64,000 nt of DNA from Kordiimonas sp. SCSIO 12603 (GTDB lineage Bacteria > Pseudomonadota > Alphaproteobacteria > Sphingomonadales > Kordiimonadaceae): assembly GCF_024398035.1 (NCBI RefSeq), contig NZ_CP073748.1, positions 2,579,520 through 2,643,519 on the forward strand, read 5' to 3'. The notes beneath the pieces are model-generated. The model saw only the letters and a list, made by a program, of their open reading frames with translations. It was not told the origin of the DNA and ran no database searches. The first letter of the stretch is position 1. Each line of letters opens with the position of its first letter. Of this stretch, positions 1-64,000 are shown piece after piece. The position numbers and the translations under genes were made by a program.

Positions 1-1214
1 GTACATTCGGTTACATCACGGCCTGTAAGCTCCAAGTGGATACCGCCAGCATATGTGCCTTCGGCACGATGGCAGGCAAACACCTGCTTCACCTCTTTAA
101 GCACACGTTCGAACGGACGAGTTTTGTAACCTGATGATGCTTTCACTGTGTTACCATGCATTGGATCACACGACCAAACAACCTTGCGGCCCTCTTCTTT
201 CACGCGGCGCAGCAATCGTGGCAGATATTCTTCCACCTTGTCAGCACCAAAACGGCTGATAAGTGTTAGGCGCCCAGCCTCATTATTCGGATTGAGGATA
301 TCAATCAGGCGAATAAGATCATCTGGGTCTGTCGTCGGCCCCACCTTTGAAGCAATCGGATTACCGATACCGCGCAAAAATTCAAGATGCGCGCCATCTG
401 TCTGGCGTGTGCGGTCACCAACCCAAAGCATGTGAGCGGAGGTATCGTACCATTCACCTGATGTAGAATCGACGCGCGTTAGAGCCTGTTCATATCCCAG
501 AAGTAATGCCTCATGAGAAGTGTAGAATTTAGTACCCTGAAGCTGACGGACATCGTTCGGGTTCACACCACACGCTTCCATAAAATTAAGCGCTTCACCA
601 ATGCGGTCCGCAAGCTCGGCATACTTAGCGCCAGCACCACTTTCCGACACGAAATCGAGATTCCAGCGGTGTACATCCATTAGGTTTGCATAACCGCCTT
701 GTGCAAACGCTCTAAGAAGATTCAGCGTCGCAGCAGACTGACTGTAAGCACGCAGCATACGGCGTGGGTCTGGCACACGGGATTCTGCATCAAAATTAAT
801 ACCATTAATGATATCACCGCGGTAGCTCGGTAGCTCTACACCATCCACAGTTTCAGTATCAGCGGAACGTGGTTTCGCAAACTGACCAGCAAGACGACCA
901 ACTTTTACAACAGGGCTACTTGCTGCATATGTAAGCACCACAGCCATCTGCAAAAGCACACGGAATGTATCGCGGATATTATTTGGGTGAAACTCACGGA
1001 AACTCTCAGCACAATCACCGCCTTGCAGCAAAAATGCACGGCCTTCAGCAACTTCGCCAAGAGAGGCTTTCAGATCACGTGCCTCACCAGCAAATACGAG
1101 CGGTGGATAGCTTGCAAGTTCGGTTTCCACTTCCTGCAATACTTTTTTATCTGGATAATCAGGCACCTGTATAATCGGGCGTGTTTTCCAGCTTTCAGGG
1201 CTCCACTCACTCAT
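1..1214 (-). CDS. 3-deoxy-7-phosphoheptulonate synthase, class II (3' end cut off by the window)
   Basis: Catalyses condensation of phosphoenolpyruvate with erythrose 4-phosphate, the first step of the shikimate pathway to aromatic amino acids, in the cytoplasm. The reverse complement from the ATG at 1214 stays open to base 1 (404 codons). It starts [20 protein letters not shown], has the class II metal-binding segment [11 protein letters not shown] near residue 68 and ends at the edge with [11 protein letters not shown], which is near the C-terminus of the roughly 450-residue plant-type enzymes. It is therefore a truncated view of a normal gene, not a broken one. It is divergent from gph across 217 bases. 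Identification as class II rather than class I is certain from the motifs. Confidence 0.95.
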
Positions 1215-1431
1215 CACTTTGACCTCTATAAACTCTCAAGGGCTTGTATTATTATTTCAACATTGCATCATTTTTAGCAATTAAGTTGCAATGTTAAATC
1301 ATGCATTTTCAACAATAGCAAGCGCAAAAACTCTATTACTATAATCGATGTTTGGCCTTTATAACAAATGTCTATATTAAGTGGTCATAACATTTCTAAC
1401 CTTTGTATTCAGAAGAGCTTGATACTTACAT

Positions 1432-2103
1432 ATGAAAGTATTTTCCGTTCAAAAAATCCTTTTTGACCTTGATGGCACACTGGTCGATACGGCTGCTGAT
1501 TTGCATGCTGCCACTAACCATGCACTCAACATTGCAGGCCGGCCAGATGTACCTCTTTCTTCCGTTCGGCATTTAGTTGGCTTTGGTTCACTTCGGCTTA
1601 TCAAAGAAGGGCTAAAGCTCACTGGTGGCTCGGAAGGTATTGACAGCACAAATCTTCAAAAAGAGTTTTTAGATTTCTATACAGATAATATAGCCGTACA
1701 TTCAGCACCCTACCCCTATTGTGTGCAAGCACTCACCGACCTTAAGGAAAAAGGCTTTGAATTAGCTATCTGTACGAACAAACCAGAACGAATGGCTAAA
1801 TCCTTACTATCGGAATTGGATTTATTAAAATACTTTGGCGCTATTGTGGGCGGTGACAGCCTACCATACAAAAAGCCCGATGCACGCCATTTGCAAGATA
1901 CAGCGGCCCTTCTAACCGGCACTGGTCCTACTCTTATGGTTGGAGATGCATCACCTGATATATTAGGCGCGAAAGCAGCACATATGCCCGTTGTTGCAGT
2001 AAACTATGGTTTTGCAGATACAGATATCAAAGCGCTCGAGCCAGATATGATTATTGAATCTCTGGCAACCTTACGGGATGTGGTTTCGCTCCAATCCGCT
2101 TAA
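1432..2103 (+). CDS. gph: Phosphoglycolate phosphatase (HAD superfamily)
   Basis: A 223-residue HAD hydrolase of the Gph type, expected to remove phosphate from 2-phosphoglycolate formed during DNA repair or oxygenase side reactions. HAD motif I is FDLDGTLVDT with the nucleophile Asp12 and the acid/base Asp14. Motif II is ICTNKP, and motif IV is MVGDASPDILGAK; the lysine of motif III lies in YKKPDARH. Length is normal for the family. The gene converges on the nucleotidyltransferase gene and their 3' ends overlap by 53 bases on opposite strands. The exact substrate within this promiscuous family is inferred from the best-known member. Confidence 0.85.
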   Translation: MKVFSVQKILFDLDGTLVDTAADLHAATNHALNIAGRPDVPLSSVRHLVGFGSLRLIKEGLKLTGGSEGIDSTNLQKEFLDFYTDNIAVHSAPYPYCVQALTDLKEKGFELAICTNKPERMAKSLLSELDLLKYFGAIVGGDSLPYKKPDARHLQDTAALLTGTGPTLMVGDASPDILGAKAAHMPVVAVNYGFADTDIKALEPDMIIESLATLRDVVSLQSA

Positions 2104-3097
2104 AGGCTTTCACAACTAGATGCGGTAATAGCCTGTATAGAGGCATCCGAAGCAGATGAGAACGTAGATAGAGCATCGCTTTAGTGGATTTACGAGTTTG
2201 GTTGCCATTCAACCGATCGACAAACCAATCAAGAACAGTTTGAGACGGTACACCACCAAGTTCCTTCAAAAGATCATCTGCTCGCTCGCTATCCAGAACC
2301 TTAGCAAGAAGCCCGAATGCATAAGCACACGGCTTTTCAGCACCGATCATCTTTATGCGCTCTAATAGTGCCAAATCCTCATCGGAATCCAGATCGCTCA
2401 ACAACAAATTAAGTTCAATCAAACTACGGACAGGCGTTTCGAATGTTCCATCAGCGAAAGCATGGATAGCTGAATGAATGAACAAGTCCTGCGGCGACAA
2501 TACTTTTAGAAAACTACCCACCAGAGGCATAGCTGCCTCAAAAAAGGGCTTATTATTTATATTTAGTCTAGACGTTGGCGGAAGAAGGCGGTGGTGAACA
2601 TCCAAAATTGTGAACCGAGCTGAATGCCTGAAAGGCGGCAATTCATGCATATGCTTGCGGTAATAATGCTGATCATACTCTTCAGCCGCACTTTCATCAA
2701 AATTCCAACCGGCAGCAAGCAGAATTTCCTCAGCCTCTTTAACATTCTGCTCAGGCACAAGAATATCGAGATCGCTTACTCGCCTACCTTTCGCAGCCTC
2801 AAGTCCCAAGGCCACATAAGCGCCACCTTTTAAAAGGATCGGCTGAATACCTGATCCCATAAAAGCACGCTCAAGGCGTTCCTTTTCACTGTGAAGCATA
2901 TGATGATCATAAGCTGCACGAGTTACACCATTTTCAAGGACCGACTGCATTTTTTTGCTAACCGTATCACCCGCAACCAAAGCAAGGCGGCCAAACACAT
3001 GATTAACGTCCGCAAACTCAAGCAGCAGAGCGCGCTCTGTTACATTTTCAGGAATGGGTTCAAGGCCTGCTATAACACGTGTAAAATAACGGCTCAT
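2051..3097 (-). CDS. Nucleotidyltransferase family protein (PF14907-like), last gene of a PqqD/HprK-like operon
   Basis: A 348-residue protein with a nucleotidyltransferase core: ILLKGGAYVALGL followed by GRRVSDLDILV, where the two aspartates are the expected metal ligands, then LDVHHRLLPP further on. This is the pattern of the PF14907 group, members of which are found in some lasso-peptide clusters and in HprK-related kinase operons. It probably transfers a nucleotide or sugar to a target that is not known. Its start overlaps the end of the kinase gene by 4 bases, so it is translationally coupled. Its last 53 bases overlap gph on the other strand. Family assignment is good; substrate is unknown. 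Confidence 0.75.
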   Translation of the reverse strand: MSRYFTRVIAGLEPIPENVTERALLLEFADVNHVFGRLALVAGDTVSKKMQSVLENGVTRAAYDHHMLHSEKERLERAFMGSGIQPILLKGGAYVALGLEAAKGRRVSDLDILVPEQNVKEAEEILLAAGWNFDESAAEEYDQHYYRKHMHELPPFRHSARFTILDVHHRLLPPTSRLNINNKPFFEAAMPLVGSFLKVLSPQDLFIHSAIHAFADGTFETPVRSLIELNLLLSDLDSDEDLALLERIKMIGAEKPCAYAFGLLAKVLDSERADDLLKELGGVPSQTVLDWFVDRLNGNQTRKSTKAMLYLRSHLLRMPLYRLLPHLVVKAFKRIGAKPHPVRLPEIQ

Positions 3098-4023
3098 AAC
3101 CCTGCCTCCTCGGCAAAGTCACGCACCATCTGCATACATTCCTCTGTATCACCATAAGTGATATCGTAGGCTTCAGCCCCTACAACCATATCTGTAAGTG
3201 CTTTATACGCAGGCTCACCAAGGAGCTTGTAGTTGGTCGCAGATTCAATAAGCCGCATAATCGTTTCAGCTTTCGTGAGCTTTTTGGCGCGCGGGCTTAC
3301 ATTCTCAGCAAAATTAGGGAATAGAATTAGTTTAACAGGCGCAGGAATATTCGCTTGTTCAATATCAGAACGTCGAGCTCGCCTATAGGCAATTTCGCCT
3401 TTAGGGGTATTCATAATAGATTTCGAAACCCATTCGGCACCAACCATCTCTCTTACTACAGAGATTGAATTTCCTTTAAGTGAGACAGGCCTTGGGTAGG
3501 GATTAATTTCTGCTTTATCCAGTGAAAGCAAACCAAACTCATCTGAAAACAGACGGTAACCTTCCTGCATCAAGGCTGTTGTAAGTGTGCTTTTTCCACT
3601 GCCCGATGCACCAGAAATCAAAACGCCGCCATTTTCATTGGCAACCGCACCTGCATGAAATGTTAAAAACCTACAACACTTCAGCGCAACAGAAAGATTC
3701 ATCCCCATTTCTAAGCTGAGTGGTGCCATTTTTTTAGGGAGTGGTACAGCAGGTACTTTAAATCCTGGATCAGGAATAACCTGTGGGCGCAAATACTTCC
3801 TGAACACATTCGGCGGTCTGACATTCAGCGCAATATCAGTTACTTCCTGTAATTCAAGATTAGCAGGCACATCGCGATACACATCAAATAGAAAATCGAC
3901 CAATTCAGGTGATTGCGAAGCGAGCCGAGCGGAGAATGCTCCGAGAATTAGTTCAAACTGCCCCTCCTTCAGAGAAGAAAACACATCAGCTCTATTTAAG
4001 TTGGAGATAAGCGTTTCAGGCAT
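3094..4023 (-). CDS. HprK-related kinase (HPr-rel-A type)
   Basis: A 309-residue protein with a P-loop GASGSGKST at residues 138-146 and an acidic FSDEFGLL segment about ten residues after it, the arrangement of the C-terminal kinase domain of HPr kinase/phosphorylase. It lacks the recognisable HprK C-terminal signature, so it is a relative, not the PTS regulator. Relatives phosphorylate a serine on lasso peptides in some Gram-positive clusters. Here the target is unknown; the Tat-like protein two genes upstream is the obvious candidate. It overlaps the PqqD-like gene by 8 bases upstream and the nucleotidyltransferase by 4 downstream. Confidence 0.8.
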   Translation of the reverse strand: MPETLISNLNRADVFSSLKEGQFELILGAFSARLASQSPELVDFLFDVYRDVPANLELQEVTDIALNVRPPNVFRKYLRPQVIPDPGFKVPAVPLPKKMAPLSLEMGMNLSVALKCCRFLTFHAGAVANENGGVLISGASGSGKSTLTTALMQEGYRLFSDEFGLLSLDKAEINPYPRPVSLKGNSISVVREMVGAEWVSKSIMNTPKGEIAYRRARRSDIEQANIPAPVKLILFPNFAENVSPRAKKLTKAETIMRLIESATNYKLLGEPAYKALTDMVVGAEAYDITYGDTEECMQMVRDFAEEAGL

Positions 4024-4327
4024 TGCTATATTCTTTTGGCTTCAGTAATCCAACCTCATCTAATTGAATAACAGAGCTTTCAAACAATTCGGCAGGGCAA
4101 TCTTCTGTATCAAGTTCAAGGTCATCGAGAACCCGATCATACAAGTCCTTCATATTTCCTGGCTTATCAACTGCATTTTTGACAATAGACGCGGTAAGAA
4201 AATTTAGAAGGTGCGTTGTTCCTGCGGATTTACAGAAAACAAAATATACATCCTCAAACTGCCGAATGACAAAATCATCAGCTTCCGCAATCCAAATTGT
4301 CTGGGAAGTATATGGACCTACTGCCAT
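4016..4327 (-). CDS. PqqD-like protein of an HPr-rel-A operon
   Basis: A 103-residue protein with the size and pattern of PqqD-like RiPP recognition elements: an N-terminal strand-rich half (WIAEADDFVIRQFEDVYFVFC) followed by a helical half with a closing IQLDEVGLL segment, the usual end of a PqqD winged-helix fold. In known systems these small proteins hold the leader of a precursor peptide and hand it to a modifying enzyme. It sits 38 bases downstream of the Tat-like protein gene and overlaps the kinase gene by 8 bases, so the kinase is the likely partner. Assignment is from pattern and context; sequence identity to PqqD is low. Confidence 0.7.
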   Translation of the reverse strand: MAVGPYTSQTIWIAEADDFVIRQFEDVYFVFCKSAGTTHLLNFLTASIVKNAVDKPGNMKDLYDRVLDDLELDTEDCPAELFESSVIQLDEVGLLKPKEYSNA

Positions 4328-4365
4328 TATATAAACTCAAACTGTAGAGACAGGTTGAATTACCC

Positions 4366-4935
4366 CTAACCGAGGTAATTCAAAATTGATACGATACAAG
4401 AAATACCCGGCCAACTGGAATTCGGGCTAAGATCAGCTTGTCTTGCAGAAAGTGCGACATACAAGCTTGCCGCATCGGACCCCAAGTTCCAAGAACCGTT
4501 AACGTCTACATAATCCCCTGGCGTAATCAATTGGTAAGCGTCAAGCGAATATAATTCATAGCAACTGCTTGAAGAATCGCCATCACCGTCACCATCGCCA
4601 TCACCTGAACAGCTACCAGGTCTGAACTGGCTTGGCGCGCTGCTAGAAGGGAAAGAAAAATCGGCGTTATCTTTAAAGTTGTTGATATCTTTACTTTTAT
4701 ATTTGCCTTTTTTCTTTTTAAGGTTGCCATTACCAACCCACGCAGCCCCATCATCATCAACGAGAATACGAATACTGCCAGGCAATGTAATGACACACTG
4801 AAGCTGGGAAATGAGTGGACCACCTGAAGCTCCTGCCCCAAGTGTTAAAACCATAGGCATACCAGCAGCGCCCAAACGCAAAAGCTGTCGACGCTGATCT
4901 CTGAACTTAGTTTTGCTATCTTCAGTACTACTCAT
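4366..4935 (-). CDS. Unknown protein with Tat-like signal, possible substrate of the kinase/PqqD module
   Basis: I do not recognise this 189-residue protein. It opens with a charged stretch and QRRQLLRLGAAGMPMVLTLG, a twin-arginine followed by a hydrophobic run, which resembles a Tat signal although the full S-R-R-x-F-L-K motif is missing. Next comes a lysine-rich segment (KKKKGKYKSK), a serine/proline stretch, a run of Gly-Asp repeats encoded by a six-base tandem repeat around 4577-4607, and four cysteines in the mature part. It is the first gene of the operon with the PqqD-like, kinase and nucleotidyltransferase genes. Being a modified secreted substrate is an inference from position only. 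Confidence 0.6.
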   Translation of the reverse strand: MSSTEDSKTKFRDQRRQLLRLGAAGMPMVLTLGAGASGGPLISQLQCVITLPGSIRILVDDDGAAWVGNGNLKKKKGKYKSKDINNFKDNADFSFPSSSAPSQFRPGSCSGDGDGDGDGDSSSSCYELYSLDAYQLITPGDYVDVNGSWNLGSDAASLYVALSARQADLSPNSSWPGISCIVSILNYLG

Positions 4936-5047
4936 AAGACCTCAACATCTCCAGAACTGAATATTACTCACCCCAAACAATTTTATTAAACAATGTTTTA
5001 TGCTTTAGGTAAAGCGTGATTTCACGTTTATTTACTCATATACGCAT

Positions 5048-5066
5048 GTAAAAATTGCAATTTTAC
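5048..5066. promoter_or_regulatory. AT-rich inverted repeat in the divergent region before phoR
   Basis: GTAAAA and TTTTAC flank a TTGCAA core, giving a nearly perfect palindrome about 130 bases before phoR and 110 bases before the Tat-like protein gene. It looks like an operator for a dimeric regulator, but no regulator is implied by the sequence. It does not match the Pho box seen before pstS. Confidence 0.3.
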
Positions 5067-5198
5067 TACATTTTCTTATCAGAGTTCGGTTTTCAAGGTG
5101 AAAGCTTCATAAAAACGCAATACATTTGTTTTTAAATCCGCGCAAATTTCCTATCTTAGCGTTATCGCTAATCAGTATAAACTTAGGCAACATCAACC

Positions 5199-6473
5199 AT
5201 GTCCGAGTCCTTTAAAGAATATCAAAGCTTACTCACCGAACGTGCTATCATTATTGTTATCGCTATTACTTTGATATTTCTTTGGTCGGTGAACCAAATC
5301 AGCTTTATTGCTGTTGCTGTGACAACAAGCATTGCCGCAGGCCTTCTTGTTCAGCTCGAAATAAAGCGTCGTATGGAGACATTGCGGAGTAAGCGTGTTG
5401 CTGAAACTGAGAAGCGAAAGAAAGCAAAACAAGGCGCACAATCGTTAAGAGCAAACGCGCTCAATGGTGTTCCTTCTGCTATTTTGCTTATTGATTCAAA
5501 TCACAAGATTATCTTTGCCAACAAAATGGCGAAAGAGCTACTTGGTGATGGGATCGTTGATAACGATGCTTTCCTTTATCTGCGGCAATCAAATTTTGTG
5601 ACAGCGCTTGATAAGGTGTTAACAGGCGGAAAAAAGGCAAATGATCTTATCCGCTATACGACAAGCCAGGATCGCAGTTTTGATGTAACTGTCGCAGCTG
5701 TTACCAGTACTGAGCCTGGCAAGGAAAAACAGCGACAAGCAATGGTTTTCTTCTACGAAGTTACAAGCCTGTTACGCACAGAACAAATGCGTGTAGATTT
5801 TGTTGCAAACGCCAGCCACGAACTTCGGACTCCTCTCACATCTATTACAGGCTTTATCGAAACGCTTCTTGGGCCTGCTGCGGAAGACAAGGCTGCGCAA
5901 GACAGGTTTCTTGGAATTATGCAGCGTGAAGCGGACAGGATGATCCGCCTCATTGATGATCTTTTATCACTTTCAAAAATTGAAATGTCTCGGCATGTAA
6001 GCCCAGACAGCGATGTTGACCTTAATAACATTCTACAAACGACTGCTACAACGCTCTCTAGGAAAGCTGCAAAGCGAGGCATAGAGTTTAATTTAGATAT
6101 CTCTGAGAACTTACAGAATGTCACTGCTGATGCAGACCAGATTACACAGGTAATGATGAACCTGGTTGGTAATGCTGCTAAATATGCCGATCAGGACACA
6201 CGAGTTCATATCTCTGCGCTTCCGACGCCAAGCAATCGTCATATGCAAGTTACGATAAGAGACGAAGGGCCAGGCATTTCCCCTGAGCACTTAGGCCGAT
6301 TGACTGAACGTTTTTACCGTGTCGATACAGCGCGTTCTCGAAAAATGGGCGGCACTGGTCTTGGGCTGGCAATCGTAAAACATATCCTTCTGCGCCATTC
6401 ATCTCAGCTGGATATTAAAAGTAAGATTGGTGAGGGCACCTCTTTTAGCTTCAAGTTACCGATCGCCAAGTAA
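5199..6473 (+). CDS. phoR: Phosphate regulon sensor histidine kinase PhoR
   Basis: Membrane sensor kinase that phosphorylates PhoB when phosphate is scarce. Two hydrophobic segments lie near residues 15-50, then a short coiled region and a PAS-type domain (roughly 80-190). The HisKA box is FVANASHELRTPL with phospho-accepting His207. The ATPase domain shows the N box MMNLVGNAAKYA, the G1 box DEGPGIS, the F box ERFYRVD and the G2 box GGTGLGLAIV. At 424 residues it is a normal PhoR. Its position directly before pstS, with phoB closing the same cluster, makes PhoR rather than another kinase very likely. Confidence 0.93.
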   Translation: MSESFKEYQSLLTERAIIIVIAITLIFLWSVNQISFIAVAVTTSIAAGLLVQLEIKRRMETLRSKRVAETEKRKKAKQGAQSLRANALNGVPSAILLIDSNHKIIFANKMAKELLGDGIVDNDAFLYLRQSNFVTALDKVLTGGKKANDLIRYTTSQDRSFDVTVAAVTSTEPGKEKQRQAMVFFYEVTSLLRTEQMRVDFVANASHELRTPLTSITGFIETLLGPAAEDKAAQDRFLGIMQREADRMIRLIDDLLSLSKIEMSRHVSPDSDVDLNNILQTTATTLSRKAAKRGIEFNLDISENLQNVTADADQITQVMMNLVGNAAKYADQDTRVHISALPTPSNRHMQVTIRDEGPGISPEHLGRLTERFYRVDTARSRKMGGTGLGLAIVKHILLRHSSQLDIKSKIGEGTSFSFKLPIAK

Positions 6474-6489
6474 CTCTCCACAGCTTACA

Positions 6490-6522
6490 CTGTCATAAAT
6501 TTGAAACAAATCTGTAATAATT
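6490..6522 (+). promoter_or_regulatory. Pho box (PhoB binding site) upstream of pstS
   Basis: Three 11-base units in direct repeat: CTGTCATAAAT, TTGAAACAAAT and CTGTAATAATT. Each is a CTGTCAT-like heptamer with a four-base AT spacer, the layout of PhoB sites. A weaker fourth unit may follow at 6523-6533. It lies in the 167-base gap between phoR and pstS, so pstSCAB-phoU-phoB probably has its own PhoB-activated promoter separate from that of phoR. Confidence 0.8.
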
Positions 6523-6640
6523 ACAGTCTTATTCCGTTCATTAAGGTGTAACAGAGGCGCTGTATCCGTCTTTGAAACTTAATAGTATTCAAAACCAAGA
6601 TACTAAAAACCCTAATAAAACCAAGGCAATTAGGATAATG

Positions 6641-7717
6641 ATGACGAATTTAAAATTTATGACAGTTGCTTTAATAAGCACTGTAATATTATCGTCAGAA
6701 GCCTTAGCCCAATCGCGCAATCAAATTCGTGTAGTTGGTTCAAGTACGGTTTTTCCTTTCTCAACAGCAGTTGCTGAGGAATTTGGCCGTACATCTCCTT
6801 TTAAAACACCGATTGTTGAAGCCACGGGCACTGGTGGTGGTTTTAAACTTTTTTGCAACGGCATTGGCACTAAGTATCCAGATATTACAAATGCGTCACG
6901 AGCTATAAAACCGAGTGAAACGTTCCTGTGTACGGAACGAGGTGTAACAGATGTTGCTGAGCTAAAAATAGGATATGACGGCATCGTACTCGCCCAAAAG
7001 AAGCAAACGCGCGCACTCTCAATCACAGTAAGAGAGCTATACTTGGCGCTTGCTTCGCGTATTCCTACACCCGGCTCCGATGGCGGTATAGAAGACCTTA
7101 TTGAAAATCCACATATTTACTGGAGCGATATAAACCCTGACCTACCAAGACGTAAAATTTCTGTTATGGGCCCTCCTCCAACATCCGGTACCAGAGATGC
7201 TTTTAATGAACTAGCAATACAGTCAGGCTGTAAAACATTCCCTGGAATGGCAGCTCTAGAAACTACAAACCCAAGCTTGTTCCACGCCCATTGCCAAAGC
7301 ATTCGGGAAGATGGCGTATATATTGAAGCAGGTGAAAACGATAATTTAATCGTTCAAAAGCTTTTAACTGACGGTGATACAATTGGTATTTTTGGGTACA
7401 GCTTTCTCGACCAAAACGCCGATATGGTTGATGCTGTTTCTATAGCAACCAATAATGGTCAATACTTAGAGCCTACCTTTGAATCTATCTCTACCGGCGA
7501 ATACCCAATTTCTCGTTCGCTTTATATATATATCAAAAAGGCTCACATAGGCATTATCCCCGGCATTAAAGATTTTATTGAAGAATTCACCAGTGACAGA
7601 GCTGCAGGCGAATTAGGGTATTTGGCAGAAAGGGGCCTCGTGCCTCTGCTTGACGAGGAACGAGACGCTGCTAGCACTCAAGCGAAAAACCTTGTTTCGC
7701 TGGAGCTTCAGCCATGA
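6641..7717 (+). CDS. pstS: Phosphate ABC transporter substrate-binding protein PstS
   Basis: Periplasmic phosphate-binding protein feeding the PstCAB permease. The mature part begins with RNQIRVVGSSTVFPFSTAVAE, in which GSSTVFPF is the phosphate-loop signature, and TSGTRDAFNEL carries a second phosphate contact. The N-terminus from MTNLKFMTVALIS to ALAQ is a Sec signal peptide. The reading frame is open from a TTG at 6572, but that adds a lysine- and asparagine-rich leader before the signal. I chose the ATG at 6641 because AGGA at 6632-6635 is correctly spaced; an ATG at 6638 is also in frame. It lies downstream of the Pho box. Confidence 0.92.
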   Translation: MTNLKFMTVALISTVILSSEALAQSRNQIRVVGSSTVFPFSTAVAEEFGRTSPFKTPIVEATGTGGGFKLFCNGIGTKYPDITNASRAIKPSETFLCTERGVTDVAELKIGYDGIVLAQKKQTRALSITVRELYLALASRIPTPGSDGGIEDLIENPHIYWSDINPDLPRRKISVMGPPPTSGTRDAFNELAIQSGCKTFPGMAALETTNPSLFHAHCQSIREDGVYIEAGENDNLIVQKLLTDGDTIGIFGYSFLDQNADMVDAVSIATNNGQYLEPTFESISTGEYPISRSLYIYIKKAHIGIIPGIKDFIEEFTSDRAAGELGYLAERGLVPLLDEERDAASTQAKNLVSLELQP

Positions 7718-7763
7718 TCCGAAAATTCACAGCTATACAAGGAACACTTAGAGGAGTTGCCCA

Positions 7764-9143
7764 ATGACAACTTCTGCAGTGTTCGTTATTTCAGTAATCA
7801 TTGCACTTATTGCGTTCACAAACGTAAGGCAACGAGCTCTTATTTCTGTTGAGGGTGATCCATCACATCTGCATTCTTTACCTCGTCACTATGGTTATTA
7901 TGCAGCGACATGCGTATTCCTGCCGGCCTTATTTGTTTTTTTAGCTTGGCTGATCTTCGGCAAAAATGTTGTGGAGGGCCTTATTATCTCGGGCCTTCCG
8001 GAAGATTTTTTCAATCAGCATCAACAGCAAGCTCAACTTTTGATGAACCGTATCCGTTTAGTAGTAGAGAATGGGCCTGCAACAGAAACCAGTAGCGAAA
8101 TTATTGAAGCCGCTAATCAATTTCATACTCTTTACACCAAAGGTATCTGGGCCACATTTATACTATCTGTCGCAGTAGGCTGTGCAGGCTGGTATTACGC
8201 ACTTACAAGAACAAAACCATCTTTTCGTGCTCGAAATATTTTTGAGCAATATCTTAGTATTGCTCTGATTATCAGTTCAGTTATCGCGATCATGGCAACG
8301 TTGGGCATTGTTCTCTCTCTGCTCTTCGAAAGTGTACGTTTTTTCCAGGAAGTGCCAATTACAGACTTCCTACTGGGCACCAAATGGAGCCCACAAACAG
8401 CAATCAGAGCAGACCAAGTTGCATCCTCTGGTGCCTTTGGCGCGCTACCTCTTTTTGCAGGTACCATCCTGATTACAGTTTTAGCAATGTTGGTTGCTGG
8501 GCCAATTGGCCTATTTTCGGCAATATATCTCACACAATATGCGTCAGTACGCACTCGCAAAATAGCAAAGCCTACGCTTGAGATACTGGCTGGTATTCCA
8601 ACAGTCGTATACGGCTTCTTTGCCGCTCTCACGATCTCTCCCCTCTTTCGGGAAATTGGAGAGGTTTTCGGATTTGATATAGCGAGCGAAAGCGCGCTTG
8701 TAGCTGGTTTCGTTATGGGCATTATGATTATACCGTTTGTATCATCGCTTTCGGACGATGCCATAACAGCGGTTCCTAATAGCCTAAAAGAAGGCTCGAT
8801 GGCACTTGGTGCGACGCCGTCTGAAACCATCACAAAAGTTATTCTGCCAGCCGCCCTCCCTGGGATTACTGGTGCTTTTCTTCTAGCGGTTAGTCGGGCG
8901 ATCGGTGAAACCATGATTGTGGTTATGGCCGCTGGTATGCAGCCTAATCTAACAGCTAACCCATTTGAAGCTGTTACAACAGTTACAGTGCAAATTGTAG
9001 CTACCCTCACTGGCGACCAAGAATTCGATAGCACCAAAACTCTTTCTGCCTTTGCACTTGGCCTAACACTGTTCGTCATGACAATGCTTTTAAACGTAGT
9101 TGCTCTCAGAATTGTACGTAAATACCGCGAGGTATATGAATAA
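7764..9143 (+). CDS. pstC: Phosphate ABC transporter permease PstC
   Basis: Inner-membrane permease of the Pst phosphate importer. At 459 residues it is longer than the E. coli protein because of an N-terminal extension of about 200 residues with its own membrane segments, a form common in Alphaproteobacteria. The C-terminal half is the normal MetI-like domain, with the ATPase-contact EAA loop EGSMALGATPSETITKVILP and the GETMIVVMAAG segment typical of PstC. A good ribosome site (GAGG at 7750-7753) precedes the ATG. pstA follows after two bases. Confidence 0.93.
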   Translation: MTTSAVFVISVIIALIAFTNVRQRALISVEGDPSHLHSLPRHYGYYAATCVFLPALFVFLAWLIFGKNVVEGLIISGLPEDFFNQHQQQAQLLMNRIRLVVENGPATETSSEIIEAANQFHTLYTKGIWATFILSVAVGCAGWYYALTRTKPSFRARNIFEQYLSIALIISSVIAIMATLGIVLSLLFESVRFFQEVPITDFLLGTKWSPQTAIRADQVASSGAFGALPLFAGTILITVLAMLVAGPIGLFSAIYLTQYASVRTRKIAKPTLEILAGIPTVVYGFFAALTISPLFREIGEVFGFDIASESALVAGFVMGIMIIPFVSSLSDDAITAVPNSLKEGSMALGATPSETITKVILPAALPGITGAFLLAVSRAIGETMIVVMAAGMQPNLTANPFEAVTTVTVQIVATLTGDQEFDSTKTLSAFALGLTLFVMTMLLNVVALRIVRKYREVYE

Positions 9144-9145
9144 CC

Positions 9146-10462
9146 ATGTCAGATGATTTGAATATAAAGCCAACAGATTGGCAATCTCCTGAGATGGTAA
9201 GGCACACACAAATGCGGAACCGCAGGGAAAGGCGTTTTAAACTTTTTGGTTTATCTGCAGTTGTTCTCGCAGCTTCTTTCCTGTTTTTGCTCCTTGGCAA
9301 AATCACGCTCGACGCTGCACCAGGTTTCCTGCAAACCTCCATTGAAGTTGATATCACTTTTGATAAAGCGATTATTGGTGACCCAAGGCAGATGGACAGA
9401 GATGCCTTCATTGAAAATGTAAGGCGCACCAATATGTTCAGGCTGGTGCAAGCTTCTATGGATACCTATTTCCCCGAGGTAACTGATCGGCGCGATAGAC
9501 GCAGGCTTCTTCGGCTCTTCAGTGCTGGTGCAAGAGATCAGTTGAGAAATATGCTACTCGCTGACCCAATGGTTGCGGGTACATCAAAACGGGTTTCACT
9601 GCTGGCCTCTGACGATATTGATCAGGTTATCAAAGGCCATATAGATATAAGTCTTCCTGAATTACAGCGAAAGGTGAAAAACAAAGAGCTCTCCTGGCTT
9701 CAAAAGCTTGAAGAGGATAATAGAGTATCACTTCACTTTCATTCGCTGTTTTTCACAAGCGGGGATTCACGAGACCCTGAGCTTGCTGGTATTTGGGGTG
9801 CTGCGGTCGGTTCAGCTCTGACACTATTTGTAACGCTTATTATTGCTTTCCCTATAGGTGTGCTTTCCGCTATTTACCTGGAAGAGTTTGCGCCGAAAAA
9901 TCGATTTACTGATTTCATCGAAATCAACATTAATAACTTGGCAGCGGTTCCTTCCATCGTGTTTGGTCTACTGGGCCTGGCTGTTTTCCTAGGCACCATG
10001 GGTTTACCACGGTCAGCCCCCCTCGTTGGTGGCATGACACTAGCTCTGATGACACTACCAACAATCATTATTGCCTCGCGTGCGTCGATCAAAGCGGTAC
10101 CACCTTCTATTCGCGATGCAGCAATGGGCTTAGGCGCTTCGCCTATGCAGGTAGTTTTCCATCATGTGCTACCTCTTGCCTTTCCTGGTATTCTTACTGG
10201 TACAATTATCGGCATGGCACAGGCTTTAGGGGAAACCGCGCCCCTTTTAATGATTGGCATGGTAGCCTTTATCGTAGATATTCCGGCAAGCCTCACGGAC
10301 GCTGCAACCGCCCTACCCGTACAAATTTACCTTTGGGCTGATAGCCCCGAGCGCGCTTTTGTGGAAAAAACATCCGCAGCCATACTCGTATTGCTTACTT
10401 TCCTGATTGTGATGAACGCGTTGGCAATTTGGCTACGTCAGAAATTTGAGCGAGACTGGTAA
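9146..10462 (+). CDS. pstA: Phosphate ABC transporter permease PstA
   Basis: Partner permease of PstC. The N-terminal ~200 residues form an extension with one membrane segment (about residues 32-52) and a soluble part, as in other alphaproteobacterial PstA proteins of 430-440 residues. The C-terminal MetI-like domain contains the EAA loop [20 protein letters not shown] and the [11 protein letters not shown] segment characteristic of PstA. It starts two bases after pstC and its end abuts pstB, so these genes are translated from one message. Confidence 0.93.
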
Positions 10463-10463
10463 G

Positions 10464-11264
10464 ATGCAGCAAGACATGACAGAGTTTAAAAACATGACAG
10501 AACAAGCCGTTCCTAAAATGTCTGCCCGTGACATCCATGTTCGTTACGGTGACAACCATGCTGTAAAAGGTATTTCACTCGACTTACACCTTAACGAAAT
10601 CACCTCGCTAATAGGTCCATCAGGGTGTGGGAAATCAACATTCTTACGCTGCTTGAACCGAATGAATGACTCTGTCGCAGGCTGCAAGGTTACAGGACAA
10701 ATCCTACTCGATAATAAAAACATCTATGACCAAAACATTGATGTGGTACAGCTTCGGGCACGCGTAGGTATGGTATTCCAGAAACCTAATCCTTTCCCTA
10801 AGTCTATATACGATAACGTAGCCTATGGTCCTCGTATTCACGGACTTGCCCACAATAGGACCGATCTAGATGAAATCGTGGAAACATCGCTTGAGCGCGC
10901 AGGCTTGTGGCAAGAAGTAAAAGACCGCATGGATAGCCCGGGCACGGCTCTCTCAGGTGGCCAGCAACAGCGCCTGTGTATTGCCAGAGCCATTGCTGTA
11001 AACCCAGAAGTAATTTTGATGGATGAGCCATGTTCAGCGCTTGATCCAATTGCAACTGCTAAAGTTGAAACCCTGATGGATGAGCTAAAAAGCGAATATG
11101 CCATTGTGATTGTTACTCACAGCATGCAGCAAGCTGCTCGAATTTCACAAAAAACAGCATTCTTCCATTTAGGTGAATTGGTAGAGCAAGGCGATACCAC
11201 ACAAATATTTACGGCCCCACGAAACGAAAAAACCCGAGATTATATAACGGGACGTTTCGGTTAA
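10464..11264 (+). CDS. pstB: Phosphate ABC transporter ATP-binding protein PstB
   Basis: Cytoplasmic ATPase that powers PstCA. It carries Walker [10 protein letters not shown], the PstB-typical [12 protein letters not shown]-loop, the signature [14 protein letters not shown] and Walker [13 protein letters not shown]. The reading frame is open from a TTG at 10446 inside pstA; I prefer the ATG at 10464, one base after the pstA stop. ATGs at 10476 and 10494 are alternatives, because the conserved part starts only at about [11 protein letters not shown] and no candidate has a strong ribosome site. Confidence 0.93.
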
Positions 11265-11276
11265 AGGATACTGCAT

Positions 11277-11984
11277 ATGACAGACCCACACATTCTCTCC
11301 GCATATGACGAAGAGCTAAAAGAATTAAGAAGTGTTGTCAGCCGAATGGGTGGTATGGCAATTGATCAGTTGTTGGCAGCTATGCAGGCTCTTCGCGAAG
11401 TAAATACAGACGAAGCCGAAACTGTTCTAAAGAACGATCTATTGCTAGATAAACTGGAACTTCATGCAGAAAAGACAGCGATCGGTGTTTTCGCCCGTCG
11501 TGCGCCCGTTGCAGATGATCTTCGAGAAGTCGTATCCTCTATCAAGATGACAACTATGATTGAGCGCATGGGAGATTATGCAAAAAACATCTCTCGAAGA
11601 ACACTTGATATTGCCGAATGTTCACCAGTGGTTATGCCGCAAACGCTTGATAACATGGCGGACGTAGCGCACCGTATGATTGAAGATATTATGGATGCAT
11701 ACGTGCACCGTAATGCCGACGTTGCCGTGGACGTATGGGAACGCGGCGAAACGCTAGATAATATGCACAATGCTGCATACAGGCAGATTTTGGCACGCAT
11801 GATGGAAGTGCCAGACCATATCAATGCCTACACACATTATTTGATGATTGCAAAAAATCTGGAACGTATTGGCGACCAGGCCACAAGCATTGCTGAACAG
11901 ATTTACTACGCAATCACTGGAGAAATTCTAGAGGACATTCGTCCGGCGGAAGAAGAACAACCTGCCGCAGAAGCAGGCTTTTAA
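11277..11984 (+). CDS. phoU: Phosphate signalling protein PhoU
   Basis: Two tandem PhoU helical repeats in 235 residues, each with the E/DxxxD metal-site pattern (MIERMGDYAKNISRR and NLERIGDQATSIAEQ). PhoU links the Pst transporter to PhoR, keeping the kinase off when phosphate is plentiful. It lies 12 bases after pstB, with AAAGGA before the start. The C-terminal tail is acidic and Ala-rich and is probably disordered. Confidence 0.95.
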   Translation: MTDPHILSAYDEELKELRSVVSRMGGMAIDQLLAAMQALREVNTDEAETVLKNDLLLDKLELHAEKTAIGVFARRAPVADDLREVVSSIKMTTMIERMGDYAKNISRRTLDIAECSPVVMPQTLDNMADVAHRMIEDIMDAYVHRNADVAVDVWERGETLDNMHNAAYRQILARMMEVPDHINAYTHYLMIAKNLERIGDQATSIAEQIYYAITGEILEDIRPAEEEQPAAEAGF

Positions 11985-12016
11985 CATCTACGACAGGGTT
12001 ACTAAAGGAACTGGCT

Positions 12017-12706
12017 GTGAAGACACGAATTTTATTAGTTGAAGATGACGAAAACATCACTGAACTGGTGCGCTATAACCTAGAGCGTGCTGGCTATATT
12101 GTTGATTGCGTAGCGGATGGTGAAGAAGGCTTGTACAAAGCCACTGAAGAAACACCAGATGTAATTCTACTGGATTGGATGCTTCCTAACCTTTCAGGTC
12201 TGGAGATTTGCCGCCAGTTGCGCCGTAATTCAACAACCGCTAACGTACCAATCATCATGCTAACGGCAAGAGCAGATGAACCTGACCGTATTCGCGGTCT
12301 GGAAACAGGTGCCGATGACTATATGGTGAAACCATTCTCGCCAAAAGAGCTGGTAGTACGCATTCAAGCTGTTCTGCGCCGTGTTCGCCCTGCCCTTGCT
12401 GGTCACGAATTACGTTTCGAAGATATTGCGCTTGATAATGTGTCCCACCGGGTTACGCGCGGTGATAATGTTATTCACCTTGGCCCTACCGAGTACCGTC
12501 TGCTTCGCCATTTTATGGAAAACCCAGGCCGTGTATTCTCTCGTGAACAGCTCCTTGATAGCGTTTGGGGCCGTGATGTGTATGTAGAGCCGAGAACGGT
12601 AGACGTACATATTCGGCGCCTTAGAAAAGCTGTAAATGAAGGTGGTGGTGAAGATTATATTCGCACCGTACGTTCAGCCGGTTATGCGCTTGACGCAAAA
12701 AAATAG
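12017..12706 (+). CDS. phoB: Phosphate regulon response regulator PhoB
   Basis: OmpR-family regulator. The receiver domain has the acid pair Asp10/Asp11, the phospho-accepting Asp53 in LLDWMLPN and Lys105 in MVKPF. The winged-helix domain from about residue 130 ends with VYVEPRTVDVHIRRLRKAV, the recognition helix typical of PhoB. It starts with GTG at 12017 after AAAGGA. Its product should bind the Pho box before pstS. The stop codon forms the first bases of a hairpin shared with the convergent amidotransferase gene. Confidence 0.95.
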   Translation: MKTRILLVEDDENITELVRYNLERAGYIVDCVADGEEGLYKATEETPDVILLDWMLPNLSGLEICRQLRRNSTTANVPIIMLTARADEPDRIRGLETGADDYMVKPFSPKELVVRIQAVLRRVRPALAGHELRFEDIALDNVSHRVTRGDNVIHLGPTEYRLLRHFMENPGRVFSREQLLDSVWGRDVYVEPRTVDVHIRRLRKAVNEGGGEDYIRTVRSAGYALDAKK

Positions 12707-12723
12707 GGCTAAACACTTAGCCC
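12697..12723 (-). terminator. Intrinsic terminator of the XrtA locus, embedded in the phoB stop region
   Basis: Read on the minus strand: GGGCTAA, loop GTGT, TTAGCCC, then TATTTTTTT. The 7-base-pair stem covers 12706-12723 and the T-run lies in the last codons of phoB. The stop codon of phoB (12704-12706) and that of the amidotransferase gene (12709-12711) both touch the stem. In the plus direction the hairpin lacks a T-run, so it should end minus-strand transcripts better than phoB transcripts. Confidence 0.8.
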
Positions 12724-14598
12724 TAAATGTCTTAATGACCGGTCCAGAGTTAAGAGAGACCAGAGCGTCGTGTGGTGGTCTCTCACCTCTGTAATATGTT
12801 CCTCAATCATTTCTTTGACACCGTTCATATCGATAAGACCGGTATCGGCAAGAGTTTCACTTTTTTCCAAATCCCTCAATTCAGGCAATAATTCATCCCT
12901 GAGCCAATTTACCGCAGGCACCATAAAGCCTTGCTTGCTTCGGTAAAGTGTTTCATTTGGCACAAAGCCTTCTAGTGCCTTCTTAAATACGTGCTTCCCC
13001 TCACCTTCAACAATTCTAGAAGCCGGGTTAATACGCATCGCATATTCGACGAATTTATGGTCAAGGATAGGTACTCGTACTTCCAGAGAATGCGCCATAC
13101 TCGCTCGGTCAACTTTTGTAAGGATATCACCGGGCAAATACGTTTTCAGGTCGATATACTGAATGGTGGAAAGCTCATCAGCTCCCTTAACCTCATCAGC
13201 GATTTTAGTAAACAGGTCATGAGGATGGTACCCGGCAAGCTTCTTCTTCATTCTGTCCGTATGAAGACGGTAGCGGTCTCGGTCAGGTGTTTTACTAACA
13301 CTATGACAATAGGCCTCAGCTGACGTTCGTGCTAATGCCTCGAATGTAGATTTAGCTCGTAAAAACTGCGGGGCTCTATCCATCTTAGGATAAAGAGTGC
13401 CAAGAGGCTTAAAAATAAGCCTTCGAAGGCCAAGTGGTATACGGCCTCTAAGATTTTCTTCCAACATATGAAAACGGTGACGGCGATATCCGGCAAACAA
13501 TTCATCACCACCATCCCCAGATAACGCTACCTTCACTTTTTCCCTCGCCAAACCACACACTCTGTATGTCGGTAACGCCGATAGATCAGCAAAAGGTTCA
13601 TCATAAACCTGTGCCATGCGGTCAAGAAGAAAGCCATCATTAGCAGAGGCTAACCGCAGTCTATGATGGGTGCCAAAATGGTCAGCAATCGATTGGGCAT
13701 ATCCACTTTCATCGAAATCATCGTCATCAGAACCAATAGCGCATGTTTCAACAGCATCATCGTTATTACGGCTCATCAAACCAACAACGGCAGAACTATC
13801 TACGCCACCTGACAGAAACGCACCAAGTGGAACATCAGCAATCATTCTAAGCTTAACAGCCTCTTCCAACCGTTCAACGAGCTCACCTTCGTCGACCACT
13901 GAATTCGCGGAAGGAATAATATCGGGAGCCCAGTAACATGATAACTGCATATTTCCCGTATTGGCATTTCTAACCAAGGTATGTGCTGGCGGTAATGTAT
14001 GTACACCTTCCACTAAAGATTTTGGATCAGGTACATACCCAAGCATTAAATAGTCTTCGAGAGCATCAATTCGTAATTTACGGCGAACCGCATCATGGGC
14101 AAGAAGCGCCTTAAGTTCTGACCCAAACAAAAAAGTGCCATCGCTTAGTTCGGTATAGTAAAAGGGTTTAATGCCCAACCGGTCCCGAGCCATGAATAGT
14201 TCCTGACTACGATTATCCCAGATTGCGAAGGCAAACATACCGCGTAAACGGTTCACACATTCTTTTCCCCACGCAAGATAACTCTTCAAGAGCACCTCTG
14301 TATCGGAATGCGTAGAAAACTGATAACCCTCAGCCTCAAGCTCCCTGCGGAGGCTCTGGAAGTTATATACTTCTCCATTATAAGTAAGGATCACCTGCCG
14401 GCTTTCACAAGCCATAGGTTGCTGCCCACCTTCAATATCGATAATACTAAGACGACGATGGCCTAATCCTACCTTCTGCCCGAAATAGAACCCATCCCCG
14501 TCAGGCCCTCTATGTGCAATAGTGGCCGTCATCTTGCGAAGAGTAGATTGATCCACCCCTCCAATTTCAGGAGCCATAATGCCTGTTATTCCACACAT
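12709..14598 (-). CDS. XrtA/PEP-CTERM system amidotransferase (asparagine synthase-like)
   Basis: A 629-residue glutamine-hydrolysing amidotransferase. Cys2 in MCGITGIM is the class II glutaminase nucleophile, and GPDGDGFY and RLSIID are standard glutaminase segments. The synthetase half has the PP-loop LSGGVDSSAVVGLM and ALSGDGGDELFAGY. The type found in exosortase A loci is thought to amidate a component of the exopolysaccharide rather than make free asparagine; this is inference from context. It overlaps xrtA by 13 bases and is the last gene of the locus. Confidence 0.88.
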   Translation of the reverse strand: MCGITGIMAPEIGGVDQSTLRKMTATIAHRGPDGDGFYFGQKVGLGHRRLSIIDIEGGQQPMACESRQVILTYNGEVYNFQSLRRELEAEGYQFSTHSDTEVLLKSYLAWGKECVNRLRGMFAFAIWDNRSQELFMARDRLGIKPFYYTELSDGTFLFGSELKALLAHDAVRRKLRIDALEDYLMLGYVPDPKSLVEGVHTLPPAHTLVRNANTGNMQLSCYWAPDIIPSANSVVDEGELVERLEEAVKLRMIADVPLGAFLSGGVDSSAVVGLMSRNNDDAVETCAIGSDDDDFDESGYAQSIADHFGTHHRLRLASANDGFLLDRMAQVYDEPFADLSALPTYRVCGLAREKVKVALSGDGGDELFAGYRRHRFHMLEENLRGRIPLGLRRLIFKPLGTLYPKMDRAPQFLRAKSTFEALARTSAEAYCHSVSKTPDRDRYRLHTDRMKKKLAGYHPHDLFTKIADEVKGADELSTIQYIDLKTYLPGDILTKVDRASMAHSLEVRVPILDHKFVEYAMRINPASRIVEGEGKHVFKKALEGFVPNETLYRSKQGFMVPAVNWLRDELLPELRDLEKSETLADTGLIDMNGVKEMIEEHITEVRDHHTTLWSLLTLDRSLRHLGLSV

Positions 14599-16097
14599 TT
14601 ATTAGGGCCTTCCACAGAATATTTTAATTCACTCCAAACAAAATCACTTGGAGATAAAGTAGATAAAAATTTGCTCAATGTTTCTCTAGCATCATCTGAA
14701 CTATCTACTATCTCGGTAGAAAACACAACAATGCCAACAGCAGATTTTCCGTAAAACAACCGTTCCTTTGCAGTTGCTAATTTCACATCTACGTTTGAAG
14801 AGAGGAACTTATTATCAACGAAATAGCTGGTCCAAACCAAACGCCTACGGTTGCCAAGCCGGTACACTTCCTCCAAAAAGTTATCACCAGCTACATAGAA
14901 CTGCCTTATACTCTCCGGGGCAAAACTCCAATTTTTTCCACCCGACGATCCTTGATAAGCCCTTAAACGGTGCCCCTTACGCATCGAGCAATACATACCA
15001 GAGTAAGCATAAATATTATCGGCCAATATTCGGTAAGAAGCTGACGCTTCATAATCAACACCAACAAATGTTGGCTGATAGCTATTAAGCCGGGAAGGAA
15101 GTTTACGAGCCTTGCACGAAATACAATCCGGCAAATCAAATGATGAAACATCATTTGATTTCACTGCCTCCTTTGGAGCAAACATAAATAAAATGATCGG
15201 CAAGATACTAGCGGCAATCACCCAGTCACCTCTACCCGAATATGTGAAAGGCACCGAAGGGTTAGCGGTGAAATCCACCTGCTCAACATCAGAAAATTTG
15301 TACGCTAAAGAAATTAGAATAATCAGAATGAAAGACAGAAAGCCCCATCCATAAACGATATGATCCACACCTTTTGCGAATTCCTGATCTGTGGCTTCTG
15401 AAATTAATAAAATTCCTAAAACACGTAAGGCATTGGCAAAAACGGGCAATATAGCTGATACAAGGACAATAATAACCCTGCCTTTCCAGCTCTTATAGCA
15501 GAGGTTAGCAAGCAATACGCCCGTTACCAAACAGGTGAACAAAAACTTAATTCCAGCACACGCGCGAGCTACCTCATAGATGCCGCTTGATAATGTGATG
15601 AGCACGCCATCTGCTTCATATTCCACCCCTAATACATCCAGCATGAAAATTGCCATCTGTGCAGTCATATTTTGGAGAGGTGGGATCAGTTGCTCACCAA
15701 ACGGTACCATCAGGAATAAAAACAAAGATGGAAACAGGATATTTCTATATATAACAGGGCCAAAGCACATAAGCGCCAGTGCCTGTATTCCAGCAATGAG
15801 GGAAATATGGCCAACAACATATATCTCTAGGACCTGAGAGCCAAGCCAGGCAAGCGATACCAACACAAATGCCAACATTCCCGGCACCCAGAAAACAGGT
15901 TCAAGCGTACTGAGCGCCTCACGCCTCATCCAAATCAACCAAACCGATACGAATGGAATAATCAATCCGTGAGAGAATGTATCTACATTCCAGATCAGAT
16001 TGAAAAAATGGGCAGTTGTCTCTCCCCATGCTAATAGCATGATTGAAACGGCTCCGATAAATACCGCTATATGTTTATAAAACTGATTACCTAGCAT
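14586..16097 (-). CDS. xrtA: Exosortase A fused to an EpsI-like domain
   Basis: Membrane transpeptidase that recognises the C-terminal PEP-CTERM signal on exported proteins, cuts it and probably attaches them to a surface polymer. About eight hydrophobic segments occupy residues 10-270. The catalytic triad is visible as Cys180 in ARACAGIKF, Arg225 in FANALRV and His246 in VDHIVYGW. The remaining ~220 residues after a further membrane segment form the soluble EpsI domain common in type A exosortases. A likely substrate, the 33068-35503 protein, is in the same region. It overlaps both neighbours. Confidence 0.95.
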   Translation of the reverse strand: MLGNQFYKHIAVFIGAVSIMLLAWGETTAHFFNLIWNVDTFSHGLIIPFVSVWLIWMRREALSTLEPVFWVPGMLAFVLVSLAWLGSQVLEIYVVGHISLIAGIQALALMCFGPVIYRNILFPSLFLFLMVPFGEQLIPPLQNMTAQMAIFMLDVLGVEYEADGVLITLSSGIYEVARACAGIKFLFTCLVTGVLLANLCYKSWKGRVIIVLVSAILPVFANALRVLGILLISEATDQEFAKGVDHIVYGWGFLSFILIILISLAYKFSDVEQVDFTANPSVPFTYSGRGDWVIAASILPIILFMFAPKEAVKSNDVSSFDLPDCISCKARKLPSRLNSYQPTFVGVDYEASASYRILADNIYAYSGMYCSMRKGHRLRAYQGSSGGKNWSFAPESIRQFYVAGDNFLEEVYRLGNRRRLVWTSYFVDNKFLSSNVDVKLATAKERLFYGKSAVGIVVFSTEIVDSSDDARETLSKFLSTLSPSDFVWSELKYSVEGPNKCVE

Positions 16098-17286
16098 CAG
16101 CTAATACCTTGGTAATATCTTGGTTGAGCTGCTTGCATGCGCTATCCCAGGAAAATTCTGTCTCAACGAATTGACGTGCCCGTTGACCAACCAGTTCACG
16201 CAGTGCAGGCTTTTCAAGCAGTGTCAACAGATGCATTTTGAAGTCTGCCGCTGTATCGCCCACATACACTGTTTTACCGTGTTCAGCCTCAATCCCCTCA
16301 TTCGCGGCGGTTGACGCCACAACAGGTAACGCACACGCCATAGCCTCAAGTACTTTATTCTGAATACCGCGGGCCGTAAGAAGAGGAGCAACGGCAATAT
16401 CAGCGCTTTGAAGCATCTCGGGCATTGAGTCCACATATCCTGTAACCTCAACCCCTTCATAACCTTCAAGTTTTCTCACAACAGGGTTTTCGGGGCCCCC
16501 AGCAACAACAAACTTTGCCGATGGTTCAGCTATTCTTACCCCTTCCCAAACTTTCTCCACGAACCAGATCACAGCCTCTACATTTGGTTTATAATCCATC
16601 GCTCCAGTGAAAATGATAATTTTCTGAGCATCTCGGTTTTGAGCTGGGGAAAATAACTCAATATCAACACCGTTCTTTAATCCACGAACAGGGGTGGTAG
16701 AACGCTTGAAATCTTTCTTAAAAACTGCAGCTTCCTGATCGCTCACCAGATATGCCATCTTACTTCGATCCGCTAAATTGCGTTCGTAATGGGCTAATAA
16801 CTTTCCTTCCCGTGCATATACCCAAGACATTGGAAAGGGTGCATTTTCGGCGTATGCACCCCACTTCGCTGAATCTACATCTACAAGATCTGTTATTACT
16901 GGGATGTCAATATCATTTGGGACAATTGGTCCTGTTGCCGCTGAGAACAGAAAAATGAGATCAATCTCTTTCTTTTTAACAAGCGACCTAACATATTTTT
17001 TAAGCTTACCGTATGGGTAAGCGCCGACCGTTAAGGCATCATTAGTCAGGAATGAACGCAAACTTAGTAGTTTCTGCTTAAAGGGTTTAACGGTTTCATA
17101 ACAAAGCGATGCAGTATGGCTTTCAAGGAATGAAACATGAACTTCATCATCTGGGTTATCTATAAAAAAACCTAAGTGAACAGTGTGCTCTTTGGCCAAT
17201 TCTTTGAGGAAATTCCATGAACGGATTTTATCCCCCTTGTTCGGAGGGTAAGGAATTCGGTGAGCAAGAAATAGAATATTCGCCAT
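16087..17286 (-). CDS. XrtA-associated glycosyltransferase (TIGR03087-type, GT-B fold)
   Basis: A 399-residue sugar transferase starting MANILFLAHRIPYPPNKGDKIRSWN, the N-terminus typical of the group found beside exosortase A. The GT-B acceptor half ends near residue 210, and the donor half has IIFTGAMDYKPNVEAV and the E(x7)E-like region QNKVLEAMACALPVVAS. It probably adds one sugar to the exopolysaccharide repeat unit at the cytoplasmic face of the membrane. It overlaps xrtA by 11 bases. Donor and acceptor cannot be read from sequence. Confidence 0.88.
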   Translation of the reverse strand: MANILFLAHRIPYPPNKGDKIRSWNFLKELAKEHTVHLGFFIDNPDDEVHVSFLESHTASLCYETVKPFKQKLLSLRSFLTNDALTVGAYPYGKLKKYVRSLVKKKEIDLIFLFSAATGPIVPNDIDIPVITDLVDVDSAKWGAYAENAPFPMSWVYAREGKLLAHYERNLADRSKMAYLVSDQEAAVFKKDFKRSTTPVRGLKNGVDIELFSPAQNRDAQKIIIFTGAMDYKPNVEAVIWFVEKVWEGVRIAEPSAKFVVAGGPENPVVRKLEGYEGVEVTGYVDSMPEMLQSADIAVAPLLTARGIQNKVLEAMACALPVVASTAANEGIEAEHGKTVYVGDTAADFKMHLLTLLEKPALRELVGQRARQFVETEFSWDSACKQLNQDITKVLADAR

Positions 17287-17289
17287 ACC

Positions 17290-18327
17290 CTACCCCAGAT
17301 GCCTGGCAATTGGGGGGCCAAGAATATTTGCCACAGGAAGAGGCAACTTCTTCCAAACCTTTACCATCAGCTCAAACTTTTTGTTCTGAGGGTTAATTTC
17401 TTTACGTTCTTCACCTTCTTTTAAGCGGAATTGATAATTCAGCGGAATTGGTTCAAATCCCCAATTCTTTTTGAACTTATAAGGCCCGGTTCCTACCTTG
17501 CTGCGCCCGAAATCGTACACTTTAAAACCATTCTTAGCAGAACGCACCATTAACTCATAATACATGAAATCATGGGCACCGTATAAACGTGCTTTTGCAT
17601 TTCCACCTGCATAATAGGGAAGAACATGGTCGTTATGATAAAAAGTCATCAAGCTGGCGATTGCCTCACCTTCAGGAGAGTAGACAATCTGAATATCTGT
17701 TTCTTTTTCAAATACTTCTAGAAACTTGTTAAACAACTTTTTCGGGAAAACAGGCGTCCCCAAATTACGAACACTTTCTGCATATAGTGCATAAAAAGTA
17801 TCTAAATCTTTTTCCCAGGAGCAGCGCAAACCATGCTTCAAAGACTTTCGAACAACTGCACGCTGTTTTCTTGGGATATCCAACAGAATATCTTCAGCCG
17901 TTTCCTTCAGTTCCTTCTGAAAACTGGCGGCAACGCCTGTTTCAGTAACCCAACCTTCAAAAGATAAAGACTGGATTGTCCGATATTCAAGGCTGTGTGC
18001 ACCGCTTTCACAGGTAATTTCCCAAGCTTTTTCATTAAGTAGTGATAGCGCTTTTTCACTTACAGACAACGGCCCGCCATAAACCGCAAACATGCTTGAA
18101 ATTGCAGCCTTACCAAAAAGAAAACTATCACGAATACTTAGAGGAAGAATACCAACTACCTGCCCACCAGATAACGCGACCAAATACGGGCACTTTTGCC
18201 CTGCCCCCGCTTCTAGAACTGTTTTCCAGCCATAACGATGGCAAAAAGTACCATCTGGATGATCACTAACAAAGGCATCCCACGAGGCACTATCCTCATC
18301 GGTAGCCTCTCTGATAATGATATCCAT
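17290..18327 (-). CDS. FemAB-family protein of the XrtA system
   Basis: A 345-residue protein with two GNAT-like halves as in FemAB/peptidoglycan bridge-forming enzymes: WDAFVSDHPDGTFCHRYGWKTVLE at the N-terminus, and YYAGGNAKARLYGAHDFMYYELM followed by YDFGRSKVGTGPYKFKKNWGFEP at the C-terminus. The last segment is strongly conserved in the PEP-CTERM group. Relatives transfer aminoacyl groups; what is transferred here is unknown. It starts two bases after the end of the deacetylase gene and ends three bases before the glycosyltransferase gene start. Confidence 0.87.
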   Translation of the reverse strand: MDIIIREATDEDSASWDAFVSDHPDGTFCHRYGWKTVLEAGAGQKCPYLVALSGGQVVGILPLSIRDSFLFGKAAISSMFAVYGGPLSVSEKALSLLNEKAWEITCESGAHSLEYRTIQSLSFEGWVTETGVAASFQKELKETAEDILLDIPRKQRAVVRKSLKHGLRCSWEKDLDTFYALYAESVRNLGTPVFPKKLFNKFLEVFEKETDIQIVYSPEGEAIASLMTFYHNDHVLPYYAGGNAKARLYGAHDFMYYELMVRSAKNGFKVYDFGRSKVGTGPYKFKKNWGFEPIPLNYQFRLKEGEERKEINPQNKKFELMVKVWKKLPLPVANILGPPIARHLG

Positions 18328-18329
18328 AC

Positions 18330-19238
18330 CTAGTCCTCTTGAAGCAGGTCAGCATATATGTTTTCCATGCTATCCCACTGAAACGCATTAAACAATTTTA
18401 TTAATTTTAGAGGGAGTTGTGCTTGCCCCTGATAATGGCGGAACCGCGAAAGCCACGGAGCTTCAGCTACATAAGGCTGGCCCAGATCCATTTCCCAGGG
18501 GTGCATATAAAAAATGCTTGGCGAAGATGCCTGCTCAGCCCCCTTAGATAATAAATACTTCGATAGAAAATAAGGAAGCAGCCGAAAATAACCGCCGCCT
18601 GAAGCTGGCAGCCTTTTGAATGGCATATCACATACTGTAAGAGGGATTTCCAGTATTCCGTCTCTGCCTGCAGGATAAAATGGCTGCCGAGGCGCTGTGG
18701 CTAAACCGTAATGATCAGTTTTCACAGGATACAGGCTCGAAGAATATTTGAAACCAGCTTCTTTTAACTCATCGTAAACCCACCACACATTTGGGGTTAG
18801 TGAAAAACTTGGCGCCCGGTAACCTAAAACAGATTGGCCACTTGCTTGTTCTAGCAATTCTTTGGACGCGCGCACTTCATTTCTGAACTCTTCACGAGAC
18901 ATCGTGAAAAGGCGCTGATGTGCCATTCCGTGGCATCCTACTTCATGGCCTGCATCCGCAATTTCTTTAATTAAAGATGGGGCACGTTCAGCTACCCAAC
19001 CTAAACAAAAGAAAGTGCCTATAATTTTATACTTCTTCAGGAGTTCAAGAATATTACGTGTTTGAAGTACAACGCGACTTTCAAGCGTAGGCCAGTCTTC
19101 GGTGGAGAAGGTATTTTCAAAGGCCCCAACTTGAAACCATTCCTCTACATCTACAGTAAAAGAGTGCCGTTGCGGAGACGCTGTAGAAGACAAGTCCGCC
19201 TTTTCAAACTTGTCTTCAGAAAATTCGTTAGCTGTCAT
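18330..19238 (-). CDS. XrtA system polysaccharide deacetylase
   Basis: NodB-fold deacetylase of 302 residues, expected to remove acetyl groups from the exopolysaccharide. Motifs: FTVDVEEW with the catalytic-site aspartate, TFFCLGWVAE, HEVGCHGMAHQRL with the two metal-binding histidines, and YRAPSFSLTP. The C-terminal ~80 residues (including FYMHPWEMDLGQP) are the extra DUF3473-type region found in exosortase-linked members. No signal peptide is visible, so it may act at the inner face. It overlaps the ATPase gene by 11 bases. Confidence 0.9.
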   Translation of the reverse strand: MTANEFSEDKFEKADLSSTASPQRHSFTVDVEEWFQVGAFENTFSTEDWPTLESRVVLQTRNILELLKKYKIIGTFFCLGWVAERAPSLIKEIADAGHEVGCHGMAHQRLFTMSREEFRNEVRASKELLEQASGQSVLGYRAPSFSLTPNVWWVYDELKEAGFKYSSSLYPVKTDHYGLATAPRQPFYPAGRDGILEIPLTVCDMPFKRLPASGGGYFRLLPYFLSKYLLSKGAEQASSPSIFYMHPWEMDLGQPYVAEAPWLSRFRHYQGQAQLPLKLIKLFNAFQWDSMENIYADLLQED

Positions 19239-20280
19239 CGCCTTTACTACCGCCAGCCGCTAATTGAGCCATAATACTGGTAAGCTTCTGCAGTGTTTCA
19301 TCCTGCGATTTCATCATATTCTCAAGCTTATCCATGCGGTTTTCCATTTCCTCTACACTCTTACCACCAGACGCTTCAAGAGGAATGGTCGCATCATTCT
19401 GGCGATTTACCGGTGGCGGTATCTGAGACTGGACAGGGCGAGCAGATGAAACAGCCTGAACCGGCCGTTGATCCGTTGCCATATCTGAAACAACTGCCCT
19501 GATAACATCAGCATCAATTTCATGGATTTCTTCAAGGGCACCATATAGCAGCACACGAGAACACAGAGTATTCAGACGGCGAGGTACACCCTGACACTGA
19601 TTATAAATTTCTTCTACGGCATCTACCGTAAAGCAAGGGTCATTATCCCAACCAACTAGGCGCAGACGGTGCTCAATATAGTAAGCAAGTTCTTCTTGCT
19701 CCATAGGCTCAAGATGGTGCGTTGCAATCACTCGCTGGCGAAGCTGTTCAAGTTCCGGAGCGGCAAAAATGCGTTCACGGAACTCAGGCTGCCCAACAAG
19801 GAAGCTTTGGATAAGCGCTTTATCGCCTTCCTGAAAATTAGAAAGCATGCGCATTTCTTCCAGCGCAGCGTTCGATAAGTTTTGAGCTTCATCAACAACG
19901 AGAAGCGCTCTACGCCCCATGGCATACTGCTCACGCAAATGGCGCTCAAGGCGGGACAACAATTGTCCTTTATCATCCGCTTGTGCATCAAGCCCAAAAG
20001 CCGCTACTACACTTCGCAATAGATCTTCCGCGCTAAGCTGCGTACTAACGATCATCGCTGCAATAAATTCATTACGGTCAAGTGTATCAAACAGGTGGCG
20101 AACCAGCGTTGTTTTACCAGTACCAATATCACCGGTTACAATGATGAAGCCTTCCCCTTGATTCAAACCATAGCTCAGATACGCCATCGCTTTTTTATGC
20201 GTGCGCGAACTAAAATAAAATCGCGGATCCGGTGTTAACTGGAAAGGGCGTCCCTGAAGATTATAAAAGCTTTCATACAT
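19228..20280 (-). CDS. XrtA-associated ATPase (ExeA-like AAA protein)
   Basis: A 350-residue AAA ATPase beginning MYESFYNLQGRPFQLTPDPRF, the signature start of the family. Walker A is GDIGTGKTT, Walker B LLVVDEAQNL, and a sensor/arginine region follows (GVPRRLNTLCSRVLL). The C-terminal third is proline/glutamine-rich, then a predicted coiled coil from about residue 310 (VEEMENRMDKLENMMKSQDE). Relatives work with secretion or cell-wall proteins; its role in exosortase loci is not established. It follows the outer-membrane protein gene by 6 bases. Confidence 0.88.
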   Translation of the reverse strand: MYESFYNLQGRPFQLTPDPRFYFSSRTHKKAMAYLSYGLNQGEGFIIVTGDIGTGKTTLVRHLFDTLDRNEFIAAMIVSTQLSAEDLLRSVVAAFGLDAQADDKGQLLSRLERHLREQYAMGRRALLVVDEAQNLSNAALEEMRMLSNFQEGDKALIQSFLVGQPEFRERIFAAPELEQLRQRVIATHHLEPMEQEELAYYIEHRLRLVGWDNDPCFTVDAVEEIYNQCQGVPRRLNTLCSRVLLYGALEEIHEIDADVIRAVVSDMATDQRPVQAVSSARPVQSQIPPPVNRQNDATIPLEASGGKSVEEMENRMDKLENMMKSQDETLQKLTSIMAQLAAGGSKGDDS

Positions 20281-20286
20281 AACTAA

Positions 20287-21759
20287 TCAGAATGTCCCTC
20301 TTAAATACAACGTTAGAGCATTTTCTTCCAAATCTGCTCCTTGTTCACTCGACTGTCTTTCACTATGAGTGAAATTTATAGACGCCCGGAAATATTCCGA
20401 GATAGTTTTCGACCAATCTAGACTACCAACTATGAAGTCGTCTACCCTTGTTTGACCTTCAAAGCGACTTCTACGATAACTTAATCCTGTTTCAAGTGTA
20501 GTTTTTCTATCAATTTCGTGTATCCACCGACCCGAAACACCATATGATTTAGCTGTACCTGAATCATTGTCAAACGTACGCCATTCGGCATCAGCAGAGA
20601 TAAATGCCCTGTCTCGTTTATGTCTCCAGGTCAAGGTACCTCTCAGGCTCCTACGGCGGAAATCAATATCTGAGAATGAAAACCTTGGGTCAGTTTCGTC
20701 AACAGGGATACCTTGAGGGTCAACAAGACCTAGTTCTTGATCAAACCTGAAACCTTGTAGATCATTATTCGTCAAGAGAGTATTGGCCGTGATTGTATCT
20801 GTATAAGTCCCCAAGAAATCCAAGCGTTTAGTGAAGAAATACTGAAGATTTCCACTCCATGTTCTACGGTTTCCGGTTTTACCACCAGTTAATGTAAGGT
20901 CTAATTTACGACCTGGTGTCCAACGGAAGCCAGTTTCCCAGCCAAAACCCTGCTGGTTCAGCACTTCATTTTGGAAATCATTGTTTGAATAGCTAAGATT
21001 ACCAATTAACTGAAAGTGACGATTGAATTTATAGATTAATTCCGCAAAGGCATTCTGATCTTTAAAGTCATTCGATTGCTCAAGATTACGAAGTACCTGA
21101 CGGTGAGATACACCAACACGCCATGAAAAATTGTTAAACCTGTTACCTGAGCCAACAGTTGCATTCAATTCATGGGATTTGGTATCTGAGAAGTTAATCG
21201 TTAGTGTTTCATCTTCAAGGTTATCTGCTGGAGAGAACTGCAAACCAAAGCGGTAATTAATGCGCCAATCAGCAAAATTCCCCAAACCACCTCGCAACAG
21301 AGCTGAGGTAGTGTAGGTTTGCAGTGCGCGCCTATTGTTTGTTCGGTTTGCAAAATTGCTAGATAAGCTTCCACGCTGATTCAGAAAGCGTTGTTCAATG
21401 CTACCTCTAGCGCCAATAAACAGATGATCTTCAATTACTTCAGCATCAAGGGAACCAAATAATTCTTGCCTAAAATCTGTTTCACCATCAGATAGGAAAT
21501 AAAGGTAATCGATTGAATAATCGATGGCAGCCTGCACTCTATTACCTTCATAGCGAGAATTTAATCCCCCACCAAGATTCAATACAACATCACCCATACG
21601 GTTAGATTCCGTTAGGTTCACGTTATCAGTAAGTGTAATTCTGCCTTCAATACGAGGGTCAAGCCATCTGTGCTGAGCCTGAGCTTCTTGGCTCATGCCC
21701 AGAAACAGTCCGCCCCCTATCAGCAGATATAAAGGAAATGTTGGCTTTAAAACCGCCAC
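20287..21759 (-). CDS. XrtA-associated outer-membrane beta-barrel protein (TIGR03016-type)
   Basis: A 490-residue protein with a signal peptide (hydrophobic residues 8-22, then EAQAQ) and a mature part of many alternating aromatic/hydrophobic strands ending in ALTLYLRGTF, a C-terminal phenylalanine as in Gram-negative outer-membrane barrels. Its place between the ATPase and the tyrosine kinase genes matches the standard PEP-CTERM exopolysaccharide order. It probably forms or supports an export channel in the outer membrane; this has not been shown for the family. Confidence 0.85.
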   Translation of the reverse strand: MAVLKPTFPLYLLIGGGLFLGMSQEAQAQHRWLDPRIEGRITLTDNVNLTESNRMGDVVLNLGGGLNSRYEGNRVQAAIDYSIDYLYFLSDGETDFRQELFGSLDAEVIEDHLFIGARGSIEQRFLNQRGSLSSNFANRTNNRRALQTYTTSALLRGGLGNFADWRINYRFGLQFSPADNLEDETLTINFSDTKSHELNATVGSGNRFNNFSWRVGVSHRQVLRNLEQSNDFKDQNAFAELIYKFNRHFQLIGNLSYSNNDFQNEVLNQQGFGWETGFRWTPGRKLDLTLTGGKTGNRRTWSGNLQYFFTKRLDFLGTYTDTITANTLLTNNDLQGFRFDQELGLVDPQGIPVDETDPRFSFSDIDFRRRSLRGTLTWRHKRDRAFISADAEWRTFDNDSGTAKSYGVSGRWIHEIDRKTTLETGLSYRRSRFEGQTRVDDFIVGSLDWSKTISEYFRASINFTHSERQSSEQGADLEENALTLYLRGTF

Positions 21760-21770
21760 AATAAATACCT

Positions 21771-22868
21771 TTAACGACCCCCATAGCCATAATAAGAAGC
21801 AAACTTCTTATTACTACCGCTAAATCTGGTTTGGTTTAGTAGCAAATTAATATTATCGCAAGCACTGATCATATTCAGGCTTTCTTTAATTTGTGGCTCA
21901 GTTGTTTGCTCCGCTTCGATAACAAAGACACACTGCCCCATGTAAAGCGCAAGCACTGACGCCGCAGAACTCGCAAGTACTGGCGGGCTATCGAAAATAA
22001 TCAAACGATCTGGGTATCTGTTCGCCAATTCTTCAACAATCATCTGCATTCGCTCAGAAGCAAGTAACTCTGTTGTAAGGTTATGTTGCCGTCCAGCAGG
22101 CAAAAGTACGAGGTTTGGAATGTTTGTTCTAATCAAACAATCACCCAATTCAAGATCTTCGTCAGCTACAACATCCATCAAACCTCTACCCCCCGCAACG
22201 CCGAGGCGGTTTAGAACTTCAGGCTTCGAGAAATCTGCATCAATAAGAAGAACGGTTGTATCTTGCTCAGTTGCAATCGATAAAGCCAGATTGATGGTAC
22301 AGAATGTCTTACCTTCACCCGGATTAGAGCTGGTAACCAAGATCACATTACTATTTTTATCTCTTTGAACGCCTTTAGAGAATGCGTTTAGAAGAATAGA
22401 ACGTTTGATAATCCTGAATTCCTCTGACATCAGATTTGGTGGCATATCAGGCGTAATGTACCCGCCTTCACGCAAAGCAACCAAATCGACTTCTTCTTCA
22501 CGTCTTTTTTGCTTGCGAGGTGCAGAAAGGTTAGATTGCTGAGGTTGTTCCTCTTGAAGTGCTATAACTTCAGTAGAAGACGTATCGTCAATTTTCTTTT
22601 CATCAGCAATCACTCGAGACTGTTTTACTGCATCAGGGTCATAAGCCCCAATCCCTTTAAACGCCTTAGGTTTCGCAGATTGTTCATCACCAGCCAAAGC
22701 CGGATTTAAAGAGGAAGGATCTCTTTTATCAGATGGTTCTAGTTTACTTTTAGGTACACCCAAACCAACCGCAGCAGGCGCGCCAGACAGTTCAGCTGCA
22801 CGCTCTACAAGCGAAACGCCTTTTTTCTTTTTTTCTTCTTTTTTATTGGCTCGTTCAATCAGGTCCAT
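21771..22868 (-). CDS. XrtA-associated tyrosine autokinase (BY-kinase)
   Basis: A 365-residue cytoplasmic BY-kinase domain protein. After a lysine-rich, low-complexity N-terminus of about 140 residues come Walker A SSNPGEGKTFCTINLA, Walker A' VLLIDADFSKP and Walker B LIIFDSPPV. The tail contains the tyrosine cluster FASYYGYGG, the expected autophosphorylation site. It partners the separate chain-length protein encoded just downstream of its start, a split version of Wzc. Phosphorylation state controls polymer length in related systems. Confidence 0.9.
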   Translation of the reverse strand: MDLIERANKKEEKKKKGVSLVERAAELSGAPAAVGLGVPKSKLEPSDKRDPSSLNPALAGDEQSAKPKAFKGIGAYDPDAVKQSRVIADEKKIDDTSSTEVIALQEEQPQQSNLSAPRKQKRREEEVDLVALREGGYITPDMPPNLMSEEFRIIKRSILLNAFSKGVQRDKNSNVILVTSSNPGEGKTFCTINLALSIATEQDTTVLLIDADFSKPEVLNRLGVAGGRGLMDVVADEDLELGDCLIRTNIPNLVLLPAGRQHNLTTELLASERMQMIVEELANRYPDRLIIFDSPPVLASSAASVLALYMGQCVFVIEAEQTTEPQIKESLNMISACDNINLLLNQTRFSGSNKKFASYYGYGGR

Positions 22869-22885
22869 AAATACTACTCTTTACC

Positions 22886-24532
22886 TTAGCCAACCGATGG
22901 CGCACCGAAGATGTCAAAAGCAACAAACACCGCAAACACCACGAATAGCAACAAGAAAGCTGCTGCAAAACCTATAAGCTCCACACTACGTTTCTTACTT
23001 TCATCTTCTGAAATAGTTTTGGATACGTTTCCTAAAACCGGTAGATCAAAATGACTACGTAATTGCTCAACAGTTACGATAACAGGGCGTAGCTGTGACA
23101 ATACAATTGCTGTAGCCAAACCAGAAACTAAACCACCCACAAGTATAAAGCTTAGAAATAGTAAGCGTGGAGGTCCTACAGGGCTTTGCGGAACCACCGG
23201 CTCCTCAAGGATATTGAAGGAGAGGCTTTCATCTGCCCCTTCGATTTCCACCTGCAGATCAAGATCTTGCTTCTGGCTTAATAATTCTTCGTATTGACGG
23301 TTAATAGTGGAATAATCACGCTCTAACTGTGCAAGCTCTGCTTCTAATTCAGGAACTCGAAGTGCTTTTTCTTCCATTTCCTTAACGAGCGAAGTTTGAT
23401 CAACTTCACGCTGCTCCAAACTTCTGATCTGCGTAAGATAATTAATGTTTTGTACTGTTAAGTCTTCATACAAACGGTTAGGGACTTCCGTACGGTTTGT
23501 TGATTTCTTCCCAGCCTTACCGGACGCTTTAATTTCGTTTTCAATCGTTTCCAGTTCTTTACGAGCTTCTTCTTTAACAGCATTAATTTGGCGGGTGAGG
23601 TTCACCACGTCCGGGTGGCGGTCTTTCATTCCCAAGCTTTTCAATTGGTCCAGCTTCTTGCGAAGGTCAGCCAGCCTTTCTTCATGCTCACTTTTATCAG
23701 AACCACCTCTTAGCCCTCTTGAAGCCGCTTGAGATAAAGTAGGCGGTACATTCTTTAATTGCTCAAGAATTGTCTGCTGAGCCACCCTTAGTTCTGATAT
23801 CTGTCGGCGTGTATCGCGAAGACCAAGTTGAGCTTTCTCAAGCCTTTCTACGAAGTTACCTTGCCCAAGATATTCCAGGTTATCTTGCCTGAATTTTGCT
23901 CTAATCCTATCTGCTTCAGATAAGCGTTCTTCATAGTCTCTCAGACTCTGTTGCAAAAGATCACGGGCTGAATCAATGTTATCAACACTTGTTTCATCCC
24001 TGCTTTGTATAAATGCATTTAGCAGTTCATTTACAACATTACGGACGACCTCAGCACGCTGTCTATCGGTCAGGCGTTTGTCGCTATTTTCATATTGAAT
24101 TCTGTATATACCACCATCCAAAGAGACAATACGAATACTCTGCATCATATCGGAGATGAGAGCATTACGATCACCATCATTGTTTACCAAACGATCAAGA
24201 TAGTCTGATCGCCTGACGATACCTTCAAGATTTGGCCGCGTTACAAGTGTACGCCGAATAATATCTACACGACGTGCCACATCAATTTTAATACCCAGAC
24301 GGTCAGCGATAGCAGGAAGAACCGTTTCAGAGTTTACAAACACACGTGCGTTAGCTTCATAGTTATATGGAAGCGTTGATACACCGCCCCAACCTAAAAG
24401 GCTTATGACCCACGCAGTAACCAACATATACCATCGCTTACGCCAAACACCGTAAGCAACAGCTTTAATCTGTTGATAAACGTCGTGTAACCCAAGGCCT
24501 TGAGCAGCCATATTCGTTTCTCCTGAAGCCAA
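22886..24532 (-). CDS. XrtA system polysaccharide chain-length determinant (Wzz-like)
   Basis: A 548-residue inner-membrane protein. A membrane segment near residues 34-53 is followed by the Wzz domain (YEANARVFVNSETVLP), a long coiled coil with heptad character (roughly 200-430), and a proline-containing second membrane segment after VVPQSPVGPPRL near residue 450. A third hydrophobic stretch ends the protein. It sets the length of the exported polysaccharide together with the adjacent tyrosine kinase, which fits through the cytoplasmic tail. Normal length for the PEP-CTERM group. Confidence 0.9.
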   Translation of the reverse strand: MASGETNMAAQGLGLHDVYQQIKAVAYGVWRKRWYMLVTAWVISLLGWGGVSTLPYNYEANARVFVNSETVLPAIADRLGIKIDVARRVDIIRRTLVTRPNLEGIVRRSDYLDRLVNNDGDRNALISDMMQSIRIVSLDGGIYRIQYENSDKRLTDRQRAEVVRNVVNELLNAFIQSRDETSVDNIDSARDLLQQSLRDYEERLSEADRIRAKFRQDNLEYLGQGNFVERLEKAQLGLRDTRRQISELRVAQQTILEQLKNVPPTLSQAASRGLRGGSDKSEHEERLADLRKKLDQLKSLGMKDRHPDVVNLTRQINAVKEEARKELETIENEIKASGKAGKKSTNRTEVPNRLYEDLTVQNINYLTQIRSLEQREVDQTSLVKEMEEKALRVPELEAELAQLERDYSTINRQYEELLSQKQDLDLQVEIEGADESLSFNILEEPVVPQSPVGPPRLLFLSFILVGGLVSGLATAIVLSQLRPVIVTVEQLRSHFDLPVLGNVSKTISEDESKKRSVELIGFAAAFLLLFVVFAVFVAFDIFGAPSVG

Positions 24533-24557
24533 AAAGCTTCGTTACGTCAACATCATA

Positions 24558-25190
24558 CTACAAAATACTCTCAGGGATGATCAAAACATCGCCCGGCAGG
24601 ATTTTTACGTTCGCTTCGATTTCACCATCTTTGATCAAATCTTCAATATGAACACTATATTCTTTTTGAAGGCCATCTTCAAATCTAACAAGTGTAGCTC
24701 TATTCCCTGCTGCAAATTCAGTCAGGCCACCAACCTGGATCATAACGTCCAAAAGTGTCATATTTGCGCGGTATGGAATAGATTGTGGGCTCGCAGCTTC
24801 ACCAACCACACGCACCTGCTGAGAAAACGGTCCAACAAAATTTTGAACAACAACCGTTACAATAGGTTGTTGAATGAAAGCATCCAAAGCCTCTTCAATC
24901 GTCCGAGCCAGTTCGCTAGGTGTTTTACCTGTAGCCGGTAAGTCATCGATAAGCGGCATAGACAAACGACCATCAGGGCGTACAGTAACCGTTGTAGAAA
25001 GCTCAGGGTTACGCCAAACAAAAATATTCAAACCATCCAAAGGACCAATGAGATAATTGGGTCCCGGACCTTCGTTTGGTGGCACAAAGGGAGCTGGAGG
25101 CAGTTCCGGATGATCCGAGCAAGCAGATACAATTAAAACACCAAGAGACAAAACTGCCAATTTAATTGAACCAAAAAGTGTAGTTCGCAC
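24558..25190 (-). CDS. XrtA system polysaccharide export lipoprotein (Wza-like)
   Basis: A 210-residue lipoprotein: the signal ends LIVSAC with the lipidated Cys24. The poly_export domain (YLIGPLDGLNIFVWRNPELSTTVTVRPDGRLSMPLI) and a SLBB-like domain (VVGEAASPQSIPYRANMTLLDVMIQVGGL) follow, ending ILPGDVLIIPES. It should form or line the outer-membrane export channel. A 117-base AT-rich gap upstream separates it from the small membrane protein gene and may contain an internal promoter for the eleven-gene downstream part of the locus. Confidence 0.92.
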   Translation of the reverse strand: MRTTLFGSIKLAVLSLGVLIVSACSDHPELPPAPFVPPNEGPGPNYLIGPLDGLNIFVWRNPELSTTVTVRPDGRLSMPLIDDLPATGKTPSELARTIEEALDAFIQQPIVTVVVQNFVGPFSQQVRVVGEAASPQSIPYRANMTLLDVMIQVGGLTEFAAGNRATLVRFEDGLQKEYSVHIEDLIKDGEIEANVKILPGDVLIIPESIL

Positions 25191-25307
25191 GTCTACGCCC
25201 TTCCCATCAAAGCTGCATAACTATTTACATCTAAGTAAATTTTATAAAATTAGACCTATCTAATACATAAATTTAATACTATCAACACTTGCACCTTAAA
25301 TAAACCG

Positions 25308-25463
25308 CTAAGGTTTATCCGTTTCGGACTTCTCTTTCTTTACTGGCGTGAAACGTTTATCCCTTTTCTGCCCTTCAAAATCTTCTTTATCATCGTATCG
25401 AAAACACCAGAAAATAATATAGGCATTTACCAGGCAGAAGAAAAGAAAATATAATGTAGTCAT
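25308..25463 (-). CDS. Small membrane protein (51 residues) in the exopolysaccharide locus
   Basis: An unlisted-size gene reading MTTLYFLFFCLVNAYIIFWC then a charged tail FRYDDKEDFEGQKRDKRFTP and KKEKSETDKP to a TAG stop. One membrane helix (residues 4-21) with two cysteines is followed by a highly charged, lysine/aspartate-rich cytoplasmic tail. AGGTAAG just before the ATG is a plausible ribosome site. The start lies 4 bases after the galE stop, which suggests coupled translation. I do not recognise the family. Coding is supported by composition, spacing and ribosome site, not by known homologs. Confidence 0.6.
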   Translation of the reverse strand: MTTLYFLFFCLVNAYIIFWCFRYDDKEDFEGQKRDKRFTPVKKEKSETDKP

Positions 25464-25467
25464 ATAC

Positions 25468-26481
25468 TTACCTATTATTACCTTCTAACAAGGCCAACCA
25501 CTTCAGAGAGGATGCTATTATTTCATCAATAGTATCATATTTAGGTTGCCAACCTAATTCTGCCACAAGTTTAGTATTATCAGCCACCACCTCCGGGGCT
25601 TCACCTTCCCGAGGAATACCAAAAACATGTGGCACCTGTTCACCAGAGATTTGTTCCAAAGTATTGATCACCTCTAGAACACTTAATCCTTTTCCATAGC
25701 CAAGGTTATACAGCGCACTTTTTGTTTCAGCCTTCAAATAACCGAGCAAATCCACATGGGCGGATGCCAAATCTTGTACATGGATGTAATCTCTAACCCC
25801 CGTACCATCTCTAGTTGGTAAAGCCTTGCCAAAAACTGTTAGAGGCGGAACCACACCACGCATTGCATCAATCGCACGACCAATCAAATGTACGGGCTTC
25901 TCTAGATACTGTCCATGTCGCCCCGACATATCTGCACCAGCTACATTAAAGTATCTGAGGATACCATATTGCAAACCATGAGCACGGTTCACATCTACCA
26001 ATTGTCGTTCAGTAAATAATTTAGACCAACCATAAGGGTTAAGAGGATAAGTGTTAGCTTTTTCAGTTACCTTTTCCCCTTTTGGAACCTCGCCATAAAC
26101 TGCGGCAGTAGATGAGAAGATAAATCGTTGGATGCCTTTACTTATAGCCGCTTCAATTAGAAGCCTGCTACCTTCTGTATTATTATGATAATACTTCAAA
26201 GGATTAGAAACAGATTCATCGACTTTAATTGAACCCGCAAAATGCATAATAGAACGGATATTATGCTGTTCTATTATCTGCTCGACCAACTCCTGATCAT
26301 GAACTTTACCTTCATAAAAAACCGTCTGCTCATGAAAAGAGCAGATACGGCCTGTCGACAAATCATCTAAAACTACAACATTATAACCAGCATCAAGTAA
26401 ACAAAGCACGGTCTGCCCACCAATATACCCAGCACCGCCCGTAACCAATATTGTTTCTACAGTTTCATTTTTCTGTTTCAT
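25468..26481 (-). CDS. galE: UDP-glucose 4-epimerase
   Basis: Extended short-chain dehydrogenase that interconverts UDP-glucose and UDP-galactose, supplying UDP-sugars for the polysaccharide. NAD site TGGAGYIGG, catalytic FSSTAAVYG serine and PYGWSK with the tyrosine and lysine; the RYFNVAGAD segment is typical of GalE. The frame is open back to 26556, but the first 25 residues would be out of family, so I place the start at the ATG at 26481 (MKQKNETVETILVTGG), giving 337 residues and a 17-base overlap with the preceding glycosyltransferase gene. Confidence 0.9.
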   Translation of the reverse strand: MKQKNETVETILVTGGAGYIGGQTVLCLLDAGYNVVVLDDLSTGRICSFHEQTVFYEGKVHDQELVEQIIEQHNIRSIMHFAGSIKVDESVSNPLKYYHNNTEGSRLLIEAAISKGIQRFIFSSTAAVYGEVPKGEKVTEKANTYPLNPYGWSKLFTERQLVDVNRAHGLQYGILRYFNVAGADMSGRHGQYLEKPVHLIGRAIDAMRGVVPPLTVFGKALPTRDGTGVRDYIHVQDLASAHVDLLGYLKAETKSALYNLGYGKGLSVLEVINTLEQISGEQVPHVFGIPREGEAPEVVADNTKLVAELGWQPKYDTIDEIIASSLKWLALLEGNNR

Positions 26482-27649
26482 TATGATCTCGGATAGCTTT
26501 TTCAAAAATCTGCATCTGCCCATCAGATGTAGCGTGCCAATCAAAATTTTGCGCAAAGTCTCTTACTGCCTTACGTTCTGGCAAATTATGCAATAAATCT
26601 TTTACGGCTTCAGCGATATCTATGGGCTCCTCGCTATCCACCACTCGCCCCGCCACATCGTCCGTTATAAGGTCAGGTGCGCCACCAATAGACCTTGTGA
26701 CAACTGGTGTGCCGCATGCCATGGCTTCAAGTAACACATTTGCCCATCCCTCTCTATCAGATGGAAGCAACAAGATATCGCCCGAACTATATATTTCAGG
26801 CATTTGTTCCGGTGTCTTTTGTCCAACAAAAAACACTCGATCTGCAATACCGAGACTGGTAGCCCTGCTTTCCATTTCAGCTTTTAAAGGCCCGTCTCCA
26901 GCAATGACTGTCTGCAAATCAGGTATCAGCTTTGTAACTTCCAATACCAAATCAATACGTTTTCTGGGAATTAGCCAACCGGCGAATACCATCGTAGGCT
27001 TGCTACCATACTGCGAACGCAGCTCTGATCGCCGTTTTTCCTGAAATCGCGCTAGATCAACTCCATTTCTCAGAGTTGTAACTTTATTGCCATCAACACC
27101 CATTTCTATGAGATCGCGCTTAAGGTTGTTACTCACAGTGATAATATGTTGAGCAGCAGCTGTTGCCTCACATATCATAGCTGCAGGTTTATTCATTAAC
27201 CCAATTTCCGTTACATCACTACCACGTGCAGTCATCACAAATGGCAGATTAAACTCTTTAGCTAACTTTGAGGCAGAAACACCGTCAGGATATAAATAAT
27301 GAGCATCGATAATATCAAATTTCATACCCTTCTTTAGCAACTTGGATATTAAACGCTTTGCAGAACGGAATAAAAACCACGGAGTAAGAAGCATTCCAAC
27401 TTTCGGGATGACTAAATACCGTGGGTGATAGACTGTCACCCCTTTTCTGATTTCTACGCTAGGAGCTGCAGCAGAACGGCCATAACTTCCAAAAACTTTC
27501 CCCTTAAAAGGAAACCAAGGAACTGGCGCGATCACCGTAACTTCAACATCTTTTTGCGCAAGAAGGTGCTGCATTCGGTTCTCGACAAATATGCCCAAAG
27601 TTGGCTCTGCCTCATGCGGAAAAAGCGCTGAAAAAAGAAGAATATTCAA
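26465..27649 (-). CDS. Glycosyltransferase family 4 protein
   Basis: A 394-residue GT-B sugar transferase. N-terminus NILLFSALFPHEAEPTLGIFVENR matches the usual start of this group, so the TTG at 27649 is the likely start codon, with AGG seven bases before it. Donor domain features are VFAGWLIPRKRIDLVLE, VIAGDGPL and the EGWANVLLEAMACGTPVV E-motif. It probably builds the exopolysaccharide unit. Donor sugar is not readable. It lies between prsT and galE in the operon. Confidence 0.88.
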   Translation of the reverse strand: MNILLFSALFPHEAEPTLGIFVENRMQHLLAQKDVEVTVIAPVPWFPFKGKVFGSYGRSAAAPSVEIRKGVTVYHPRYLVIPKVGMLLTPWFLFRSAKRLISKLLKKGMKFDIIDAHYLYPDGVSASKLAKEFNLPFVMTARGSDVTEIGLMNKPAAMICEATAAAQHIITVSNNLKRDLIEMGVDGNKVTTLRNGVDLARFQEKRRSELRSQYGSKPTMVFAGWLIPRKRIDLVLEVTKLIPDLQTVIAGDGPLKAEMESRATSLGIADRVFFVGQKTPEQMPEIYSSGDILLLPSDREGWANVLLEAMACGTPVVTRSIGGAPDLITDDVAGRVVDSEEPIDIAEAVKDLLHNLPERKAVRDFAQNFDWHATSDGQMQIFEKAIRDHNETEK

Positions 27650-27671
27650 TGACTTGCCTGACAGTATAAAA

Positions 27672-30497
27672 CTAATATTCTAAAAGCTGGATCTGACGCT
27701 TAGCTTCCTCGGCGCCACTAAAACTATCATCTAAATTGATAGCTTGCGTTAGGTACCTGCGGGCATTAGAGCGACTACCTTGTGCAAGATAAGCCATTCC
27801 CAGGTGATATTTATAGAGCGCATTGGAAGGCGCTTTACGAACTGCCTTGCTCAAAGCATCAATCGCCTTCTTTGTATCCCTATCAGCCTGTAGAAGCACC
27901 CAACCATAAACATCCAAAATATAAGGGTCATCTGGCAACACTAAATAGGCTCGCTCTGCTAATCTCGAACTCAGCTTATTTCCTCTACGGAGGTATACCA
28001 TAGCTAACCGAGCGGCTATTTCTGCATCCACAAGTCCAGTGTTCAATATAATTTCATACTGATGGCCCGCGCTTTCATCGTCACCGATTTCTTCGTAATA
28101 ATGCCCCAAAAGCGAGCGTACTATTCTGCTGTCAGGGTTAGCTGTTACATATGAACGCAATTCCACCACAGCCTCTTCTTGCCTACCTTGTTCTTTCAAG
28201 GCATTAGCTAAGCCGATAATTACATCGTCTGCGGGGAATTTTTGAAGAACATCGCGATACGCTTTTTCTGCAGCCACAACCTCACCTGAAGTAAACAAAA
28301 GCTTACCCACAATACCTGCTAGAACGTCCTCTGGTCTTTTGCCCTCTACAAGAACGGGGAGCATTTTTTTAGCTTCTGAGAATTGTTGTCCCTCGGCAAG
28401 ACTAGCAAATATATACCAATTCACCACATCATGATCTGGTTTATTGTTCTGAGCTGTTTCTGCGCGCTCAAAGGACATTCTAGCGCCGGTATACAATCCT
28501 ACCTGCAGCATCGCCCGACCATGTAACAAGTGAGCCTCGCCCGAGGTAAAGTTAAATGCAGCATGTCTAGATAAAGGCCGCTCTGCCGCTCGCGGTTGCC
28601 CTAAATCTAAAAGCAACATTCCCATACGCTTAAGCAATTCTGGTTTCTCTTCGGCCAAAACACTCGTAAATCGGGCTTGTTCAATTGCCTTAGTTGTTAT
28701 GCCAGCTTCACTTAATGCTTGCGCATAGTCTGCAGACAACTGTGCGGATCGTGGATAAGCCCTAATTGCTTCACGGAAATAATCAACGGCTTCCCGAGCC
28801 TCTCCTTGCGCTAATAAAGTACGTCCCAAAACAGCTTTTGAACGGCTATCATTTGGTTGAAACTCCAAGAGACGTTTCAGATCTCGTTCTGCTTCCGCAT
28901 ATTGCTGCAACCGATAGTGCGCAAGCGCCCTGTTTCTATAGGCCGCAAAATATTCACTATTCCGGTCTATAGCATTGGTATAGGAGTTAACGGCGTCTGA
29001 AAACTGCCCCAACCTGTATAATAATGTACCCTGAATATTATACCCCAACGCTCTATTGGGTGCAGTTGACAAAATACGGTCCACGGTAGATTTTGCGCCG
29101 TCATAATCTTTATTTTTTAGCTGCATACTACCAAGGACGCCTAATTCCCTAAGCTCTGCTTCCCTACCTGCAACAACATTAGAAAAAGAAGCCAAAGCCT
29201 CTTCAGGGGCGCCCTCAACATAGGTAGCCAAAGCTATGCGAGCATCAAAATTACTTACTATATTACCAGATGCTTCTTCCCCGAGGTCAGCGATAATACT
29301 AAGATACTTTTTACTTAGCTCTAGATCCCCAGATGATGCTGCAGCTGTAGCAGCCATAGACCATAAAGAGACATCCTTTTTGCCGCCTTCAGTTGCTAAC
29401 ATTGGCTCCAGAATATCAAGCGCGGCTCTTGATTGCCCTATCTTCATATAGGCCCCAGCCAAGGCTACTCTAGTAGTCGTATTTCCTGGTCGAACTTCAT
29501 AAACGCGTTTAAGATATCTTGCCGCTTCAGCGAACCGTTCTAGTTGATACGAAACCAATCCTCTAACATACATTGCAGGCAAATAGTTTTCCACTATCTG
29601 CCTGGAACGATTAAGATAAGCATCAGCGTCTTCAAACTGTTTCTTTTGTGCTGATATCACCCCAGAAAGATATATAGCCATCGGCTGCCGAGGCGAGGCA
29701 GCATAAACCGAATCCAGATATTCTTCTGCGGCAGGAATATCGCCCTTACCAATCATCAAGGAAGCCAATTCAAGGTTAGACATTAGATTGCCTGAAAACA
29801 GCTCCACAGACTCTCTAAAACGCTGCTCAGCCAATTCGAGATTTCCTTGATATTTTGCTATCAAACCTCGAGTAAATTGTACCATGGTATTTTCAGGTGC
29901 ACGCTTGAAAGCCTCTTCAACAAGCTTCGATGCCCCTTCAAGGTTATCTTTACGCAATTCAAGCCTTGATAATCCAAGGTAGGGCTCAAAAGCAGCATCG
30001 CTCAACTCTCTGGCTTGTTGGTAATCTGTTTCTGCATTGCTATAGCGACGCAAAGCAAAACTAGCATCACCTGAAACGATAAAAGCGTCAGCCAAAAAAG
30101 CTTGAGGGATCGTTACCCCTCGCAAAGCTTCCAAAGCTTCATTATACTTAGATTGCAAAAGTAATGATTTGGCGTAAGGTACTGAAGTAGCGGCATAATC
30201 AGCACCAAACCTACGAGCTCGATCGACTGCAGCTTCAGCTGGAATACCGGCGCCAGAACGCAAGTACACATCAGCTAAAAGAAGATATTTTTGCACAGCT
30301 ATTTCGCCTGCTGCATCAATATCATTCAATATTGTAATTGCCTGTTCATAATCTCGACTACTAATTGCCGCTCGTGCTTCAGAAAAAACATCCGATTGAG
30401 CAATCGCTAGCGATGAAGAGCTTAGCATCAAAGCTAACATCAAGCCTTTGGTTCGAGAAAATGCTGTTCTGTTCTTAGGCAAGATACTCTCCATCAA
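27672..30497 (-). CDS. prsT: PEP-CTERM system TPR-repeat protein PrsT
   Basis: A 941-residue exported TPR protein. A signal peptide (residues 16-33, ending IAQ) precedes about twenty tetratricopeptide repeats running to the C-terminus; clear units include NTMVQFTRGLIAKYQGNLELA and SARNTYLQAL-like helices near the end (NALYKYHLGMAYLAQGSRSNA). PrsT is a marker gene of exosortase A loci and is thought to scaffold periplasmic assembly of the polysaccharide. It is four bases downstream of the priming transferase gene. Function is established only by association. Confidence 0.88.
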   Translation of the reverse strand: MMESILPKNRTAFSRTKGLMLALMLSSSSLAIAQSDVFSEARAAISSRDYEQAITILNDIDAAGEIAVQKYLLLADVYLRSGAGIPAEAAVDRARRFGADYAATSVPYAKSLLLQSKYNEALEALRGVTIPQAFLADAFIVSGDASFALRRYSNAETDYQQARELSDAAFEPYLGLSRLELRKDNLEGASKLVEEAFKRAPENTMVQFTRGLIAKYQGNLELAEQRFRESVELFSGNLMSNLELASLMIGKGDIPAAEEYLDSVYAASPRQPMAIYLSGVISAQKKQFEDADAYLNRSRQIVENYLPAMYVRGLVSYQLERFAEAARYLKRVYEVRPGNTTTRVALAGAYMKIGQSRAALDILEPMLATEGGKKDVSLWSMAATAAASSGDLELSKKYLSIIADLGEEASGNIVSNFDARIALATYVEGAPEEALASFSNVVAGREAELRELGVLGSMQLKNKDYDGAKSTVDRILSTAPNRALGYNIQGTLLYRLGQFSDAVNSYTNAIDRNSEYFAAYRNRALAHYRLQQYAEAERDLKRLLEFQPNDSRSKAVLGRTLLAQGEAREAVDYFREAIRAYPRSAQLSADYAQALSEAGITTKAIEQARFTSVLAEEKPELLKRMGMLLLDLGQPRAAERPLSRHAAFNFTSGEAHLLHGRAMLQVGLYTGARMSFERAETAQNNKPDHDVVNWYIFASLAEGQQFSEAKKMLPVLVEGKRPEDVLAGIVGKLLFTSGEVVAAEKAYRDVLQKFPADDVIIGLANALKEQGRQEEAVVELRSYVTANPDSRIVRSLLGHYYEEIGDDESAGHQYEIILNTGLVDAEIAARLAMVYLRRGNKLSSRLAERAYLVLPDDPYILDVYGWVLLQADRDTKKAIDALSKAVRKAPSNALYKYHLGMAYLAQGSRSNARRYLTQAINLDDSFSGAEEAKRQIQLLEY

Positions 30498-30501
30498 TTT
30501 T

Positions 30502-31890
30502 CTATCTAACGCCTACAGGAAACAATACCACTCGTAGTGTTTGCAGGATAATCAGTAAATCGAGAAAAATAGAATAGTTTTTAATATAGTATAAATCATA
30601 CTCCAGCTTCCGTTTACTATCCTCTATAGAAGCGCCGTAAGGATACTGGATTTGAGCCCAACCGGTAATCCCTGGTTTAAGGCAATGCCGCTCCTTATAG
30701 AACGGGATTTCTTTTTCAAGCTGATTAACAAAGAAAGGCCTTTCCGGTCTAGGCCCAACGAAACTCATATCACCCCGGAATACATTGATAAGCTGGGGTA
30801 ATTCGTCAATCCGTGTACGGCGCAGGAAACCACCAATTTTAGTGACACGAGGATCGGCTTCTTTAGCCCATTCTGGCCGCCCTTCTTTTTCCGCATCTAC
30901 TGTCATACTTCTAAACTTGAGCAGGTTGAAAGTTTCTCCGTTCAGACCAACTCGTTCCTGTCGGTAGAAAACAGGCCCTTTACTTGTAAGAGCAACGCCT
31001 ATTGCAGCGAAAATCATTAACGGGATGGTCAAGAAAAGAACCAGTGAACTTACCGCGATATCAAGAATACGCTTCAATGCCCGCTCAAAATAGTTACCAC
31101 CTTTAAAACCGTCAGAAAAGATGATCCACTCCGCTTTAACGGATTCCAGATCCACATACCCCCTAACTTGTTCGAAGAAACTCAAACGGTCTTTCACTTC
31201 AATACCTGATAATTTACAAGAAATTAAGGCATCTACAGGCAGTTCCTGCTTTCCAGAACTAGCAATAATTATTAACTCAGCATCAGAATTACGTGCGAAT
31301 TCGTCGAATGCACCTATATCTTCAATATTTTTGGCGCCAGGAATTTCGACCTCTTGCCCAGGCAACGCAATCGTATCAATAATATTAAGGCCAGCTTCTT
31401 TTGCTTTTGACGCATACTCTTTAAGTTCAACACCTGCCTTGCCTGCCCCAAGAACAATCACTTGCCTGTTCAAAAAATTTGTATTGGAGAACTTTAGAAA
31501 CAACGCATGAACAAGCATAACAAAAGTGAATGATAGTGAAAGCGCCAGTACTAAAATAGAACGCCAAAGCGGTAACATAGGAAGGAAATACAATAACGCT
31601 GACACAGCAACACTGACGGCAACAATAGAAACAACTAGCCGTATGGTGAAAACCCTTAAGTCTCTTACTGCATCTGATTGATATCCACCAACCCCCAACA
31701 ATACTGGCACCATAATGACTGGCACTAATACCTTTGCTACTACAGCTTGCAAACCTAATTCAAAAGGAAAATCAATTACGTAAAATCGAAGCCATTCAGC
31801 AAGAAACACACATGCTGTTATTACAACGAAATCGGTAATCGCCAACGCCAATTTAATGGGTGAAACATAATGGCGGAATATTCGAACCAT
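30502..31890 (-). CDS. XrtA system polyprenyl-phosphate sugar-1-phosphate transferase (TIGR03013-type)
   Basis: First enzyme of repeat-unit synthesis, placing a sugar phosphate on undecaprenyl phosphate at the inner membrane. Four N-terminal membrane segments (about residues 12-125), a central Rossmann-like CoA-binding-fold region with IVLGAGKAGVEL, then a fifth membrane segment and the sugar transferase domain GPVFYRQERVGLNGETFNLLKFRSM, DELPQLINVFRGDMSFVGPRPE. At 462 residues it is normal. As the first gene of the locus it is preceded by 107 non-coding bases where the promoter should lie. Confidence 0.92.
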   Translation of the reverse strand: MVRIFRHYVSPIKLALAITDFVVITACVFLAEWLRFYVIDFPFELGLQAVVAKVLVPVIMVPVLLGVGGYQSDAVRDLRVFTIRLVVSIVAVSVAVSALLYFLPMLPLWRSILVLALSLSFTFVMLVHALFLKFSNTNFLNRQVIVLGAGKAGVELKEYASKAKEAGLNIIDTIALPGQEVEIPGAKNIEDIGAFDEFARNSDAELIIIASSGKQELPVDALISCKLSGIEVKDRLSFFEQVRGYVDLESVKAEWIIFSDGFKGGNYFERALKRILDIAVSSLVLFLTIPLMIFAAIGVALTSKGPVFYRQERVGLNGETFNLLKFRSMTVDAEKEGRPEWAKEADPRVTKIGGFLRRTRIDELPQLINVFRGDMSFVGPRPERPFFVNQLEKEIPFYKERHCLKPGITGWAQIQYPYGASIEDSKRKLEYDLYYIKNYSIFLDLLIILQTLRVVLFPVGVR

Positions 31891-31997
31891 GAACCTCTAT
31901 GTCCTAGTAGATCTACTCTCACGCCCCAAACCAAGTTAGGGTTAATAAAACGTTAGGGCAAGTATTTGTTCAGAATTACTTTTTTAGCAACAAAGAA

Positions 31998-32906
31998 TTA
32001 ATTCAGCAAATCAAGACTAGCTTTCATAACACCCTGCGCCACGGCCACAGAACAACCTGCATCTACAGGCATCGTAACGTTCAGCAACGGTTGCTTGCGA
32101 ATATGTTTCAAGATCGCTCTCTGCATACAATCTTGTGCAGCAGCTATCTTCACATGATCACACGCGCCTTTTTTAAGTGTTTCCAGTAACACAACAGCGG
32201 CCAAAGACGCCCAACCTTCAGCAAGAACAGGCAAACGACGGCTTCTCGCCGCGATAATCGCTCCTACAGACGCTGCAATTTCACGTCCACCGTATTGACG
32301 TAAAACATCGAGAGGGGAAGCTTCATTATCTAATCCAGCCAGATACGATTTCGCTGTATCAATCCAAACTTCATCTTGTTCAAGCTCCATGTCTTGGAAT
32401 GCCTGCCCTAAACATGAAGCAATGAGTGTATAGGAACTCGCTTCCCCACCAGGCGCAAGACTGCCCAAGCCTAACAAATGGCCACCCGCCGCGGTAGCTT
32501 CCATACCAAAAGCGACTGCGGCCATACATTCCGATTCTGTCCAATTCGAATTAATTTCGTGTGGAATTTCAGGTGCCATTTCAAGAACCCGAAGCCCTAT
32601 TCCGTTACCCACACATAATTTATTAACTGGCGCGCATCCTTTTGAAGCCGCTGCTATAAACGCAGTTGCAGCTTCAGCATCATACCCTGAATATGAAGAC
32701 GCCAGAACACAAATATGAGTTTCGTTTACTGACGGACTTTTTGTTCCCTGCCAGCCAGCCAGCCAGGAAGAAAACTCTTCAAGTTCAGATAGTTGAGAAC
32801 CTTTCACATTTTGAAGTTCTTTAACTTTCCTCTCACCACAAGCATCAACAGCCGGCAATTGCTCAAGCAGGCTTTTCAAATCTTCAAAAGGTGTTTTTGT
32901 TTTCAT
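31998..32906 (-). CDS. CobT-like (nicotinate-nucleotide dimethylbenzimidazole phosphoribosyltransferase family) protein with altered active site
   Basis: A 302-residue protein that aligns by eye with CobT: SQLSELEEFSSWLAGWQG near the start, VDAGC and GGREIAASVGAIIAARSRRLPVLAEGWASLAAV (from residue 206) near the end. True CobT makes alpha-ribazole phosphate for the lower ligand of cobalamin. Here the LGEGSGA-like segment that holds the catalytic glutamate reads VDAGCSV, and the GEMGIGNTT-like segment reads GLGSLAPGG, so both expected glutamates seem lost. It is also about 50 residues short. No cobalamin genes are nearby. It may be an inactive or repurposed relative. Confidence 0.6.
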   Translation of the reverse strand: MKTKTPFEDLKSLLEQLPAVDACGERKVKELQNVKGSQLSELEEFSSWLAGWQGTKSPSVNETHICVLASSYSGYDAEAATAFIAAASKGCAPVNKLCVGNGIGLRVLEMAPEIPHEINSNWTESECMAAVAFGMEATAAGGHLLGLGSLAPGGEASSYTLIASCLGQAFQDMELEQDEVWIDTAKSYLAGLDNEASPLDVLRQYGGREIAASVGAIIAARSRRLPVLAEGWASLAAVVLLETLKKGACDHVKIAAAQDCMQRAILKHIRKQPLLNVTMPVDAGCSVAVAQGVMKASLDLLN

Positions 32907-33067
32907 GAGGAAGATCTTTTCTCTAATTCACGACAAATATTCAGGGTTAAATGGGCTTGTAACCCGCCTAAACTGTTTAGTTCAATGAATAAATAGCTAG
33001 AATTATTTTAAATACCAATGTAAATTAGAATGATTTCTCATTTAGGTGGCATGGAGTATGTTTACTA

Positions 33068-35503
33068 ATGTTCGCAAGTAATAAATCTCTAGTGATCGCG
33101 ACGTTGCTTACTGGCACAGCCGTGGCAACGGGCACTATCCTATACGGTATTCATAGCAGCGACGCACCAGAACTCGTCATTCTGGATGATACGCTTCCCC
33201 CGGTAATTGGAAATGGCTTACTGCCACCACCAGCGACCTACGCTATGACTACGCCGCCACCCAAGGAAATTCCTGGCATTCGCCGACTTAAAATTTCCCG
33301 CCCTGCTTTGGAAGGTGCCGAAAATACAAACGAAGCTGACTTTTATCTGACTGGTACACGTAGTGCTGAACTTATCAGAAAACCAGTGGAGGCTCGTATT
33401 GAGACATTCCCATCAGTAACACTTGAGGAAGCCGTTGAAGGTGCTCTTGCTGTTGATGAATGGGGTTTCCAGGTTGTGCAATCATACCTAAACCAAGCGA
33501 TGGGCGATGCGGACGAGCTCAAGCGACGTATGGATGCTCTACTTGCGAAAATCGAAGAAGTAGCAGGTGACTATGACCTAACCACAATTTCTGATGCTGC
33601 AAATCTAATTATTGAAGCGGGCGGTAGAACACACTGGACAGCCTTCATGTCTCCGTTTGTTCTGGATCGTTCCTTCAAACTTCAAGATGATGCCATCGGA
33701 TGGGATTTAGGTCCATCTAGCTACGAACCTTATGACAAATTTATTCGTGTAGGCTCAGAAAGTAAGATGCTCATCGGTGATAATATCAACGATGAGGGTG
33801 ATACCGCGGGCCCTTCTATCTTGCGCAATGGTGTGCGTAACGTAGAGCAATTTGTAGCCTCTGGCTTGAAAAATGGCCGTTACCGCGTTGTTATTCTAAC
33901 GGCTCCACGTCAAAATGGTTCAGCACCACTTTATCCGTTCGGGGTGGATGTGAAAAGGAACGGCGGTAAGATCAACATGGTTGATACACGCGCCACCGAC
34001 GATATCGTACCACTGATGAAACTTTCCACCGAAGGTCCTGGTCGCTTGACAGACGCGGGTGGTGAAGCAGCCTCATATCAAAATGGTGAAGTGAAATTTA
34101 GCCTTTCTGGTTCTAGTTCAGCTCCATTAATTGCTTCTGCGGACCCATACATTACCCAAGGACGCTTAAGTAATACTTACGGCAGCGCATCTTTAAGACT
34201 TCTTGAGCCTATGGCGCAAGCGGGCCCTAACCTACTTCAGTCTGGTGGCGACAATTACCGACCTGCGACTGGTCATATGCTCGTAACCAGAGCTGAAGTT
34301 GTTGATGGCACACTACGCATCAGTTTCCGTCAATTAGGCGGTCAAGATACTTATGTAACTGCTGTAATTATCTATCCTGAAGCTGACACCAGTATTGATG
34401 AAGAATTGGCAGAACAGGTTGTTGAATTTATTCAACGCATCGCGCCAGCAGCGGGTGAAAACCTAACAGCGGAAAATATCCTAAAAACAGATTTACCTAT
34501 TGTTGATGCGCGCGTTGTTTTCTCTGATGCGTCTGGTGGCCTACCAACACCAGAAGCCGATGCAGCCACTCCAGAAGCCCCTGTTACAGGTGGCGGTGAG
34601 ACACCATTGACTGAAGAAGACGACGACACACCAGAGCCAGAACCAGATGGTACACCTGACATTGGTGCTCCAAATGAACCAGAACCTGAGCCAGAACCTG
34701 AGCCGGAGCCAGAACCTGAACCTGAGCCGGAGCCAGAACCTGAGCCAGAACCGGAGCCAGAACCTGAACCTGAACCGGAGCCAGAACCTGAACCTGAACC
34801 GGAGCCAGAACCTGAACCTGAACCGGAGCCAGAACCTGAACCGGAGCCAGAACCTGAACCGGAGCCAGAACCTGAACCTGAACCGGAGCCAGAACCTGAA
34901 CCTGAACCGGAGCCAGAACCTGAACCGGAGCCAGAACCTGAGCCGGAGCCAGAACCTGAGCCGGAGCCAGAACCTGAGCCGGAGCCAGAACCTGAGCCGG
35001 AGCCGGAGCCAGAACCGGACCCTGCACCACTGAGACTTGTTCTTGATGCAGGCGGCGGTGATGATGAGGTTTATGACCCGGTCACACTAGGTGAGGATTT
35101 CCTACTTGACGGTTGTGGTTCGACTTTCGAAACAGAACTTGTATGTAGCCTAACAGACAGTTCAGACTTTGAGATGGTCTGGATTCTTGACGGCCAAGAA
35201 ATCGGTACAGGTAGCCAGTTAACCGTACAAACTGGCCAAGGTACGTTATTCGACGAAACGGGCGACGTTGATATCACAATTCAAGTTCGCTACGACGGAC
35301 GCCTACTTGAGGACGGTGAAGTACTTAATATTATCACTGGAGGCTCTGTATTCCTCCCAGGTGATATTATCTTCACGAGCCTGGACACTGCAATCATCCG
35401 TATTGTTACAGCAGTCCCTGAACCAGGTGCGTTGTTCTTACTGGCCCCTGCTCTTGCTTACGGTATACGCCGTCAACGTAAGAAGAAAAAAGAACTTACA
35501 TAA
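33068..35503 (+). CDS. PEP-CTERM protein with a long Glu-Pro repeat; probable exosortase A substrate
   Basis: An 811-residue exported protein. Residues 8-27 form a signal or membrane helix. Residues 30-530 are a mixed region without a fold I recognise. Residues 537-650 are 57 uninterrupted Glu-Pro units. After this, a ~120-residue domain with Ig-like strands ([20 protein letters not shown]) precedes the sorting signal: VPEPG, a hydrophobic helix [12 protein letters not shown] and the basic end [11 protein letters not shown]. That tripartite end is the PEP-CTERM signal cut by exosortase. The start ATG has GGAG 11 bases away, a weak spacing. A strong terminator follows. Confidence 0.88.
34676..35017 (+). 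repeat. Coding tandem repeat of Glu-Pro codons (57 units)
   Basis: 342 bases of GAR-CCN codon pairs, uninterrupted in frame. Codons are not random: units of 18 bases (GAGCCAGAACCTGAACCG) and 12 bases (GAGCCAGAACCG-type) alternate, and the third-position choices recur in blocks. This suggests growth by slippage or unequal crossing-over of 12-, 18- and 24-base units. The tract probably forms a stiff, highly acidic proline-rich stalk that spans the cell wall or surface layer. Confidence 0.95.
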
Positions 35504-35527
35504 TTTAAAAGTCATACAAATAAAAAA

Positions 35528-35548
35528 GGCGCGAATAACATTCGCGCC
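35528..35548. terminator. Bidirectional intrinsic terminator between convergent genes
   Basis: Perfect 9-base stem GGCGCGAAT / ATTCGCGCC with an AAC loop, six A before and five T after. It should stop both the PEP-CTERM gene (plus) and the XRE regulator gene (minus). Confidence 0.92.
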
Positions 35549-35572
35549 TTTTTCTTATTCTTTATTGGTATT

Positions 35573-35974
35573 TTACATGCCGTATTCGTCAACGCCGCTG
35601 GAAAGCAAACGAGCCAAGCCAAGTACCTTCTTGCGGATGCGTGGGTCTGCAATTCGGTAATAAGCTTCTACAAGCTCTTGTGTTTCCTGCTTTTCAAAAG
35701 TTTCCTCAGTAAGTGCCTCTACAGATTCACTATAACCAGGAAGTTTTGTTTCAGCGCCTTCAAAGAAATATGCCACAGGTACATCAAGGGTCGTAGACAT
35801 TCTAAATAGTCTGCTTGACCCGATACGGTTTGTACCACGTTCATATTTCTGAACCTGCTGGAAAGTCACACCCAATTCTTTACCAAGTTGAGTTTGCGAC
35901 AAGCCAAGCATCTTACGGCGGGCGCGAACCCTTTGACCAACATGTACATCGATTGGATCAGGGTTTTTAATCAT
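35573..35974 (-). CDS. XRE-family helix-turn-helix regulator
   Basis: A 133-residue DNA-binding protein. The HTH_3 domain is clear: VGQRVRARRKMLGLSQTQLGKELGVTFQQVQKYERGTNRIGSSRL. It is the form widespread in Alphaproteobacteria, with a C-terminal region (YFFEGAE, then EAYYRIADPRIRKKVLGLARLL) that may be a dimerisation helix. Its targets are unknown; it is convergent with the PEP-CTERM gene and has 254 non-coding bases upstream before the pepN gene end. No mobile-element genes lie near it, so a prophage origin is not suggested. Confidence 0.85.
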   Translation of the reverse strand: MIKNPDPIDVHVGQRVRARRKMLGLSQTQLGKELGVTFQQVQKYERGTNRIGSSRLFRMSTTLDVPVAYFFEGAETKLPGYSESVEALTEETFEKQETQELVEAYYRIADPRIRKKVLGLARLLSSGVDEYGM

Positions 35975-36228
35975 TCCACTCTCTCTCCGGTGATTGGCAT
36001 TTTAATTATAAGCGCCAACCTGTATTAATGCTAGTCTTATTACAACCAGTCGTTTGATTACAGGCTACGATATAACACTTACAAACATGCCACATTGTTA
36101 TTAAACAAGATTGTTCATTGCCCCCACGCCGAGGCGCAAATTACATCTTTTTGTAATAAGAAGCAATATTTTCTATTACTCCTTTCATCTAAGCAATAAC
36201 TATTCTGTTATTGCCAATACTTTAGCCT

Positions 36229-38856
36229 TTAAGCTACTGATTTTTCACAAAGTTCTCTAACATCATCACTTAACGTCGATGTTTCCAACAGAGTATTCAG
36301 GTATTTTTTCATTAAGGCCGCATTATTTTGAGGCTGTTTTTGCCACCTTCCAAGAGGAGCAACTAATTTTGCCGCGGTTTGCGGATTTTTCTTGTCGACC
36401 TCAGCAATAACATTAGCCAAAAACTTGTATCCGGATCCATCTGCCGCATGAAAGCCTCTCTGGTTCAAGAGAGAGAAACTCATAACAAGTGAACGTAGTC
36501 GATTAGGGTTCGTATAAGAAAAATCATCATGATTCGACAACTCTTCTACCAAGGACAAGGTATCTGACCTTTTACTTTGTGCCTGAACAGCAAACCATTT
36601 ATCTATAACCAACTCGTTTTCGTGCCACTGCTTATAGAAATCATCAAATATTTCCTGACGATAATCAAAGTCACCGTGCGATACCTCAATCAGCGCCGCT
36701 ATTTGATCAGTCATGTTATTAGCATCATGATAATGCGTTTTTACAATCTGATCCCCTCCATCAAGCAATGACAAGTAGGAAAGCATTCGATTTCTTAATC
36801 TGCGTTTACCTTTGGCTTGTTCAGATAATTCGTAATCTGATTGCTTCAGACTCTGATAAATACCCAAAAGTTGTTTCATATTCTGTTCAGCAACTTCTCT
36901 AAGCAAAGCTTCTCGCACAATATGCAAACGCTCAACATCGAGTTCAGAAATTTTCTGGCCTACTTCCAATTCACTTGGAATAGAAACTAATTCGGCGAGT
37001 AATGCATCATCTTGTTGATCCGCAGACAAACAGCCTGAAATAGCTTCCAAGTATACCGCTCTACTTGTACTATCCACACCCTCATATGCTGCAATTAGAA
37101 CATCAGTTGCTAAAGTCTGCGCTGCTTCGTAGCGCGCAAAAGCATCAGTGTCGCATTTAATCAAATGCGCCAATTCGCTTTCACTATAATCTGATTTCAC
37201 TAACACTGGGGCTGAAAAGCCTCGAAGAAAACTTAGAACAGCACCCTCTGGCACATCTCTAAATACAAATTCTTGCATGGTTTCCGTTAGCTGCAACAAA
37301 CAGCTGGTACCGTTCCAGTTCCCAGAGCCTTCAATAGCAGGGGTAATTTCTTTACCACTGGCATCCAACCATCCAATAACAATTGGCATATGATTAGCTT
37401 TTTTAGTGGCTTGGCCAGGTGTTGCTGGGCAGGCTTGCTCTAGTCTGAGAGAAACATCATTACCTTTTCTACGGCGCTCAAATGAAACTGTTGGAGTGCC
37501 TGCTTGAGAGTACCAAAGACGGAATTGTCTGAGATCCATCCCGCTAGCACTTTCCATAGCTTTGACAAAATCCTCACATGTAACTGCTTGTCCATCATGA
37601 CGTTCAAAATAAAGATCCATACCATCACGGAAAGCTGATGCACCGATAAGGGTATGCATCATGCGAATAACTTCAGCTCCCTTATTATAAACGGTTGCCG
37701 TATAAAAGTTATTGATCTCTACATATTTCTCAGGGCGTACTGGATGCGCTAGTGGGCTTCCGTCTTCTGGAAATTGAGAAAACCTGAGAGCCTTAACATC
37801 TTCGATCCGTTTTAAAGAGCGAGACCCTAAGTCAGCAGAAAACTCCTGATCCCGAAATACTGTCAGCCCTTCCTTAAGGCTTAACTGGAACCAATCCCGG
37901 CACGTAACCCTGTTCCCAGTCCAATTATGAAAATACTCGTGCCCGATAACACCTTCAACATGCCCAAAATCAGCGTCTGTAGCTGTATACTGATCAGCAA
38001 GCACATATTTTGTATTGAAGATGTTTAGTCCCTTATTTTCCATCGCCCCCATATTAAAATCAGACACCGCAACGATGTTGTAGATATTGAGGTCATACTC
38101 AAGGCCGTATACGTCTTCATCCCACTTCATAGAGCGTTGAAGTGCCCCCATAGCATATTCGCTACGTTCCATATCCTCCGGGCGTACGTAAATGTTCAGT
38201 TCAATTTCGTTACCGCTCTTTGTAACAAAAGAGCTCTTCCGTTCTGCCAAATCGCCAGCGACTAACGCAAATAGATAACTCGGTTTTGGATGAGGATCAT
38301 GCCATTCAGCAAAATGGCGCCCATTCTCAAGATCACCGTTTTCACTTCTATTACCGTTCGCTAGTAGAACTGGATACCGGGCTTTATCTGCTTCTATTCG
38401 CACATCGTAGCTCGCGAGCACATCTGGCCTGTCGAGAAAATAAGTAATATGTCTAAAGCCTTCAGCCTCACACTGAGTACAGAAGTTACCCCCGGAATAA
38501 TAAAGGCCGTCAAGGCGTGTATTTTCTTTTGGCTTTAGTTTTGTTTTTACGGTGAGTTCGAATACTTCAGGTAAACCATGAATAACGAGAGAAGTATCTG
38601 TAAGGGTATATTCATTTGGAGAAAGCTGGCGCCCATCAAGCTCTATTGTTAGGAGCTCCATATATTGGCCGCCATCAAGTGTTAGCGTAGTTTCGCTTGG
38701 TATTGTTTTTCGAAACACCGATTTCGCTGTCACTATTGCGCTATCCTCAAACAGCTCAAATAACAGCGAAATTTTTTCAATTGAAAAAGTTGGTGCAGAA
38801 TAATCCTTCAAAAAAATCTCTTTTTTTGAAGCAGGTGATACCAAGCTTGCGTCCAA
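36229..38856 (-). CDS. pepN: Aminopeptidase N (M1 family)
   Basis: Zinc aminopeptidase that removes N-terminal residues from peptides in the cytoplasm. In the frame counted from the ATG at 38898, the exopeptidase motif GAMEN is at 284-288 and the zinc site HEYFH...E at 320-343 (His320, Glu321, His324, Glu343). The C-terminal half is the DUF3458-type region of E. coli-type PepN. I prefer the TTG at 38856, preceded by GAGAGGG and just after the regulator stop, over the ATG at 38898, which lies inside the regulator gene without a good ribosome site. That start gives MDASLVSPASKKEIFLKDY. Confidence 0.93.
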   Translation of the reverse strand: MDASLVSPASKKEIFLKDYSAPTFSIEKISLLFELFEDSAIVTAKSVFRKTIPSETTLTLDGGQYMELLTIELDGRQLSPNEYTLTDTSLVIHGLPEVFELTVKTKLKPKENTRLDGLYYSGGNFCTQCEAEGFRHITYFLDRPDVLASYDVRIEADKARYPVLLANGNRSENGDLENGRHFAEWHDPHPKPSYLFALVAGDLAERKSSFVTKSGNEIELNIYVRPEDMERSEYAMGALQRSMKWDEDVYGLEYDLNIYNIVAVSDFNMGAMENKGLNIFNTKYVLADQYTATDADFGHVEGVIGHEYFHNWTGNRVTCRDWFQLSLKEGLTVFRDQEFSADLGSRSLKRIEDVKALRFSQFPEDGSPLAHPVRPEKYVEINNFYTATVYNKGAEVIRMMHTLIGASAFRDGMDLYFERHDGQAVTCEDFVKAMESASGMDLRQFRLWYSQAGTPTVSFERRRKGNDVSLRLEQACPATPGQATKKANHMPIVIGWLDASGKEITPAIEGSGNWNGTSCLLQLTETMQEFVFRDVPEGAVLSFLRGFSAPVLVKSDYSESELAHLIKCDTDAFARYEAAQTLATDVLIAAYEGVDSTSRAVYLEAISGCLSADQQDDALLAELVSIPSELEVGQKISELDVERLHIVREALLREVAEQNMKQLLGIYQSLKQSDYELSEQAKGKRRLRNRMLSYLSLLDGGDQIVKTHYHDANNMTDQIAALIEVSHGDFDYRQEIFDDFYKQWHENELVIDKWFAVQAQSKRSDTLSLVEELSNHDDFSYTNPNRLRSLVMSFSLLNQRGFHAADGSGYKFLANVIAEVDKKNPQTAAKLVAPLGRWQKQPQNNAALMKKYLNTLLETSTLSDDVRELCEKSVA

Positions 38857-38857
38857 G

Positions 38858-39349
38858 TTACCCTCTCTTGCGGCGATTTTTCGTATTTTCAACAGCATAG
38901 TCCAAAGGAAGCGCTGTTGTATATTTAATACGTTCCATCGCGAAGGAAGAACTCACGTCAGTAAGTTGAACTTTCTTGATCAGACTTTTATAAAATACGT
39001 CATAGGCTGCCATATCTGGCACAACTACACGCATCAAATAATCGATTTCACCGCTCATGCGGTATAGTTCAACAACCTCAGGGAAGTCACAAACCATCTC
39101 CGCAAATTCGTCTAGCCATTCAAAATTATGCTCATTTGTGCGAATAGCTACAAAAACATCAAGAGGAACATTAACTTTGTTACGGTCAACCAGAGCAACG
39201 CGGCGTGTGATATAACCTTCCTGCTCTAAAATCTGGATACGACGCCAACAAGGTGTTGTAGAAAGACCTACAGCTTCAGCAATCTCTGCTGTGCTCATAG
39301 TTGCATCTTTTTGCAACAAATTTAGTATCTTGCGATCAATTTCATCCAT
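38858..39349 (-). CDS. Lrp/AsnC-family transcriptional regulator
   Basis: A 163-residue feast/famine regulator. HTH domain MDEIDRKILNLLQKDATMSTAEIAEAVGLSTTPCWRRIQILEQEGYI, then the RAM ligand-binding domain with GEIDYLMRVVVPDMAAYDVFYK. The frame extends to 39439, but the added 30 residues are not family-like; GAGGTG lies correctly before the ATG at 39349. The TAA stop is two bases before the likely TTG start of pepN, so the two are probably co-expressed. Ligand is likely an amino acid, not determinable here. Confidence 0.92.
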   Translation of the reverse strand: MDEIDRKILNLLQKDATMSTAEIAEAVGLSTTPCWRRIQILEQEGYITRRVALVDRNKVNVPLDVFVAIRTNEHNFEWLDEFAEMVCDFPEVVELYRMSGEIDYLMRVVVPDMAAYDVFYKSLIKKVQLTDVSSSFAMERIKYTTALPLDYAVENTKNRRKRG

Positions 39350-39457
39350 AAAACACCTCAACTTCGGCTTGTCAGCCGGTACTGGAAACAGATAGCTGTT
39401 TTTAATATAATAATCCTTCACAGCTTCGCAAGAAGCCATGAAGGAACTTCATTTAAG

Positions 39458-40129
39458 CTATTTTTCGCCTTTGATCAAAAGGTTATCGAAAGATAGTTTA
39501 CCTGCACCAAGTAATGCAATTGGAAGAAGAGCTGCAAACCATGTTGCGTGATCCGCAAACATACCTGGATATACAAGTATTTGGATAAAGAGCGTCATTC
39601 CTAAAAGACCAAATGCACCTAGACGAGCACCAATACCAAACAAAATCATTAACGGCAAAAATGTCTCTGCATAAAGTGCAAGCTGTCCCATAAATTCTGG
39701 GTCAATATAATCAATACCATACTCATCTTCAAACAATGATGTAGTACTGTCATTGATAGAGAAAAACGCGCTTACATGATCACCAAAAGTTGGTTCAAAC
39801 TGCTGCTGGAATTTTTCAGCAACACCAGCGTCAGGAAATAGTTCAGAAGCGGTATCTACAATATCTGAAACATAGTATGTTTCTTCTTCGTCCAAGTTTT
39901 CCTGAATAGCCGCTACAACACTGTCATCCAGTGAAGCACCTTTTAGCGCCTCGATTACCTGATCAACCTCAAGCTCTGGATCGGTATCAATTGCAGCTGC
40001 TTTTGTACGGCCAGACTGATAAAAAATCTTTGCAGCCCATGCACGTAAAAACAACAGGAAATAATCTTGTGTAGAAAAACGATTGCCAAATTCTGTTAAC
40101 TTGGCAAACAAAGATCTAATTTGTTCCAC
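39458..40129 (-). CDS. DoxX-like membrane protein of the bufferin operon
   Basis: A membrane protein of about 223 residues. The first membrane helix (FLLFLRAWAAKIFYQSG) shows the DoxX pattern and is followed by a soluble insert of about 100 acidic residues (with FPDAGVAEKFQQQFEPTF), then three helices from AETFLPLMILFGIGARLGAFGLL. DoxX proteins accompany DUF692/DUF2063 operons; the role may be electron transfer or export. The frame is open from 40165 inside bufC, but GAAAGG before the GTG at 40129 favours that start. It is the last gene of the operon. Confidence 0.75.
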   Translation of the reverse strand: MEQIRSLFAKLTEFGNRFSTQDYFLLFLRAWAAKIFYQSGRTKAAAIDTDPELEVDQVIEALKGASLDDSVVAAIQENLDEEETYYVSDIVDTASELFPDAGVAEKFQQQFEPTFGDHVSAFFSINDSTTSLFEDEYGIDYIDPEFMGQLALYAETFLPLMILFGIGARLGAFGLLGMTLFIQILVYPGMFADHATWFAALLPIALLGAGKLSFDNLLIKGEK

Positions 40130-40142
40130 TTTCTTTGACCTT

Positions 40143-40838
40143 TCATGGCTCGCTAGCGAGCACAACTCCTTTAAGTGTCAAAGCATCTAACCCTACCATA
40201 GAAGCATTAACAGTCACATCTTCGAGATCATTCTTAAGATTTTGAAGTAAAGCCCTCTCTTCCGTAGTCAGCGGATATAGCTTTATTTCACCACCATCAA
40301 GAACAACACATACAGTCTGTCCACCTTGTTCTAAATGAACAGCCTCCGGCATTAACTGCCCCTGCCCAACCATCCACAGGTTTAAAAGCGGATAATCACT
40401 TTCAATAATCCTGACATGAGGGTTAAGCGTTAATTTATCTGCAACAGCAGAAACAGGGCTTACATACTGTAAGCGATGTATAGCCCATTCGATACGGATG
40501 ATATCTGCTATATAGACAACATCTTCCGCATGCTCATAGTTTTCAAAAAAATCAGCAAATTCAGAGCCATACTCGTCCAAAGCAGCTTCTCTGGGCGGAT
40601 GTGCACGAATAAACTGTTTAATCGCTTCCCTCAGGAAAGCCTCCCCCACAAAATTTTCTGCTAGAGGGAAAACAGCCTGAAGGTTATCAGCAAGCGTTAG
40701 CAGAAAGTTATTCTGATAAACTTGCAAACGTTGCTCTGGAGCAATTGCCCCGTCATTAACAATCGCAGGAAGAATGCCGGTTGAGGCATCACCCTGCTGA
40801 ATAGCCAATCTGAAATTTTTCTGCAGTTCCTCAAGCAT
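40143..40838 (-). CDS. bufC: DUF2063 protein, partner of the MNIO enzyme (BufC-like)
   Basis: A 231-residue protein with the DUF2063 N-terminal domain (YQNNFLLTLADNLQAVFPLAENFVGEAFLREAIKQFIRAHPP) followed by a second domain of about 90 residues. In related systems it binds the precursor peptide and presents it to the iron enzyme encoded beside it. The frame begins at a TTG (40847), but GGAG is placed for the ATG at 40838, which overlaps the bufB stop by 8 bases. Symbol is used by similarity to the Caulobacter bufferin operon. Confidence 0.85.
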   Translation of the reverse strand: MLEELQKNFRLAIQQGDASTGILPAIVNDGAIAPEQRLQVYQNNFLLTLADNLQAVFPLAENFVGEAFLREAIKQFIRAHPPREAALDEYGSEFADFFENYEHAEDVVYIADIIRIEWAIHRLQYVSPVSAVADKLTLNPHVRIIESDYPLLNLWMVGQGQLMPEAVHLEQGGQTVCVVLDGGEIKLYPLTTEERALLQNLKNDLEDVTVNASMVGLDALTLKGVVLASEP

Positions 40839-41712
40839 AGCGAGCAAGCTCCTGCTCCCCAGCTTGACGTTCCAAAATAGATTTTGCTTTTTCTGCCTCT
40901 GTCATCAACACCTGAAAGCTAGGGATATTGCTATCCCATTCAACAAGTGTCGGCACAGCGCCCGCTTCTGCAGTGACGCGGCGATAAATATCCCAAACGT
41001 CATCACACACAATACTGCCGTGATCATCAATAAGCAGAGGTGTTCCTTCTACATCACGAATTGCATGACCTGCTAAATGAATTTCCTTTACTTTATCAAG
41101 AGGGAAATCATCTAGATAGCTATCCGTATTCCAGTGCATGTTAGTACCTGAAACATAAACATTATTTACATCAAGTAACAAACCACAGTCCGTTTTTTCA
41201 GCAATAGTTGCTAAAAATTCAGGCTCAGGTATTTCACTTTGTTCAAATGCTAAATAAGCAGAAGGATTTTCTACCAAAATCTGTCGACCTAAAGCCTGCT
41301 GCATAGTATCGATATTTTTTATAACAATCTGCAAACTTTCTTTATTCAAAGGAAGTGGCAACAGATCGCTAAGATAATACCCATCATGAACAGACCAAGC
41401 CAGATGCTCAGACACTAAAGCTGGATTATAACGCTCAACAAGCGCACTAAACCGTTTCAAATGATCTGCATCCAAACCTTGTGCTGATCCAAGAGACATG
41501 CCTACACCGTGAATAGAGAGGGCATAATTCTCCAGGATAGCTTCAAGGTACCGATGGTGAGCACCACCATCAGACATATAGTTTTCAGCATGCACTTCAA
41601 AGAAAGCCAAATCTGGTTGAGAATGTAGTACATCCTCAAAATGTTGGCTTTTCAAGCTCACGCCAACAGGCAAATTGCTGCTGGATAGTAAGTGAATGGG
41701 CTGTTTAACCAT
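40831..41712 (-). CDS. bufB: DUF692 multinuclear non-haem iron oxidative enzyme (BufB-like)
   Basis: A 293-residue TIM-barrel MNIO enzyme. Characteristic segments: FEVHAENYM, SIHGVGMSLGS, SEHLAWS, LVENPSAYL, CGLLLDVNNVYVS, IHLAGH, DDHGS and LVEWDSNIPS, in which the His, Glu and Asp residues bind the iron atoms. In bufferin biosynthesis such enzymes turn cysteines of a precursor into thiooxazole-type rings that bind copper. The adjacent precursor and DUF2063 genes support that role here. Length and all expected metal-ligand motifs look intact. Confidence 0.92.
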   Translation of the reverse strand: MVKQPIHLLSSSNLPVGVSLKSQHFEDVLHSQPDLAFFEVHAENYMSDGGAHHRYLEAILENYALSIHGVGMSLGSAQGLDADHLKRFSALVERYNPALVSEHLAWSVHDGYYLSDLLPLPLNKESLQIVIKNIDTMQQALGRQILVENPSAYLAFEQSEIPEPEFLATIAEKTDCGLLLDVNNVYVSGTNMHWNTDSYLDDFPLDKVKEIHLAGHAIRDVEGTPLLIDDHGSIVCDDVWDIYRRVTAEAGAVPTLVEWDSNIPSFQVLMTEAEKAKSILERQAGEQELARYA

Positions 41713-41745
41713 AATATATAACCACTACCCAGCAACTAATTCAGC

Positions 41746-42024
41746 TTAGGCTTTTTTTGGCTTCTTAGTGCTGCCAGCGATACGCTTACATAGGCCTTTA
41801 GTTACATAGATCCACTCTTCTGGGTGGTTATCAACTTTTGCCTGACCTGCACAGCTGTGTGTAGAAGTACCGCAATCGTTCATGCCTTTAGCAACGATGC
41901 CGTAGCACTTCTCTTTTTTAGCTTTCTTATCTGCAGCAACAGCAGAAGTAGAAGCAGCCGCCATTGCGAAAGCTACAACACCAGTAGTAGCAACAGCCGT
42001 TTTAGCAATACGATTGATTTTCAT
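41746..42024 (-). CDS. bufA: Bufferin-type precursor peptide (DUF2282, BufA1-like)
   Basis: A 92-residue peptide. Residues 1-31 are a Sec signal peptide ending SAVAA, an unusual feature for a RiPP leader but standard for bufferins. The core has four cysteines at 40, 51, 58 and 79 (KEKCYGIVAKGMNDCG, HSCAG, GLCKRI) and the NHPEEWIYVTKG segment typical of DUF2282. The tail is lysine-rich. By analogy two of the cysteines would be modified by the MNIO enzyme, and the product would bind copper in the periplasm. GAAGGA lies at correct spacing before the ATG. Confidence 0.88.
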   Translation of the reverse strand: MKINRIAKTAVATTGVVAFAMAAASTSAVAADKKAKKEKCYGIVAKGMNDCGTSTHSCAGQAKVDNHPEEWIYVTKGLCKRIAGSTKKPKKA

Positions 42025-42055
42025 CGTTCATTTCCTTCAATAAGTTGCGTAAACC

Positions 42056-42078
42056 TAAGCGATATCCTGCGTCGCTTA
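42056..42078. promoter_or_regulatory. Inverted repeat upstream of the bufferin operon
   Basis: TAAGCGA and TCGCTTA, a perfect 7-base inverted repeat separated by 9 bases, 32 bases before the bufA start on the minus strand. GCGTAA/TTACGC bases extend it outward with a gap. Centred where a promoter or operator would sit, it is a candidate site for a metal-responsive or ECF-type regulator. No such regulator gene is in the window. Confidence 0.45.
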
Positions 42079-42208
42079 CGCCCAATATATTGCCTCTTTT
42101 TCGCGAAAATAAAAATAATATAACCTTCACGAGTTAGTGAGGCTAATGTTAACCATAAGAAAAACAGAAAACGCAAGCATTTCCGGGGCTTGTAGGCAAT
42201 ATTAGATT

Positions 42209-45200
42209 TTATCTACCGGAAAAATCACTACGATATTCACGCATAAATGTCTGAAGTTTCTCAACGCTCGCGATTTGGCTAGCAATAGCACCAAGCTCTC
42301 TACCACTAAGTTCCTGGTCATTTGTCAACAATTCGAAAGCATTGGCAAAATCACCGCTACGCATCTGATTGCCATATCGGCGGCGCATCTCAATAAGCCC
42401 TGCCCGGTCATCCATGAAAGTCATACCAATAGTGAGTCTGATCAAATTCAGACGTTGAAGACTGTTAAGTGCCTGATTCCTGCGCCAGCCGTCTCCAAGA
42501 ATACGCTGTACCGTATTAATCAGTTTCGGCCATTCTTTACTACCCCAGAAAATATCAGTGCGCAGAACCTCTGCATCAGCACTACTATCATCTTCCAGCA
42601 TCACTTCTGCTTCTTCATAACGCCCCTGTTCTACAAGAGCCCGTGCTTCAACATGCCTGCGGTTTGCAACAATATCATTGGGTAATCTAGGTTCCCGGGT
42701 TGCCCGCAAAATCTCGATAGCCTGCTCTGGCCTCGAATCCATAATATAGATTTTAGCTAACTGGGCAGCGATTTGCGCTCGTGCGGCACCTTCCGCACGC
42801 TGAGACACCTGATATTCAAGAAGAGTTGCGGCATTATCTAAAAGATCAACAGAAACCATTCGCGCAGCTAATCGCCGCACCATGAAGTCACCTTCAGCCC
42901 CAAGTGGTGTAAGGTCTTGAAACTGATAAAACAGACTAATGGCGGCAACCGGTGTCATTTCATCTGCACCGTTATTTACATATAGATCTTTAAACACCTG
43001 TCCCATACGGAGCAGCATTTTCAGCTCACTCGCCTCTTCCGGATAGTATGAAACCCCCGCACGAAGCGCAGAAAGGCCCGCTGTATATTGCTTTGTAGCA
43101 AAATAATATTCGGCTAGGTCATTCAAAAGCTTAATTTCAAACTTATCTCCGCGCCAAGCATAACGAAGGCGTTCTAGTTGATCGATAGCATCTGTATAAT
43201 TAAGGTCTCCGTTCCGAAGCCCATACCGAATACGTGCGTACCTAGCCCTAGCTGAAATCCAACGGTTTGAAGCACCTGTTAGTTCATCATACTGGGCAAA
43301 TGCTGTATCGAAATCGCCTTGCATTTCTGAAATACGGGCCGCTTGGAACAATGTTTCAAGCAACTGATCTTCGTTAAGATCAACACCATTCAAAAGCGCT
43401 AATTCTTGTTGAGCGAGCTCAATGTCTCCAGTTTCAACAGCTGCCCTTACAGCAGCGAGAGATATTTCCGCACGGTCCTCGGTATCATATGTACCCATTA
43501 CGTCTTTACCGCGACGGTAATGCTCCAACGCCTTTTCGTAATGGCCCTTCTGTTCTTCAACGAGTAACAGCCAAAGCTCAGCATCCTGTTCAGCTTCTAA
43601 TTCTCTTGCGGAAAGATCAGCGAGAGCAGCATCCAATCTACCTTGCTTGAAATTAGCCACACCTCGAACTGCGAGGAATTCCGTATTTTGAGACAGTAAC
43701 GGGTCTTCTTCTAGCATCCGCTCAAGAATACCGAGTGCCTCAGCGGCCCGGCCATGGGCCAAATAATAACGAGCTAACTTCCAGCGAACTTCGTTGCGAT
43801 CATCTAACTGACGCAGCGAAAGTTCATACAATAAACGAGTTTTATTTTTCCGGTATTCCCAAGAAGGGCCAATGCGCCAATTGGCGAAATCAATCAATCG
43901 CGCGAAGCCCGTCTGTAAATCACTACCGATCCCTGTGGCTCGAGAAAGCCTTGAAGAAGAAAGAAAATCATTTCCAGAAGAACTAATAGCAACACCATCA
44001 GTGAAACGCTCAACATTTACAAAGTCTGTCAGTGGCGTGATTACAATACCTTGCGCGGTTTCAGCGAGCTCAGCTGATGCATAACTAAAGTCCTGCGCTA
44101 ATCCACTGCCCTGCCGTGCCAAAGGCATCACCACAAAATAATCGCCAATGTCTGGATCTTCTACTTCAATTTTGCGTCCTACATCAGATGCAGCAACAAA
44201 AATCTGCTGACCGTTGGCACCTTCATTACGGCGTTCTGGCGTAATTGGAAAACGGGGCTTTGCCGGTGTATCTTTCAAGTAAATAATCCACCGTCGGGCA
44301 TCCTTTTCCACCACATAATTCTGATTGGTTCTAACAGACATCCTAAGAACTAGTGCATCAAGATGTTCTAGCTGCTCAACCGTATGAATTCGATCAGAAA
44401 CCAATGTACCAGCATCAATCATACCTTTTGGATCAAAAGCATATGTTTGATCAAACACGATCCAAAGATACTCACCGCGTTCAAATACGGCTGCTGCAGC
44501 GTCTATCGGCCAATTGAAGGAAAGCGAAATACCATTCTCAACCTCGGCAACACCAACATCTACTGCTTCCTGATCAGGATTGGTTACTTCAGGCAAACCC
44601 AAAAGTCTGATAGGTCCCCTTTGTTCCTGCCTACTAACCGTACTAATGTCGGTCGTGCTTCCAAGATCGTCATCTTCAGGCACGGCATTGTCTGCCGGTA
44701 CACCTTCACCACCATCGTTTTCTACATCTTCTTCAATAGGTTCACTATTTTCATCTGCAGCTGCTGCAGCAGGAGGTGGAGTAAAAGCGCCAGAATCAAC
44801 AAAAGCCGGTAGAGAAGCAGTTTCTTCACCACCATAAACATCAACAATCAAGAAATTCCCAGACCGAAAATCTCGTGGTGACACACCGGGTAACACATCA
44901 AAATCAATAAGTGTTCTGCCCCCAATGTAGCTAACCCTTGGATTGCCAATTTGTCTAAGATTTGCCGCACCAAAAGCACTAAAATCAGGGGTAAAAACAC
45001 TATCGAGTGTAATTCTTAAAACCTTGTCATTAACCGCAATTGAATATGTTGCATCTCCAGGTATATCGACTGCAATTCGGGCATGATTTGCTAACTGCCC
45101 ACTTTGGAAAGTAATTGTTGGGCCACTTACCTGCGCAGTAACAGCAGGCGCAAACGAAGCGGGTACTGCAAAAATTGCAGTAGTGAGTGCTGTTGTTACA

Positions 45201-45232
45201 CACAGCTTTTTCACCCACTTAGAAGAGGTCAT
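42209..45232 (-). CDS. Large periplasmic TPR protein of the motility block
   Basis: About 1007 residues. A signal peptide (residues 8-33 of the chosen start, ending VTAQ) precedes an N-terminal strand-rich domain with an AMIN-like look (ARIAVDIPGDATYSIAVNDKVLRITLD), an acidic linker, and then a long run of TPR-like helix pairs from about residue 460 to the end. The frame is open from 45274 but the ATG at 45232 starts just before the signal and overlaps motB by 14 bases. It may play the role of the periplasmic MotC-type protein, an inference from its place after motB and near the motE-like gene. Confidence 0.75.
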   Translation of the reverse strand: MTSSKWVKKLCVTTALTTAIFAVPASFAPAVTAQVSGPTITFQSGQLANHARIAVDIPGDATYSIAVNDKVLRITLDSVFTPDFSAFGAANLRQIGNPRVSYIGGRTLIDFDVLPGVSPRDFRSGNFLIVDVYGGEETASLPAFVDSGAFTPPPAAAAADENSEPIEEDVENDGGEGVPADNAVPEDDDLGSTTDISTVSRQEQRGPIRLLGLPEVTNPDQEAVDVGVAEVENGISLSFNWPIDAAAAVFERGEYLWIVFDQTYAFDPKGMIDAGTLVSDRIHTVEQLEHLDALVLRMSVRTNQNYVVEKDARRWIIYLKDTPAKPRFPITPERRNEGANGQQIFVAASDVGRKIEVEDPDIGDYFVVMPLARQGSGLAQDFSYASAELAETAQGIVITPLTDFVNVERFTDGVAISSSGNDFLSSSRLSRATGIGSDLQTGFARLIDFANWRIGPSWEYRKNKTRLLYELSLRQLDDRNEVRWKLARYYLAHGRAAEALGILERMLEEDPLLSQNTEFLAVRGVANFKQGRLDAALADLSARELEAEQDAELWLLLVEEQKGHYEKALEHYRRGKDVMGTYDTEDRAEISLAAVRAAVETGDIELAQQELALLNGVDLNEDQLLETLFQAARISEMQGDFDTAFAQYDELTGASNRWISARARYARIRYGLRNGDLNYTDAIDQLERLRYAWRGDKFEIKLLNDLAEYYFATKQYTAGLSALRAGVSYYPEEASELKMLLRMGQVFKDLYVNNGADEMTPVAAISLFYQFQDLTPLGAEGDFMVRRLAARMVSVDLLDNAATLLEYQVSQRAEGAARAQIAAQLAKIYIMDSRPEQAIEILRATREPRLPNDIVANRRHVEARALVEQGRYEEAEVMLEDDSSADAEVLRTDIFWGSKEWPKLINTVQRILGDGWRRNQALNSLQRLNLIRLTIGMTFMDDRAGLIEMRRRYGNQMRSGDFANAFELLTNDQELSGRELGAIASQIASVEKLQTFMREYRSDFSGR

Positions 45233-45923
45233 ATGGTCCCTTACTCGTTTCTTCAGCTCGAATGACAATATCAACTCGCTCGGAGTTTGCCAACTCTTTG
45301 CGATAACTCAGGTTTTTTCGTGTATCAGCATAGCCAAGTACAGTAATAGGCTTACGATACCCATACTCTGTCAAGGCACCTGCGACGATCCGAGCTCTAG
45401 CCATAGACAGTTCCCAATTTGATCGGAATTTCCCTGAACTAACCGGTACAGCATCAGTATGCCCTGCAACACGAATACTATTCCGAATTTGCACCAAGGT
45501 GCCAGCTAAGGCACGCAGGCTTCTCTCTGCGTCAGGCACCAGCTCAACATCTTTGCGCTTGAAGAACATTTCAGCTGGAAAAGACACCAACACCTCTTCA
45601 CCACGCCGGATAACCTTCGTCCCTTCGAATCCCGGGTATCTCTCAAGCATCTGCTCCATCGATTCCCTTAGATAGGTCAAATTCAAACCCAGGGCTGGAT
45701 TTCTCTGGAGTTCCTTAGCTGTTTCATTTGGCGTTACCCGACTTACATTGCGCTCAGGATTAAACTGTCTTGCCATGGAATCTATCACATTTTGCCATGT
45801 CTCCTGGCGCACGCTGCTCACAGAAAACATAAGTACAAAAAATGTTAAGAGTAGAGATAGAAGGTCGGCAAATGTTACCATCCAAGAAGCGCTTGATACT
45901 TCATCTTGTACGTTCTTTTTCAT
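45219..45923 (-). CDS. motB: MotB-like flagellar stator protein
   Basis: A 234-residue protein with one N-terminal membrane helix: SSASWMVTFADLLSLLLTFFVLMF, in which the aspartate is the expected proton-binding residue (the Asp32 position in E. coli). The C-terminal OmpA-like peptidoglycan-binding domain shows VAGHTDAVPVSSGKFRSNWELSMARA and LGYADTRKN. It overlaps the second MotB-like gene by 4 bases upstream. No motA gene is in the window, so the partner must lie elsewhere. Confidence 0.88.
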   Translation of the reverse strand: MKKNVQDEVSSASWMVTFADLLSLLLTFFVLMFSVSSVRQETWQNVIDSMARQFNPERNVSRVTPNETAKELQRNPALGLNLTYLRESMEQMLERYPGFEGTKVIRRGEEVLVSFPAEMFFKRKDVELVPDAERSLRALAGTLVQIRNSIRVAGHTDAVPVSSGKFRSNWELSMARARIVAGALTEYGYRKPITVLGYADTRKNLSYRKELANSERVDIVIRAEETSKGPYDLF

Positions 45924-46609
45924 GGAGCTTCACTCCCATTTTCAAAACGTACTGGCGGAACATTCCTGAATGCTGCCAATATCTTACCTTCAGGTATCTG
46001 TATGAAGCCAGTATGAAACATACCATCAGGTACGCCCTGAAGTTTCATAAAACGAGCAATAGCACCAGCTCTTCTGACCGCGAATTCCTGACTACGGGTT
46101 AAATTTCGTGACACCAGCCCTTCGCCAGATCCAAACATAAAAGCGACATTCCGTGTTTCATTGTTTTCACGGTTCAAAACAAGCTTTGCTACTCGGTCCA
46201 GGAATGGCTCCATATCAGGACGAATTCTAAAAGAACCTTTTTCGAAAAAGCTATCAGCTGGTAATTCCACCTCATACACTAATCCTTTATTGATAGAGAA
46301 TTTGCCGTTAACATCAAATTCTCCACCAAAGGAACGGCTTAATTCAATCAGAAGTGGGTCATTTTCAGGCTTTACCTCATCATTCGGCAGTGTTGTTTGT
46401 TCACCAGGCTGGCGGCTTTGATCATCGCTTTCCTTGGAAAACGCAGCATTCACACCTTTCATGACTTCCTGCGCTTTCGATGTTTTCTGCTCAGAAACAG
46501 CATTAAGCATTATGAAAAAAGCCAGCAAAATCATATACAAGGCAACAAAAAGCCCCATGGTAGTATCCGTACCAAAGAGCCTTTTCGTATGCTGATCTTC
46601 GTTAAACAT
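45920..46609 (-). CDS. Second MotB-like membrane protein with degenerate OmpA domain
   Basis: A 229-residue protein with one membrane helix TTMGLFVALYMILLAFFIMLNAVSE, a Gln/Glu-rich linker and a C-terminal region with OmpA-like ordering (FFEKGSFRIRPDMEPFLDRVAKLVL, RRAGAIARFMKLQG), but without the canonical TDxxG and N-x-x-L-S-x-x-R peptidoglycan signature. An aspartate in FGTDTTMG precedes the helix. It overlaps motB by 4 bases. It may be an extra stator component specific to Alphaproteobacteria; function unknown. Confidence 0.65.
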   Translation of the reverse strand: MFNEDQHTKRLFGTDTTMGLFVALYMILLAFFIMLNAVSEQKTSKAQEVMKGVNAAFSKESDDQSRQPGEQTTLPNDEVKPENDPLLIELSRSFGGEFDVNGKFSINKGLVYEVELPADSFFEKGSFRIRPDMEPFLDRVAKLVLNRENNETRNVAFMFGSGEGLVSRNLTRSQEFAVRRAGAIARFMKLQGVPDGMFHTGFIQIPEGKILAAFRNVPPVRFENGSEAP

Positions 46610-46628
46610 CTAGGAAGCGCCGTGCACC

Positions 46629-47279
46629 TTAGTCAAAACTAGCAAGAAGGGCGTCAATTTCATCCTGAGTATTGCCTTCACCTTCAAGCTGAGGACCGTG
46701 AAGAAGATCTGTATCATTCACTGCCACCCCTTCAGCGTCAGTTTCAATCTCATCTTCTGGTTCGGCAATATAATCATCGCCGATGGCATCAGCGAGTGAG
46801 TTAAGGCGTGTTTCAAGCTCAACCAACGTACGATTTACCTTAGTAATTCGTTGTCCAGTGATGTCTTGGAAACTAGAAGCCTGGAATAGATTTATAGACA
46901 GTTCAGAGAGTTTTTCTGACTGCTCTCCTTCAGTATCTTCAGACATTTTCTCTAACTGTTCAGCCGCATCCATAATAGTATTTGCAGCTTCATCTGTTGC
47001 CGTCACTACAGCATCCAACTGAACGTTAGCGTCAGGAATATCTCGATTAGATAAAGACTTTGCTTGAACACCGAAGAGTTCATCTTTAGCCGCGCCTATA
47101 AAAAAGAGCAGTTCTCGAAGTTCTTCTGCCACCTGCCCTAGTTCGTTGTCGTGGTGACTACCTTTAACAAGAGATTCTACGACACTGGCAATATCAGAAA
47201 CAGGTACGTTATCGCCCAAATCCTGCTTAAGTGCCGCCGTTCGTTCTTCCAAACTAATCGTATTTGCCTGATTTAACAT
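46629..47279 (-). CDS. cheZ: Chemotaxis phosphatase CheZ
   Basis: A 216-residue, mostly helical protein that dephosphorylates CheY-P. The catalytic segment SSFQDITGQRI places Asp139 and Gln143 in the D-x3-Q arrangement of E. coli CheZ (Asp143/Gln147). The C-terminal 12 residues, QDEIDALLASFD, form the CheY-binding tail after an acidic linker. Located 19 bases upstream of the MotB-like gene and 34 after the MotE-like gene. No cheA or cheY gene is in this window. Confidence 0.92.
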   Translation of the reverse strand: MLNQANTISLEERTAALKQDLGDNVPVSDIASVVESLVKGSHHDNELGQVAEELRELLFFIGAAKDELFGVQAKSLSNRDIPDANVQLDAVVTATDEAANTIMDAAEQLEKMSEDTEGEQSEKLSELSINLFQASSFQDITGQRITKVNRTLVELETRLNSLADAIGDDYIAEPEDEIETDAEGVAVNDTDLLHGPQLEGEGNTQDEIDALLASFD

Positions 47280-47313
47280 TTCATACTCCGTGCCTGCTAG
47301 GTGCAGGTTATTG

Positions 47314-47979
47314 TTATTGATTTAGCGGCTGCAAATCAGAGATATCTGGCGGGGCAGCACGTGTCGCCAATTCTGTCGTTAACCTCGAAGCCTTTGCCGC
47401 GGTCATTTTCCCCATAAGTGCGGCAACTTTAGGCGCCTTCATTCGCGTAACCAGATCAACCTGAGTTTGGAGGCTAAGCTGTTCGAAACGAGGCGCAGCA
47501 TCTTTCGGCTTCATTTTTTCATACACATCAACGATGGCTTTCAATTTTTCATTTTCACGCTCATCGTAAATGCGAAGCTGTTCTTTGATGCTTTTTTCAA
47601 GAAGCTCAAGCTGCGTAATTTTCTTTTCAATGCGCTGTTCGGTGGAAGACAACAATTGCTCTTGCAGTTCCAGTTGTTTTTCACGCTGTTCCAGCTCAAG
47701 ACGACGTTGCCGAAGCTGTGTCAGAAGCTTTTCCTCTTCATTAGCCCTTAACCCAACAATCTTAGGCATCTGTGGCGCAGGCTGGGCCTGTTCAGCAGCT
47801 GGTTTTTGATCTTCCTGAGGTTGATTATCGTTCTGTTCAGTTTCCTGAGCGGCCTGAACTGGTGCACCTAACAATTCTACGCCCGTGTATATATCCACTG
47901 CCCGCATGGTTAGCGCCACAGCTGCACAACCGATCAGCATTGGAAATAATCTAACACGGCTTAATGAAACACCACTCAT
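47314..47979 (-). CDS. MotE-like motility protein (MgtE_N-type C-terminus)
   Basis: A 221-residue protein with a signal-anchor near residues 11-28, a Gln/Pro-rich linker, a long coiled coil (roughly residues 80-150; LLTQLRQRRLELEQREKQLE) and a C-terminal MgtE_N-like segment (MKPKDAAPRFEQLSLQTQVDLVTRMKAPKVAALMGKM). This is the layout of MotE/FlbB-type proteins, which in Rhizobiales act as a chaperone for MotC in the periplasm. Its position between DUF6468 and cheZ fits a motility role. Confidence 0.78.
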   Translation of the reverse strand: MSGVSLSRVRLFPMLIGCAAVALTMRAVDIYTGVELLGAPVQAAQETEQNDNQPQEDQKPAAEQAQPAPQMPKIVGLRANEEEKLLTQLRQRRLELEQREKQLELQEQLLSSTEQRIEKKITQLELLEKSIKEQLRIYDERENEKLKAIVDVYEKMKPKDAAPRFEQLSLQTQVDLVTRMKAPKVAALMGKMTAAKASRLTTELATRAAPPDISDLQPLNQ

Positions 47980-48000
47980 TGCCTTATCCTCATCTATCCC

Positions 48001-48417
48001 TTAGCGCGCCTCACGAAGCGCCGCTAAAATTTCTTCCTGCTGCTTTTTACTCGCGCTTGTTTCAGCAGGAGCTTGCTGTTTTTTTGCGGCAGAAGCGCCA
48101 GAAAGACCGCGCTCAATCCGATCTGCTAAATTGTTACCGGCCTCAGTTATCATGCCAAGCTCATCCGCAATAGCAGAGGCTTTTTTACCCTCGATTTGAA
48201 GCCTACCTTCGATCTCCGTAGCAGATGTCTTCAAATTAGCTACACTCCTCTGAGCATCCACCACTGCAGTATTCAGCTGATCAACCAGTGCACGTAATTC
48301 TGCCTGACCAGATTTAATAGTTCCTAAACGTCGGTAAACAATTGTGCATACAACGATCACAGAAACTAGAAGAACGGCTAAAATGCCATCAACAATCAGT
48401 GTTGATATCTCTGTCAC
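48001..48417 (-). CDS. DUF6468 membrane protein of the flagellar cluster
   Basis: A 138-residue protein: one N-terminal membrane helix (LIVDGILAVLLVSVIVVCTIVY), then an amphipathic coiled coil (LRALVDQLNTAVVDAQRSVANL) and an alanine/lysine-rich tail. This small protein is regularly found directly after fliM in Alphaproteobacteria and was named only by domain number. It starts 11 bases after fliM. Its role in the flagellum is unknown. Confidence 0.8.
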   Translation of the reverse strand: MTEISTLIVDGILAVLLVSVIVVCTIVYRRLGTIKSGQAELRALVDQLNTAVVDAQRSVANLKTSATEIEGRLQIEGKKASAIADELGMITEAGNNLADRIERGLSGASAAKKQQAPAETSASKKQQEEILAALREAR

Positions 48418-48428
48418 ACCAAAGCCCT

Positions 48429-49577
48429 CTATTCTATTTCCAGATTCTGCAAACGTTCAGCCTGCTGACGAACCTGCACCGCAACATGCTGCCCTGAACG
48501 GCCAATGGCACCGCTCAACATGGCAACTTCACCACATTTTAGCACAACATCATCTTTAGGTGTCTTATTAAATACGATGGTTTGGCCGACTTCCATATTC
48601 ATCACTTCACGAAGCGACATGCTGGTTTCATCCATAATCGCACGAAGTTCCACATTTGCGCGCCATAACTCTGTCGCCAAGTGTGTTTCCCAGATGGTAT
48701 CTCGCCCAAACTTCTCCCCCATAAAGCGCTGTAGAAGAAGCTCACGAACTGGTTCAAGCGTAGCGTATGGGAATAGAATTTCGCAGCGGCCACCACGATC
48801 TTCCATATCAACACGCAGTTTGATCAGAACCGCTGCGTTAGGCGGTCGCGCAATTGTTGCGAACCTTGGATTTGTCTCCAACCTATCGAAGGTGAAGTTA
48901 ACTGGGCTAAGTGGCTCAAACGCACCACACATATCCCTAAGGATCACAGAAATCATCCGCTCAACGAGGGTTTGCTCGATCGTTGTATAAGGACGTCCTT
49001 CAATTCGCATTGCAGCGGTACCACGACGGCCACCAAGAAGCACGTCCACAATGGAATAGATCAAGCTGGAATCAATGGTCATCAGGCCATAGTTATCCCA
49101 CTCTTCCGCACGAAATACCGCTAACATAGCTGGTAAAGGAATAGAGTTCAGATAATCACCAAAACGAACCGATGTAATATTATCAAGGGAAACTTCGATA
49201 TTGTCTGACGTGAAGTTCCGAAGAGAAGTAGACATCATACGGACCATACGGTCAAAGATGATATCAAGCATTGGCAAGCGTTCGTAGGAAACCAGCGCAC
49301 TGTTAATAAGTGCGTGGATGCCCGTCATCTCACCATCGGCACCATCACCGTCAAAGCCTAGAAGGCTATCGATTTCATCCTGATCAAGTACCCGGCCAGG
49401 TGAAGGGCCACTACCATCGTCGTCTTCGGCATCACCGTCGCCGTCACCACCAGCCATGGCCTCCCATTCGGCGGCCATTTCATCCTGATCGACTTCTTCT
49501 TCATCATCGCCGCCAGCCATAGCTGCCCACTCGGCTGCTACCGCTTCATCATCAATTGGTTCGTCATCTTCAGCCAT
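48429..49577 (-). CDS. fliM: Flagellar motor switch protein FliM
   Basis: C-ring protein of 382 residues that binds CheY-P. The CheY-binding motif LDQDEIDSLLGFD, normally at the very N-terminus, lies at residues 64-76 after an acidic extension containing two copies of AAEWxAMAGGD (14-24 and 35-45). The middle CheC-like domain (GEMTGIHALINSALVSYERLPML ... SIVDVLLGGRRG) and the C-terminal SpoA domain (VGQTIVFNKTPKDDVVLKCG) are complete. It follows fliL by 35 bases and precedes the DUF6468 gene. Confidence 0.95.
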   Translation of the reverse strand: MAEDDEPIDDEAVAAEWAAMAGGDDEEEVDQDEMAAEWEAMAGGDGDGDAEDDDGSGPSPGRVLDQDEIDSLLGFDGDGADGEMTGIHALINSALVSYERLPMLDIIFDRMVRMMSTSLRNFTSDNIEVSLDNITSVRFGDYLNSIPLPAMLAVFRAEEWDNYGLMTIDSSLIYSIVDVLLGGRRGTAAMRIEGRPYTTIEQTLVERMISVILRDMCGAFEPLSPVNFTFDRLETNPRFATIARPPNAAVLIKLRVDMEDRGGRCEILFPYATLEPVRELLLQRFMGEKFGRDTIWETHLATELWRANVELRAIMDETSMSLREVMNMEVGQTIVFNKTPKDDVVLKCGEVAMLSGAIGRSGQHVAVQVRQQAERLQNLEIE

Positions 49578-49612
49578 ACATAACCCTCAAGCAGCGCCAA
49601 CACGCCAACTTA

Positions 49613-50197
49613 TTACCCCTGAATCAGAAACTCTTGAAAGAGCACATCTTTAACACGCGTAGGAGCAACCGCCTGATTAATTCTCATCAATAATTCTTCT
49701 TTGAGCCTGAACACGCCAGCAGCCCCTTCAAGGTCACTTGGACGCAACTCTCTCATATAAGTGTTAAACTCATCTAAAATGCGTGGAAGCTTCACTTCAA
49801 GGTCAGCTCTGTAGCTTTCCCGGTCAATTTCCAAAGAAATTTGAGTTTTAAGAAAACTAGTGCCCTCTCCGCCTGTATTCAAATTATACAATTGAGGCGG
49901 TAATTCATAAAACAACAGGGCCAGCTCTTCCTGCGGCTTATCTTGCTCAAGCTGTTCGGCGTCACGCTTATCTGCAGCTTCTTGTGCTAGTTGTTCCAGT
50001 TCAGCATCATCAGCTGGCTCATCCGCAACGTCATCATCACTGCCCAAAAGGGACATCACAATAAATCCGACAGCAAGCAACACTACAGCCCCACCACCAA
50101 GCATGATGATTTTCTTGCCGCTAAACTTCTTCTTTTCCAAACCTTCAACTAGCTCTGCTTCACCTAAGGTTTCTTCTGCCTGATTGTCGTCTGCCAT
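49613..50197 (-). CDS. fliL: Flagellar basal-body protein FliL
   Basis: A 194-residue single-pass inner-membrane protein that supports stator function around the rotor. The membrane helix is IIMLGGGAVVLLAVGFIVMSLL, followed by an acidic glutamate/glutamine-rich linker and the periplasmic SPFH-like domain (FLKTQISLEIDRESYRADLEVKLPRILDEFNTYMRELRPSDLEG) and FQEFLIQG. It is the first gene of the minus-strand motility block. Confidence 0.93.
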   Translation of the reverse strand: MADDNQAEETLGEAELVEGLEKKKFSGKKIIMLGGGAVVLLAVGFIVMSLLGSDDDVADEPADDAELEQLAQEAADKRDAEQLEQDKPQEELALLFYELPPQLYNLNTGGEGTSFLKTQISLEIDRESYRADLEVKLPRILDEFNTYMRELRPSDLEGAAGVFRLKEELLMRINQAVAPTRVKDVLFQEFLIQG

Positions 50198-50502
50198 TTG
50201 AGCCTCTCATACAAAAGCAAAATACTTTTACCGTATTCTCCCAACTTTATCTTGAATTACACATAGTTAACAACCCGTGAAGGTAAAAAAACTTATTCGT
50301 GAAACTCCTTACACATTTTTTGCCCGCTAGCAGGCAATTTTTGTGGGTACTTTTTACTCCTCACGCTCAAACCTTTTTCAAAAATCATAACTAAGTAATT
50401 GATTTATAATGATTTCGTAAACTGGCATGCTTCCTGCTAGTTAATGGGCCAAACAATAAATTCTGTGACAAACAGTAAAAACTGTGACTACAGGAGAGAA
50501 AA
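50198..50502. other. Divergent regulatory region between fliL and flgF
   Basis: 305 bases with no credible gene. It contains an 18-base imperfect palindrome at 50320-50337 (TTGCCCGCTAGCAGGCAA, one mismatched pair) and the sigma-54-type promoter at 50423-50438. The palindrome could be an enhancer-type regulator site about 86 bases before the promoter, or the site controlling fliL on the other strand. No minus-strand sigma-54 site for fliL was found. Confidence 0.55.
50423..50438 (+). promoter_or_regulatory. Sigma-54 (-24/-12) promoter of flgF
   Basis: TGGCATGCTTCCTGCT, with GG and GC ten bases apart as the RpoN core requires. Only the sixth base (T for C) and the twelfth differ from TGGCACGNNNNTTGCW. 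It lies 64 bases before the flgF start, which suits a transcript starting about 12 bases after the GC element. Confidence 0.8.
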
Positions 50503-51249
50503 ATGGATACGGCTTTATTCGTAGGCATGGCCCATAGAGAGGCCCTCAAAAGAAGAATGGATGTTGTTGCACACAACATCGCTAACATGTCTACCACCGC
50601 CTTTAACAAGGAGCGTGTGGTATTTCGTCAGTTGTTGATTGACGCACCTGGTGCAGATGCAACAAAAGGCGGCAAGATTTCCTATGTGCAGGATCACGGC
50701 ATTGTCCGTAACCTGGATATTGGCACACCTATTCCTTCAAATAATCCTCTTGATGTATTTATTAATGGTCGCGGGTACCTATCCGTTCAGGGTAGCGACG
50801 GAGAGACCGTCTATACACGCAATGGCCGGATGACGATTGATATTGACCGCAACTTAGCACTTCTTTCTGGAGAAAAAGTGCTCGATGAAAATGGCCAAAC
50901 GATCGATTTTGATGAAGATGATGTGAATATTACCATTGCCGATGATGGCACCATTTCCACAAATAATGGCGAAAAAGGTAAAATCACCATTGTTCAATTC
51001 CAAAACGAACAAGCCATGAAACGTCGCGGCGCATCACTTTATGAAACTGATCAAACACCGATTGAACCTGAAAACGTTACGGATGTTATGATCAAAAGCA
51101 AAGCCTATGAAAGCTCCAACGTGAACGCCGTTGAATCCATGGTTGAGATGATTGACGTCCTTCGCGCTTATCAAAAAGCCGACAAAACCAGCAACGATTA
51201 TCAAGAGATGCGTGAAGACGCCCTCAGAAGATTGGCACGCGTTCAATAA
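50503..51249 (+). CDS. flgF: Flagellar proximal rod protein FlgF
   Basis: Rod protein of 248 residues. N-terminal MDTALFVGMAHREALKRRMDVVAHNIANMSTTAFNKERVVF holds the ANNxAN-type rod motif, and the C-terminal YESSNVNAVESMVEMIDVLRAYQKADK is the matching coiled-coil helix. The length fits FlgF rather than the longer FlgG. AGGAGAG at 50492-50498 is a good ribosome site. First gene of the flgF-G-A-H operon. Confidence 0.95.
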   Translation: MDTALFVGMAHREALKRRMDVVAHNIANMSTTAFNKERVVFRQLLIDAPGADATKGGKISYVQDHGIVRNLDIGTPIPSNNPLDVFINGRGYLSVQGSDGETVYTRNGRMTIDIDRNLALLSGEKVLDENGQTIDFDEDDVNITIADDGTISTNNGEKGKITIVQFQNEQAMKRRGASLYETDQTPIEPENVTDVMIKSKAYESSNVNAVESMVEMIDVLRAYQKADKTSNDYQEMREDALRRLARVQ

Positions 51250-51280
51250 CGCCAATCATAGTTGAGGAAAGGAAAGACCA

Positions 51281-52066
51281 ATGAAAGCACTTAGTACAGC
51301 AGCAACAGGCATGTTAGCGCAGCAACTGAACATTGATGTTGTTTCAAACAATATTGCTAACCTGAACACCACTGGCTTCAAGCGCCAGCGCGCTGAATTT
51401 CAGGATCTACTCTACCAGAATATTGAACGTGTTGGTGCCAACTCTTCAAACGCAGGCACAGTTGTTCCGAGCGGTATTCAAGTAGGTGTCGGTGTTCGCA
51501 CGGCAGGTGTTTACAGGATTACAGATCAGGGTGCTCTCCAAAATACTGGCAACATCTATGATATAGCCATTAACGGCAAAGGCTTTTTCCAGATCCAGCT
51601 TCCTGACAACACTGAATCTTATACACGCGCAGGGTCATTCCAGATCGACAACCAGGGCCGTTTGGTAACACCACAAGGTTACCCCGTTCAGCCAGGCATC
51701 AACATCCCTCAGGGCGCTGTTGATGTGACAATAAACGAACAAGGTGAAGTATTTGCCATTCAGGATGGACAGGTAGCCCCTACACAGATTGGACAGCTTG
51801 ATCTTGCGATCTTCCCGAACGAGGTTGGCCTTGAAGCGATCGGTAACAACATGTTCCTCGAATCTCAGGCGTCAGGTGCACCAATCATCTCCAACCCGGG
51901 TGAGATCGGATACGGTACGGTTGTTCAAGGCTTCCTTGAAAACGCTAACGTGAATGCAGTGAATGAGATTACAGCAATGATCTCCGCACAGCGCGCTTAC
52001 GAGCTAAATTCCAAGGTAATCCAGACAGCCGATGAGATGCTTTCTGCTGCCAATAACCTTCGTTAA
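51281..52066 (+). CDS. flgG: Flagellar distal rod protein FlgG
   Basis: Distal rod protein of 261 residues, the standard length. It begins MKALSTAATGMLAQQLNIDVVSNNIANLNTTGFKRQRAEFQDLLYQ and ends NVNAVNEITAMISAQRAYELNSKVIQTADEMLSAANNLR, both textbook FlgG. Gap of 31 bases to flgF with GAGGAAAGG before the ATG. It polymerises after FlgF at the distal end of the rod. Confidence 0.97.
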   Translation: MKALSTAATGMLAQQLNIDVVSNNIANLNTTGFKRQRAEFQDLLYQNIERVGANSSNAGTVVPSGIQVGVGVRTAGVYRITDQGALQNTGNIYDIAINGKGFFQIQLPDNTESYTRAGSFQIDNQGRLVTPQGYPVQPGINIPQGAVDVTINEQGEVFAIQDGQVAPTQIGQLDLAIFPNEVGLEAIGNNMFLESQASGAPIISNPGEIGYGTVVQGFLENANVNAVNEITAMISAQRAYELNSKVIQTADEMLSAANNLR

Positions 52067-52078
52067 TAGGAGGCACTG

Positions 52079-53044
52079 ATGCGGTTCCATAAGAATATAA
52101 GTAACTTCCTACTTAGCTCAGCACTTATCGCGGCAGCCACAACAGCCACGTGGGCAGCTGACCTTCAAGAGCGATTAGTTGTAGATGAGGGAGTTATTCG
52201 CCTTTCTGATATCTTCACAGATACAGGTATTCACGGTGATGAAATTATTATGGAGGCCCCTGCTCCGGGCAAACGCACACAGCTAAGCAATTACCAGCTC
52301 ACCAAGCTTGCAGAAAAATATGAACTTGACTGGAACCGCCCAGCTTATCTGAAACGCATCTACATTGAGCGAGGAGGCATCCCTTTTAAAGGTAAAGACT
52401 TACAACAACTGGTAATGAACGAAATTCGAAACCAAGGGGTTGAAAGTGAACTTAATGTAAGAATTCATGGTCGCGTAAGAGGTATGTACCTGCCAACGGA
52501 TGCCACATTTGATGATGTGTATTTCGAAGAGTTCGAGATCAACGATCAACGTACCCGTTTTACAGCAAACATGATTTTGCCAACTGGCACAAAAGAACGC
52601 TCTGAACTCAGGATTTCTGGCGCGATTGAAGAAGTGCGCCTTATCCCAATGTTGAACAGTGTCGTTGGCCCAGGTGAAATCATTACCGCCGACCACATCA
52701 GCTGGGTTCGTTACCCCGTGAAACGGATTAACAGAAATACAATCCAATCCAGTAAAGAACTTATTGGCCATACTGTTCGTCGAGCACAGCAATCCGGCAA
52801 AGCCCTGATTAAAAATGACATTCGAGTGCCAGTAACAGTGGCACGAGGTTCAACGGTTACCATGCAGATCAGAGCTGGAAAAATGCTCCTTACTGCCGAA
52901 GGCCGTGCACTGGAAGAAGGCGGCAAAGGGGATGTGATCCGCGTCATGAATGAAAAATCCCACACCAGTGTGAATGCAAAAATCATCCATGCCGGATTAG
53001 TAGAAGTTCAATCAAACAGCACAAAGCTTGTTGCATCTCGCTAG
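52079..53044 (+). CDS. flgA: Flagellar P-ring assembly chaperone FlgA
   Basis: A 321-residue periplasmic chaperone for the P-ring protein FlgI. A signal peptide (residues 9-26, ending TWA) precedes a long N-terminal region, and the C-terminal SAF-type domain has VVGPGEIITADHISWVRYPVKRINRNTI and ARGSTVTMQIRAGKMLLTAEGRALEEGGKGD, the typical FlgA end. It is longer than the enterobacterial protein. AGGAGG sits 5-6 bases before the ATG. Confidence 0.92.
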   Translation: MRFHKNISNFLLSSALIAAATTATWAADLQERLVVDEGVIRLSDIFTDTGIHGDEIIMEAPAPGKRTQLSNYQLTKLAEKYELDWNRPAYLKRIYIERGGIPFKGKDLQQLVMNEIRNQGVESELNVRIHGRVRGMYLPTDATFDDVYFEEFEINDQRTRFTANMILPTGTKERSELRISGAIEEVRLIPMLNSVVGPGEIITADHISWVRYPVKRINRNTIQSSKELIGHTVRRAQQSGKALIKNDIRVPVTVARGSTVTMQIRAGKMLLTAEGRALEEGGKGDVIRVMNEKSHTSVNAKIIHAGLVEVQSNSTKLVASR

Positions 53045-53054
53045 GAGAATAAAA

Positions 53055-53837
53055 ATGCTAAAGAATACCTTAAAGAAAACCGGGTTGCTTATTGCGGTTA
53101 TTTCTCTGGCAGCATGTAGCGCAGGTGAGCGAATTGCCAATATTGGTAAAGCGCCAGATTTAACGCCAATTAAAGATATAAAGGCCCCTCCAGCACAGCG
53201 TTCTATCAGCCTACCAATGCCTGATACAAGAACCACCCGACCAAATGCGAACTCGCTATGGCGGACTGGCGCCAAAGCCTTCTTTAAAGACCAACGTGCA
53301 TCAAATATTGGCGATATTCTAACAGTTAACATCGCCATTGCGGACAATGCCCAGATTGGCAACACAACAACGCGTGCCCGTACAACTGAGGAAGGCGCTG
53401 GCCTAACCAATTTCCTTGGTTTTGAACAACAAATTCGTAATGTACTACACGGATCTGCACCAACCACGGGAACGGATAACCGACCAACTGTTAACCCTGC
53501 AACTCTTATAAACGCTGATTCATCAACATCTTATAACGGCACTGGCTCTGTTAACCGCAGCGAAGCGATTAACTTAACTCTTGCCGCTATCGTAACTGAC
53601 GTTCTTCCAAACGGTAATTTGGTAATTCAGGCACGTCAGGAAGTACGCGTAAACTTTGAGAAACGTGAAATGCTGCTAGCTGGCATCATCCGGCCGGAAG
53701 ACATTTCGTCCAGCAACCAGATTTCGCATACTCAAATTGCTGAAGCCCGTATCTCTTACGGAGGTAAAGGCCAAATTACCGATGTACAGCAACCGCGCTA
53801 TGGCCAACAGCTGTACGACATAGTTTTCCCATTCTAA
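53055..53837 (+). CDS. flgH: Flagellar L-ring lipoprotein FlgH
   Basis: Outer-membrane ring protein. The signal peptide ends LAAC, with lipidated Cys21. The core includes SLWRTGAKAFFKDQRASNIGDILTVNIAIADNA, GTGSVNRSEAINLTLAAIVTDVLPNGNLVIQARQEVRVNFEKREM and the C-terminal ISYGGKGQITDVQQPRYGQQLYDIVFPF. I place the start at the ATG at 53055, with AGGAG at 53043-53047; an in-frame upstream TTG at 53028 would fall inside flgA. Last gene of its operon, followed by a terminator. Confidence 0.95.
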   Translation: MLKNTLKKTGLLIAVISLAACSAGERIANIGKAPDLTPIKDIKAPPAQRSISLPMPDTRTTRPNANSLWRTGAKAFFKDQRASNIGDILTVNIAIADNAQIGNTTTRARTTEEGAGLTNFLGFEQQIRNVLHGSAPTTGTDNRPTVNPATLINADSSTSYNGTGSVNRSEAINLTLAAIVTDVLPNGNLVIQARQEVRVNFEKREMLLAGIIRPEDISSSNQISHTQIAEARISYGGKGQITDVQQPRYGQQLYDIVFPF

Positions 53838-53894
53838 TCAAACAAGGAGGTTCGTAAGGAACAGTTACATTTATCGAATAAAAGCCAACTTTAT

Positions 53895-53921
53895 AGCCGG
53901 TCCATTGGATCGGCTTTTTTT
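53895..53921 (+). terminator. Intrinsic terminator after flgH
   Basis: AGCCGGTCC / GGATCGGCT stem of 9 pairs including one G-U pair, loop ATT, followed by a run of seven T. It ends the flgF-G-A-H operon. Confidence 0.88.
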
Positions 53922-53942
53922 CTATTCCTACATGACAAGCAT

Positions 53943-53965
53943 AAAAAAAGGGAGCAAAAGCTCCC
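53943..53965 (-). terminator. Intrinsic terminator of dksA (minus strand)
   Basis: GGGAGC / GCTCCC, six pairs, loop TTTT on the minus strand, followed on that strand by a run of seven T (AAAAAAA before it on the plus strand). It lies just after the dksA stop codon. On the plus strand a shorter T-run follows, so it may also back up the flgH terminator. Confidence 0.88.
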
Positions 53966-53989
53966 GTTTTTCTACTCTGTAAAAATCGC

Positions 53990-54421
53990 CTAATCGTCGC
54001 GATGAACTTTTTCTGCCCTTTCATGCGCCTCTTGCGCCTCAAGGGTCATAGTTGCAATCGGACGGGCATCCAGACGACGAAGACTGATTGGATCACCAGT
54101 TACTTCACAGTAACCATATTCACCCTCTTCGATCCGGCGAAGCGCAGAATCAATTTTTGATACCAGCTTCCGCTGACGATCTCTTGTGCGCAGCTCAACT
54201 GACCAATCAGTTTCAGATGAAGCACGATCAGCTATATCTGGCTCACGCAAATTATCTTGCTGTAAATTTTGCAAAGTTTCTGCAGAATCCCGAAGAAGAT
54301 CGTCCTTCCACTCATTTAATTTACGACGGAAGTAAGCGAGCTGGCGCTCATTCATAAACTCTTCGTCCTGAGATGGAATATAATCTTCTGGCAATTCTAT
54401 CATTGTCATTGTTTCGGACAT
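53990..54421 (-). CDS. dksA: DksA/TraR-family RNA polymerase-binding regulator
   Basis: A 143-residue coiled-coil protein that enters the RNA polymerase secondary channel with ppGpp. The coiled coil spans FMNERQLAYFRRKLNEWKDDLLRDSAETL; the acidic tip segment PDIADRASSETDW holds the DxxDxA motif. The zinc-finger region EYGYCEVTGDPISLRRLDARPIATMTLEAQE has one cysteine of four, as in several alphaproteobacterial DksA proteins, so it probably folds without zinc. The ATG at 54421 has GGGGAG before it; an in-frame start at 54445 adds eight residues. Confidence 0.92.
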   Translation of the reverse strand: MSETMTMIELPEDYIPSQDEEFMNERQLAYFRRKLNEWKDDLLRDSAETLQNLQQDNLREPDIADRASSETDWSVELRTRDRQRKLVSKIDSALRRIEEGEYGYCEVTGDPISLRRLDARPIATMTLEAQEAHERAEKVHRDD

Positions 54422-54499
54422 TGTCACTCCCCAACAAACACTCAAACAAAGCCCTTGCCGTTAATTCCCCCAAAGGCTCCGACGTCTATATAATGATTT

Positions 54500-54512
54500 C
54501 AACGGCTCGGCA
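54500..54512 (+). promoter_or_regulatory. Copy 1 of a 13-base element before dksA
   Basis: CAACGGCTCGGCA, identical to the copy at 55047-55059. It lies 79 bases before the dksA start and 70 bases after the fliX stop. See the linked finding: these sites resemble enhancer elements of flagellar sigma-54 promoters, though no sigma-54 promoter is visible for dksA. Confidence 0.4.
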
Positions 54513-54582
54513 CAAGACGTAATAAAATTGTCAATTTTAAGGAGAAGTTTTTAAAGAAAATTTAAGGTGCAAATAGTTGTAT

Positions 54583-55002
54583 TTACACACCAAATTTAGC
54601 AAGTTCCACTTCAGCACGCAATTCAATCTCAGCAAGAATTTCATTGAGACGGCTATCGTCAGTGCTGTTTTTGTGATTCCTTGCCATGTCAGCAAGGCTT
54701 CTAAGATTAGGCATAGAAATCGCTCCCAGAAGAATCCCTTTTCTAACCTCATCCAGAAGATCGAGCATCTCTTCTGCACGAGCTAAACCTTTAGAACGAC
54801 CATTCGTACTATCGGGCACCCCTTGCAATGCCAGGAGGGAATCTAAAGACGCAATAGGACCGGAGCCGCTAACCGACGCCGTTTGTGAAGATGTTTCAGT
54901 ATCTGAAATTTCCGCACTAAAGCTAGCGCCAGATGACCTGCCTTTTGAAGCAGTCTTCTTAATGCCGCTGGATTGAATCTGTCCTGGACCTGAAATTTTC
55001 AT
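54583..55002 (-). CDS. fliX: Flagellar assembly regulator FliX
   Basis: A 139-residue protein with the FliX start MKISGPGQ, a serine-rich stretch, and the conserved C-terminal half SLLALQGVPD and RAEEMLDLLDEVRKGILLGAISMPNLRSLADMARN. In Caulobacter FliX works with the sigma-54 activator FlbD to link basal-body assembly to late flagellar gene expression. It is divergent from flgI, as in Caulobacter. FlbD itself is not in this window. Confidence 0.9.
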   Translation of the reverse strand: MKISGPGQIQSSGIKKTASKGRSSGASFSAEISDTETSSQTASVSGSGPIASLDSLLALQGVPDSTNGRSKGLARAEEMLDLLDEVRKGILLGAISMPNLRSLADMARNHKNSTDDSRLNEILAEIELRAEVELAKFGV

Positions 55003-55046
55003 ACTCTAAATTTAATCCCTAGAAGCTATAGAGGCAACTATTGCTA

Positions 55047-55059
55047 CAACGGCTCGGCA
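55047..55059 (+). promoter_or_regulatory. Copy 2 of the 13-base element, before flgI
   Basis: CAACGGCTCGGCA, 72 bases before the sigma-54 promoter of flgI, a typical enhancer distance. A shorter version (CTCGGCA) lies at 57537-57543, 126 bases before the flagellin promoter. Confidence 0.45.
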
Positions 55060-55131
55060 ACAAATTCCACTTTCTTCCTCAGTTTCGCATGAAAGCCCAT
55101 AATTTTCAATCAGTTAAAGCCAAATAAAAAC

Positions 55132-55147
55132 TGGCACAAATATAGCA
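55132..55147 (+). promoter_or_regulatory. Sigma-54 promoter of flgI
   Basis: TGGCACAAATATAGCA: TGGCAC and a GC element ten bases after the GG. Two positions differ from the RpoN consensus outside the core GG/GC. It lies 58 bases before the flgI ATG. Confidence 0.8.
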
Positions 55148-55205
55148 TTAATCATTGCAAACATGGAAACAGGCAAAAATGCCGACCAAATGCGGATGAA
55201 ATGCA

Positions 55206-56330
55206 ATGAAAAAGACAATGCGATTCTTGAAAGCAGCAGCAAGCGCTATTCTTCTCACAGTTCTGGCGATCCCAGCAACTGCAGCGCCTTCTCGCATCAA
55301 GGATATTGTTTCCATTGAAGGTATCCGGGAAAACCAATTGGTTGGATATGGCTTGGTGGTAGGCCTTAACGGCACAGGTGATACACTTCGTAACTCACCT
55401 TTTACCGAACAGAGTTTAACCGCAATGCTTGAACGCCTTGGCGTTAACGCTAAAGGCACAAACATGCGAGCGGAAAATGTTGCCGCAGTTATGATTACCG
55501 CAGAATTACCTGCCTTCGCTCGTAACGGTACACGCATTGATGTGAATGTAAGTTCACTAGGTGATGCATCTGATCTTAAAGGTGGAACGCTAGTCGCAAC
55601 CGCCCTACTCGCTGCTGATGGTAATGTTTATGCTATGGCACAAGGCGCAGTAGCTGTGGCCGGTTTTAACGTTCAAGGTGAAGCAGCATCTGTTGTACAA
55701 GGTGTTCCAACAAATGGCCGCATCGCTAACGGTGCTATCGTTGAGCGCGAAATTGATTTTGAAATGTCTGATCTGAAATCAGTGAAACTCTCACTGCACA
55801 ATCCTGATCTTACAACCGCACGCCGTATTGCAGCAGCTATCAACAACCACCTTCAGGTTGGTATTGCCCGCCCATTAGATCCATCAACTGTACTTTTGGA
55901 CCGTCCGATCGGCTTCCGTCTTACGACTGTTGATCTTCTTACAAATATTGAAAACCTGACAGTTGAGCCTGAACAACGTGCTCGTGTTCTTATTGATGAA
56001 CGTACTGGTATTATTGTAATCGGTTCTGAGGTTCGCATTAATCCATTAGCGATTGCTCAGGGTAACCTGACTATCAGTATCACTGAAGAACCTCAGGTAT
56101 CTCAGCCTGGCGCATTTGCAGAAGGCGGTACAACAGAAACTGTTCCGCGTACTGGTATTGAAGTAACTGAATCTGGGACAGAAAAGTTAACCCTGCTTCC
56201 ACCTACAGTAACTCTTAAAGAATTAGTGGATGGCCTGAATGCTCTTGGTGTTGGTCCTCGCGATATGATTTCAATCCTGCAGGCGATTAAAGCCGCCGGT
56301 GCGATGCAAGCTGATATTGAGGTGATGTAA
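55206..56330 (+). CDS. flgI: Flagellar P-ring protein FlgI
   Basis: Periplasmic P-ring subunit, 374 residues. The signal peptide covers residues 5-27, ending ATAA; then APSRIKDIVSIEGIRENQLVGYGLVVGLNGTGDTLRNSPFTEQSL and the C-terminal GLNALGVGPRDMISILQAIKAAGAMQADIEVM, both textbook FlgI. FlgA, encoded in the previous operon, helps its assembly. Stop and next start overlap (TAATG). Ribosome site is weak. Confidence 0.97.
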   Translation: MKKTMRFLKAAASAILLTVLAIPATAAPSRIKDIVSIEGIRENQLVGYGLVVGLNGTGDTLRNSPFTEQSLTAMLERLGVNAKGTNMRAENVAAVMITAELPAFARNGTRIDVNVSSLGDASDLKGGTLVATALLAADGNVYAMAQGAVAVAGFNVQGEAASVVQGVPTNGRIANGAIVEREIDFEMSDLKSVKLSLHNPDLTTARRIAAAINNHLQVGIARPLDPSTVLLDRPIGFRLTTVDLLTNIENLTVEPEQRARVLIDERTGIIVIGSEVRINPLAIAQGNLTISITEEPQVSQPGAFAEGGTTETVPRTGIEVTESGTEKLTLLPPTVTLKELVDGLNALGVGPRDMISILQAIKAAGAMQADIEVM

Positions 56331-56671
56331 TGCAAGTTCAAGCCTTTGATATTGGTCAGACCCAAGCTCAGATATTTGGCGCTCAATCTAAAGCAGCGAC
56401 GGATAAGCTAAATGCGCTGGCGAACAGCGTTCCTGCAAACGAAAAGCAACTACGTAAAACAGCAGAAGATTTTGAAGCTGTCTTTCTTGGGCAAATGCTA
56501 AAGCCGATGTTTGAGACCATTGAGTCAGATGGCTTCTTTAGCGGAGGCCATGCAGAAGAAGTTTACCGCGGTATGATGGTTGAAGAAGTAGGTAAATCTA
56601 TTTCAAAAGCTGGCGGTGTCGGTATTGCTGAATCGGTTTATCAAGAACTATTAAAACTACAGCAGGTGTAA
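56330..56671 (+). CDS. Rod-binding protein (FlgJ N-terminal domain type; CheL-like)
   Basis: A 113-residue protein holding only the rod-capping domain of FlgJ (LRKTAEDFEAVFLGQMLKPMFETIESDGFFSGGHAEEVYRGMMVEEVGKSISKAGGVGIAESVYQELLKLQ). The muramidase half found in enterobacterial FlgJ is absent, as usual in Alphaproteobacteria where the gene is called cheL. The wall-cutting enzyme must be a separate protein. Overlaps flgI by one base. Confidence 0.9.
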   Translation: MQVQAFDIGQTQAQIFGAQSKAATDKLNALANSVPANEKQLRKTAEDFEAVFLGQMLKPMFETIESDGFFSGGHAEEVYRGMMVEEVGKSISKAGGVGIAESVYQELLKLQQV

Positions 56672-56673
56672 GT

Positions 56674-57156
56674 ATGCCTCTTGATACTATGCCAATGGAA
56701 CCAAAAGCCGAAGCCGGCACTCCTATGCTCACAGGGCATGGGGCCAAACTAGTAAAAATCACCATTGCACTAACTGACCTAATCAAACAGGAAACTGAGC
56801 TACTAAAGCAGCGCCTAGCACGCGAAGCTCAAAAGCTTCACGGTCAAAAAAACCGATTAATGGCTGAGTACCGAGAAACTCTCAATCATCTTCAGGTGAA
56901 TGAAAAATTACTTGGCCCTAAAAATTCGCCAGCACGCCAGTATATCCGGAAAATCACTGATAAATTCAGGGAAGTTCTTCGAGATCATGCACGAATTGTC
57001 CTCAGGCTGAAATCCGTTGCTGAAGGCATTATCAAAAGTGTTGGCGAGGAAGTTGTTAAGAAAAACAGACCTGTTGTCGGATACGGCAAAAATGCCGCAT
57101 TTAAAACGCCTGCACAAATGCAGCCCACCTCCTTGCAGCTTAACCAGGTAATTTAA
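56674..57156 (+). CDS. FlbY/FlgN-like flagellar protein
   Basis: A 160-residue mostly helical protein, with TDLIKQETELLKQRLAREAQKL and YIRKITDKFREVLRDHARIVLRLKSVAEGIIKSVG. The pattern resembles the FlgN chaperone for hook-associated proteins. Its place after flgI and the rod-binding gene matches flbY of Caulobacter. Two bases after the previous stop; its own stop overlaps the next ATG by one base. Confidence 0.75.
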   Translation: MPLDTMPMEPKAEAGTPMLTGHGAKLVKITIALTDLIKQETELLKQRLAREAQKLHGQKNRLMAEYRETLNHLQVNEKLLGPKNSPARQYIRKITDKFREVLRDHARIVLRLKSVAEGIIKSVGEEVVKKNRPVVGYGKNAAFKTPAQMQPTSLQLNQVI

Positions 57157-57494
57157 TGGTTGTCCCCCCCATAACTGTTGAACAAGTTGTTCAACAGTTT
57201 TTGGATAACACCAATAAACCAGCGCCTAATTTACCTCAGCAACCGCAGCCCCCCCGCTCCTTTGGTGAAGAAGTCATGCGTCATATGAGTGGTGGTAGCA
57301 GTGGCTCTGTAACAGCCCAACAAAATTTTATCATCTCTCAATCCAGCAGGCCACAGTCCTTCATACCATTCACTGGAGACGGTTCTGCTATGGGCACTTC
57401 TGGTAGCTCAACTCCTGCACGTAAACCAAACAAACACAAAAAAGCGACTGCCGCTTATTCTTCTGCGCCTCAAGGGTTCACTAGTAAAAAATAA
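57156..57494 (+). CDS. Unknown protein at the end of the flgI operon
   Basis: A 112-residue protein I do not recognise. It has no hydrophobic segment; a short helical N-terminus (VEQVVQQFLDNTNK), a proline/glutamine stretch, RSFGEEVMRHMSGG, then a serine/glycine/lysine-rich low-complexity tail (PARKPNKHKKATAAYSS). The overlapping TAATG with flbY and no gap suggest co-translation. It could be a small secreted regulator or an anti-sigma-like protein, but there is no motif support for either. Confidence 0.5.
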   Translation: MVVPPITVEQVVQQFLDNTNKPAPNLPQQPQPPRSFGEEVMRHMSGGSSGSVTAQQNFIISQSSRPQSFIPFTGDGSAMGTSGSSTPARKPNKHKKATAAYSSAPQGFTSKK

Positions 57495-57669
57495 TCTTGT
57501 GAAATGGGTTATTATTGCAGGTCAAACAAGCACCCACTCGGCACAAAGTGCATTTTTTTCCAGAAAACAAAATTAAAACAGAATGAATCTTTTTCCTGAT
57601 TTTATAGGCATATTTTTCAAAGATTATATTTTTTTCATATATATCAACAACTTAATGTAAAATAAAAGT

Positions 57670-57685
57670 TGGCACACCCTTTGCT
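57670..57685 (+). promoter_or_regulatory. Sigma-54 promoter of the flagellin gene
   Basis: TGGCACACCCTTTGCT, matching the RpoN consensus TGGCACGNNNNTTGCW at all but one position, with exact GG-N10-GC spacing. It sits 59 bases before the flagellin start. Together with the flgF and flgI promoters it shows that middle and late flagellar genes here use RpoN. Confidence 0.92.
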
Positions 57686-57700
57686 TATTAATGATCGAAA

Positions 57701-57712
57701 GCCGAGAACGGC
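57701..57712 (+). other. Small hairpin in the flagellin 5' leader
   Basis: GCCG-AGAA-CGGC, four G-C pairs and a four-base loop, inside the transcribed leader of the flagellin mRNA and 32 bases before the start codon. Leader structures of this kind are bound by FlbT in Caulobacter flagellin mRNA; here this is only a resemblance. Confidence 0.35.
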
Positions 57713-57744
57713 ATGTAGAAACGTCATGAATAAGGAGAGGTTAA

Positions 57745-58575
57745 ATGGCCTTTTCAATTAATGTAAACGCTGGTGCACTAAGCGCCCTTCGTAATCTTTC
57801 AGACACAAATAATGAGCTGAATACAACACAGACACGTATTAACACTGGTCTGGAAGTTTCTTCCGCCAGAGACAATGCAGCGGTTTTCTCTATCGCGCAA
57901 AAGTTGCGAGGCGATCTGCGTGGCCTAAGTGCTGTAGACCAATCTTTAGACCGCGGTATTTCAGCAACCGACGTAGCGTTAGCTGCAGCCACAGCGATTT
58001 CTGACCTTCTTCTAGAACTCAAGGAAAAAGCTGTAGCCGCCTCTGACCAAGGCCTTGACACATCAAGCCGTAACGCTCTTGCAGAGGACTTTCAGGCTCT
58101 TAGGGACCAAATTACTTCTATTACAGCTAACGCTGAATTTAATGGTACAAACCTTATTGATAGTGGCTCAGATGCCATCGTCGCTATTACCAATTCTGAT
58201 GCTACTCAAACTCTTTCAGTAGCGCACGAAAACCTAACACTAGGTTCTTCCAATATCGTTATCACAGCAACACAAGGCATCTCCACGCAAACGACTGCCG
58301 CTGACGCTGTAACAGATATTAACCAAGCTATTGATAACCTAAACGCTGTTCTTACTCGCCTAGGCTCAGGTGCAACTGCTCTTGAACAAAGCCGCGACTT
58401 TAATGCACGTCTTTCTGATGTAATTGAAGTTGGTATCGGTAACTTGGTTGATGCGGATCTAGCGACTGAAAGTGCTAATTTGCAGGCCCTACAGGTACGC
58501 CAGCAGCTTGGTATTCAGGCGCTATCGATCGCCAACCAGTCTCCTCAGCAGATTCTATCCCTATTCCAGGGGTAA
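57745..58575 (+). CDS. Flagellin
   Basis: Filament protein of 276 residues, in the size range of Caulobacter flagellins. The N-terminal D0/D1 part is MAFSINVNAGALSALRNLSDTNNELNTTQTRINTGLEVSSARDNAAVFSIAQKLR; the C-terminal part is DADLATESANLQALQVRQQLGIQALSIANQSPQQILSLFQ. The middle is short and rich in Ser and Thr, which are usual O-glycosylation sites for the sugar genes that follow. AGGAGAGG precedes the ATG. Driven by the sigma-54 promoter at 57670. Confidence 0.96.
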   Translation: MAFSINVNAGALSALRNLSDTNNELNTTQTRINTGLEVSSARDNAAVFSIAQKLRGDLRGLSAVDQSLDRGISATDVALAAATAISDLLLELKEKAVAASDQGLDTSSRNALAEDFQALRDQITSITANAEFNGTNLIDSGSDAIVAITNSDATQTLSVAHENLTLGSSNIVITATQGISTQTTAADAVTDINQAIDNLNAVLTRLGSGATALEQSRDFNARLSDVIEVGIGNLVDADLATESANLQALQVRQQLGIQALSIANQSPQQILSLFQG

Positions 58576-58606
58576 GAAACACCTACTTCATGACGTTTTC
58601 CTTAAG

Positions 58607-58638
58607 CACCTCAGTCAAAAATTGGCTGAGGTGTTTTT
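58607..58638 (+). terminator. Intrinsic terminator after flagellin
   Basis: CACCTCAGTCA / TGGCTGAGGTG, an 11-pair stem with one G-U pair, loop AAAAT, followed by TTTTT. It lies between the convergent flagellin and pseC genes. Confidence 0.93.
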
Positions 58639-58680
58639 GTTATCAACATATTTTAAGAAATATTTTGCAAATTAACGCTA

Positions 58681-59874
58681 TTAGCTCATCAATACTTCAT
58701 TCAGAGCTTCCACAACTCTCTTGATGTCAGCTTCTTCCATTTGGGGGAACAATGGCAGGCTTAAACTCTTTGAGTAATATTCTTCGCCACCCGGCAGATT
58801 TTGCACACCATATTTTTTGCGATAATATGGCTGAGATGAAACAGGGATATAATGTACTTGTGTACCAATCCCCATACCTGAAAGCTTCTTCATCATAGTT
58901 GCTCTAGATACGCCAACAGCTTCAAAATCAATTTGCACAGCATAAAGATGCCAAGCCGACAAGCAATCTCCTGACTTCCGGTTAGACTTGATCAGGTTTC
59001 CTAAAGGCTTCAAAGCATCATCATAACATAATGCTAGTTTGCGGCGCTTTCCTACAAAACTGTCTAACTTCTTCAACTGTGAAAGCCCCAAAGCACACTG
59101 CATATCAGTTGCGCGGTAATTGTAACCGAGCTGATGCATTTCATAATACCAAGGATTAGCCTGCCCCGATGTATCCATAGCCATTTCATCATGAAGAAAA
59201 CTCTCTTCATTGCGGTGCATATCGTGGCTGCGCATCAACCGCATTTTTTCTGCAGCTTCAGGATCATTGGTGGTGACAACACCCCCCTCTCCCATTGCAA
59301 TTGATTTTACAGGGTGCAGCGAATAACATCCGAAATCTTCAAACTGCCCATCCCCCGGTTTTCCACCGCCGATATATTCTGCCCCCAAAGCGTGACAGCA
59401 GTCTGTTATAACTTTTATGCCGAGCTTTTTAGCATAAGTGTTAATTTCAGCCATTTGTTCCGAATGCCCAGTGAGATGTACTGGCATTACAGCCTTCACG
59501 GAACCATTTGCATCTGCAATAGCATCCTTGAAATTATCAAGCGTCATTAGTCCTGTTTCAGGGTTAACATCGGCAAAAGCTACTTGGGCGCCAACCATTT
59601 CAACCACATTCGCTGTAGACAGAAATGTAATTGCAGGCACAACAACAACATCTCCAGGTCCAATTCCAGCAACGATAACGGCAAGATGCAAAGCTGTTGT
59701 ACCATTTGACACAACAACAGCTTCCTTAACACCGATATGAGAGGCAAATGCCTTTTCGAATTCAGCAGCTTTTGGACCTGCAGTCAGCAGGCCATTTCTC
59801 ATAACATCGACAACTGCTTCGATATCATCTTCTTCGATAGTATGCCGTCCATAAGGAAGGAAATTAGCGGCCAT
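58681..59874 (-). CDS. pseC: UDP-4-keto-hexosamine aminotransferase (PseC-like, DegT family)
   Basis: PLP-dependent sugar aminotransferase, 397 residues. SNGTTALHLAV binds PLP phosphate, VITDCCHALGAEY holds the Asp that contacts the pyridine ring, and SLHPVKSIAMGEGGVV carries the PLP lysine. The start FLPYGRHTIEEDDIEAVVDVMRNGLLTAGP is typical of PseC. It should aminate the product of PseB in the pseudaminic acid pathway used for flagellin glycosylation. Other DegT enzymes of the same family are possible, so the exact sugar is inferred from its neighbour. Confidence 0.87.
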   Translation of the reverse strand: MAANFLPYGRHTIEEDDIEAVVDVMRNGLLTAGPKAAEFEKAFASHIGVKEAVVVSNGTTALHLAVIVAGIGPGDVVVVPAITFLSTANVVEMVGAQVAFADVNPETGLMTLDNFKDAIADANGSVKAVMPVHLTGHSEQMAEINTYAKKLGIKVITDCCHALGAEYIGGGKPGDGQFEDFGCYSLHPVKSIAMGEGGVVTTNDPEAAEKMRLMRSHDMHRNEESFLHDEMAMDTSGQANPWYYEMHQLGYNYRATDMQCALGLSQLKKLDSFVGKRRKLALCYDDALKPLGNLIKSNRKSGDCLSAWHLYAVQIDFEAVGVSRATMMKKLSGMGIGTQVHYIPVSSQPYYRKKYGVQNLPGGEEYYSKSLSLPLFPQMEEADIKRVVEALNEVLMS

Positions 59875-59879
59875 TCTTT

Positions 59880-60914
59880 TTACCCATCAGGCGAGAGTGT
59901 TTTAAGGATATTCCTTAATTCTTCAACACTTAACCACGTATCGTTTTTATCACTGGAGTATTCAAACCCTTCAGGCATTGCGGGATGCCCCTCATCAGCA
60001 AAACTATCACGATCCCAAAAGTTCCATTCAGGTTCAATAATATAGCGATCACCATAATCAACGGTATTTGGCGCATTATGTTCAGTAATCATAATTTCAT
60101 GGAGTTTTTCACCAGGACGAATACCAACATGTTTCATTGGTATTCCTGGTGCCATCGCCTCAATGAGATCGGGCAACCGCATCGATGGAATTTTAGGCAC
60201 GAATATTTCGCCCCCACGCATTATGTGTGCACATGACAGGGTAAAAGAAACCGCCTGTTCCAACGTTACCCAAAAACGTGTCATGCGTTCATCAGTAACC
60301 GGAAGTTCTGTTGCACCATCCTTAATCAAATCTCTAAAGAATGGGATTACACTCCCCCTAGACCCAAGGACATTGCCGTACCGGACCACCGAAAACCGTG
60401 TCCCTGTTCCTGAAGCCAAAGCATTGGCTGCGACAAATATTTTATCAGAAGCAAGTTTACTGGCTCCGTATAAATTGATTGGGTTCACGGCCTTGTCCGT
60501 AGAAAGAGCCACCACTTTTTTCACACCAGCTTCAATCGATGCCTGTACAATGTTTTCTGCACCGATGACATTGGTTCTAATGCATTCGAATGGATTATAC
60601 TCTGCCAAAGGAACTTGTTTTTGAGCAGCAGCGTGAATAACCAAATCCACTCCACGCAAAGCCATCTTCAAGCGGTCTCTATCTCTAACATCTCCGATAA
60701 AGAAACGAACACGCTTTCTATGTTCTTCTGGTAGGCTGTTTTGAGTTACAAAATGATTATATTCGCCACGAGCAAAAATTATTACCCTCCGAGGGGTATA
60801 ATCTGTAAGTAACCGGTTGAGCAGCATGGTACCAAATGACCCTGTCCCACCTGTAATAAGAATAGATTTATTGTTCAGATCCAGCCCGGAGCAATCAAAA
60901 TCGGTCAGCGCCAC
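59880..60914 (-). CDS. pseB: UDP-N-acetylglucosamine 4,6-dehydratase (inverting), PseB-like
   Basis: A 344-residue SDR enzyme. NAD site GGTGSFGTML, the STDKAVNPINLYGASKLASDKIF segment with the active-site residues T-D-K and Y-x-x-x-K, and RYGNVLGSRGSVIPFF follow the PseB/FlaA1 form. It makes the 4-keto sugar that PseC aminates. The gene ends five bases before pseC starts. In many Alphaproteobacteria this pair begins the biosynthesis of a nonulosonic acid that decorates flagellin. Confidence 0.92.
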   Translation of the reverse strand: MALTDFDCSGLDLNNKSILITGGTGSFGTMLLNRLLTDYTPRRVIIFARGEYNHFVTQNSLPEEHRKRVRFFIGDVRDRDRLKMALRGVDLVIHAAAQKQVPLAEYNPFECIRTNVIGAENIVQASIEAGVKKVVALSTDKAVNPINLYGASKLASDKIFVAANALASGTGTRFSVVRYGNVLGSRGSVIPFFRDLIKDGATELPVTDERMTRFWVTLEQAVSFTLSCAHIMRGGEIFVPKIPSMRLPDLIEAMAPGIPMKHVGIRPGEKLHEIMITEHNAPNTVDYGDRYIIEPEWNFWDRDSFADEGHPAMPEGFEYSSDKNDTWLSVEELRNILKTLSPDG

Positions 60915-60987
60915 AGTCGCTTCTCCCCAAAATCACTTTTCATGCCATCAGCCTAGCACTTGTAAGGGAAGCTTAAAAGCCTTCTTT

Positions 60988-62964
60988 TTATAGAGGCTTA
61001 CTGTGTTTTTTGAGTGAAATAGAATAGGTGTAATTTAGAGGCGAAACATACGAGGTAATATCTCCTGCACCTCTGGTAGATGTTTCATCACTTTCATGAG
61101 CACTCAACATAACTCTTACAAAATAATTACTCGCTACCTCTTGCGCATGTACCATCCCAAGAGCGGCAATATCTGACCGCCTGCATTCAAGTGTCATCGC
61201 CTTAGTGGCATCCCCTAATTCTATGACACCATCAGTCATACCAAGGGCTGAAGAAGAAGAAACCAACCGAGATACTGATTTACCTTGTTCTATAGGGAAA
61301 CTTATAGGGAACTTCTCTCGCTTATCCCCACCATTTGCAACTTCGTAATATAGCGTTTCTCTATCAAACGCCTCAGGAACCAGTGTTATATTCCCCAAAC
61401 GGAGACTTCCTTCTACTTGATCCAACCATTCAGCATCATAAAACACTTCCAATCTGGAACTATTTGCATCAAGAACGAGGCGCTTGAATAACGGCCCCCA
61501 CCGTGTTTGTACCGTACCTTCGATCACCAACAAACCGTCCGAACCATATATTTCTGGCTCAAGATTGCTTAGATCGGTGACCTTATGACTATTTCCGGGT
61601 TCACACACCATATGGCCGCTATAAAAATCGGCTCCAAAAGAGATATCATCGTAATAACCATGCGCTAAAGTCCCGATAAGCGAGTTTGCGGCAGGTGCCC
61701 CGCCTTCAGAACCTGCATAATCACCAAATCCAAATGCCTGAATTGCCATACCACGATATAGATTCAGAACCAGATGCAGGTCTCCGCATTCTACCGTTAG
61801 AAACCTGCGATCACGAGAAACTCTATAGATATCCTGAATATGCCCCTGTTTTAAAACAGCCCTATTCGCTTTGATTTCTGGTAGTTTTTTAAGAAGGTTA
61901 TCCCAACGTTCTTCAGTGATATGGGTACGAAAATCACTGGCCCAAATACCGCATAATTCACGCCAATCTCTGGCTGTACCTTCTTCATTGTTTTTAAGCT
62001 TTTCAAACTGCCGCCAACAATGGGTGTTCAATTGCAAATCTGCGCGCCCGGTCACTCCCCAACGGGTGATATTATATTTACGTTGTTTCTTTACGGGAAC
62101 TGGAACTGCTGGTGTTTCAAGCCTGATACTGGTTTCAGCGTTATCCAGCAAAGAGAGAGCTTTCGAAGGTAAAACAATTTCCATTTCATTTTGCGCCTCC
62201 AAGGTTTTGAAAAGCATTTCTATACGAGCATGCTCAACTGCACCCGAAAGCTTACTTTCAGCTTCAAACCTACCTGGCCGATAATCAAACACTTCACCAT
62301 CACTGGTATACAGGGGAAATGCCTGCACACCTTTTGCCAGCTGAAGATTGATAAATTCCAGATATTCATCAGCTTCTATCTCACCATGCGCATAGCGTTG
62401 AAACTTCTGAAAAGAAATAGCATCAGACCATAAAACAGGCAGCAGAACATTATCCTGACCTTCAAGCATGGCCGGACGGTGCATAATAGAGGCTGGCCAT
62501 TCCGGGTGATGGCTTGCGGGTTCTGCCCAATCCATCATAACTGCCTTAAAGCCAGCTTCTTTATAAAGAGGTAATATTCCAGATGAATATGCCTGTTCAT
62601 TCACCAAGGCTATTTCAGGCGTAACACCTAATATTTCTTGATAATCTTCAAGGCCCAGTTTCAGGTTCCACCTTGTTACTTCCGCAGGCACAAGGGGAGC
62701 AATCATTTGGGTGAAACCACTACCAATGAGTTCCGCCTTACCTTCGTTCAGCAATTGCTTAAAGGTGGCAATCCACGTCGGGTCGACACTCAAAATAGCT
62801 TGTAGTGTATAACTTGTTGCCTCAATACCAATTGGTATTCCATTTTCAGCGAGCTTGAGTAAAGGCCAATAGCATTTCTGAATAACCGTATAGTGATCTT
62901 TTTCCTCAATAGACGAGAAAGCCAAGTTCAGATGAAATGCTGTATAAAAATATGGGCTGCTCAT
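60988..62964 (-). CDS. GH57-like glycoside hydrolase / deacetylase-fold protein
   Basis: A 658-residue protein with the GH57 beta/alpha barrel: YFYTAFHLNLAF at the start, and PEIALVNEQAYSSGILPLYKEAGFKAVMMDW where the glutamate is the expected nucleophile, with YTSDGEVFDYRPGRF as the later aspartate region. A C-terminal part of about 300 residues is rich in strands and may bind sugar. No signal peptide is seen. GH57 relatives near nonulosonic-acid genes are not well understood; a role in trimming or making a surface glycan is inferred. Confidence 0.72.
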   Translation of the reverse strand: MSSPYFYTAFHLNLAFSSIEEKDHYTVIQKCYWPLLKLAENGIPIGIEATSYTLQAILSVDPTWIATFKQLLNEGKAELIGSGFTQMIAPLVPAEVTRWNLKLGLEDYQEILGVTPEIALVNEQAYSSGILPLYKEAGFKAVMMDWAEPASHHPEWPASIMHRPAMLEGQDNVLLPVLWSDAISFQKFQRYAHGEIEADEYLEFINLQLAKGVQAFPLYTSDGEVFDYRPGRFEAESKLSGAVEHARIEMLFKTLEAQNEMEIVLPSKALSLLDNAETSIRLETPAVPVPVKKQRKYNITRWGVTGRADLQLNTHCWRQFEKLKNNEEGTARDWRELCGIWASDFRTHITEERWDNLLKKLPEIKANRAVLKQGHIQDIYRVSRDRRFLTVECGDLHLVLNLYRGMAIQAFGFGDYAGSEGGAPAANSLIGTLAHGYYDDISFGADFYSGHMVCEPGNSHKVTDLSNLEPEIYGSDGLLVIEGTVQTRWGPLFKRLVLDANSSRLEVFYDAEWLDQVEGSLRLGNITLVPEAFDRETLYYEVANGGDKREKFPISFPIEQGKSVSRLVSSSSALGMTDGVIELGDATKAMTLECRRSDIAALGMVHAQEVASNYFVRVMLSAHESDETSTRGAGDITSYVSPLNYTYSISLKKHSKPL

Positions 62965-62980
62965 ATAGCTGGATAAGCCG

Positions 62981-64000
62981 TTATTGTTTCTGAATAATCG
63001 GATTAAACTCTAATAACGCGTTTTCCGCATTTTTAACAGCTTCAGAATATGAAGCACCGGTTGCTTGTACCATAGCAATAGAAGCCGCTGCGTTTTGTGG
63101 CCTGCTAATATAATCTCCGGGTTTCGCCCATGTTTCGAAAGCCAATACATTTTCAAGGGCTCTAATTTTAGCAGGATCAACGAAACTCTCCAGAACTCCT
63201 TCATCTACTAAACACCAGCGCGTACTGACGGGTTGATTAGAGATCGCGCACCAATCTGCCGGGTTCAATTCTTCACCCAAAGCTGTTCTGGCCGCAGCTT
63301 CAACTAAATACACTCCAGTTGAAAACGGAATTTGATGAGTACAAAAATAGCCGCCCGATAACCTTGCCGCTAATTCAATAATATAAGGCTCCCCATCATG
63401 AACAACGATATCGCCTTTCACAATACCATTTTCCACTCCTAAACTCGCAGCTGCTTGAGAAACCAACGCCTCTATTTTTACAGTTACTTCCTCAGGTAGC
63501 GAAGAAGGCATAGTACCACCATTTTCCACGATAAATGGATGGTATTTTTCAAGAAACTCATAGCTTCTGTCAGATAACGCAGGAGTAATAGCCTGACCTT
63601 TAATAACGATAGATTCAGTACTAACCTGAGGCCCTTCTATGTACCTCTCCGCCATAACCCTGCCCGACGGCGAGTTGTCTCTAGCGTTTTCATATGCCCA
63701 CTGAGTACTGCCATTAGCATCAAGAACAGAAACTCCTTTAGAGCCCCTGCTATCAACTGGTTTGACAACCAGTTTACCCCACTCATTTCTCAAAGAAGAA
63801 AGAGCCTCATCATTAGCAATCAACTGATAATCAGGTACAGAAACACCATCTGCAACAAACTTATCCTTCATCGCAAGCTTATCAACAGCACGCCTTGCAG
63901 TCTCAAGAGAATTTCCTGGTAAATTCAGTTTATCTGCAATAACAGAAACAATATGTGGAACATCACAAGCTAAACACATTACTCCGCTAATTGGTTTTTT
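62981..64000 (-). CDS. ATP-grasp protein (5' end cut off by the window)
   Basis: The minus-strand frame is open through the right edge. The ATG at 63979 is unlikely to be the true start because the frame continues upstream and the preATP-grasp domain would be incomplete; KKPISGVMCLACDVPHIVSVIADKLNLPG looks like its end. The ATP-grasp part has RRAVDKLAMKDKFVADGVSVPDY, KLVVKPVDSRGSKGVSVL, ERYIEGPQVSTESIVI and YIIELAARLSGGYF. It joins an acid and an amine using ATP, likely as part of surface-sugar or modified-sugar synthesis. Gap to the GH57-like gene is 16 bases. Confidence 0.8.
   Translation of the reverse strand, partial: KKPISGVMCLACDVPHIVSVIADKLNLPGNSLETARRAVDKLAMKDKFVADGVSVPDYQLIANDEALSSLRNEWGKLVVKPVDSRGSKGVSVLDANGSTQWAYENARDNSPSGRVMAERYIEGPQVSTESIVIKGQAITPALSDRSYEFLEKYHPFIVENGGTMPSSLPEEVTVKIEALVSQAAASLGVENGIVKGDIVVHDGEPYIIELAARLSGGYFCTHQIPFSTGVYLVEAAARTALGEELNPADWCAISNQPVSTRWCLVDEGVLESFVDPAKIRALENVLAFETWAKPGDYISRPQNAAASIAMVQATGASYSEAVKNAENALLEFNPIIQKQ

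Follow-up and report, generated by a model that had tools for sequence, protein, structure and literature searches.

The four-gene cassette and its enzymes

The window (the whole stretch of 64,000 nucleotides from Kordiimonas sp. SCSIO 12603) contains a cassette of four minus-strand open reading frames, spaced by overlaps of 4 and 8 bases and a gap of 38 bases. The features of the cassette and its surroundings are as follows.

2051..3097, minus strand: PF14907 nucleotidyltransferase-fold protein, 348 aa (137.9 bits, cut-off 31.2)
3094..4023, minus strand: HprK-related kinase A, HprK_rel_A, 309 aa (TIGR04352, 228.8 bits, cut-off 200)
4016..4327, minus strand: discrete RRE (PqqD-like) adaptor, 103 aa (TIGR04353 PqqD_rel_X, 33.5 bits, cut-off 35)
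4366..4935, minus strand: candidate substrate (precursor) with a Tat-like signal, 189 aa (no family match)
4387..4401, minus strand: S179-C180-I-V-S183, motif [ST]C-hyd-x-S-hyd, recurrent at the C-terminus; S183 is candidate acceptor 1
4576..4605, minus strand: acidic (Gly-Asp)5 tract, short form of a D/G/N-rich linker (from sequence; mostly longer in relatives)
4795..4809, minus strand: invariant S43-x3-C47 at the N-terminus of the mature part; S43 is candidate acceptor 2
4825..4935, minus strand: N-terminal Tat-like signal with the core P-M-V-L-T-L within residues 27-32 (from sequence); proposed RRE-binding region
5199..6473, plus strand: divergent PhoR-type histidine kinase, a recurrent neighbour in locus comparison and a candidate member only
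12709-14598: XrtA amidotransferase (TIGR03108, 851.8 bits, cut-off 816.9)
14586..16097, minus strand: exosortase A (XrtA) of the linked polysaccharide locus (TIGR03109, 257.8 bits)

This layout agrees with the earlier note in ORFs, overlaps, gap and families (PF14907, TIGR04352, a PqqD-type protein and a Tat-like protein). The order of the four genes recurs across the phylum (Pseudomonadota), and is thus not due to chance. The kinase and the PqqD-type protein correspond to the HPr-rel-A system of NCBIfam (TIGR04352/TIGR04353), in which the latter is named a peptide chaperone; the comparison is one of names only. The kinase scores above its cut-off, and the PqqD-type protein falls just short of its own, but its position and RRE fold fit. 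We take the PF14907 nucleotidyltransferase beside these two to belong to the HPr-rel-A association. The literature search found no paper naming this system. No NCBIfam, Pfam or PADLOC family matched the protein at 4366-4935 at the thresholds used, and no NCBIfam model covers it or the ten other precursors tested. A role in anti-phage defence was rejected, as PADLOC matched the kinase only weakly (best 7e-05, 20.5 bits) and the other three proteins not at all.

The discrete RRE is a peptide-binding fold. The AlphaFold2 model of 4016-4327 (pLDDT 88.7) shows strands followed by three helices, as in known RREs. Its best Foldseek match was TbiB1 with a leader peptide (probability 1.00, E 0.02), a weak match, none being under 0.001. 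The VIA structural comparison gave Z 9.8 and rmsd 3.2 with 88 aligned. The best structural matches include lasso B1-leader complexes, and the modelled adaptor resembles lasso RREs bound to leaders.

Sequence searches of PDB with the RRE, the nucleotidyltransferase and the precursor gave no useful match, and the kinase shows weak similarity to HPr kinase/phosphorylase (1jb1 and 1ko7, E about 0.02). HPr kinase/phosphorylase acts on HPr in carbon regulation. It has in common with the cassette kinase the P-loop kinase core and the His, Lys and Asp residues that are presumably catalytic. In the cassette kinase, H123, K144, D161 and E162 are kept in 132/132 aligned sequences (138 collected). In the PF14907 protein, K90 and G91 are kept in 124/124, and D109 and D111 in 122/122, of the residues present at those columns. 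Its gene is found in all 76 named loci with enough flank. In comparison with PMC9266682, the His-Lys-Asp of the cassette kinase matches that of lasso kinases, whereas the lasso-kinase motif has a second Asp at its end and the cassette kinase has Glu162.

The earlier note described these enzymes as lasso-type but with neither a cyclase nor a B2 protease nearby, and this absence was confirmed. A search of the whole genome at E 0.01 returned no transglutaminase-type B2 protease (PF13471). The nearest cyclase-like gene is the XrtA amidotransferase at 12709-14598, which reaches 262 bits against the lasso cyclase cut-off of 525; the genome has four other asparagine-synthase matches. No lasso set was seen in relatives either, since the six scored asparagine-synthase-like neighbours of cassettes are all XrtA amidotransferases over cut-off, far below the lasso-cyclase cut-off. 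Loss of the cyclase and protease from a former lasso-peptide cluster would account for the enzyme kinds, which are as in the paeninodin-type clusters of PMC9266682. This origin is extremely improbable, and we rejected it on the intact catalytic residues of the aligned kinases, the identity of the six scored neighbours as XrtA amidotransferases and the size of the precursors, which are mostly proteins of 80-300 aa and not lasso-sized peptides.

Co-occurrence of the precursor and the kinase

A Tat-like ORF lies upstream of 123 of the 134 cassettes (one per genome) and elsewhere in the genome in 6 more. No precursor was found for five (L142, L143, L189, L205 and L211; only 1.4 kb is present upstream in L142). 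In the named set, which partly overlaps the first, the precursor is upstream of 71/76 cassettes; four Sphingopyxis-type cassettes (L270, L300, L302 and L303) are without a local precursor, and L288 is ambiguous. The regular expression for Tat-like ORFs gives false matches (30/134 on the opposite strand, and 19/76 in the named set), so the raw results of 126/134 and 69/76 were curated by eye. Spurious matches were dropped (L176, L177, L179, L182 and L185; L270, L300 and L303 in the named set; second matches in other loci), and others were added or corrected by hand (L097, L138, L156, L186, L210, L212 and L228 in the first set; L252, L255, L267, L269, L304 and L312 in the named set). The cluster counts rest on 66 precursor clusters, the spurious L270 included, or 65 without it. 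Because some genomes belong to both sets, the 187 precursors represent 174 distinct sequences.

The earlier note asked whether the upstream protein travels with the kinase, and the genome comparisons speak strongly for it, also where the genes are unlinked. In family f1, to which the window belongs, both genes are present in 26 of 29 genomes and neither in 3. In family f5, both occur in 32 of 113 genomes and only one in none; they are unlinked in 6. In genus g33, five of the seven kinase-bearing genomes keep the precursor beside phoR and the RRE, kinase and nucleotidyltransferase genes elsewhere, at a distance of 163-685 kb in four genomes and on another contig in one. In genome G053, the precursor and the RRE gene are together, and the kinase and nucleotidyltransferase are on another contig. 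Precursor homologues found mostly without the kinase would have spoken against the proposal; in the order sample of 196 genomes, two queries (the window protein at E 0.01 and the f5 profile at E 1e-4) gave no precursor match in a genome that lacks the kinase, a count on which the G090 kinase bears, scoring 197.7 bits, just below the cut-off of 200. Eight genomes of the window's genus have a second precursor copy without an adjacent kinase. Conserved co-occurrence would be expected of a non-substrate partner too.

Precursor sequences and genomic neighbourhood

The window protein contains RRQLLRLGAAGMPMVLTL and the (GD)5 tract, whose place is mostly taken by a longer D/G/N-rich linker in relatives. 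The signal was recognized by eye from an RR motif, a hydrophobic stretch and a small-residue cleavage site. No TAT_signal model of NCBIfam or Pfam was above cut-off for the window protein, and among ten relatives only L090 and L148 matched TAT models, both below cut-offs. The genome contains tatC. The signal core P-x-hyd-hyd-T-L is common to most class I clusters, and of the 32 that possess Pro, 30 have Thr four residues after it. The core with Pro is found in only 108/187 precursors and is missing from the 52-member sphingomonad cluster, which excludes it as the only RRE motif.

The AlphaFold2 model of the window precursor has a pLDDT of 70.1. Past residue 50, its ten-residue means are 71 to 93, except 47 at 111-120. 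Foldseek matched the mature part at no better than E 1.0, and VIA gave nothing at Z 2 or above; as the model rests on 5 sequences, this lack of matches does not show a new fold.

Two conserved serines are candidate acceptors. The C-terminal motif [ST]C-hyd-x-S-hyd, located where the last helix begins in the model of the window protein, is present in 148/187 precursors (135/174 distinct sequences) and in 110/122 of the first set (shuffles: mean 1.08, maximum 5). When the frame [ST]C-hyd-x-?-hyd was searched within the last 60 residues, all 148 precursors that have it carry Ser at the free position. In six class III precursors, the motif Cys is replaced by Ala and the Ser is retained. The motif is absent from 39/187 precursors, chiefly the beta/gamma class II, and from 12 of the 122 in the first set, one of them class III. 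This serine is thus not a universal acceptor unless class II uses another. The second candidate is close to the signal: S43 and C47 are invariant in A3 (5 sequences), and the equivalent S39 and C43 in A4 (14 sequences). S-x2,3-C is present in 142/148 class I precursors (shuffles: mean 26, maximum 37).

The ORFs adjoining the cassette include a gph-like gene, phoR, pst genes and the XrtA polysaccharide locus, which is about 8 kb away. In a by-hand comparison of 43 genomes, the kinase lies within 15 kb of XrtA in 35; among the 90 kinase genomes of the order, 84 have a match to the XrtA model (E 1e-20 or better); and in several loci of the phylum sample the cassette adjoins the XrtA amidotransferase and exosortase-type sugar genes. 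Such linkage would be expected if the enzymes act on another molecule, for example a component or carrier of the exosortase-linked polysaccharide, the Tat-like protein being an exported partner that works with it. We consider this unlikely, since many genomes (64) have an exosortase but no kinase, the discrete RRE has a peptide-binding fold, the RRE gene of G053 remains with the precursor and not with the kinase, and the conserved precursor serines would need explaining.

It is still less probable that the RRE is a Tat chaperone and the kinase a regulator like HPr kinase/phosphatase, toggling export and leaving no lasting modification. An RRE-like grip on the signal peptide would serve as proofreading, and the bifunctional HPr kinase/phosphatase is a relative of the kinase family. 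Many genomes also have phosphate-regulon genes close by (pstC in 29/80 named loci). Regulation of this kind would, however, leave the nucleotidyltransferase and the conserved serines of the mature part without a role, and no Pho box stands out between the precursor gene and phoR in the window (score 9, reached by 135/200 shuffles).

Related systems and the proposed modification

The best reading of our comparison is that the closest studied relative is the linear polyphosphorylated peptide (LPP) family of Popov et al. 2026 (PMC13381572), not the lasso peptides, and that the cassette is its Pseudomonadota counterpart. According to that paper, in LPP and paeninodin alike a phosphate is placed on a precursor Ser by an HprK-type kinase, an S3T variant of LPP was not phosphorylated, and LPP is described as confined to Bacillota. 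Both systems have an HprK-type kinase, a discrete RRE, an NTP transferase, no cyclase, one to three precursors per locus with a conserved N-terminal motif containing PxVL and a variable C-terminus, and polysaccharide loci nearby. The cassette differs in its host phylum, Tat-like signal, mostly larger Cys-containing precursors, C-terminal SC-x-x-S and XrtA linkage. Of the LPP leader YxxPxVLxHQxIxFETxxS, the window protein shares only P-x-V-L, with no Tyr three before the Pro. LPP clusters encode a SipW-like leader peptidase and an MsbA-like exporter, whereas neither was seen in the translations of the ORFs adjoining the cassette or among ten scored proteins.

Paeninodin and pseudomycoidin are similar in having a Ser kinase, a nucleotidyltransferase homologue and a separate RRE (B1). 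According to PMC9266682, the kinase phosphorylates the C-terminal Ser of the precursor, and PsmN, the nucleotidyltransferase homologue, added a hexose to the phosphate. The cassette is unlike them in having no macrolactam cyclase or B2, and a candidate substrate with an export signal in place of a threaded peptide. The earlier idea of stand-alone lasso-type enzymes stands as to the missing cyclase and B2, but the enzymes are not stripped-down or isolated: they belong to a widespread system named by NCBIfam, with LPP closest.

Such a set, in which a small exported protein is accompanied by a peptide-binding adaptor, a kinase and a nucleotidyltransferase, is found in many bacteria. Its gene patterns point to a phosphate-based tag that the enzymes would attach to a conserved precursor serine before export. 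The precursor is the likely substrate of the HPr-rel-A enzymes, a result beyond the existing NCBIfam names. With a probability of about 0.7, the cassette is an RRE-guided modification system whose substrate is the co-encoded Tat-exported protein, with Ser phosphorylation and maybe a further nucleotidyltransferase step.

The gene content, the co-occurrence, the conserved residues and the predicted RRE fold are results of this analysis; the binding, phosphorylation, step order, export and role we infer as follows. The RRE would grip the signal region of the precursor, whose P-x-hyd-hyd-T-L core resembles the [YW]xxPx[VL] motif gripped by other RREs; in sphingomonad precursors without Pro, it may grip a related stretch. 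The grip would keep the precursor in the cytoplasm. The HprK-type kinase would then phosphorylate an invariant serine of the window protein, most likely S183 of SC-x-x-S, otherwise S43 just past the signal. The PF14907 enzyme would add a group to the phosphate, either a nucleotide or, as PsmN is reported to do, a hexose. Once modified and folded, the protein would exit via Tat, and the ordinary signal peptidase would cleave it; this would account for the lack of a leader peptidase and an exporter in the cassette itself. The cell surface would be where the exported protein works, probably together with the exosortase-linked polysaccharide.

A more general role is doubtful but conceivable. The cassette may be a general route to exported phospho-glyco-proteins in Pseudomonadota, with the RRE as a Tat proofreading chaperone until Ser-phosphate-(sugar or nucleotide) is built. 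Outside, this group might be a covalent anchor or primer for the exosortase-linked polysaccharide, and the LPP and paeninodin loci near capsule genes of Bacillota would be its Gram-positive form.

The HPr-rel-A enzymes have been named, yet no target was found in the literature searched. A candidate substrate family that has a conserved serine and travels with the enzymes even when unlinked opens the system to direct testing. If our reading is true, kinase-based RiPP-type modification would extend beyond the Bacillota group reported in 2026 and take in much of the Pseudomonadota. It would join such modification to Tat export, a link not found in our literature search, and would tie Ser-phosphate peptide systems to surface polysaccharide loci a second time.

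Four-gene locus and its enzymes

ORF calling bore out the arrangement described in the earlier note: four minus-strand genes, two of whose junctions overlap (by 4 and 8 bases), and a 38-base gap at the third.

2051-3097, minus strand: PF14907 nucleotidyltransferase (NT), Pfam match
3094-4023, minus strand: HprK-related kinase A, TIGR04352, above the cut-off
4016-4327, minus strand: PqqD-type protein, TIGR04353, scoring 33.5 bits, slightly below the cut-off of 35
4366-4935, minus strand: Tat-like protein of 189 aa, the candidate precursor; no family match in NCBIfam, Pfam or PADLOC

The first three genes are called the cassette here. The closest named relative in the collection searched, the best 80 of at least 590 related stretches, is Kordiimonas laminariae, whose kinase is 98% identical. 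The NT gene runs convergently into a phosphoglycolate-phosphatase-like gene, with which it shares 53 bases (2051-2103). A gph-like gene adjoins the cassette in 21 of these best 80 named loci.

The PqqD-type protein is, judged from its predicted structure, an RRE adaptor. Its AlphaFold2 model, based on 55 sequences, has a mean pLDDT of 88.7. Foldseek ranks the lasso B1 protein TbiB1, in complex with its leader peptide, first (E 0.02, probability 1.00) and also lists PqqD (5sxy) and a second lasso B1-leader complex (6jx3); no Foldseek match has an E-value below 0.001. VIA-align aligned the adaptor with TbiB1 over 88 residues (Z 9.8, rmsd 3.2), tied with the first row, the lantibiotic dehydratase MibB (Z 9.9).

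H123, K144, D161 and E162 of the kinase are invariant in 132 aligned kinases (of 138), and K90, G91, D109 and D111 of the NT are invariant wherever the alignment columns are filled. According to a review (PMC9266682), paeninodin-type kinases require His-Lys-Asp-Asp and phosphorylate the C-terminal Ser of the precursor, and PsmN, a nucleotidyltransferase homologue, attached hexoses to the phosphate. The cassette kinase differs from the kinases described there in having Glu instead of Asp as the last of these residues.

Co-occurrence of precursor and kinase

The kinase is above the cut-off in 61 of 398 genomes of the phylum, 13 of which are also in the order sample, and in 88 of the 196 genomes of that sample. 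Co-occurrence was profiled in families f1 and f5 rather than in the smaller families f2-f4 and f6-f8. The proposal that the upstream protein travels with the kinase held in both, the two being present in the same 26 of 29 f1 and 32 of 113 f5 genomes. In f1, the family of the window, both are absent from the other 3 genomes; the G090 kinase (197.7 bits) was counted as present. In f5, the largest family, a profile built from 14 f5 precursors matched exactly the 32 genomes with the kinase, the weakest match being G053 (E 8e-9).

In the f5 genus g33, the RRE-kinase-NT genes are relocated in 5 of 7 kinase-bearing genomes, while the precursor is still beside phoR; the precursor and the kinase are 163-685 kb apart in four cases and on separate contigs in one. 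In G053, the precursor and the RRE are together beside phoR, and a different contig carries the kinase and NT. Such co-occurrence without linkage argues that the precursor and the enzymes need each other, and the unlinked arrangements also argue that precursor and RRE belong together. The f5-genus loci with moved genes (5/7 genomes) are L336-L340, L176, L177, L179, L182 and L185. A TonB-receptor-like ORF, judged from translation, lies upstream in several moved f5 and Sphingopyxis-type loci (L270, L300, L302, L303).

The first set contained one cassette region from each of 138 genomes, 134 of them with at least 900 bases upstream. After hand curation, a same-strand upstream Tat-like ORF was found for 123 of the 134 (121 from the scan set, with L186 and L210 added), including L097 and L157, where it is 4 kb and about 2 kb off. 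The precursor is elsewhere in six further cases (L091, L176, L177, L179, L182, L185) and was not found for five of the 134 (L142, L143, L189, L205, L211). L143 (G275) has a solitary kinase amid exosortase-type sugar genes, with RRE, NT and precursor not found nearby.

The named set includes Kordiimonas, Eilatimonas, Emcibacter, Sphingomonas, Sphingobium, Sphingopyxis, Massilia, Nitrosomonas, Thiobacillus, Neptunomonas and others. It is not independent, because it partly overlaps the first set (e.g., Kordiimonas laminariae and Eilatimonas contigs). Among the 76 of its loci that have 1 kb or more of upstream sequence (from the best 80 of at least 590), PqqD is present in 73, NT in 76 and the precursor in 71, 65 by scan and six by hand (L252, L267, L269, L312, L255, L304). 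No local precursor was found at four of the 76, all Sphingopyxis-type; the fifth remaining locus is L288. The uncurated pattern for Tat-like ORFs also matches the opposite strand in 30/134 and 19/76 loci, and none of the 76 opposite-strand scans in the named set gave a match with the C-terminal motif.

Tandem precursor genes lie upstream of one cassette at L062 (4660-6132), L071 (5231-6820), L074 (4627-6251) and L092 (two ORFs); in the study of linear polyphosphorylated peptides (LPP) of Bacillota, each locus likewise has one to three precursors (PMC13381572). Eight genomes of the genus of the window (L082-L089; G024, G043, G049, G052, G067, G070, G085, G096) carry a second homologue of the precursor, solitary and likewise bearing the C-terminal motif, and no kinase was found nearby. 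This protein may be an additional substrate, served in trans. A similar sigma-factor-like ORF is near it in seven of the eight (not L083), that of L084 being Sigma70_r2 with DUF6596. A large extra ORF lies between kinase and NT at L137 (4362-6626, 754 aa) and L140 (3189-4904, 571 aa). The L276 cassette is on a contig labelled as a Bythopirellula MAG, outside Pseudomonadota, a placement which may be a binning error.

Precursor classes and candidate acceptor serines

The class I signal contains RR-x-x-L; P-x-hyd-hyd-[TS]-hyd comes next in all but one of the 33 clusters, and 30 of these 32 have T at +4 from P. The remaining cluster is also the largest and comprises 52 sphingomonad sequences with ...ASAVVSIRP..., where the Pro of the core is absent. 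Counted by sequence, the core is present in 96/148 class I precursors and 108/187 of all. S-x2,3-C follows the signal in 142/148 class I precursors (shuffle mean 26, max 37), and the middle region is variable. The C-terminal motif [ST]C-hyd-x-S-hyd is present in 110/122 first-set precursors (200 shuffles: mean 1.08, max 5), and overall in 148/187 precursors, 135/174 distinct sequences and 33/65 clusters at 50% identity. As background, 170 of 6,017 ORFs of the same loci (80-350 aa, all frames, precursors included) show it in the last 60 residues. In a five-sequence alignment, S43/C47 and C180/S183 of the window precursor are invariant.

Two serines are candidate acceptors. The residue phosphorylated in LPP is a Ser, the third of the core, and Thr cannot take its place (PMC13381572). 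Since LPP uses the third core residue and paeninodin the C-terminal Ser, S43 and S183 are both reasonable. We favour S183, because its position is Ser in 148/148 precursors when left free in the motif (frame in the last 60 residues) and is retained where Cys is lost. The latter is seen in class III, six loci (L145, L276, L284, L295, L311, L317; Nitrosomonas among them) with the motif SA-x-A-[YLM]-x-S-hyd. Class II precursors, many from beta and gamma groups, are a counterpoint, as they lack that serine and the C-terminal motif; by eye, their N-terminal part after the signal shows Ser-rich stretches resembling S-G-N-x-S and SPG[YF]W stretches (L134, L135, L141, L144, L147-L151, L254, L255, L258, L272, L279, L282, L304).

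Genomic context and relation to known systems

The locus of exosortase A (XrtA) starts at 12709 in the window, ~8 kb from the cassette. In the order, 148 of 196 genomes match the XrtA model (E 1e-20 or better); 127 of these exceed the cut-off, and the matches therefore include other exosortases. Of the 90 kinase genomes (the 88 above the kinase cut-off, G006 and G090), 84 have the match, the exceptions being G023, G045, G051, G084, G101 and G112; so do 64 genomes without the kinase, and 42 genomes have neither (Fisher p 3.9e-8, uncorrected for relatedness). The cassette and the exosortase are within 15 kb in 35 of 43 genomes, hand-picked from lists and including five f5 genomes, all farther apart. 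Asparagine-synthase-like ORFs near the cassette in L073, L133, L139, L140, L142 and L146 are XrtA amidotransferases, with 825-1018 bits against the amidotransferase cut-off of 816.9, and 238-292 against 525 for the lasso-cyclase model. The protein encoded at 33068-35503 (811 aa) contains a very long Glu-Pro repeat and had no NCBIfam match at E 1e-10; its C-terminus (VPEPG, hydrophobic stretch, basic tail) resembles a PEP-CTERM sorting signal.

In many loci, the precursor gene is divergent from phoR and pst genes. Among the named loci (best 80 of at least 590), pstC is present in 29/80 and phoR in 35, the latter possibly counting other histidine kinases. The window shows no conspicuous Pho box.

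NCBIfam already catalogues the kinase and the PqqD protein, and no publication on the system was found in the open-licence literature, also when kinase and PqqD were combined with exosortase, Tat or RiPP. The closest studied system found is LPP (2026). In its P-x-V-L part, the LPP leader motif, which is bound by RREs (PMC13381572), closely resembles the signal core P-x-[VI]-[LV]-T-L. The cassette differs from LPP in phylum, export route and precursor, and neither a dedicated peptidase nor an exporter was seen for it. In the simplest account, the precursor would be modified in the cytoplasm under the guidance of the RRE, and the finished protein would then be exported by Tat. The Tat pathway suits cargo that needs completion before export. 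That the cassette would work like LPP, by RRE-guided, predicted phosphorylation of serine, is well supported by genomics.
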